From the IMG/VR virus record IMGVR_UViG_3300029319_000269, positions 1 to 31,922 of that record: a DNA stretch of 31,922 bases. One strand, written 5' to 3'. The notes below the pieces were generated by a model. The model was given only the letters and a program-made list of their open reading frames with translations. It was not told where the DNA came from and made no database searches. A program made the position numbers and the translations under genes. This DNA comes from a virus. Below, piece by piece: positions 1-31,922 of the stretch. The stretch's first letter is position 1. Every line of letters starts with the position of its first letter.

Positions 1-592
1 AATTTCTATGAACACAAATCATCCTTTACGTCTTTATACGAACAATGACCCAACTAAAGGTGTAGAATTAGAAACAGATGGCGATTTAAATATCAAAGAT
101 GGAAATGTAATTATTGAAACACTTGGACATGGTATAAACTTTGCAGGACCAACAGCACAAGCAGGTAGTATATCTCAAATTTTAGATGCTTATGAAGAAG
201 GTACGTTCAGCGCAAGTATGGTTCCAAGCAACTCAGGCACTATTACGCTAAATAGTGGTGTTTATAAATTGGCTTACACAAAAATTGGTAGAAAAGTTCA
301 TATTCAAGGATTGCTTGAAACAACATCCAAAAGCAGTCCTGTAGGAACTCTTAGAATTACAAACTTGCCATTTACTTCTGTTGATGACACTCAATATGCA
401 GGTAGAGCAGGTGGTGCTTTGAGAGCTACTAACGTAGAAGGCACTGGATTTGGTGTTGCTGCGCCATACAGTTGTTACATTCTTGAGGGTGGTAATATTC
501 TTTATGCAGACATAGATGCGTCCACAGTACATCCCGCAACATCTCCTGCCTATAGTCAGTTTTATATTTCAATCAGCTATAACGCCACATAA
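1..592 (+). CDS. Tail fibre protein, C-terminal part (5' end at window end)
   Basis: This is an open frame running in from base 1 with no start of its own; the ATG at 8 has no ribosome binding site. Bases 31921, 31922 and 1 form a GCA codon, and joining the two window ends continues the fibre frame that begins at 30193, giving 773 residues in all. The segment holds a repetitive shaft-like stretch, then the motif LDAYEEGTF, which I recall from many marine phage fibres near the start of the distal domain. A beta-rich, Gly/Ser/Thr-rich distal domain of about 130 residues follows and ends in YISISYNAT. By analogy with T7 gp17 the distal end should contact the host receptor. The role is inferred from position and composition; the receptor is unknown. 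Confidence 0.8.
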   Translation, partial: ISMNTNHPLRLYTNNDPTKGVELETDGDLNIKDGNVIIETLGHGINFAGPTAQAGSISQILDAYEEGTFSASMVPSNSGTITLNSGVYKLAYTKIGRKVHIQGLLETTSKSSPVGTLRITNLPFTSVDDTQYAGRAGGALRATNVEGTGFGVAAPYSCYILEGGNILYADIDASTVHPATSPAYSQFYISISYNAT

Positions 593-611
593 CACAATTA
601 AGGAGTTTAAA

Positions 612-866
612 ATGGCATTAACAGAAGAAACAATAGAAGATAAAATAGAAGTAGTTGGAGATTACAAAGCAGTTCATGTTAGAACTGCAACTGTTATTAA
701 GAAAGATGGAGTAGAACTTACTCGTTCCTTTCATCGTCATGTAGTCCAACCAACAGATGATACATCAGGACAATCTGATGAAGTAAAAGCTATTTGTAAT
801 GTAGTACATACAGATACCGTTAAAGAAGCTTATAAGAAACACATAGAAAGCCAATCAGGAGTATAA
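612..866 (+). CDS. Small conserved-looking phage protein, 84 aa
   Basis: The start is the ATG at 612, with a Shine-Dalgarno AAGGAG at about 600-605. The frame is open further upstream but would overlap the fibre gene. The product begins MALTEETIEDKIEVVGDYKA. It is mostly charged and beta-prone, with no membrane segment and no cysteine pair. It sits directly after the tail fibre and 1 nt before the next gene, so it is probably co-expressed with late genes. I do not recognise a characterised family. An accessory tail or fibre-chaperone role is possible from position alone. Confidence 0.7.
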   Translation: MALTEETIEDKIEVVGDYKAVHVRTATVIKKDGVELTRSFHRHVVQPTDDTSGQSDEVKAICNVVHTDTVKEAYKKHIESQSGV

Positions 867-867
867 C

Positions 868-1203
868 ATGGCAGCCACATGGACAATAACAAGCACTGAA
901 TATGATTTAACATCAGATCATGGTACAAATTTGATCACAACATTACATTGGGAATGTACTGACAGTGAGGATGTAACAACTGATGGTGAAACTGTAACGC
1001 ATAGTGGTAGAGTTTATGGGTCAATAGGTATACCTGAACCAAGTGGAGATTTTATTGAATACTCAAAGGTAACACATGAGAATTGTGTGACCTGGGCAAA
1101 AGCTATTATTGGAAGTGACCAAGTAAAGGCTTATGAAGATAATGTAGCTAATCAGATTGCATTAAGCAAAACTCCCACACAGGGATCAGGAAAACCGTGG
1201 TAA
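868..1203 (+). CDS. DUF7936-like small late protein
   Basis: A protein of 111 residues beginning MAATWTITSTEYDLTSDHG and ending GSGKPW. The layout resembles a family I recall as DUF7936, common beside tail-fibre genes in marine podoviruses. That layout is a W-T-I beta strand near the start, a GxxG(I/T)xxP segment in the middle, a T/W-A-K helix and a terminal G-x-P-W. No function is established for it. It starts 1 nt after the preceding stop, so translation is probably coupled. The family assignment is from memory of the pattern and not from a search. Confidence 0.65.
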   Translation: MAATWTITSTEYDLTSDHGTNLITTLHWECTDSEDVTTDGETVTHSGRVYGSIGIPEPSGDFIEYSKVTHENCVTWAKAIIGSDQVKAYEDNVANQIALSKTPTQGSGKPW

Positions 1204-1218
1204 AAAAGGAGGACTAAT

Positions 1219-1347
1219 ATGCCAATGGGAAAAGGAACCTATGGTTCAAAAAGAGGTAGACCACCTGCAAAGAATGGTCTTACTAAAAAACAAAAGACTT
1301 TGCCAGCTAGTCTTAAAAGAAAGATAATGGCATCTAAGAAGAAGTAA
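1219..1347 (+). CDS. Very small basic phage protein (MPMGKGTYGS type), 42 aa
   Basis: It has a strong AAAGGAGG upstream of ATG 1219, and its stop TAA shares its last base with the next ATG (TAATG at 1345-1349). It encodes 42 residues starting MPMGKGTYGSKRGRPP and ending in a run of lysines (ASKKK). The product is very basic, with a Gly/Lys N-terminus. The MPMGKGTYGSK(R/V)GRP opening is one I recall from small proteins in many marine phages. No function is known; basicity suggests nucleic-acid or virion interior binding, which is inference. Confidence 0.75.
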   Translation: MPMGKGTYGSKRGRPPAKNGLTKKQKTLPASLKRKIMASKKK

Positions 1348-1832
1348 TGTTTGATCCAGCGTCGATAGCTACTGCAGTTAGCCTATCGACTGCTGCATTT
1401 AACAACATCAAGAAAGCATTTGCTATTGGTCGTGATCTGGAAGGTATGTCTGGTGATCTATCAAGATGGATGAAAGCTAGTTCCGATATAGAGCAAGCTG
1501 TTAAATCTACAAAAAATCCTCCCTTTTATAAAAAGATGTTAAGTGGTGACTCAGTTGAGGAAGCTGCTATGAAAAGTTTGGTTGCTCAAAAGACTTTGGA
1601 AAAGCAACGATATGAATTACAACAGTATGTTAAATTTAAATTTGGAGTCAAAGCTTGGGATGATTTGCTTAAAATGGAAGGCAAGATACGCAAGCAAAGA
1701 CAAGAGTTAATCTATAAAAGACAAGAACTAAGACAAAAGATTATCGAAGGTGTGTTTATTATTGTTCTTATATGCTCAATCATAGGTTTAATTTTCTTTG
1801 CAATGTGGTTAAAGAAACAACAAGATGTCTGA
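1347..1832 (+). CDS. Membrane-anchored late protein, C-terminal TM
   Basis: A protein of 161 residues, coupled to the previous gene by TAATG. An N-terminal helical segment resembling other marine-phage proteins of this position (AIGRDLEGMSGDLSRWM at about 26-42) leads into a long charged amphipathic helix (about 80-130, rich in K/E/Q/R and probably coiled coil). A single hydrophobic segment at about 135-156 (VFIIVLICSIIGLIFFAMWL) ends in a positive tail (KKQQDV). It lies just before two holin-like genes, so a membrane or lysis-related role is possible. Similar proteins have been called internal virion proteins; neither role is shown here. Confidence 0.7.
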   Translation: MFDPASIATAVSLSTAAFNNIKKAFAIGRDLEGMSGDLSRWMKASSDIEQAVKSTKNPPFYKKMLSGDSVEEAAMKSLVAQKTLEKQRYELQQYVKFKFGVKAWDDLLKMEGKIRKQRQELIYKRQELRQKIIEGVFIIVLICSIIGLIFFAMWLKKQQDV

Positions 1833-1917
1833 AAAAGATATTATATTTGTTTTTATTGTACTTTTATCTTATGTTTGGTGTACATGGTTTGAACCCAAGT
1901 GGATATTTATTAAGTGA
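1825..1917 (+). CDS. Membrane microprotein, 30 aa
   Basis: ATG 1825 to TGA 1915-1917, overlapping the end of the upstream gene by 8 nt in another frame. The product is a charged N-terminus (MSEKD), then about 20 hydrophobic and aromatic residues (IIFVFIVLLSYVWCTWF) and a short basic end (EPKWIFIK), consistent with a single membrane span. There is no clear Shine-Dalgarno, so re-initiation after the upstream stop is likely. Its place among holin genes suggests an antiholin or spanin accessory, but this is speculation. It could be an overlooked or non-coding frame. Confidence 0.45.
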   Translation: MSEKDIIFVFIVLLSYVWCTWFEPKWIFIK

Positions 1918-1923
1918 GGATAT

Positions 1924-2139
1924 ATGCCAGCTACAATTATAGATGATTATAAAGTTTTTCCTAGAATAATGATGGCAGTTATTACTATTCTTACTTATCA
2001 AAGTGTGCATTGGTTTATGGCACTAGAATCTCCTACTATAGAACAGGCTGGACTAGTGTCTGTTTGCATGGGAGCTTTGACAGGATCATTTGGCATTTGG
2101 ATAAATGGAGAAAAGAAGAATGATACTAACAATCGTTAA
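1924..2139 (+). CDS. Small two-span membrane protein, holin candidate
   Basis: A protein of 71 residues, starting MPATIIDDYKVFPRIMMAV, preceded by GTGAGGATAT. Two hydrophobic segments (about 13-32 and 44-60) and a short charged tail (NGEKKNDTNNR) fit a class II-type holin or holin-associated protein. It ends inside the next gene, which looks like a GTA-type holin, and the endolysin lies about 1 kb downstream. A lysis role is therefore likely by context. It might instead be an antiholin for its neighbour. Confidence 0.6.
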   Translation: MPATIIDDYKVFPRIMMAVITILTYQSVHWFMALESPTIEQAGLVSVCMGALTGSFGIWINGEKKNDTNNR

Positions 2140-2476
2140 ATCTTTAGGCTCATTGGCATCTAGTTATGTAGATGGCAAAGTGCAAACTCAAAAAGTAAAA
2201 GCAGAGATACAAAAGAAACAACTGACTGGTGAGATTGACTGGGATTTGGAAGCTATCAAAGCTACACAATCTAGCTGGAAAGATGAATGGATCACCATAT
2301 TGCTATCCATACCATTCCTTCTTTGTTTTATTAATGATGACACAAGGCAGATGGCATTCGCTGGATTCCAAGCATTGGAACAAGCTCCAGCATGGTATAC
2401 ATATTCTTTTGGTGTGGTGATTGCTGCATCATTTGGTATAAGATCAGCAACTAAATTTTTTGGAGGTAAGAAGTAA
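2120..2476 (+). CDS. Holin, GTA_holin_3TM-like
   Basis: A protein of 118 residues from ATG 2120, chosen because GGAGAAAAG lies just upstream; an upstream ATG at 2105 would add five residues. The pattern fits the family 'Holin of 3TMs, for gene-transfer release'. It has an N-terminal helix with V-D-G-K, then the signature WDLEAIKATQSSWKDEW, a hydrophobic segment (ITILLSIPFLLCFI), a short amphipathic stretch ending in PAWYTYSFG, and a last hydrophobic segment (VVIAASFGIRS). Such proteins form the inner-membrane lesion that releases the endolysin or, in gene transfer agents, the particles. It overlaps the upstream membrane gene and is coupled to the next gene by TAATG. Confidence 0.8.
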   Translation: MILTIVKSLGSLASSYVDGKVQTQKVKAEIQKKQLTGEIDWDLEAIKATQSSWKDEWITILLSIPFLLCFINDDTRQMAFAGFQALEQAPAWYTYSFGVVIAASFGIRSATKFFGGKK

Positions 2477-3186
2477 TGCCAGAACCACAAGTCAAAACAT
2501 TAGAAATTAAGAGTACAAAGGATAAATATAAAGAAGCTTCTAAAAAACAGAAAGATAAAGACTTTCGAGAAAAAGAAAAAAAAAGTCTGACGAAATCTAT
2601 TGGGACTGCTGGACCCAAAGTAAGACCAGATGGTACGACTAAAGACGATAAACCAAAAGTAACTGCTAAACAAAAAGAAGAGTTTAGACAACAAGAAGAA
2701 ACCTATCTTACTAAATCACCTGGTACAGTAGGGGATAAGTATTATAAAAATCCAGAGGGAACTGGTACAGGTCAAGGTGGAAGTGGTATTCCTGTTGAAA
2801 CAAAAACTGCACAAACAAAACCAGCTGAAGTATTTCAACCACAAGAAATAATATATATTGAAATGCCATCATCACAAGATAAGGATGAGGTTTTTTCTTT
2901 GAAAAGTTTTGTTGATAAAACACCAGAGAGTTCAACATATATCTCAGAACCAAACAGAATACTGTATAATTCTGGTGGTAGTACAAATAGATTAGATGTA
3001 GCACAAACATCTTTTTTTAATTTAGCTGAGGACTTAGGATCATCTGAACCAACAAGAGTTTCTTTTAGTGTTCGACCAAGAACAAGAGGTACATTGTTTA
3101 GAAACTTCGGAATAACTGGTGCAGATGCATCTGTTAATATACCATTACCAAACAAAGGAAGAAGTTTATTTGGAGGAGATACATAA
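2476..3186 (+). CDS. Unknown lysine-rich protein with a 40-residue internal duplication
   Basis: A protein of 236 residues between the holin and the endolysin, coupled to both by TAATG. The N-terminal 100 residues are highly charged and low in hydrophobic residues, hence probably disordered. They contain two copies of a 40-residue unit: F30 and F70, LTKS at 38-41 and 78-81, each followed by (I/P)GT(A/V)G-x-K. The C-terminal half is Ser/Thr-rich and ends with an R-rich segment and NKGRSLFGGDT. No signal peptide, membrane segment or catalytic motif is visible. I do not recognise a family. A virion or lysis accessory role is possible only by location. Confidence 0.65.
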   Translation: MPEPQVKTLEIKSTKDKYKEASKKQKDKDFREKEKKSLTKSIGTAGPKVRPDGTTKDDKPKVTAKQKEEFRQQEETYLTKSPGTVGDKYYKNPEGTGTGQGGSGIPVETKTAQTKPAEVFQPQEIIYIEMPSSQDKDEVFSLKSFVDKTPESSTYISEPNRILYNSGGSTNRLDVAQTSFFNLAEDLGSSEPTRVSFSVRPRTRGTLFRNFGITGADASVNIPLPNKGRSLFGGDT

Positions 3187-3638
3187 TGTTTAAACTTTCA
3201 CAAAGAAGTAAGGATAAATTAACTGGTGTAAAGACAGAACTTGTAGCTGTTGTTACCAGTGCCATAGAACACACCACCGTCGATTTCGGAGTCATTCAAG
3301 GACTCAGAACTTTGGAAGAACAAAAGGAACTTGTTGCCAAAGGTGCAAGCCAAACAATGCGATCAAAACATTTGACTGGTGATGCCGTCGATCTCATGGC
3401 TTATGTTGGTTCGAGGGCATCATGGGAGCTAAATCTTTATGATAACATTGCAGATGCCATGAAGAGAGCAGCAGAGATTTGTGATGTAGGTATTCGTTGG
3501 GGTTGTGCATGGCACATACCAGATATCAGAGAGTATGATGGTTCAATGCAAGATGCAATGGATGATTATATTGATCTTAGAAAAGGACAAGGTCGTAGAC
3601 CTTTTATTGATGGTCCTCACTTTGAGCTTTCTCAATAA
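3186..3638 (+). CDS. Endolysin, M15-family peptidase (VanY/L-Ala-D-Glu peptidase type)
   Basis: A protein of 150 residues with the zinc-peptidase signature. SKHLTGDAVDL gives ligands H62 and D69, and DGPHFEL near the end gives the third ligand H145; QGLRT at about 38-42 is the typical arginine-bearing substrate motif. Family members cleave peptide stems of peptidoglycan. No signal peptide is seen, so export would need the upstream holin. The gene starts at the TAATG overlap with the preceding gene. Its last 35 bases overlap the 3' end of a convergent minus-strand gene, marking the border between late and early gene blocks. Confidence 0.9.
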   Translation: MFKLSQRSKDKLTGVKTELVAVVTSAIEHTTVDFGVIQGLRTLEEQKELVAKGASQTMRSKHLTGDAVDLMAYVGSRASWELNLYDNIADAMKRAAEICDVGIRWGCAWHIPDIREYDGSMQDAMDDYIDLRKGQGRRPFIDGPHFELSQ

Positions 3639-3885
3639 ACTCCATAGCTAGTGTAGCATAACCAGCAATATCTTTATATGAATCTTCATGATTAGGCTGC
3701 TGTTTTAATCTCATAGCTTTTGTAAGTATCATCATAATACATACATCTAAGTATGTGAAATTCATATCTTTATATTCTGACCAACACTTAGCTATCGCTC
3801 TAAGATTATCAGTTGGATTACCATAGACGTGTTGTCTTTTATCTAGTGTATCTCCAACTTCCCTTAGGAATTGAGCTCTTGTCAT
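3604..3885 (-). CDS. DUF6378-like protein
   Basis: A protein of 93 residues. The central pattern YGNPTDNLRAIAKCWSEY, followed by the segment VCIMMILTKAMRL and then HEDSYKDIAGYATLA, matches the DUF6378 family carried by many phages. The helical pattern and conserved D/H/E positions resemble MazG-like or dUTPase-like nucleotide-metabolism folds, but no reaction is established. It is the last gene of the minus-strand early block, joined to the upstream gene by TAATG, and its end overlaps the endolysin gene by 35 nt. Confidence 0.8.
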   Translation of the reverse strand: MTRAQFLREVGDTLDKRQHVYGNPTDNLRAIAKCWSEYKDMNFTYLDVCIMMILTKAMRLKQQPNHEDSYKDIAGYATLAMEFIEKAQSEDHQ

Positions 3886-4307
3886 TACTTGAGGCTTTCA
3901 ATTTTTTTTATAAGTTTTAATCCATCATCAGTAATTGATAATTGTTTATCAGACATAGAAACATACTTATGAACTCTTTCTTTTATTGTAAATAAACCAA
4001 AGAAAATTTTTCTTGCAGGTATTTTTTTTTCTGTATATTTCATATCAGTTATCTTAATTAAATTTAATTTAAGCAATACACTATTAGTTCTCATTAAAGT
4101 TGCAGTAGTACATCTTAAATATTTTCTCAAATCACTAAGAGTAGTATTTACTTTACTTACTTTATTTTGATTAGCTATCCATATAAAAGTATAATAAGCT
4201 GAAAGCTGAATATTACCACAACTTACATGGTAAGGTACTCTTTTATCATCTCTTTGAATCAAATCAAAGAAAGCATCTAAACCTTTTGTTAAATTTAATA
4301 ACTTCAT
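3885..4307 (-). CDS. Winged-helix DNA-binding protein, putative
   Basis: A protein of 140 residues with GAGAGGAA upstream of its ATG at 4307. Residues about 55-120 read as a winged helix-turn-helix: a helix with TLSDLRKYLRCTTATLMRT, a recognition helix leading to LLKLNLIKI, then a basic wing (KYTEKKIPARKIFFG). The C-terminal helix resembles the MarR or replication-initiator style (LSITDDGLKLIKKIESL). It is probably a regulator or a DNA-binding partner of the recombination genes just upstream. The gene lies downstream of a conserved-looking hairpin (4334-4376). The exact family is not recognised. Confidence 0.55.
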   Translation of the reverse strand: MKLLNLTKGLDAFFDLIQRDDKRVPYHVSCGNIQLSAYYTFIWIANQNKVSKVNTTLSDLRKYLRCTTATLMRTNSVLLKLNLIKITDMKYTEKKIPARKIFFGLFTIKERVHKYVSMSDKQLSITDDGLKLIKKIESLK

Positions 4308-4333
4308 TATTGTTCCTCTCTATTTAATTTGGT

Positions 4334-4376
4334 GTATGGCTATGGAGGAATTGGGATACACGAACCACAGCCATAC
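4334..4376 (-). promoter_or_regulatory. Intercistronic hairpin displaying an anti-Shine-Dalgarno-leader loop
   Basis: A 12-bp stem (arms 4334-4345 and 4365-4376) with a 19-nt loop, in the only real gap of this operon. As minus-strand RNA all 12 positions pair, one as G-U; as plus-strand RNA that position would be an A-C mismatch, so the minus-strand transcript is the likely functional form. No U-run follows, so it is not a standard terminator. The loop (minus sense) contains GUGUAUCCC, the exact complement of the GGGAUACAC leader in front of at least four early genes of this phage. Function is unknown; attenuation, processing or antisense regulation are options. Confidence 0.6.
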
Positions 4377-4380
4377 TTTA

Positions 4381-4797
4381 TTAGAATGGTATATCATCAT
4401 CTATTGGAGTTTTCTTTTCTTCCATATGTTGATATGCACCATCAAACTCAGTTCTCTTTTGCATCTTCTCAGATATACTTAGACTTAGATAATCATTACC
4501 ATTTTTATCTTTTCTTCTCCATGCAGATATTTTTAATGGAGTATCTTTATTAAATTTTTCTTCGATAGGTCCACTTTTATCTGGCTGATTATCATTTGTC
4601 TTTTCATTATTCCAAAGAGTACATAGCTTTGTATATACTTGCACTACCTTTGTACCATTTTTTGTTTCTTCATTTATACAAACAACTCTATGTTCAGTCC
4701 CATCAATATCAAGTTTGCCACTCAATATCAATCTATCATTTTGATTGTAAGGCTTAAAGCAAGCACCACTATTTTTATTATCGTATTGTTCTACCAT
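4381..4797 (-). CDS. Single-stranded-DNA-binding-like protein
   Basis: A protein of 138 residues ending in PIDDDIPF, the same acidic tip by which bacterial SSB recruits repair and replication proteins (E. coli SSB ends DDDIPF). The body is beta-rich (LILSGKLDIDGTEHRVV; TPLKISAWRRKDKNGNDYLSLSIS), consistent with a small beta-barrel, though I do not see a textbook SSB OB-fold signature. It overlaps the annealing-protein gene upstream by 7 nt. An annealing protein, an exonuclease and an SSB in one operon form a usual phage recombination set. The SSB role rests mainly on the tail and the neighbours. Confidence 0.65.
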   Translation of the reverse strand: MVEQYDNKNSGACFKPYNQNDRLILSGKLDIDGTEHRVVCINEETKNGTKVVQVYTKLCTLWNNEKTNDNQPDKSGPIEEKFNKDTPLKISAWRRKDKNGNDYLSLSISEKMQKRTEFDGAYQHMEEKKTPIDDDIPF

Positions 4798-5231
4798 GAT
4801 TTATTATCCTCATATTTGTTATCATCAAACTTTCCTAAGAACACATCAGCATTAAAACCTAGATGTGATATTGCTTTTGTAAGACCATCTGTAAGTGCCA
4901 TCTTTGGTGCATCATCATTTGTTTTTGCTTTGGGTGCATCAAGATTTATCATAGCTCTTGCTCCAGCTACAGGTCCAAATGATCCATATACTGTAGTGAC
5001 AGTAACCTTTGCAATCACCATCATGATATTTCCAAGTGTAGGATAATCATATTCTACAGTGTATGACCAATCACTACCAACTGGACCAAACCTTTCAGTA
5101 ACATTTCTAATCTGGTGCATAGCATCTATGGTATTAATAGTTTTGCCAAACTTACTTGGTGCCTTTCTTGTATGTGCTGGATTAGTTTTTTCAACTGCAG
5201 TCCATAAGTTTAAATTATTTTTATTCGACAT
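4791..5231 (-). CDS. Single-strand annealing protein, Sak3/DUF1071-like (Erf superfamily)
   Basis: A protein of 146 residues. The start is the ATG at 5231, which follows the leader AAGGGATACACA; an earlier in-frame ATG at 5255 lies inside the nuclease gene and lacks that leader. The pattern is typical of Sak3-like annealing proteins: NLW near the start, INTIDAMHQIRNVTERFGP (about 32-50), a beta-rich core (VIAKVTV), then DDAPKMALTDGLTKAISHLG (106-125) and FNADVFLGKFDDNKY (126-140). It would anneal complementary single strands produced by the upstream nuclease, in phage recombination or replication. It overlaps the nuclease gene by 11 nt. Confidence 0.8.
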   Translation of the reverse strand: MSNKNNLNLWTAVEKTNPAHTRKAPSKFGKTINTIDAMHQIRNVTERFGPVGSDWSYTVEYDYPTLGNIMMVIAKVTVTTVYGSFGPVAGARAMINLDAPKAKTNDDAPKMALTDGLTKAISHLGFNADVFLGKFDDNKYEDNKSW

Positions 5232-5766
5232 TGTGTATCCCTTCTTTTGGCTCAATATTATTGATTACGTGTGACCAAAACTTTGGTAGTATATTCTTGA
5301 GCCTATCAATATACTCTCCATCTTTTTCTATGACCCCACATCTCCATGAATTTCCGTTACCAAAAAAGTTTGGGAAATAACATAAGTTAGTATTCGATAG
5401 CCACAAATAAAACTGTATCTGTGGTGTGTATCTATCGATCTGTATATTTAATTTATTAAATGAGCTTGTATGTTTTGCTTCAACAATAGCTTGCATACCT
5501 ACTATTGATGCATCTATTGTACCTTTCAATGGTACACCATTCCAATTCATAGTATATTCTTTTTGATAGTTCTCAAGTTCTACATCATACTCTTGTTGAA
5601 ACACAAAAAGATTATATGGTTCTGTAAGAATACCTATCTGTACCGGGTGATTAAATGATAAATCATCTGGTTCTTTTTGACCAGTCTTGACTAGCCATAG
5701 ATCATGCCAATCTCCAGACATAATCTTCGCACAATCTGATCCACCAATAAAGCCTTTACGATTCAT
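5221..5766 (-). CDS. YqaJ-type exonuclease (PD-(D/E)XK)
   Basis: A protein of 181 residues. ATG 5766 follows directly on the leader AAAGGGATACAC, so I prefer it to the in-frame ATG at 5781. Landmarks of the YqaJ/lambda-exonuclease fold are visible: GGSD at 8-11, LWLVKTGQK near 23-31, VQIGILTEP with E49, the metal-binding D85 in GTIDA, E96-x-K98 in EAKHT, and Q116-I-Q118 (YTPQIQFYL). The enzyme should resect dsDNA 5' to 3' to feed the annealing protein. It is the first gene of the recombination operon, with a well-formed promoter about 25 nt upstream. Confidence 0.85.
   Translation of the reverse strand: MNRKGFIGGSDCAKIMSGDWHDLWLVKTGQKEPDDLSFNHPVQIGILTEPYNLFVFQQEYDVELENYQKEYTMNWNGVPLKGTIDASIVGMQAIVEAKHTSSFNKLNIQIDRYTPQIQFYLWLSNTNLCYFPNFFGNGNSWRCGVIEKDGEYIDRLKNILPKFWSHVINNIEPKEGIHNVE
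5233..5241 (-). promoter_or_regulatory. GGGATACAC leader/RBS of the annealing-protein gene
   Basis: Minus-strand AAGGGATACACA ends 1 nt before ATG 5231. The AAGGG core serves as Shine-Dalgarno; the ATACAC extension recurs at other early genes and fixes the start here. Confidence 0.65.
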
Positions 5767-5775
5767 GTGTATCCC
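5767..5775 (-). promoter_or_regulatory. GGGATACAC leader/RBS of the YqaJ nuclease gene
   Basis: Minus-strand GAAAGGGATACAC is immediately followed by ATG 5766. The motif is the same as at 5233-5241, 8336-8344 and 10147-10155. Confidence 0.65.
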
Positions 5776-5789
5776 TTTCAATAAAAAAA

Positions 5790-5818
5790 ATTATATTACT
5801 TGACTATAAAAATGTAAA
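5790..5818 (-). promoter_or_regulatory. Sigma70-like promoter of the recombination operon
   Basis: Minus strand: TTTACA (5813-5818), 17-nt spacer, TATAAT (5790-5795), a 10-of-12 match to consensus with ideal spacing. Transcription would begin near 5783 and reach the nuclease ATG after a leader of about 17 nt. It would serve the operon nuclease, annealing protein, SSB-like, winged-helix, DUF6378. Confidence 0.7.
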
Positions 5819-5828
5819 GCAATATTAT
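5800..5828 (+). promoter_or_regulatory. Opposing sigma70-like promoter, candidate for a short RNA
   Basis: Plus strand: TTGACT (5800-5805), 17-nt spacer, TATTAT (5823-5828). It overlaps the minus-strand promoter base for base. Transcription from about 5835 would meet the terminator at 5865-5888, giving an RNA of about 55 nt that is antisense to the last bases of the 58-aa gene. The elements are close to consensus but lie in AT-rich DNA, so chance is possible. Confidence 0.4.
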
Positions 5829-5864
5829 TTTTTTATAACATAATCCATCTTTATAACTCCCTTG

Positions 5865-5888
5865 GGGCAGCTAACTGCTGCCCTTTTT
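5865..5888 (+). terminator. Rho-independent terminator, plus direction
   Basis: Stem GGGCAGC (5865-5871), loop TAACT, stem GCTGCCC (5877-5883), followed by TTTTTCTTTT on the plus strand. The T-run is only on this side, so it acts on rightward RNA although the neighbouring genes run leftward. The stop codon of the leftward 58-aa gene lies at the end of the left arm and start of the loop. Confidence 0.65.
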
Positions 5889-6047
5889 CTTTTCTTCTTC
5901 CCAATCAATATGAAATGATTCAACAACTTCATCTGGTCTGGTAAAATCTTGTGGCACATATGGTAATGTGATCTCCACTTCTTTCGGTTTCTTTAACCAT
6001 CTATCATGAAATACTTTTATTTTATGGCTGTACTTTTTTATATCCAT
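5871..6047 (-). CDS. Small acidic-tailed protein, 58 aa
   Basis: ATG 6047 to TAG at 5871-5873, overlapping the upstream gene by 26 nt, with GAGGACAG upstream as a possible ribosome binding site. The product begins MDIKKYSHKIKVFHDRW, has a central segment EITLPYVPQDFTRPDEV and ends with an acidic then basic tail (DWEEEKKKGSS). No membrane segment or known motif is visible. Composition and operon position support a real gene. It is the last gene before the promoter and terminator region of the recombination operon. Function is unknown. Confidence 0.6.
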   Translation of the reverse strand: MDIKKYSHKIKVFHDRWLKKPKEVEITLPYVPQDFTRPDEVVESFHIDWEEEKKKGSS

Positions 6048-6222
6048 AATATTCTGTCCTCGGTCTTTGCAATGGTAGTTTCTCTAAATAAAATTCTTCA
6101 TACTTATATGTCTTGTGACACTTATATCCCTCGCCATAGATTTTATCTGACCACATCTGGCAAGCTTCTTCAGTATCAAAATGAACAACAGTAAGTAAAC
6201 TATATAATATTATTTTATTCAT
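6022..6222 (-). CDS. Small protein with two cysteines, 66 aa
   Basis: A protein of 66 residues starting MNKIILYSLLTVVHFDTEEA. The first 14 residues are hydrophobic after a lysine, so a weak signal or membrane segment is possible, though they could equally be a beta strand. C21 and C35 flank QMWSDKIYGEGYK, and the C-terminus is rich in Y, K, R and P. It overlaps the loader gene upstream by 8 nt. The compact alpha/beta look and W-x-D-K-I-Y-G pattern suggest a conserved small phage protein, but I cannot name a family. Confidence 0.6.
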   Translation of the reverse strand: MNKIILYSLLTVVHFDTEEACQMWSDKIYGEGYKCHKTYKYEEFYLEKLPLQRPRTEYYGYKKVQP

Positions 6223-11312: not shown

Positions 11313-11711
11313 ATGCAACTCATGAACACACTCAAGAACCTCGCAGATCAGTCTACGATCACCGCAAAACAACGAAAGCTGGTGGATACACTCGTAGCAA
11401 CTGGATGCAGCATCAAGAAAGCTAGTGAAGTAGCTGGATATGCAAAGGGAGAAAGTGGTAGAGTCAGTGCTAGCAAGGCTCTCAAGAATCCAAACGTGCA
11501 AGCTTACTTGATGTTGCAGGTATCGGAAAGTATAGGACTTAACGCTACGAAAGCTAGTCATAGGTTACTCCAGCTTTCACAAGATGCTAAGAGTGAGTAC
11601 GTACAGCTAGAAGCAAGCAAGGATATACTGGATCGAGCAGGGTTCAAAGCTCCTGATAAACACCAGCATCTTGTTGCTGGGGATATCAAAGTAAACATAT
11701 CTCTTGATTGA
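11313..11711 (+). CDS. terS: Terminase small subunit
   Basis: A protein of 132 residues. It shows an N-terminal DNA-binding helix-turn-helix of the small-terminase kind (TAKQRKLVDTLVATGCSIKK, then ASEVAGYAKGESGRVSASKA and LKNPNVQAYL). A helical oligomerisation region (about 75-115) and a short tail with DIKVNISLD follow. It should recognise the packaging site and regulate the large subunit. ATG 11313 and ATG 11322 are both possible; neither has a good Shine-Dalgarno, so translation may depend on the structured RNA directly upstream. Codon use and GC look higher than in the virion genes. About 1.4 kb with five small genes separates it from the large subunit. Confidence 0.75.
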   Translation: MQLMNTLKNLADQSTITAKQRKLVDTLVATGCSIKKASEVAGYAKGESGRVSASKALKNPNVQAYLMLQVSESIGLNATKASHRLLQLSQDAKSEYVQLEASKDILDRAGFKAPDKHQHLVAGDIKVNISLD

Positions 11712-11719
11712 AACATTGT

Positions 11720-11802
11720 TGCTCGGCTTCGCCCCACTTCGTTCCTCCCTCAGCAGCCGAGCATAGACTCGATTTGCTTCGCAAATGCCACCCCAACGAG
11801 TC
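11720..11802. other. GC-rich double hairpin after the small terminase gene
   Basis: The first stem is 11720-11728/11755-11763 (9 bp, TGCTCGGCT) with a 26-nt C/T-rich loop. The second is 11766-11771/11797-11802 (GACTCG/CGAGTC) enclosing a perfect ATTTGC-TTC-GCAAAT hairpin (11772-11786). No U-run follows, so they are not standard terminators. They could belong to a packaging site, to a 3' part of the structured RNA, or to mRNA processing. They open a 278-bp intergenic stretch (11712-11989). Confidence 0.6.
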
Positions 11803-11872
11803 ATAAGGAACTCGCAAGCTCGTACTATATTTATTGGGTTATCTGTCTACATATTAATTTAATCTTACTGTA

Positions 11873-11895
11873 CCCCCTCTGGGGGGCTAGGGGGG
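11873..11895. other. C5 / G6 / G6 element
   Basis: CCCCC-TCT-GGGGGG-CTA-GGGGGG in otherwise AT-rich DNA. The C5 can pair with the first G6 as a 5-bp hairpin, and the two G6 runs leave a second free G-tract. It lies between the small terminase gene and the next gene, a common place for cos or pac sites. That role is inference. Confidence 0.5.
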
Positions 11896-11989
11896 AAAAT
11901 AGCGACTCTGTTACGGTAAGTAATCCTTCACAAACATTTTTAGCTTGAAAAGCTCTAAAAAATATTTAATGGTTAGTTAGGAGGTCGCT

Positions 11990-12280
11990 ATGGCAAAAAC
12001 ACCAGCTTGGCAAAGAAAAGAGGGTAAGAACCCCAAAGGTGGTTTGAATGCTAAAGGCAGAGCAAGCTACAAGAAGGGTACTCTCAAGCCACCAGTGAAG
12101 AGTGGTGATAATCCTCGTCGTGCATCTTTCTTAGCAAGGATGGGTAATATGCGTGGTCCAGAAAGAGATTCTAAGGGAAAGCCTACCAGACTTCTTCTTA
12201 GTTTGAGAGCTTGGGGTGCAAGTTCGAAGGCAGATGCTAGAGCCAAAGCAAGAGCAATCAGTAAAAGGAATAAGGCGTGA
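11990..12280 (+). CDS. DUF6321-like basic protein
   Basis: A protein of 96 residues, ATG 11990 with AGGAGG five bases upstream. The N-terminus AKTPAWQRKEGKNPKGGLNA, followed by KGRASYKKGTLKPPV, then PRRASFLARMGNMRGP and a C-terminal LRAWGASSKADARAK, matches the DUF6321 pattern of many phage packaging regions. It is strongly basic. DNA binding during packaging or in the virion is plausible, but no function has been established that I know of. Confidence 0.85.
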   Translation: MAKTPAWQRKEGKNPKGGLNAKGRASYKKGTLKPPVKSGDNPRRASFLARMGNMRGPERDSKGKPTRLLLSLRAWGASSKADARAKARAISKRNKA

Positions 12281-12555
12281 AATATAAGCCTATTAAATTT
12301 TTAAATATCAAGGAACTTTGTGATGAATTAGATGATCCTAATCATCCAGATCATGATATTGTAGATATTAGTTTAGACCCTCCGTACTGTAATATGACAA
12401 AAGATGAGTTAGAAAAAGTACGTATGGAAGAAGAATCTGAACTTTTAAGTCCAGATGAGATGTCAGATGAAGAGATGGTTAATTTCTTGGAAGAAGAAAC
12501 AAACAAAAGATTAAAATTAATAATGGAAAAGAGAGGATTGTATAAATGGCAGTAA
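12277..12555 (+). CDS. Acidic small protein, 92 aa
   Basis: It starts with GTG 12277, overlapping the previous stop as GTGA. The product is very acidic, with NHPDHDIVDISLDPPYCNMT in the first half and SPDEMSDEEMVNFLEEE in the second. It is likely soluble and partly disordered. No family is recognised. Its charge contrasts with the very basic neighbours on both sides, so it could partner one of them; that is inference. Confidence 0.65.
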   Translation: MKYKPIKFLNIKELCDELDDPNHPDHDIVDISLDPPYCNMTKDELEKVRMEEESELLSPDEMSDEEMVNFLEEETNKRLKLIMEKRGLYKWQ

Positions 12556-12710
12556 ACGCAGCTGGTAATTATACCAAACCTTCAATGAGAAAAAGTTTAT
12601 TCAACAGAATCAAAGCTGGTAGTAAAGGTGGCAGACCTGGTCAATGGTCAGCAAGAAAAGCACAGATGTTGGCTAGAATGTATAAAGCCAAAGGTGGGGG
12701 ATATAAGTGA
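12546..12710 (+). CDS. Small basic protein of the packaging region, 54 aa
   Basis: ATG 12546 overlaps the previous gene by 10 nt; the stop is at 12708-12710. The product is MAVNAAGNYTKPSMRKSLFN, then RIKAGSKGGRPGQWSARKAQ and ML-ARMYKAKGGGYK. The pattern K-P-x-M-R-K-x-x-F-x-R-I-K-A-G and GQWSARKAQ is one I recall from short proteins beside phage terminase genes. It is basic, with a conserved tryptophan, and is probably nucleic-acid binding. No activity is known. Confidence 0.75.
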   Translation: MAVNAAGNYTKPSMRKSLFNRIKAGSKGGRPGQWSARKAQMLARMYKAKGGGYK

Positions 12711-12940
12711 AAGCTCCTCAACGATCTTTACTTAACTGGGGTAAACAGAAGTGGAGAACTTCTGATGGTTCTCCATCAAAAGGTAAGAAAAGGTATTTAC
12801 CAGATGCAGCTTGGAAAGCATTAAGTGCAAGTGAGAAAGCAGCAACCAATCGTGCAAAAGCAAAAGGTAATCGTTCCGGTAAGCAGTTTGTAAGGCAACC
12901 AAAGAAGATTGCACAGAAAGTTAAGAAGTATCGAACATGA
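12707..12940 (+). CDS. DUF5872-like basic protein
   Basis: A protein of 77 residues from GTG 12707, overlapping the previous stop as GTGA. The N-terminal SLLNWGKQKWRTSDGSPSKG, the middle RYLPDAAWKALSASEKAATN and the end GKQFVRQPKKIAQKVKKYR agree with a family I recall as DUF5872. It is strongly basic. It is coupled to the next gene by ATGA. No function is established; the setting suggests a DNA-packaging accessory. Confidence 0.75.
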   Translation: MKAPQRSLLNWGKQKWRTSDGSPSKGKKRYLPDAAWKALSASEKAATNRAKAKGNRSGKQFVRQPKKIAQKVKKYRT

Positions 12941-13131
12941 GTTTTTTACATACCTTGAGTGATAAAGAACGTAGAATGTTGAGGAACGTGGTAAAGACAG
13001 TACATCTTAAACACTTTCCCAAGCAATTTGCGACTGATTACGAAGCTGATAAATTGATTGCAGTCATTGGTCCAGAAACTGTAGAAAAACTACTTAAAGT
13101 GGCTATTGACCATAAGATTGATGATAGATAG
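12937..13131 (+). CDS. Small conserved protein before the large terminase, 64 aa
   Basis: ATG 12937 in an ATGA overlap. The product begins MSFLHTLSDKERRMLRNVVK, then VHLKHFPKQFATDYEADKLI and AVIGPETVEKLLKV. It is helical and contains conserved-looking K-H-x-P and D-x-E-A-D-(K/R)-(L/F)-I positions that I recall from the same spot in related marine phages. The end overlaps the terminase start (TAGTG). Function is unknown; it may assist the terminase. Confidence 0.7.
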   Translation: MSFLHTLSDKERRMLRNVVKTVHLKHFPKQFATDYEADKLIAVIGPETVEKLLKVAIDHKIDDR

Positions 13132-14651
13132 TGCCTAGCTTTAACTACAAACCAGATGGTGAAATACTAAAATCTTTTATGAAGGACTCTAATTTTTTTA
13201 GAGGAATAAGAGGTCCAGTTGGTTCTGGTAAGTCTGTTGCTTGTTGTGTTGAGGTATTTCGTAGAAGTCTTGAACAAAAGAAAAATAAAGAAGGTGTTCG
13301 TAAATCTCGTTGGGCTGTAATTAGAAATACAAATCCACAATTAAGAACAACTACTATTAAGACTTGGTTAGACTGGTTTCCAGAAGATACTTGGGGAAAG
13401 TTTCATTGGTCAGTACCATATACACATCATGTTCAAAAAAATGATTTGGATATGGAAATTATATTTCTAGCATTAGATAGACCAGAAGATGTAAAGAAAC
13501 TTCTTTCTTTGGAACTTACTGGTGTTTGGATTAACGAAGCAAGAGAAATACCCAAGAGTATTATTGATGCGTGTACTATGCGTGTTGGTCGTTATCCATC
13601 TATGCGTGAGGGTGGTGCAAGTTGGTCTGGTGTGATTGCAGATACCAATGCTCCAGAAGAAGATCATTGGTGGGCGATTATGGCTGGTGAGGTTCCAATA
13701 CCAGACCACATTCCAAAAGAACAAGCAAAGATGCTAATTAAACCTGATAACTGGGGATTTTTTACACAACCACCAGCAATGAAAGAAACACTTGATGATC
13801 GTGGTGAAGTAAAAGATTACAGTATGAATAAAAAAGCAGAAAACTGTATCAATATTTTAGATACTTATTATCCTAATCTGATTCGTGGTAAGACTAAAAG
13901 TTGGATAGATGTTTATGTAATGAACAGATTGGGTGCAATACAGGAAGGAAAACCTGTATATCCACAGTTTGTTAGTGAAACGCATATTGCAACTGAAGAA
14001 ATACCTATTGCAATGGGTGTGCCTTTGTACATTGGTATTGATTTTGGTCTTACTCCAGCTGCCGTTTTTGGTCAAAAAGTTAGAGGTCGTTGGTTAATAC
14101 AATCAGAGATTGTTGCGATTGATATGGGTATTGTTCGATTTGCAGAATTGTTACGACAAGAAATAGCAACACGTTTTGCTGGTCTTGATGTAAACATTAT
14201 TGGTGATCCAGCTGGTGATTTTAGAGCGCAAACAGATGAATCAACTCCATTTCAGATATTAAGGGGTGCTGGGCTGAGGGCTATTCCAGCACCTTCGAAT
14301 AGTGTAGACCTTAGATTAGAGTCAGTTTCATCACAGTTAACTAAAATGTCAGATGGTAAACCATCTTTTTTGATAGACAGAAGGTGTCCAATGCTGATAA
14401 AAGGGTTTCAAGGAGGATATTCTTATAGGAGAATGCAAGTGTCAGGAGAAAGATATGATGACAAACCAGAAAAAAATATGTATTCTCATATTCATGATGC
14501 TTTACAGTACCTAATGTTGGGTGCTGGAGAAGGAAGGCAACTTATGGCTGGACAAAAACCCCTTTCTTCGTTTAATGCGAGAATGGACTATGATATATTT
14601 AAACGAAAACCATTTAAGAAGAGAAGTATATGGCAAAGATTAGGAGGTTAA
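13131..14651 (+). CDS. terL: Terminase large subunit (ATPase and nuclease)
   Basis: A protein of 506 residues from GTG 13131, sharing a base with the previous stop. In the ATPase domain the Walker A is GPVGSGKS at 28-35, the Walker B region is GVWINEARE around 131-139, and a coupling-type motif lies in ADTNAP (170-175). The RNase H-like nuclease domain has three acidic residues in the expected order: D304 in YIGIDFG, D359 in IIGDPAGD and D456 in HIHDALQY. It drives DNA into the prohead through the portal and cuts the concatemer. The length is usual. The family resembles those of small marine podoviruses. Confidence 0.95.
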   Translation: MPSFNYKPDGEILKSFMKDSNFFRGIRGPVGSGKSVACCVEVFRRSLEQKKNKEGVRKSRWAVIRNTNPQLRTTTIKTWLDWFPEDTWGKFHWSVPYTHHVQKNDLDMEIIFLALDRPEDVKKLLSLELTGVWINEAREIPKSIIDACTMRVGRYPSMREGGASWSGVIADTNAPEEDHWWAIMAGEVPIPDHIPKEQAKMLIKPDNWGFFTQPPAMKETLDDRGEVKDYSMNKKAENCINILDTYYPNLIRGKTKSWIDVYVMNRLGAIQEGKPVYPQFVSETHIATEEIPIAMGVPLYIGIDFGLTPAAVFGQKVRGRWLIQSEIVAIDMGIVRFAELLRQEIATRFAGLDVNIIGDPAGDFRAQTDESTPFQILRGAGLRAIPAPSNSVDLRLESVSSQLTKMSDGKPSFLIDRRCPMLIKGFQGGYSYRRMQVSGERYDDKPEKNMYSHIHDALQYLMLGAGEGRQLMAGQKPLSSFNARMDYDIFKRKPFKKRSIWQRLGG

Positions 14652-14652
14652 T

Positions 14653-14991
14653 ATGTGTTTATTTGGAGGTGGTAGCTCTGCTCCTACGAGGGATTTGGAA
14701 GCGGAAGCAGCCCAAAAAGCCGAACGTGAACGTCAGGAAGCAGAAAAAGCCAGAGCCAAAGAAAAGGCAACGGAAAGCCAAGTAAGACGTGGTACTCCTC
14801 TTGTTCAGTATGTTCAAGCACCAGAAGAGCCAAAAGCACCAGACCTTACAACAGAAAGACTTCGTCAAGGCGAATCTTTAGCACAAACACAAAGAAAAAA
14901 ACGTACACGTTTAATGGGTCGTGGTCGTGCTAGAGGTAGAAGATCACTTCTTACAAGTACAGGTATGGGTTATTATGGGGGTAGAGTATAA
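14653..14991 (+). CDS. Small basic protein between terminase and portal
   Basis: A protein of 112 residues; AGGAGG precedes ATG 14653. The N-terminus is MCLFGGGSSAPTRD, followed by an Ala/Glu/Lys/Arg helix (about 15-46, probable coiled coil) and a Pro-rich stretch (EEPKAPDL). The basic C-terminus has RGRARGRRSLLTSTG and ends YYGGRV. Similar short proteins with an MC-x-F/GGG start and an R-x-SLLTS end occur at this place in other podoviruses. The function is unknown; a minor virion or portal-assembly protein is plausible. It shares a base with the portal ATG (TAATG). Confidence 0.75.
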   Translation: MCLFGGGSSAPTRDLEAEAAQKAERERQEAEKARAKEKATESQVRRGTPLVQYVQAPEEPKAPDLTTERLRQGESLAQTQRKKRTRLMGRGRARGRRSLLTSTGMGYYGGRV

Positions 14992-16574
14992 TGATATTTA
15001 ACTTTCATAACCTTTCTGATGACCAAATTGCTAAAGAATTGATGGATAAATATCAAAGAGCAAAAACAGTAAGGGATCAATTTGTACCTTTGTTTGAAGA
15101 ATGTTATGAATTTTCTATGCCACAAAGAGAATCTTTTTATACAGAAGCAATAGGACAAAGAAGAGATGAAAAGATATTTGATGAAACAGCCGTTGTTGGT
15201 GTTCAAGAATTTGCTTCAAGATTACAACAAGGTCTAGTTCCAAACTTTGCAAGATGGGCTGATTTCATTGCTGGCTCTGAAGTACCTAAAGATCAACGTG
15301 AAGCAGTCAATAATGATTTAGATGAGGTAACAGAATATGTTTTTGAAATATTACAAAACTCAAACTTCGGTCAGGAAGTTCATGAGTCATTCATGGATTT
15401 GGCAGTAGGCACTGGTGTTCTTCATGTAACTGAAGGTGATGCAGTACAACCGATTGTGTTTTCAGCAATACCTTTACCTCATGTAGTATTAGATACTGGT
15501 CCTGATGATAAAATAGATCATGTTTACCGAGAGAGAAATGTTCGTTATTCTCATATTCCTTTACTGTATCCTAATGGTAATTTCTCTAAACAGTTAATGG
15601 ATAAGATGCAACAGACTCCAGATGCAAAAACAAAGATATTGGAAGTTGTTTGCAAGGATTATTCTAAATTAAATCAAGATGCACATTTTGATTATGTTGT
15701 AGATTGTGAAAGTAAAACACTTATTAGAAGTAATTCTTTTGATGGTGTTGGTTCAAATCCTTATATTTGTTTTCGTTGGTCTAAATGTAGTGGTGAAGTT
15801 TATGGTCGAGGACCATTAATGAATGCACTTTCAGCTGTAAAAACTACAAACTTAACAATGCAACTTGTGTTAGAAAATGCACAAATGGCTATATCTGGTA
15901 TCTATCAACTAGATGATGATGGTATAGTTAATCCAGATACAATTAATTTAGTACCTGGTACAGTAATACCAAAAGCACCAAACTCAGCTGGCTTGCAACC
16001 AATAAGGGCTGCTGGCAACTTTGATGTAAGTCAATTTATATTTTCAGAAATGAGAATGAATATTAAGAAAGCTTTGTATAATGAAATGCTAGGTGATCCA
16101 AATAAAACTCCAGCTACTGCAACAGAGATAGCAGAACGTATGGCTGATTTATCAAGGCAAATTGGTTCTGCATTTGGTAGATTGCAATCAGAAATGGTAC
16201 AACCAGTTTTACAAAGAGTAGTTCATATTCTTAGAAAGCAAGGAAGAATAGAAATACCAACAGTAAATGGTAGACAAGTGAAAGTAAGGTCATCATCTCC
16301 ATTAAGTCAGGCACAATCAAGACAAGATATAAGTTCTACAACACAATGGTTACAAGTTGTTCAACAAGGGTTTGGTCCAGAAATAATGAATTTACTTGTT
16401 AGTGGTGAAGAAGTTGCAACCTATCTTGCTAAAAAATATGGTGTACCAGATAGTTTAATAAGAGATGCTAATGAAAGACAACAGATAACACAGATTATGC
16501 AACAAGCACAAATGATGCAACAAGCACAGATGCAACAAGCACAACAGCAAGGAGAAGAAGTTGCAACGCAATAG
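14991..16574 (+). CDS. Portal (head-to-tail connector) protein
   Basis: A protein of 527 residues of the T7 gp8 / Head-tail_con type. The N-terminus ELMDKYQRAKTVRDQFVPLF, then EECYEFSMPQRESFY, F-D-E-T-A and VQEFASRLQQGLVPNFARWA is typical. A middle part with FDGVGSNPYICFRWSK and GEVYGRGPLMNALSAVKTTN follows, then the helical crown and MLGDPNKTPATATEIAERM. It forms the dodecameric ring through which DNA passes and onto which the tail assembles. The C-terminal 40 residues are Gln/Met/Ala-rich, encoded by 14-bp repeats. The length is normal for the family. Confidence 0.95.
   Translation: MIFNFHNLSDDQIAKELMDKYQRAKTVRDQFVPLFEECYEFSMPQRESFYTEAIGQRRDEKIFDETAVVGVQEFASRLQQGLVPNFARWADFIAGSEVPKDQREAVNNDLDEVTEYVFEILQNSNFGQEVHESFMDLAVGTGVLHVTEGDAVQPIVFSAIPLPHVVLDTGPDDKIDHVYRERNVRYSHIPLLYPNGNFSKQLMDKMQQTPDAKTKILEVVCKDYSKLNQDAHFDYVVDCESKTLIRSNSFDGVGSNPYICFRWSKCSGEVYGRGPLMNALSAVKTTNLTMQLVLENAQMAISGIYQLDDDGIVNPDTINLVPGTVIPKAPNSAGLQPIRAAGNFDVSQFIFSEMRMNIKKALYNEMLGDPNKTPATATEIAERMADLSRQIGSAFGRLQSEMVQPVLQRVVHILRKQGRIEIPTVNGRQVKVRSSSPLSQAQSRQDISSTTQWLQVVQQGFGPEIMNLLVSGEEVATYLAKKYGVPDSLIRDANERQQITQIMQQAQMMQQAQMQQAQQQGEEVATQ
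16497..16543 (+). repeat. Three copies of ATGCAACAAGCACA
   Basis: Perfect 14-bp copies start at 16497, 16515 and 16530, encoding the Q-rich (MQQAQ) end of the portal. Probably slippage-type expansion in a tolerant tail. Confidence 0.8.
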
Positions 16575-16824
16575 TTATGTTGGTATTGATGGGATACAAA
16601 GAACAAAAGAATCAGATGAAATAATAAGTAAAAATGTAAGTGCAGTATTTGATACCCCTGCTGGAAAAGAGGTATTGAATTATCTAAGGTCAATAACTAT
16701 TGAAAGTGTTAATGGACCAATTATTGAACCCAACCAACTTTTGCATCATGAAGGTCAAAGATATATTGTTGCAATCGTTGAAAACAGAATTAAACACTCA
16801 AAGAGGATAAAAACAAATGGCTGA
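16561..16824 (+). CDS. Bbp19-like virion protein
   Basis: A protein of 87 residues from TTG 16561, with AAGGAG about 7 nt upstream, overlapping the portal end by 14 nt. The core F-D-T-P-A-G-K-E-V-L-N-Y-L-R at about 30-43, then GPIIEPNQLLHHEGQR and YIVAIVENRI, matches the pattern of the Bbp19 family named after Bordetella phage BPP-1. In many podoviruses it sits between portal and scaffold or capsid. It is thought to be structural; its place in the virion is unclear to me. Confidence 0.75.
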   Translation: MQRNSYVGIDGIQRTKESDEIISKNVSAVFDTPAGKEVLNYLRSITIESVNGPIIEPNQLLHHEGQRYIVAIVENRIKHSKRIKTNG

Positions 16825-17569
16825 AGAAAATCAAACAACTGAAGATGTTTCACGTGAAACAACCTTAGAATCTTATACTCAAGCACAAGAAAGTGCTGAC
16901 ACAACTGACATAACTGACAGACCAGAATGGTTGCCAGAAAAATTTAAATCAGAAAAAGATTTAGCTGAAGCATATAGTAATCTTGAAAAAAAGATTGGTC
17001 AAAAAGAAGAAGATTTAAAGAAACAATGGGAAGAAGAACTACAAGTAGAAGCCTATAAAGATAGACCAGAAAAGGTTGGTGATTATGTTTTGCCAGAAAA
17101 TATAGACCAATCTATGTCTGCAGACGATCCATTGTTAAAGTGGTGGGCTGATTATTCTTTTGAAAACGGTTCATCACAAGAAGAATTTAGCACTGGTATA
17201 GAAAAATATATTGAACGTATTAATGCTAATATACCTGATCCAGAAACTGAAATGAAAAGACTTGGAGATAATGGAGAAGAAAGAGTACAAGCAGTAGAGC
17301 TTTGGTCTAACAAATTCTTTCCAGATACATTAAGACAATCAATAGAAACAATTACAGAAACTGCTGATGGTATAATGGTTCTCGAACATTTTATGGAACA
17401 AATGAAAGATAGACCAAATGTTCAGTCAGAGCCAGCAAATAAGATTACAATGGAATCATTAAGAGAGCTTCAAAAAGACCCAAGATATCATGATCCAGTT
17501 GCAAGGGATGCAGATTTTGTCAAAATGGTAGATGAAGGATACAGAAGATTGTATCCCAATGGAACTTAG
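16817..17569 (+). CDS. Capsid scaffolding protein
   Basis: A protein of 250 residues, very acidic. A Thr/Glu-rich disordered N-terminus precedes the scaffold signature RPEWLPEKFKSEKDLAEAYS (about 35-54), then a coiled-coil segment (NLEKKIGQKEEDLKKQWEEE). The C-terminal helical part has KITMESLRELQKDPRYHDP and VKMVDEGYRRLYP. As T7 gp9 does, it should guide capsid protein into proheads and then leave. Position before the capsid gene agrees. It overlaps the Bbp19-like gene by 8 nt and the following gene by 11 nt. Confidence 0.9.
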   Translation: MAEENQTTEDVSRETTLESYTQAQESADTTDITDRPEWLPEKFKSEKDLAEAYSNLEKKIGQKEEDLKKQWEEELQVEAYKDRPEKVGDYVLPENIDQSMSADDPLLKWWADYSFENGSSQEEFSTGIEKYIERINANIPDPETEMKRLGDNGEERVQAVELWSNKFFPDTLRQSIETITETADGIMVLEHFMEQMKDRPNVQSEPANKITMESLRELQKDPRYHDPVARDADFVKMVDEGYRRLYPNGT

Positions 17570-18044
17570 TTCTTCTGGAAAACTTAGATTAAGATTTGCT
17601 TGTTCTAATGATATAGACTTAATCTATCCATACTTGAGAGAAAATGATATTGAAGAATGTAGGCTTCATAAAATTGATCCAAGAGAAGTATTTCAATCTG
17701 CAATATATGATAAAGAAGCTATAACCTATACAATAACAGTTGAAAGTATACCTATTGCTATGTTGGGTGTTTGTGATTCAAGATTTGAAGAAAATTGTGG
17801 TGTTGTTTGGATGCTTGGTACACATGGTATTGATAAATATAGAATATCATTCCTAAAAGGTTGTCATGGTGTGATAAAATTATTACAAGGTGACTATAAA
17901 AAGATATATAATTATGTTCCAAAACATCATTTAGATACAATAAATTGGTTAAAATGGTGTGGTTTTGAACTAGAAGATAAAAAGTATGCTATTGAAAATA
18001 GTTTATTTTATAAATTTTTTCGTTGCAATCATTTAAAAATTTAG
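17559..18044 (+). CDS. GNAT-fold internal virion protein A-like (T7 gp13 / DUF2833 type)
   Basis: From ATG 17559 the protein has 161 residues; a GNAT-like start (GKLRLRFACSNDIDLIYPYL) follows within ten residues, so I prefer it to the in-frame ATG at 17532. The pattern IPIAMLGVCD, then GVVWMLGT and RISFLKGC, and finally YNYVPKHHLDTINWLKWCGF is the acetyltransferase-like shape of T7 gp13. T7 gp13 is needed for core assembly but is not known to be an enzyme. Here it sits between scaffold and capsid genes and not after the tubular proteins. It may be a catalytically dead GNAT. Confidence 0.75.
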   Translation: MELSSSGKLRLRFACSNDIDLIYPYLRENDIEECRLHKIDPREVFQSAIYDKEAITYTITVESIPIAMLGVCDSRFEENCGVVWMLGTHGIDKYRISFLKGCHGVIKLLQGDYKKIYNYVPKHHLDTINWLKWCGFELEDKKYAIENSLFYKFFRCNHLKI

Positions 18045-18162
18045 TTTATATAGAAATTGTCAAGACCTGCAATGCACTAGCAACCCTGTATGGATAATTG
18101 CATTGACGTAGTTAAAGCAGATAATCAATGACGTTGGTGAAACTTTAACAAACGAGGTCGTA
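18045..18162 (+). promoter_or_regulatory. 118-bp noncoding leader of the capsid gene
   Basis: This is the longest gap in the virion cluster. It contains two inverted pairs, CAATGCA/TGCATTG and GTTAAAG/CTTTAAC, and an imperfect direct repeat around TGACGT. No convincing -35/-10 pair or U-run terminator was found. Such a leader before the most abundant late protein would suit a promoter, a processing site or an mRNA stabiliser. GAGG lies before the ATG. Confidence 0.4.
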
Positions 18163-18975
18163 ATGGCTAATACAATAGATCAAGCCTTTATCAAACAGTT
18201 TGAATCTGACGTTCACTTGGCATATCAAAGAATGGGATCAAAGCTAAGAAACACAGTTAGAACTGTAGGCAATGTTGCTGGAAGTGTTGTTCGCTTTCAG
18301 AAAATAGGAACTGGAAGTGCTAACACAAAATCAAGAAATGGTTTAGTAACTCCAATGGAACTAGCTCATACAAATGTTGAAGCTACTATGGAAGATTTTT
18401 ATGCTCCAGAGTATATCGATAAGCTTGATGAGTTAAAAATAAACATAGACGAAAGACAAGCTGTTGCAAAAAGTGCAGCTGCTGCTCTTGGTCGAAAGAC
18501 AGATGAAATACTTTATACTGCTATGGATTCTGGTGCTAATAGTACACAGATTCATGACACAAGTAGTGCTGTTGAAAAAGCTGATTTACTATCATTATTT
18601 GAAACTATGGGTACTGCTAATATTCCAGAAGATGGTGGAAGATATTTAGCTATGCATCCAAAAGGTTTTGCAGATTTATTTTTAATTACTGAGTTTGCAA
18701 GTTCAGATTTTGTTGGTGAACAGAATTTACCTTATGCTGGTGGAATGACAATGAAAAACTTTCTAGGTTTTAATGTTTTTTCTACATCAGCAATAACTGC
18801 TGGTAAGAATATGGCTTATCATACTTCTGCAGTAGGACTTGGTATTGGTGCAGATGTTTCAACTGAAGTAAATTATATTGCTGAAAGGGCTGCACATTTA
18901 ACTAACTCTATGATGTCAATGGGTGCTGTTGTTATTGATGACAATGGTGTTTATGAAGTCTTAGATAATAATTAA
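18163..18975 (+). CDS. Major capsid protein
   Basis: A protein of 270 residues, HK97-fold type by pattern. The N-terminus FIKQFESDVHLAYQRMGSKL, then RNTVRTVGNVAGSVVRFQKI and ELAHTNVEATMEDFYAPEYI, is characteristic of capsid proteins of BPP-1-like and marine podoviruses. The P-domain stretch has DERQAVAKSAAAALGRKTDE, and the C-terminal part has NFLGFNVFSTSAI and AERAAHLTNSMMSMGAVVID. At 270 residues it is short, fitting a small icosahedral head. It follows the scaffold and gp13-like genes and precedes a putative decoration protein. Confidence 0.92.
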   Translation: MANTIDQAFIKQFESDVHLAYQRMGSKLRNTVRTVGNVAGSVVRFQKIGTGSANTKSRNGLVTPMELAHTNVEATMEDFYAPEYIDKLDELKINIDERQAVAKSAAAALGRKTDEILYTAMDSGANSTQIHDTSSAVEKADLLSLFETMGTANIPEDGGRYLAMHPKGFADLFLITEFASSDFVGEQNLPYAGGMTMKNFLGFNVFSTSAITAGKNMAYHTSAVGLGIGADVSTEVNYIAERAAHLTNSMMSMGAVVIDDNGVYEVLDNN

Positions 18976-18989
18976 TAGGAGGTTAATTA

Positions 18990-19253
18990 ATGGCTTATTC
19001 AGCAAGTGGACTTTGTAGAATGGGTGGAGATTCAAATGGAAACACTTGGGTTTACACAACTACAGATACAATAGCTACAGTAAATAGTGCTGGTTATTTT
19101 AATAGTTCAGCTAATATGCTTAAAGTTCGTGATGTTATTATTGTAAAAGATACTAACACACCAACAACTCATCATGTTACTGTTCTATCAAATACTGGTT
19201 CAGTTGTAGACGTATCAGATGGTACAGCTATAGCAGAAACAGATGGTGACTAA
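18990..19253 (+). CDS. Putative head decoration or capsid-associated protein
   Basis: A protein of 87 residues, with TAGGAGG before ATG 18990. It begins MAYSASGLCRMGGDSNGNTW and continues with VYTTTDTIATVNSAGYFNSS and a beta-rich part (VRDVIIVKDTN, THHVTVLSN). The L-x-R-x-G-G-x-x-x-x-N-x-W...AGYFN(S)...V-x-D pattern recurs in small proteins directly downstream of podovirus capsid genes. That supports a decoration or head-stabilising role, not demonstrated here. It is followed by the hairpin at 19262-19284. Confidence 0.7.
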   Translation: MAYSASGLCRMGGDSNGNTWVYTTTDTIATVNSAGYFNSSANMLKVRDVIIVKDTNTPTTHHVTVLSNTGSVVDVSDGTAIAETDGD

Positions 19254-19255
19254 AA

Positions 19256-19293
19256 AAGGAGATGGGGGAGTTATGCTCCCCCATAACTATATA
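19256..19293 (+). promoter_or_regulatory. Split ribosome binding site bridged by a hairpin
   Basis: AAGGAG (19256-19261) is 31 nt before ATG 19293, too far for normal initiation. A perfect 9-bp GC-rich hairpin (19262-19270/19276-19284, loop TTATG) begins right after it. Folding it leaves 8 nt between the stem and the ATG, which is ideal spacing. No other Shine-Dalgarno is near the ATG. A similar bridging hairpin is known for T4 gene 38. It may also attenuate transcription after the capsid genes, though no U-run follows. Confidence 0.65.
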
Positions 19294-19886
19294 TGGCTCT
19301 AACAAGTAGCACAGCAGATACACCATTAGATATATGCAGTAGGGCATTAATACTAATTGGTGCAGAGCCTATATCATCTTTTGATGATGGAACAACAGAA
19401 GCTACAGTAGCTGTAAATATGTATGAAGATGTTGTTCAAGCAGCTTTAGTTAATTCAAGATGGCGATTTGCAACAAATCAAAAGATAGTTAATAGACTTA
19501 CAGATGCACCAACAGGAAGGTATGATTATGCTTATCAATTACCTTCAGATATGATTATGCTTCATGGTGCAACAGTCAATGGTAATTTAATTGAGTATCA
19601 AGTTTATGGAGATAAACTATTTGCAGATACTACAGAAACAGATACAGTAATAGTAGATTATAGCTTTAGAGCAAGTGAAGTTGATTTTCCCTCTTATTTT
19701 ACGTTAGCTGTTGAGTTTTCTTTAGCTATAATCTTCGCAACATCTATAGCAAGAGATGCAAGTTTAGCTGGTTTGATGACAGAACGTGCTGAATCTGCAA
19801 TGGCAAAAGCAAGATCATTAGATTCACAACAACAAACTACACGTAAACTTGAAACAAGTAGGTTCTTAACTGCGAGAAGAAGCTAA
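19293..19886 (+). CDS. Tail tubular protein A (adaptor)
   Basis: A protein of 197 residues of the T7 gp11 type. The N-terminus TPLDICSRALILIGAEPISS, then A-V-N-M-Y-E-D-V-V-Q-A-A-L and SRWRFATNQKIV, then YDYAYQLPSDMI and VDYSFRASEVDFPSYFTLAV is the family pattern. A helical C-terminal tail follows. It forms the dodecameric ring between the portal and the nozzle. Translation appears to rely on the hairpin-bridged site upstream. It is joined to the next gene by TAATG. Confidence 0.9.
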   Translation: MALTSSTADTPLDICSRALILIGAEPISSFDDGTTEATVAVNMYEDVVQAALVNSRWRFATNQKIVNRLTDAPTGRYDYAYQLPSDMIMLHGATVNGNLIEYQVYGDKLFADTTETDTVIVDYSFRASEVDFPSYFTLAVEFSLAIIFATSIARDASLAGLMTERAESAMAKARSLDSQQQTTRKLETSRFLTARRS

Positions 19887-22363
19887 TGCAAGTTGTTAGA
19901 ATACCTTTTACTAATTTTCAATTTGGGGAAATTAGCCCATCTTTGATTGCAAGGACTGATACACAAGTTTATAACAACTCAGCACAAAAATTAACAAACT
20001 TTCTTATACGTGCTGAGGGTGGTGTTATTAAAAGAATGGGTACAAAGTTTTTACATAACTTTGGAACAACAGTAGATGATAATGTAGAGCAACAAGTAAG
20101 ACTTATACCATTTATATTTAGTGATGATGAAAGATATATTATTGCTTTATCTGCTGGCAAGATAGAAATATTTATTTTGAACTTTGATTCATCTGGAAAT
20201 GTTTCTGCTGGTGCAGTTACAAATCTAACATCAACTACTCTTACTTCTGATACTACTGGTGCATCTTTAAATACAAGAATAACAGAAGCAAGATTAAAAC
20301 AAATTACTTACGCACAATCTGGTGATGTTCTTTTTCTTGCACATAATGCATTTAATACATTGAAGATTGTTAGAACATCTTTACTTACTTTTCAAATATC
20401 ACCGTTTACATTTGATTTAAAAGGTGATGCAAAAGAAACCTATCAACCTTATTATCATTTTCATCAAGCTGGTTTTACTCTTACTCCAAGTGCAACATTT
20501 GGTAATGGAATTACTTTAATTGTAAAACCACCAGGGACAGATAGAGGAGCTTGGAATAGTGGAACTGGATATGAAATAGGAGATCATGTAACACATAGTA
20601 ATCAAGTTTATGAAGTGATTGCAGATATTAATCCATCAAATACAGCACCAAACTCAGATACAACTAATTTTAGAGCAGTTACTTATTTTGATGATGGATC
20701 AACAAATGGTGGTGGATATGGTAATTCTTTGCATGTTGGACTTACACTAAGATATAGAAAAAGAGAAATAGATATAACTGCTGTTACTTCTGGTTCTCAT
20801 GCAACTGGTAATATAGCTGATAGTCTTTTTGCAAAACTTGATATTAATGCAATAAGAACAATAAAAGATAGTACAACAATAGAAATAACAATGCCACTTC
20901 ATAATCTTTCTGTGGGTGATAGTGTTACAATATCTGAAACAGATACAGTAGCTGGAATATCCAATAGCAATTTAAATGGAGCAAGAAGTGTAACATCAGT
21001 TATTGATGATAATACCTTTACAGTAACTGCTGGTGCAAGTGCTAATGCTTCTGTTGATGGTGGAGGTGCGCCTCGTTTGACAACGACTGCACCTACAACA
21101 GATTGGGAAGAACAATCATATTCTGCTATTCGTGGGTTTCCAGCAGCCATTTGTTTTCACGAAGGTCGATTATGGTTTGGTGGTACATTAGCACAACCAG
21201 ACGGTATTTGGGCTTCTCAATCTGGTGAGTTTTTTAATTTTAATATTGGAACTGCATTAGATAATGAATCAATACAATTATCATCTAGTGTTGGTGAATT
21301 AGATCAAATAAAACATTTAGTATCAAATCGTGATCTACAAGTGTTTACAGTAACATCAGAGTTTATTGTACCAGCATTTGAAAATACACCAGTTACCCCA
21401 CAAAATGCAATGGTTCGTAGACAAACTCCTTATGGTGTAGCAGATGTAAAACCATTTGTTTTTGATGGTGCCACTTTATATGTTCAGAGATCAGGAACTG
21501 TTGTTCGAGAGTTTATCTTTTCTGATACAGAATCTGCATATGTTGCAAATGCAGTATCACTTATATCTTCTCATTTAATTATTACACCAGTACAAATGAC
21601 ATCATTGCAAGCTGCAATAGAAAGACCAGAATCTTATATCTTTATGGTAAATAGTGATGGAACTATGGCTGTATTTAATTCTAATAGATCAGAAAAACGT
21701 GCTGGTTGGACACAGTTTACAACACAAGGAAAGAAAGGAACTGATACAGTTACATCTGGATTGTTTCATTCTGTTTGCACGATTGATGAAAGAGTATTTG
21801 TCATTGGCAAATACGATAAAGGTGCTGGAACTAAAAAACTTTGTTTGATGGAGTTTAAAGATGATCTTAATATGGATCATTCTTTATCTTATACAAATGG
21901 TAGCTCTGGTGTTTTTACTGTTAGCAGTCAATTTGATAATGGTGCAAAAGTAGGTGTTGTTTCTGGTACACATTATCTCGGTGAGTTTCCAGTATCAGGT
22001 GGACAAGTAGATGTTTCTGGTGTTGATAATACATTGCAAGTAGCAGAAATAGGATTTGTTTTTGATATACAATTAAAAAGTAATCCACTAGATATACAAA
22101 CTGCAAATGGTCCATCTACAGGTATGTTAAGAGGTTTAGGTAGAGTAATACTAGATTTAAATAATACTCTTTCTGTTTCTGTTAATAATAAACCACTTGA
22201 GATATTGAATGTTACAGATGACTTTTCATTAGCAAGAACAGCTATTACTGGTAAAAAAGAAATAAGATTATTAGGATATAGTCGTGATCCACAATTAACA
22301 ATTACACAAAGAGCACCACTATCTATACAAATAAATAGTGTTATTGCGGAGGTACAAATATAA
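19886..22363 (+). CDS. Tail tubular protein B (nozzle)
   Basis: A protein of 825 residues. The start FTNFQFGEISPSLIARTDTQ, followed by Y-N-N-S-A-Q-K-L-T-N-F and GGVIKRMGTKFL, is typical of podovirus nozzle proteins (T7 gp12 type). Long beta-rich repeats with G-T-x-Y-E-I-G-D-H-V-T and TTDWEEQSYSAIRGFPAAIC follow, then FHEGRLWFGGT and SQSGEFFNFN, which I recall from propeller-like central domains of the family. It forms the hexameric tube end to which the fibres attach. The length is near that of T7 gp12 (about 790). Confidence 0.9.
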   Translation: MQVVRIPFTNFQFGEISPSLIARTDTQVYNNSAQKLTNFLIRAEGGVIKRMGTKFLHNFGTTVDDNVEQQVRLIPFIFSDDERYIIALSAGKIEIFILNFDSSGNVSAGAVTNLTSTTLTSDTTGASLNTRITEARLKQITYAQSGDVLFLAHNAFNTLKIVRTSLLTFQISPFTFDLKGDAKETYQPYYHFHQAGFTLTPSATFGNGITLIVKPPGTDRGAWNSGTGYEIGDHVTHSNQVYEVIADINPSNTAPNSDTTNFRAVTYFDDGSTNGGGYGNSLHVGLTLRYRKREIDITAVTSGSHATGNIADSLFAKLDINAIRTIKDSTTIEITMPLHNLSVGDSVTISETDTVAGISNSNLNGARSVTSVIDDNTFTVTAGASANASVDGGGAPRLTTTAPTTDWEEQSYSAIRGFPAAICFHEGRLWFGGTLAQPDGIWASQSGEFFNFNIGTALDNESIQLSSSVGELDQIKHLVSNRDLQVFTVTSEFIVPAFENTPVTPQNAMVRRQTPYGVADVKPFVFDGATLYVQRSGTVVREFIFSDTESAYVANAVSLISSHLIITPVQMTSLQAAIERPESYIFMVNSDGTMAVFNSNRSEKRAGWTQFTTQGKKGTDTVTSGLFHSVCTIDERVFVIGKYDKGAGTKKLCLMEFKDDLNMDHSLSYTNGSSGVFTVSSQFDNGAKVGVVSGTHYLGEFPVSGGQVDVSGVDNTLQVAEIGFVFDIQLKSNPLDIQTANGPSTGMLRGLGRVILDLNNTLSVSVNNKPLEILNVTDDFSLARTAITGKKEIRLLGYSRDPQLTITQRAPLSIQINSVIAEVQI

Positions 22364-22809
22364 TGGCAATACCAATCGTTCCAGCTATAGGTTTATTGTT
22401 TGCCGGAATAAATGCATATGGTCAATACCAAGCTGGTATTGCACAAAGACAAGCAAAAAACCAAGAAGCTTATAATTTAGAGTTACAAGCAGAACAAGAT
22501 AGATTGATTGCATTGCAAAATGAAAATAGAAGAAGAAAACAAGCAAGTATTTTACTTGCAAGCAATCTTGCAGATCAAGCTTATAAAGGAAGATACGACC
22601 AGTCTTTTGATGCGTTCCTCGAAGAAAACGAAAATATAGTTAGTGAAGATATTGGTGGAATACAGTTATCTGCATTTATGGCTGATAGAGTAAGTAAACA
22701 AAGACAAGAGGTTGCACGTGCAGAAGGAAGAGCATTGTTTCAAGCTGGTTTACTTGGTGCAGCAACAACACTTGGCACTGGATATTATAATTATCGAAGG
22801 CTTGCATAA
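22363..22809 (+). CDS. Internal virion protein B-like (T7 gp14 type)
   Basis: A protein of 148 residues. The hydrophobic N-terminus (IPIVPAIGLLFAGINAYGQY) is followed by a long helix rich in A, Q, E and R (about 25-75). A C-terminal glycine-rich hydrophobic stretch (FQAGLLGAATTLGTGYY) completes it. Position just before two very large internal proteins, small size and membrane-active ends fit gp14, the ejection protein that forms the outer-membrane pore. There is no direct sequence proof; the assignment is by architecture and order. Confidence 0.75.
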   Translation: MAIPIVPAIGLLFAGINAYGQYQAGIAQRQAKNQEAYNLELQAEQDRLIALQNENRRRKQASILLASNLADQAYKGRYDQSFDAFLEENENIVSEDIGGIQLSAFMADRVSKQRQEVARAEGRALFQAGLLGAATTLGTGYYNYRRLA

Positions 22810-25800
22810 TGGCAGTTAAAGAACAAAATAGATTTAGTATTGGTAGAATTGGTGTTGCTAATGCAGATAAAAGTGGTGAAATACTTAATCGTTCTATAGC
22901 AAATAATGCAGCACAAATAGTAAAAACAATAGAACCTTTAGCATTAGAGCAAGCAAAAAAAAGGGGTGTTGAAGAAGCAGAATCTGTTGAAACATCACAG
23001 ATAACTGGTATTGATCCTAATACTGGATTACCTATTGCATATAGAAAAGATAATTTTCAAATTGATAATCAAGTTTATAACGAAATAATTAAAGATAGAT
23101 TTCAAGATGAAATATTAAAAGAAATAAAAATTGCTGCTTCTGATGCTAATACACAAACATTAAACAGCCCAAATAGATTACAAGCATTTACAACTAGATT
23201 GAACTCAAGACTTTCAGCAATGTCTGAAAATGCTAAAGGTTGGGCTAAACAATTTATAGATACTAATGGTGCAGACTATTTAGCACAAACTGCAAAATCA
23301 ATAGAAAGACAAGTAGCTGCACAAGCAAGACAAAAGTTAGCAGAAGATACAATAGAGTCATATAATGAAAAACTAATTACTATCCAAACATTATATGCAA
23401 GTGGTCAAGATGAAAAAGCTAAAGAATTAACAGATCAAGTTATTCAAGATGCAAAAAGAGATAGAAGTCAAAATATAATATCAGAAAAAAATTCTGCAAA
23501 TATAATTGAAAATGCAAAGATTTCTTCAATACCAATTCAAATTACAAATCAAATATATAATAGAGATATTTTTGATAATCTTATAAAACAAGTACGAGAT
23601 GGTAATTTATCTTTTACTGGTTTTCGTGAATATAGAGAAAAAATACCATTTGTATTAAGTGATCCATTATCAAGTACATTTATTTTAAATGACTTAAATG
23701 AATATCCAGTATTAAAACCATATGTAAATTATATAAAAAATATTACAAAAGGACTTTCTGGAAAAGAATTTTTGAAACTTGGAGAAATATCTAAAGATAT
23801 TTTAGGAAATGCAAAAAGAGATATAGGTCTTGTTTTTGATAATACTTTTATTCAAATAGAAGAAGAAAGACAAGTATCTAAAAATTTAATTGACCACACA
23901 AATAAAATTTTAAATAGTAAAGAATTTGAAAAGGCAATTAGTAATGATTTAACACCTGAAAAAATAAATCAATTTTTTGAAGGCTTCGAAACTATTACAA
24001 ATACATTTGTAGATTCAGAAAAAAATGAATTTTTTAGAAATATATTTTCTTCAAAATTTGAGCAAGCTTTTTCTCCTTTATATGTAGAAAGTTTAACAGG
24101 TGATTTTCAAGTTACTTCAGAAGTATTTAAAGAATCTTTAATGTATGTAACACGTAATGGACCATATCAAACTCAAAATAATAAAAAAGATCATTCTAAA
24201 AATACTGTTAGATTTATTAATTTTTTAAAAGAAAGAGGTTTTTCAGAAAATAAAATTAAAGATTCAATTTTTGAATTAAGTAGATTAACCTTAAATTTTG
24301 ATACTGTTAGAGATAATAATATTCTTGATCGTAATGCTTTGAATGAATCTAACAGAGATTTATATACAATGATATATAATAATACTGTTCCATATAGAAG
24401 TATGTTGCAAAAACAAAGAACTGCAAAACAGTTAGATGAAGAACTAATAGGTATGAACAATGCTCTTACTAGAGGAACAAGTATTCCAATTACAAAAAGA
24501 AATTCAGAACTTATTCAAAAATTAAATATAATCCGTCTTAAAGATTTAGGCATAAAAAATGAAAATGATTTATATAATTATATTTTAAGTGATGAAGGGT
24601 TAGCAGTACAAGGATTTGTAGATAATGAAATAGCATCTATGAATCTTTTTCAAAGACCACCAGATCAAACTTTTATAGATATATTTCAAGATTTAGCTAA
24701 TGGTCAGCTTTCTGGTAAACAATTAAAAAATGCAACTGAAATATATACATTAATGCGTGATAAAGTTGATGCTGATGGTAATTTAATTACTAGATTTTCT
24801 AATGAAGGTGATGGTATTGATGATGACACTTATGCAACTTTAGAAGCTCTTCATATTTTTAAAGAGGTTTATGGTGATAGAGAAACATATGATGATGTTT
24901 TTGTAAATTATAATCAATCTCTTGTTAATGCAGAAGCAAGTAATATTTTAGCACGTAAATTAAATATAGATGTAAGAGATAATCCAAAAGCTGTTAATGA
25001 TGCATTAAATGAAAAAGTACGTGAGTATTTAATAGATAACTATAGTCCTACGAATATCGAAAGATTAACAAAAGTAATGTCTGCAAGAGCAAGAGCTTTT
25101 ATGGTAAGAGAAGGACAACCAGTTGAAACATTTGAAGCTGTAATACCAGTATTAGATAAATATTTAGCAAAAGAATATCCATCTAATTTAGGTGTTATAT
25201 ATGATCCTTCTTTGCAAAAAATAAATTTAAATAGTAAATATTCACCTATTAAGGCTTATGGAACTAGACAAGCAGCAGTAAAAGCACTTGGTCGTATTGA
25301 AGAAGTTTTTCAAACAGAACCATATATTAAATACTTTAATAAATATCATGATGGTAAAATACCAACTTTTGATATTGATAATGCAAAAGAAAAAGAACTA
25401 GGTAAATCTTTTACACAAAGAATAATTGTAGATGGAATAAGAACTTATTTAAATACACCTTTAGATTTACTTGGTGGTTTAATAACTGTTGATGGTGCAA
25501 TAAATAGGTTTCAAGCTTATGGTAGAAATATATTAGATTTAGTTGGTTTGGAAGATAGGGAGGATTATTTTGGACCAATAATGCAACTTACTCCTATTAA
25601 TATTGATGGTGCATCTTTTGAATGGAGAGTAATGGTACAAGATTTTGTAGGTAGTGAGCCATATTTTATACCGACAGTAGATTCAAATGGTGATCCAAAT
25701 ATAAATAAAGAAACTGGTTCAATAACTCATGCACAAATAATCCCAGCAAATTTTGGTGCAAAAGAAAAATATAAATCTTTTATTGAAAATTATACAGGTG

Positions 25801-25823
25801 AAACTGGTATAGGAATAAAATAG
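22809..25823 (+). CDS. Internal virion protein C-like (T7 gp15 type)
   Basis: A protein of 1004 residues, predominantly helical and charged, with no signal or membrane segments. Near the start NRSIANNAAQIVKTIEPLAL and EQAKKRGVEEAESVE lead into long amphipathic helices. The C-terminal 200 residues are more globular (INRFQAYGRNILDLVGLEDR, then DYFGPIMQLTPINIDG). Between gp14-like and gp16-like genes it corresponds to the periplasmic tube component of the ejectosome. T7 gp15 is about 750 residues, so this one is longer. The assignment rests mainly on order and composition. Confidence 0.7.
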   Translation: MAVKEQNRFSIGRIGVANADKSGEILNRSIANNAAQIVKTIEPLALEQAKKRGVEEAESVETSQITGIDPNTGLPIAYRKDNFQIDNQVYNEIIKDRFQDEILKEIKIAASDANTQTLNSPNRLQAFTTRLNSRLSAMSENAKGWAKQFIDTNGADYLAQTAKSIERQVAAQARQKLAEDTIESYNEKLITIQTLYASGQDEKAKELTDQVIQDAKRDRSQNIISEKNSANIIENAKISSIPIQITNQIYNRDIFDNLIKQVRDGNLSFTGFREYREKIPFVLSDPLSSTFILNDLNEYPVLKPYVNYIKNITKGLSGKEFLKLGEISKDILGNAKRDIGLVFDNTFIQIEEERQVSKNLIDHTNKILNSKEFEKAISNDLTPEKINQFFEGFETITNTFVDSEKNEFFRNIFSSKFEQAFSPLYVESLTGDFQVTSEVFKESLMYVTRNGPYQTQNNKKDHSKNTVRFINFLKERGFSENKIKDSIFELSRLTLNFDTVRDNNILDRNALNESNRDLYTMIYNNTVPYRSMLQKQRTAKQLDEELIGMNNALTRGTSIPITKRNSELIQKLNIIRLKDLGIKNENDLYNYILSDEGLAVQGFVDNEIASMNLFQRPPDQTFIDIFQDLANGQLSGKQLKNATEIYTLMRDKVDADGNLITRFSNEGDGIDDDTYATLEALHIFKEVYGDRETYDDVFVNYNQSLVNAEASNILARKLNIDVRDNPKAVNDALNEKVREYLIDNYSPTNIERLTKVMSARARAFMVREGQPVETFEAVIPVLDKYLAKEYPSNLGVIYDPSLQKINLNSKYSPIKAYGTRQAAVKALGRIEEVFQTEPYIKYFNKYHDGKIPTFDIDNAKEKELGKSFTQRIIVDGIRTYLNTPLDLLGGLITVDGAINRFQAYGRNILDLVGLEDREDYFGPIMQLTPINIDGASFEWRVMVQDFVGSEPYFIPTVDSNGDPNINKETGSITHAQIIPANFGAKEKYKSFIENYTGETGIGIK

Positions 25824-25827
25824 TAAT

Positions 25828-28800
25828 ATGAATGAACTATTAAGAAATCCCTATGATTATCGACAAAGAGTAGAACCTGGTTTTGATGATTATCAATATT
25901 ATGATAGGGCAACAAAAAGTTATAGAAAGGGACCAACATTTGGTCAAACATTGCAAGCACAGTTTGCTTATGCCTATGATCCTTTTTATGAAAGAGCAAA
26001 ATTATTCTTTGATGAAAAGGCTCAATTAGTAGATGAATCATTTGATCCAACACAAATGCCTAATTATAACCAATATAAAGATTTTAGTGATACATTAAAT
26101 AAAGCAAATAACGAATATCATTACAATAAAATTACAAAAAATATACAAGATTCATTTGAACGAAGAAGAATATTAATGGATTCTTCTTTAGTAAGTCAGT
26201 TTGCAGCTGGGTTTTTTGATCCTATAAATTTTGTAGCATTGCCTTTTGGTGGTCCAGCTTTTGGAATTGGTCGATCTGCATTAAGAGTTGGTCTTGGAAC
26301 TGCAACATTACAAGCTGGTGCAGAAGCATTAAGACATCCATTTGATCCATTGTCTACACCAACAGAAGTTGCTTTTAACATTTTTGGTGCTGGTGTAGCT
26401 GGTGGTGTTCTTGGTGGCTTAATATCAATACCAATGTCAAAAAGAGCAGTAGCTGAAAATCAACTTGTAACAAATATAAAAGAAACTTCTGATAGATTTA
26501 GAGGTAGTAGTCCAGTTGATTCTAAAAATTTAAATATGGTTACTAAAGAATATGACCAGATAATGAGTTATAATATATTACCACCAAAAATTAAGAATCA
26601 ATCTTTAAACTGGTTAAGGCAAAGAAAAAAAGTATTAGAAAAAGATATTGAAAAACTTGTAAAACAACAAGAAAACGCAGAAGGATATTTAAAAAGAATA
26701 ACTGAGGTAGCAAGAATAACAGCTTTTGATAGATTAAGACCTAGAGATATTCCAAAAAATATAAAAACAAGATTAAAAGAATTATCTACTACTAAAAAAG
26801 ATTTAGAAGAATCTATAGATATTTCTAATCGTAGTGGTAAATTTACTAATGAAATCAATCGTTTAAGAGGAATTGATAAAGAAATTGTAACTTTAAAAAA
26901 ACAAGCAGTAGATGAAGTTATTGATAAAGAAAGTGCTTTATTACGAAATGGAGATGAATCACCAGAAAATTATTATGAAAGACAAATGTATCCATTAGAA
27001 CAAGAATTAGATTATGTAATAAAAGCCGATTATATAAAAAGAGTTTCTTTTGAAAAAGGTGAAGATTTAACATTAGTAACACCAAAGATAGGTGGAAAAG
27101 CATTAGCTAAAATAACTAACTTTGGTCCATTAAAAGCTATGTTAAATAAATCAAGCAATAGGATAATAAAATTATACGGATTAAAATTAGCTATGGATCA
27201 AGGTTTATTGCTTGAAACTCATACTAGAAAAACAGCAATTAAATTTGGAAATGAAAATGATACTGGTAGTGTATTTTTAGATGCTAAAATACATCAAGGT
27301 AAAGTTGTTGCTTTATATAAGAAGCTATCAGATTTATGGGTTAAAGGTTCTGGAAATTTTGCACTTGGTTATAATGCAACTAATGCAGCAAGAAAAGTAA
27401 AAAACCTAATGCCTTTTGGTAATAGAGAAGAAGTTTTTGAAGAATTTCTAGATAGAATTGGTAATAAATATATAAGTAAATCTAAAGATTTAACACCAGA
27501 AGAATCAAAAGCAGTCGAATTAGTACGAAAGTTTTTTGAAGAATGGGATGGGATGTTACAAGAAGTTGGTATTCTTGGTAATTTACATGAAATGAAATTA
27601 AGAGTTGCACAATTTAAAGATAAAATAAAAAGAAATCAAAATGATATTGATGAATTATTAAATAAAATAGCTGTATCTGTTTCAAAGACAGCTGATTATG
27701 CATCTTCTAATATAAAAAAGAAAAAAGAAATATTAGATTCACTTGAAGAACAATATGAAACTAGAGGTTTAACAGAAAGACAACTAGCATTAAGAGATAA
27801 TATTTTAGAATTTTTAGAATCAGATGCTGCAAAAGATCAAACTTATATAAATAGTATTACAAGTAAAAAAGCATTTAAAGAAGAATTAAATTTATTAAAT
27901 AAAATTATAAAAAAATATAATCTTTCTGATGAAGCTATGGAATTTATTGGTATGGACAGAGAAGATATTGTTCGTATGCCAGCAATTATAATTCAAGATG
28001 CACTTAGAAAAAATAAAATTCCATTTAAAAATACAGATAGTATTTTACAGTTACGTGATAAATTAAGAAAAGCATATGATAAAAAAAGAAGAGATACGAT
28101 TGATCTAAGAAAGCTTCAACCAGAAAACTTTGAAACATATTTTGAAAACTTATTACCATTACTAGGAAATAAATTACGTGGTGCATTTGTAAGTAAAATT
28201 AGGGCAAATAGTTATTACAAACAAAAACTTGCAGAAAATGAAGCTGGTGTTAATGCTGCACAAAATAAAATTCGTAATATAAAAGGTGAAGTTATAGATG
28301 AAGTATTTTTTCCTAGGTATTGGAATAAAGATTATATACGTGCAAATAGAGCAAAATTAGCTGGTGTTTTAAAAAAATGGATTCAAGAGCCTAATATAAA
28401 AGAAGATGGTTCTTTAGATTTTCCTAATGCTAGAGTATGGACAGAAGAAACAACAGTTGATGAATTTACTGGTTTAGAACAAACAAGATGGAATCAAAAA
28501 GAATTATCAATAGAAGATGTAGAATTAGATGCACGTGTTGAAAATATAATTGATTCTATTTTGGGTGAAAACGATTTTGCAAATCCAGATAATACTTATT
28601 TTGGTACTGGTAGATCAAAACATTTAAGACATAGAAAATTAGATATTCCTAACGAACTTGTAGCTGAATTTATTGAAACTGATGTAGCTAAAGTTATGTT
28701 TGCTTACGTTCAAAGAACTGCACCAATGTATGAATTTAAAAAGAAGTTTGATTTAAAAGATATTGATGAAGTTTTATTTGAAATAGAAAGACATGGTGAA

Positions 28801-30162
28801 AGAGTTGGACAAAGTTTAGAATCAATACAAGAAGATGTAATGAATTTTAAACATCTTTATGATAGAATTGTTGGAACAATTATTAAAAATCCAGATCGTT
28901 TAGATAATAGAATTGCATTAATATTAAGAAGAGCTGCAGAAACTAATTTTTTAGGTTCTGCTGGTTTAGCTGCATTATCAGAGCCATCAAAAATACTTAT
29001 GGAACATGAAACAAAAGTGTTTTTTAAAAGTATGTTTGATACGATTGATAGTAATTTAAAAAATATATCAAGAAAAGATGTTGATCTTTCTGGTGAAGCT
29101 AACGATACAGTTCTTGGTTCTTTGCATATGCGTCAAATATCAGAAGAAGTTGGTAATCCTCTTAGAAATGGCATATGGGACAAAGCACGTGATGTTTTTT
29201 ATGTTTTGAATGGGCTTGGTCCAATAACTAATACATTTAAGTTTTGGGATTCTATTGCACGTAGTCATAAAATTATAGATTTATCTGTTAAAATATCAAA
29301 AAAACAAAAAATATCAGATCAAGATGCACAATTTATGGCACAAGCTGGGATTACAGATGAACTTGCTATAAAAATATCTAAACAACCATTTCAAAAAAGT
29401 AATAGAGATTTGTATGTTGGTAATACAGAAAAATGGAAAGACCAAGAAGCTACTGTTGCATTTCGTCGTGCATTAAATGGTGGTGTAATGAATACAATAC
29501 TTATGGGAACACCAGCAGATAAGCCAATATTAATGGATGGTGTAGTTTATGTAAGATTAGAAACTATGCGTAGAGCTGGATTTAAAAATCCAGTAGAAGA
29601 TGCACAAGTAAAAGGATATACAAGAATAGAAAGTGGTATTTTAGCTATGCCATTACAATTTTACTCATATGCTTTTGCAGCTGTTAATAAAATTACACTT
29701 GCATATGCAAATGGAACTGCAAAAAATAGAGCTGCTGCAGCTGCAATGGCTATGATACTTGCTTATATGTCATTAAAAATAAAAACACCAGATTGGGCTT
29801 GGGATAAAATGAGTTACACAGATAGATTTGCCAGGTCATTTGATCAATCTGGATTAGCTGCTTTATACTCTGATATTTATTATACTTCTATGCATACTAT
29901 AAATGCTTTTAATGGACCAGATATAGGATTAGGTATAATTGGTCCAAAATATAAAGATACAGCTTCTGAAGCAGTTGTAGGTATAACTGGTGCCGCACCT
30001 TCTATTGGTTTTACATATGCACAAGCTTTAAAAGAAATGTTAGTTGGAGATACTGGTGCTGGAGCAAAAGACTTAATTCGATCATTGCCTTTTATGCGAG
30101 TTTACTGGTGGAAAGATTCAGTAAATGAGATAACAAATGCACTTGATGCGAAAATTGATTGA
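25828..30162 (+). CDS. Internal virion protein D-like (T7 gp16 type)
   Basis: A protein of 1444 residues, the largest in the window. After about 120 polar residues comes a segment with AAGFFDPINFVALPFGGPAF, then several Gly/Ala-rich hydrophobic stretches (VAFNIFGAGVAGGVLGGLIS). Long helical and coiled-coil regions and a C-terminal domain with further hydrophobic segments follow (AAAAMAMILAYMSLKIKTP, then DWAWDKMSY). Size, order and membrane-active segments fit the inner-membrane ejection channel protein gp16. I do not see the N-terminal lytic-transglycosylase motif of T7 gp16, so wall digestion, if needed, must lie elsewhere. No strong Shine-Dalgarno precedes ATG 25828. Confidence 0.75.
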   Translation: MNELLRNPYDYRQRVEPGFDDYQYYDRATKSYRKGPTFGQTLQAQFAYAYDPFYERAKLFFDEKAQLVDESFDPTQMPNYNQYKDFSDTLNKANNEYHYNKITKNIQDSFERRRILMDSSLVSQFAAGFFDPINFVALPFGGPAFGIGRSALRVGLGTATLQAGAEALRHPFDPLSTPTEVAFNIFGAGVAGGVLGGLISIPMSKRAVAENQLVTNIKETSDRFRGSSPVDSKNLNMVTKEYDQIMSYNILPPKIKNQSLNWLRQRKKVLEKDIEKLVKQQENAEGYLKRITEVARITAFDRLRPRDIPKNIKTRLKELSTTKKDLEESIDISNRSGKFTNEINRLRGIDKEIVTLKKQAVDEVIDKESALLRNGDESPENYYERQMYPLEQELDYVIKADYIKRVSFEKGEDLTLVTPKIGGKALAKITNFGPLKAMLNKSSNRIIKLYGLKLAMDQGLLLETHTRKTAIKFGNENDTGSVFLDAKIHQGKVVALYKKLSDLWVKGSGNFALGYNATNAARKVKNLMPFGNREEVFEEFLDRIGNKYISKSKDLTPEESKAVELVRKFFEEWDGMLQEVGILGNLHEMKLRVAQFKDKIKRNQNDIDELLNKIAVSVSKTADYASSNIKKKKEILDSLEEQYETRGLTERQLALRDNILEFLESDAAKDQTYINSITSKKAFKEELNLLNKIIKKYNLSDEAMEFIGMDREDIVRMPAIIIQDALRKNKIPFKNTDSILQLRDKLRKAYDKKRRDTIDLRKLQPENFETYFENLLPLLGNKLRGAFVSKIRANSYYKQKLAENEAGVNAAQNKIRNIKGEVIDEVFFPRYWNKDYIRANRAKLAGVLKKWIQEPNIKEDGSLDFPNARVWTEETTVDEFTGLEQTRWNQKELSIEDVELDARVENIIDSILGENDFANPDNTYFGTGRSKHLRHRKLDIPNELVAEFIETDVAKVMFAYVQRTAPMYEFKKKFDLKDIDEVLFEIERHGERVGQSLESIQEDVMNFKHLYDRIVGTIIKNPDRLDNRIALILRRAAETNFLGSAGLAALSEPSKILMEHETKVFFKSMFDTIDSNLKNISRKDVDLSGEANDTVLGSLHMRQISEEVGNPLRNGIWDKARDVFYVLNGLGPITNTFKFWDSIARSHKIIDLSVKISKKQKISDQDAQFMAQAGITDELAIKISKQPFQKSNRDLYVGNTEKWKDQEATVAFRRALNGGVMNTILMGTPADKPILMDGVVYVRLETMRRAGFKNPVEDAQVKGYTRIESGILAMPLQFYSYAFAAVNKITLAYANGTAKNRAAAAAMAMILAYMSLKIKTPDWAWDKMSYTDRFARSFDQSGLAALYSDIYYTSMHTINAFNGPDIGLGIIGPKYKDTASEAVVGITGAAPSIGFTYAQALKEMLVGDTGAGAKDLIRSLPFMRVYWWKDSVNEITNALDAKID

Positions 30163-30192
30163 TAATTTTTTTAGAAAGGGTATGATTTTGCC

Positions 30193-31922
30193 ATGACTAT
30201 AGATTTAACAGATAATGCACCACGAATATCATATACGGTAAGTACATCAACAACGTCATTTGCTGTACCTTTTGAGTTTTTTGATGATGCAGATTTAGTT
30301 GTAGTTGTTGGTGGTACAACAAAAACACTTACTACACATTATACAGTATCTGGTGGAAATGGTGCCACTGGTACAGTTACTATGACATCTGGAAATGCAG
30401 TATCATCTGGTACTGTTATTATATTTAGGGACATAGATTTTAAAAGATCAACAGATTTTCCAACATCTGGTGCTTTTCCAATAGCTACATTGAATACAGA
30501 GCTTGATAGAAACATAGCTTTGTTTGATGACTTGCAAGATCGTATTGATAGATCAGTAAGATTAAACGATAATGATGATGCTGCTTCAATGGTATTGCCA
30601 TTAAAGGCAAGTAGAAAAGGTACTGTACTGGGTTTTAATGCAACTACTGGTGCAGCTGAAGCTGGACCAACTATTGCAAATGTAAACTCACTTGCTGATA
30701 TTACAACAAATATTAATACAGTTGCTGGTATAGCAAGTAATGTAACAACAGTAGCTGGAATAAGCAGTAATGTAACAACAGTAGCTGGTATATCTTCTGC
30801 TGTATCTAGTGTTGCTGGAGTAGCTTCTTTAATTACAAGTGATTTTGTATCTGATTTAAACACACTTGCTACATCTGCAATCGTAGAAGATTTAAATATA
30901 TTAGCAACAACTGATATTGTTAGTGATCTTAATCAATTAGCAACAAGTGATTTTGTTTCTGATTTAAGTTCTGTTGAAGGTATTAAAGCAAATGTAACTA
31001 GTGTGGGAAACAATATTGCAAATGTTAATACTGTTGCAACTCAATTAACAAGTGATTCACCTACATTTACTAATACAGTTACTGCATCAGCTTATACAAC
31101 AAGTGGTGGTGGAATATTTTTTATAGGAAACACAAGTTTTAGACAAACTGGTTTGAAAAATACATCTGGTGAGTTAGATATTGATGCAAGTTCAAATATT
31201 AAATTAACAACAAATACTGGTGTAATTAATTTATTTAATGATGATACATATTTTGGAAGATTAAATCAGGATGGTAATGGTGAATTAGTTATAAGCTCTG
31301 GTTCTTCTGGTGGCGGTGGCGCACCTGTAACAGCTCTTACTTTTAGTGGAGCAAATGCTACCTTTGCTGGTACAATAAATACAACAAGTACTAATAAAAT
31401 TCAATTTGGTGATAGCGGCACATATATTCATCAGTCGGCTGATGGTGTTCTTGATCTTGTTTCAGACAATGAAATAGAAATAAATGGTGTAAATATTGAT
31501 ATTAATTCAAGTGGTACAATTTCTATTCAAGGAGCTACTACTTTTACAGATACTACAACAATTAATGATAATTTTATATTACAACTAAATGGCTTTGATA
31601 AAATAACTTGGGATTCCAGCAATGAAAGACTTACTTTTGAAGAAAATGTAAAGCTTAATTTTGATGGTGATTTGCATATTTATCACGATAACAACCATTC
31701 GTATATCGAAGATGTAGGAGTAGGCAATCTTATTCTACGTGCTAGCAGTGGGTCAGACATAATTTTAAAAGGCCATAATACTGAAACTGTTACAGTGGAT
31801 GACGCAAAGGTCTTGCTTGCTGGCACAACACAACTTCAATTTGGTGATAGTGGTACTTATATACGTCAATCTTCTGATGGTGTTTTAAATTTAGTTGCTG
31901 ATGGAGATATGGTTATTACTGC
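30193..31922 (+). CDS. Tail fibre protein, N-terminal part (continues at base 1)
   Basis: Starts at ATG 30193 with AGAAAGGG about 14 nt upstream and runs 576 codons off the window end. Residues 1-125 resemble the T7 gp17 N-terminal tail-attachment domain (TSFAVPFEFFDD, THYTVSGGNGATGTV, FRDIDFKRSTDFPTSGAF, LNTELDRNIALFDDLQDRID). Then comes a repetitive shaft: about 10-residue units NVTTVAGI(A/S)S (173-210) and units of the form D(F/I)V(S/E)DLN-x-LAT (217-260). Beta-rich repeats with FGDSGTYI(H/R)QS follow twice. The in-frame continuation at base 1 completes a 773-aa fibre ending at 592. Confidence 0.88.
   Translation, partial: MTIDLTDNAPRISYTVSTSTTSFAVPFEFFDDADLVVVVGGTTKTLTTHYTVSGGNGATGTVTMTSGNAVSSGTVIIFRDIDFKRSTDFPTSGAFPIATLNTELDRNIALFDDLQDRIDRSVRLNDNDDAASMVLPLKASRKGTVLGFNATTGAAEAGPTIANVNSLADITTNINTVAGIASNVTTVAGISSNVTTVAGISSAVSSVAGVASLITSDFVSDLNTLATSAIVEDLNILATTDIVSDLNQLATSDFVSDLSSVEGIKANVTSVGNNIANVNTVATQLTSDSPTFTNTVTASAYTTSGGGIFFIGNTSFRQTGLKNTSGELDIDASSNIKLTTNTGVINLFNDDTYFGRLNQDGNGELVISSGSSGGGGAPVTALTFSGANATFAGTINTTSTNKIQFGDSGTYIHQSADGVLDLVSDNEIEINGVNIDINSSGTISIQGATTFTDTTTINDNFILQLNGFDKITWDSSNERLTFEENVKLNFDGDLHIYHDNNHSYIEDVGVGNLILRASSGSDIILKGHNTETVTVDDAKVLLAGTTQLQFGDSGTYIRQSSDGVLNLVADGDMVIT
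30737..30789 (+). repeat. 30-bp tandem repeat in the fibre shaft
   Basis: Two 23-bp identical cores (30737-30759 and 30767-30789) at a 30-bp period encode NVTTVAGI repeats; a diverged unit follows. Typical of trimeric fibre shafts that change length by recombination. Confidence 0.7.

Follow-up and report, generated by a model that had tools for sequence, protein, structure and literature searches.

The window, that is, the whole stretch of DNA analysed here, is the complete record IMGVR_UViG_3300029319_000269 with a length of 31,922 bases. The minus strand carries its early genes, between about 10,143 and 3,604, and the plus strand its late genes. The early block contains a recombination cassette consisting of yqaJ, a single-strand annealing protein gene and an SSB-like gene, and a hairpin lies between the SSB-like gene and the next gene. 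The features are as follows.

10178 to 10205, minus strand: promoter-like site (11/12) before the first early gene, near-consensus, overlapping the perfect inverted repeat ACACTATG/CATAGTGT
10147 to 10155, minus strand: GGGATACAC leader of the 78-aa first early gene (ATG 10143)
8336 to 8344, minus strand: GGGATACAC leader of the 184-aa gene (ATG 8332)
6825 to 6833, minus strand: imperfect fifth leader, GGGATACTC, of the gene starting at 6820
5790 to 5818, minus strand: promoter-like site (11/12) ahead of the yqaJ leader (1 of 100 shuffles as good)
5767 to 5775, minus strand: GGGATACAC leader of yqaJ (ATG 5766), the proposed main target
5221 to 5766, minus strand: yqaJ, YqaJ-family exonuclease gene (PF09588, E 2e-10 over 5221-5763; ATG 5766)
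5233 to 5241, minus strand: GGGATACAC leader of the annealing-protein gene (ATG 5231)
4791 to 5231, minus strand: single-strand annealing protein gene (ATG 5231), 45% to a Pelagibacter phage HTVC035P gene annotated putative single strand-annealing protein
4381 to 4797, minus strand: SSB-like gene (PHROG 18154, E 2e-7, and 7364, E 7e-5, single strand DNA binding protein)
4334 to 4376, minus strand: hairpin between the SSB gene and the next gene (arms 4365-4376 and 4334-4345, 19-nt loop 4346-4364)
4353 to 4361, minus strand: anti-leader segment of the loop, GUGUAUCCC in early-mRNA sense
3885 to 4307, minus strand: 140-aa gene between hairpin and p93, without a family match
3604 to 3885, minus strand: p93, the conserved next gene, used as a query for finding relatives

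The annealing protein also matches a hypothetical gene of EXVC029P at 44%. The PHROG families that it matches are labelled exonuclease, which looks like a label error, and a search of solved structures with this protein returned a single match with an E value of 0.74. The 140-aa gene was found only in the window among the loci compared around the annealing-protein and terminase relatives. A helix-turn-helix gene at 6585-7256 carries an in-frame tandem repeat (VVHDMHH) at 6930-6985. The divergent early and late blocks are separated by a non-coding region, 10840-11290, with many stem-loops; within it, at about 11187 on the plus strand, AGTATGGCTGTG is held in common with the 5′ arm of the hairpin. 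A tRNA search of the window gave no tRNA.

Promoter-like sites of all strengths show no excess in the window (40 against 38.7 expected from shuffles). Directly before yqaJ, sites of at least 10/12 were found in 9 of the 64 representative phages (see below), where 1.5 were expected. Since a promoter-like site precedes yqaJ in the window and in these nine representatives, the cassette may be a transcription unit of its own with the hairpin in its 3′ flank. The inverted repeat ACACTATG/CATAGTGT overlapped by the site at 10178-10205 is a likely operator. In three more distant phages (L044, L051 and L085) an inverted repeat like ACTGCAT...ATGCAGT lies upstream of the yqaJ leader and is perhaps an operator as well.

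The minus-strand sequence of the hairpin is GUAUGGCUGUGG-UUCGUGUAUCCCAAUUCCU-CCAUAGCCAUAC. The first-pass annotation of this DNA had described a 12-bp stem with a G-U pair that forms only in the minus sense, and folding of both strands bore this out. In minus-strand RNA (4376-4334) the stem has 12 bp including one G·U, and a 49-nt segment folds at −19.4 kcal/mol (z −6.1, with 0 of 200 shuffles as good), while the plus strand folds at −15.1 kcal/mol (z −3.2) with an A-C mismatch at the position of the G·U. The hairpin was absent from the list produced by an inverted-repeat search at default settings. A U-tract does not follow it and no terminator-like site was found there, so that the hairpin does not have the marks of an intrinsic terminator. 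Rfam gave four matches over 3600-12000 of the window, all below the gathering score, and no match at the gathering score in ten relatives.

The same annotation had claimed that nine nucleotides of the loop are complementary to the leaders of the YqaJ nuclease, annealing, 184-aa and first early genes, and exact matches were indeed found. The loop segment GUGUAUCCC is the exact complement of GGGAUACAC, which stands ahead of these four early genes. As a nine-mer, GGGATACAC occurs five times in the window against 0.06 expected, once on the plus strand within the loop (4353-4361) and four times on the minus strand. When the 73-nt gap after the SSB gene was shuffled, GTGTATCCC arose in 21 of 200,000 trials. 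Ranking 46 start regions (20 early, 26 late) by predicted duplex energy with the loop placed these four genes and the early gene starting at 6820 first, at −18.4 to −16.8 kcal/mol, the next best being −14.8 kcal/mol. The plus strand of the loop (4346-4364 in the window; 4465-4513 in L086, type TGGTGGAATTGGGATACACAA) has a stretch of at least 15 nt identical to the D-arm of certain tRNA-Leu genes from phages and bacteria. This likeness is probably a coincidence, as it was seen in the window's own clade and is absent from the other loops read, and an origin of the function in a tRNA was rejected because the quite different loops of relatives still match their leaders.

The nearest relatives were obtained by scanning with the annealing protein, which gave nine loci. 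In all of them the hairpin is present and its 9-nt loop core is unchanged; the GGGATACAC leaders are also found as far as the contigs extend. The surroundings vary: L088 has a p71-like gene between SSB and the hairpin, a spacing also seen in L086, L087 and L091, and L093 carries extra non-coding sequence there. As the hairpin stays while its neighbourhood changes, it can be regarded as a fixed mark of the boundary between SSB and p93. One of the stem pairs varies across phages as G-C, G·U or A-U.

A scan with p93 returned 33 loci, and an alignment-based search gave the same 33. A hairpin of at least eight pairs within 350 nt upstream of p93 was present in 27 of 28 sequences, the window included, a count that carries no chance rate; the one exception is the window itself, in which the 140-aa gene pushes the hairpin beyond 350 nt. 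At this location the relatives carry either a single hairpin or two, and wherever loops and leaders depart from those of the window, the loop matches the YqaJ exonuclease leader of that same phage. In L155, the loop TTCACCCTTT / UUCACCCUUU matches the annealing leader and ACCCTTTC / ACCCUUUC the yqaJ leader. The 15-nt match of the L162 loop, CCTCTCTTTCATAAT / CCUCUCUUUCAUAAU, is likewise with the yqaJ leader, while that of L175, TCTCTCCATTT / UCUCUCCAUUU, extends over 11 nt and spans the start codon. Matches to the own leader were also found in L158 (ACCCUUUC), L164 (14 nt), L178 (10 nt) and L168 (AUCUCUCUCU). A second hairpin was noted by eye in L157 (7942-7990), with the loop side TTTCCTTTCAT matching the leader of that phage's SSB gene over 11 nt.

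The leaders of the 78-aa and 184-aa genes match the loop within the window's own clade and are irregular elsewhere; in L169, for instance, the 184-aa leader matches the second hairpin over 9 nt. The locus L168 is a natural recombinant. Its left early half is window-like, with GGGATACAC leaders before the 78-aa and 184-aa genes, and its right half, from yqaJ to p93, is of another hairpin type, with no GTGTATCCC in the locus. In this locus the hairpin goes with yqaJ and not with the other early genes.

The element is missing in some groups, such as the 12-locus cluster of L204. The isolate nearest by terminase is Pelagibacter phage EXVC031P Hodr (65%), in which no element was seen by eye after the gene taken for SSB (hypothetical in the record), and the isolates returned by the YqaJ searches are at most 38% identical. 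Distant terminase relatives have mostly plain GGAG-type leaders; these were considered as counter-evidence, which was dropped once the p93 and YqaJ scans had added phages.

The correspondence between loop and leader was assessed by swapping partners between phages. A YqaJ-alignment scan returned 80 loci of 43-97% identity. In total 117 loci, several per contig in some cases, entered the first set, of which 96 offered both a yqaJ start and an SSB stop that could be used and the other 21 were discarded; removal of near-duplicates left 36 representatives. The statistic was the length of the longest uninterrupted exact match by complementarity that the yqaJ start region (−22 to +10) finds in the 160 nt past the SSB stop. 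It was chosen after the post-SSB sequences of this set had been read, and for this reason only the two later sets (8 and 21 representatives) count as held out.

In the first set, own pairs averaged 8.31 nt and swapped pairs 6.36 nt (sd 0.22), and none of 20,000 permutations reached the own value; at least 9 nt were found in 15 of 36 representatives against 3.3 expected. Three controls stayed flat: 6.44 vs 6.44 with the antisense strand, 5.64 vs 5.67 with the final 160 nt of ssb and 5.50 vs 5.60 with the following 160 nt. The annealing leader was tracked in this set (7.29 vs 6.11, n = 35, 0/20,000) and the SSB leader weakly (6.33 vs 5.89, 73/20,000), while 338 upstream open-frame leaders gave 6.34 vs 5.95, with 32 reaching at least 9 nt. 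For the p93 clade alone (n = 11) the values were 10.18 vs 7.16 for yqaJ (0/20,000) and 7.27 vs 6.46 for annealing (890/20,000). With this clade and L185 removed, yqaJ still stood at 7.46 vs 6.34 (n = 24, 0/20,000; antisense control 689/20,000) and annealing at 7.22 vs 6.23 (n = 23, 3/20,000).

The first held-out set was obtained with L240 as query, which returned 80 loci, 75 of them new; 62 were usable, 13 were dropped, 38 were near-duplicates and 8 representatives resulted, mostly of one leader type. It gave 7.12 vs 6.55 (893/20,000), with the antisense control at 959/20,000. After this set had proved too uniform, a second one was made with other YqaJ proteins as queries and with the same windows and statistic. 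The alignment led by L251 returned 80 loci, of which 76 were new, 67 usable and 9 dropped; 11 were near-duplicates and 21 representatives were obtained. Here the yqaJ leader gave 9.38 vs 7.61 (0/20,000), with at least 9 nt in 17 of 21 against 5.2 expected, and the controls remained at background for the antisense strand (6.10 vs 6.06, 9,436/20,000) and for the end of ssb (5.33 vs 5.52). For the annealing leader there was a trend short of significance (7.29 vs 6.89, 1,516/20,000). Thus, of the targets named at the outset, the yqaJ leader follows the loop across phages, the annealing leader does so in the first set and as a trend only in the larger held-out set, and the 78-aa and 184-aa leaders are irregular outside the clade of the window.

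Considering all 65 representatives, complementarity of at least 8 nt was found in 44 and of at least 9 nt in 34, while 21 had less than 8 nt; the counted matches include some unlike the element, in L185, L321, L223 and L086, where the hairpin lies beyond 160 nt. Matches of this kind could in principle arise from ordinary Shine-Dalgarno chemistry or chance, as purine-rich leaders and pyrimidine-rich loops would match by composition. The anti-Shine-Dalgarno core does form part of most matches, swapped pairs still reach 6.4 to 7.6 nt, and the small set of eight representatives separates poorly from its permutations. Nevertheless, swapping retains the core, and yet own pairs exceed all permutations in the sets of 36 and 21 representatives. 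Bases outside the core covary as well. A GGAGAA leader is present in 39 representatives, of which 30, with TTCTCC after SSB, could be scored for the bases outside that core. Their complementarity extends past the core by 2.83 nt in own pairs and 1.46 nt in swapped ones (0/50,000); at base +2 past the core 26 of 30 are complementary where 10.5 would be expected, and at the third base 21 of 30 where the expectation is 13.1. We regard an explanation by composition or chance as extremely improbable. Across related phages, then, loop and leaders change together, as the swaps and the base covariation both indicate, and the outcome that would have spoken against antisense pairing, a loop whose conservation bears no relation to the leaders, did not appear. 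The pairing of loop and leader is well supported by these comparisons.

The occurrence of the same nine-mer at four gene starts and at the hairpin would also be expected if a phage protein were to bind hairpin and leaders, as RNA or DNA, with the common nine bases as its site. Such a protein had been named from the beginning as an explanation that could displace the pairing. Against it, the copy after SSB is complementary, same-orientation matches are at background in the first set and in the second held-out set (the antisense-strand controls above), and the motif varies between phages while the complementarity stays. The stem covaries too, and we consider the protein site very unlikely. Covariation of the stem was evaluated on ten similar hairpins from nine sequences, giving eight distinct rows, with homology assumed. 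It was found that 97.7% of the cells are paired and that both sides have changed in 5 of 11 pairs (1 of 500 shuffles); the covariation score was reached by none of 500 shuffles, and further pair types showed no excess over shuffles (421/500). An enclosing stem of at least six Watson-Crick pairs is present in only 28 of the 44 representatives with at least 8 nt of complementarity. Internal wobble pairs are G·U in mRNA sense 12 times and A-C once. The base covariation, the stem changes and these wobbles point to early-strand RNA as the active form.

A T-run of at least five within 160 nt after a match of at least 8 nt is found in 14 of 64 representatives. In several relatives the element is directly followed by terminator-like hairpins with T-runs, and these hairpins would accommodate a reversed direction of action, in which the short leader, or an RNA made from it, acts on the hairpin and so controls a terminator or read-through into the genes after SSB. 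The hairpin of the window lacks a terminator-like site, and the pairing region is centred on the ribosome site of the leader; a reversed direction is accordingly rated as unlikely. Antisense control of the exonuclease start is the best reading, because a complement of the leader is held in a loop behind the last gene, is kept while both partners drift and is not found in the same orientation.

We consider it probable that the hairpin is a 3′-flank antisense element of the exonuclease-annealing-SSB operon which pairs with the exonuclease start region and represses its translation. The stem would present a single-stranded loop, and the loop would pair with the Shine-Dalgarno region and nearby bases of the yqaJ leader, which lies about 1.4 kb upstream of the hairpin on the same predicted transcript. 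In the window phage, the annealing gene and two or more further early genes have leaders with which the loop may pair as well. Once paired, the ribosome site would be masked and translation would fall, so that a negative feedback would arise: the more operon transcripts reach their end, the less of the exonuclease and the annealing protein each message would yield. A surplus of nuclease could be harmful when annealing protein and SSB are lacking, and a signal that arises only after transcription of SSB would balance the three proteins. We infer that such pairing occurs in the cell and is repressive, and that the element works in trans as a processed 3′ fragment, in cis, or in both ways.

Two known routes are available for such an element, a processed 3′-UTR RNA acting on its own operon, as for OppZ and CarZ, or a contact between two parts of one message that blocks ribosomes and leads to cleavage by RNase III, as for icaR. 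If the second operated alone, the 3′ hairpin would fold back onto the leader of the same molecule, block ribosomes and create a duplex for RNase III, with no free small RNA. Leader and hairpin do belong to a single predicted transcript that has a promoter-like site directly ahead of yqaJ, icaR offers a precedent in the available text of PMC3868564, and the hairpin of the window, having no U-tract, bears nothing that marks a released RNA. On the other hand, one loop matches several leaders of one message, which is better suited to a diffusible RNA; the T-runs in the 14 representatives, of which the window is without an example, are as in terminated 3′-UTR RNAs and would suit a released RNA; and OppZ, as far as the accessible part of PMC7398697 goes, was shown to need processing and not long-range folding. 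Action in cis only appears to us possible, though doubtful.

As loop and leader drift together as private pairs, each phage might silence its own exonuclease and not those of others. Extending this, we suggest tentatively that a widespread class of phage 3′-UTR antisense hairpins could time homologous recombination in marine phages. Completion of the operon would shut the exonuclease off, and private lock-and-key pairs would silence the exonuclease of the phage and its near kin and not that of other co-infecting phages, so that the loops may set which phages interfere or recombine. If the antisense reading holds, phage recombination genes would be under the control of an RNA switch that their own message encodes, and the element would be recognisable from sequence alone in many uncultured phages. 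Many natural loop-leader pairs would then be at hand for testing pairing rules, action in cis and trans, and cross-talk of co-infecting phages.

Among known systems, phage small RNAs such as PreS, OOP, sar and VpdS are phage-made and base-pair with mRNA, according to the available portion of the review PMC12197685. As described there, PreS acts on the host dnaN, OOP is antisense to cII and sar to ant, unlike the present element; the strings "autoregulat" and "recombination" do not occur in the main text of that review as available. An antisense element in the 3′ UTR of SSB in phages was not found among the best-ranked literature matches, which took in few subscription papers and no preprints. 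In Staphylococcus aureus, a short 3′-UTR motif of icaR pairs with the Shine-Dalgarno region of its own mRNA and hinders the loading of ribosomes, as stated in the accessible text of PMC3868564. In the window phage, a motif complementary to the Shine-Dalgarno region of the same predicted mRNA is likewise present in the putative 3′ UTR. The icaR case differs in concerning one cellular gene for which RNase III cleavage was shown, and a family varying on both sides was not found in the part of that paper available.

The autoregulatory small RNAs OppZ and CarZ of Vibrio cholerae are derived from 3′ UTRs, as given in the available part of PMC7398697. They resemble the phage case as we predict it: an RNA from the 3′ UTR of an operon inhibits translation by pairing with one of that operon's own translation initiation regions. 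The position in the 3′ flank of the operon that would be regulated is found in the window and in the relatives, and complementarity to a translation initiation region of that operon is borne out by the swaps and the duplex ranking. A Rho-independent terminator at the 3′ end is absent from the window, the T-runs of at least five being confined to the 14 of 64 representatives mentioned. OppZ and CarZ belong to cellular operons, and for OppZ both RNase E processing and Hfq binding were shown, so far as that text extends; the phage element, on the other hand, belongs to a recombination operon, its pairing bases lie in a hairpin loop in many members, and several leaders match it. On our best reading, what is new here relative to OppZ, CarZ and icaR is the phage setting and the presentation of the pairing bases in a loop.
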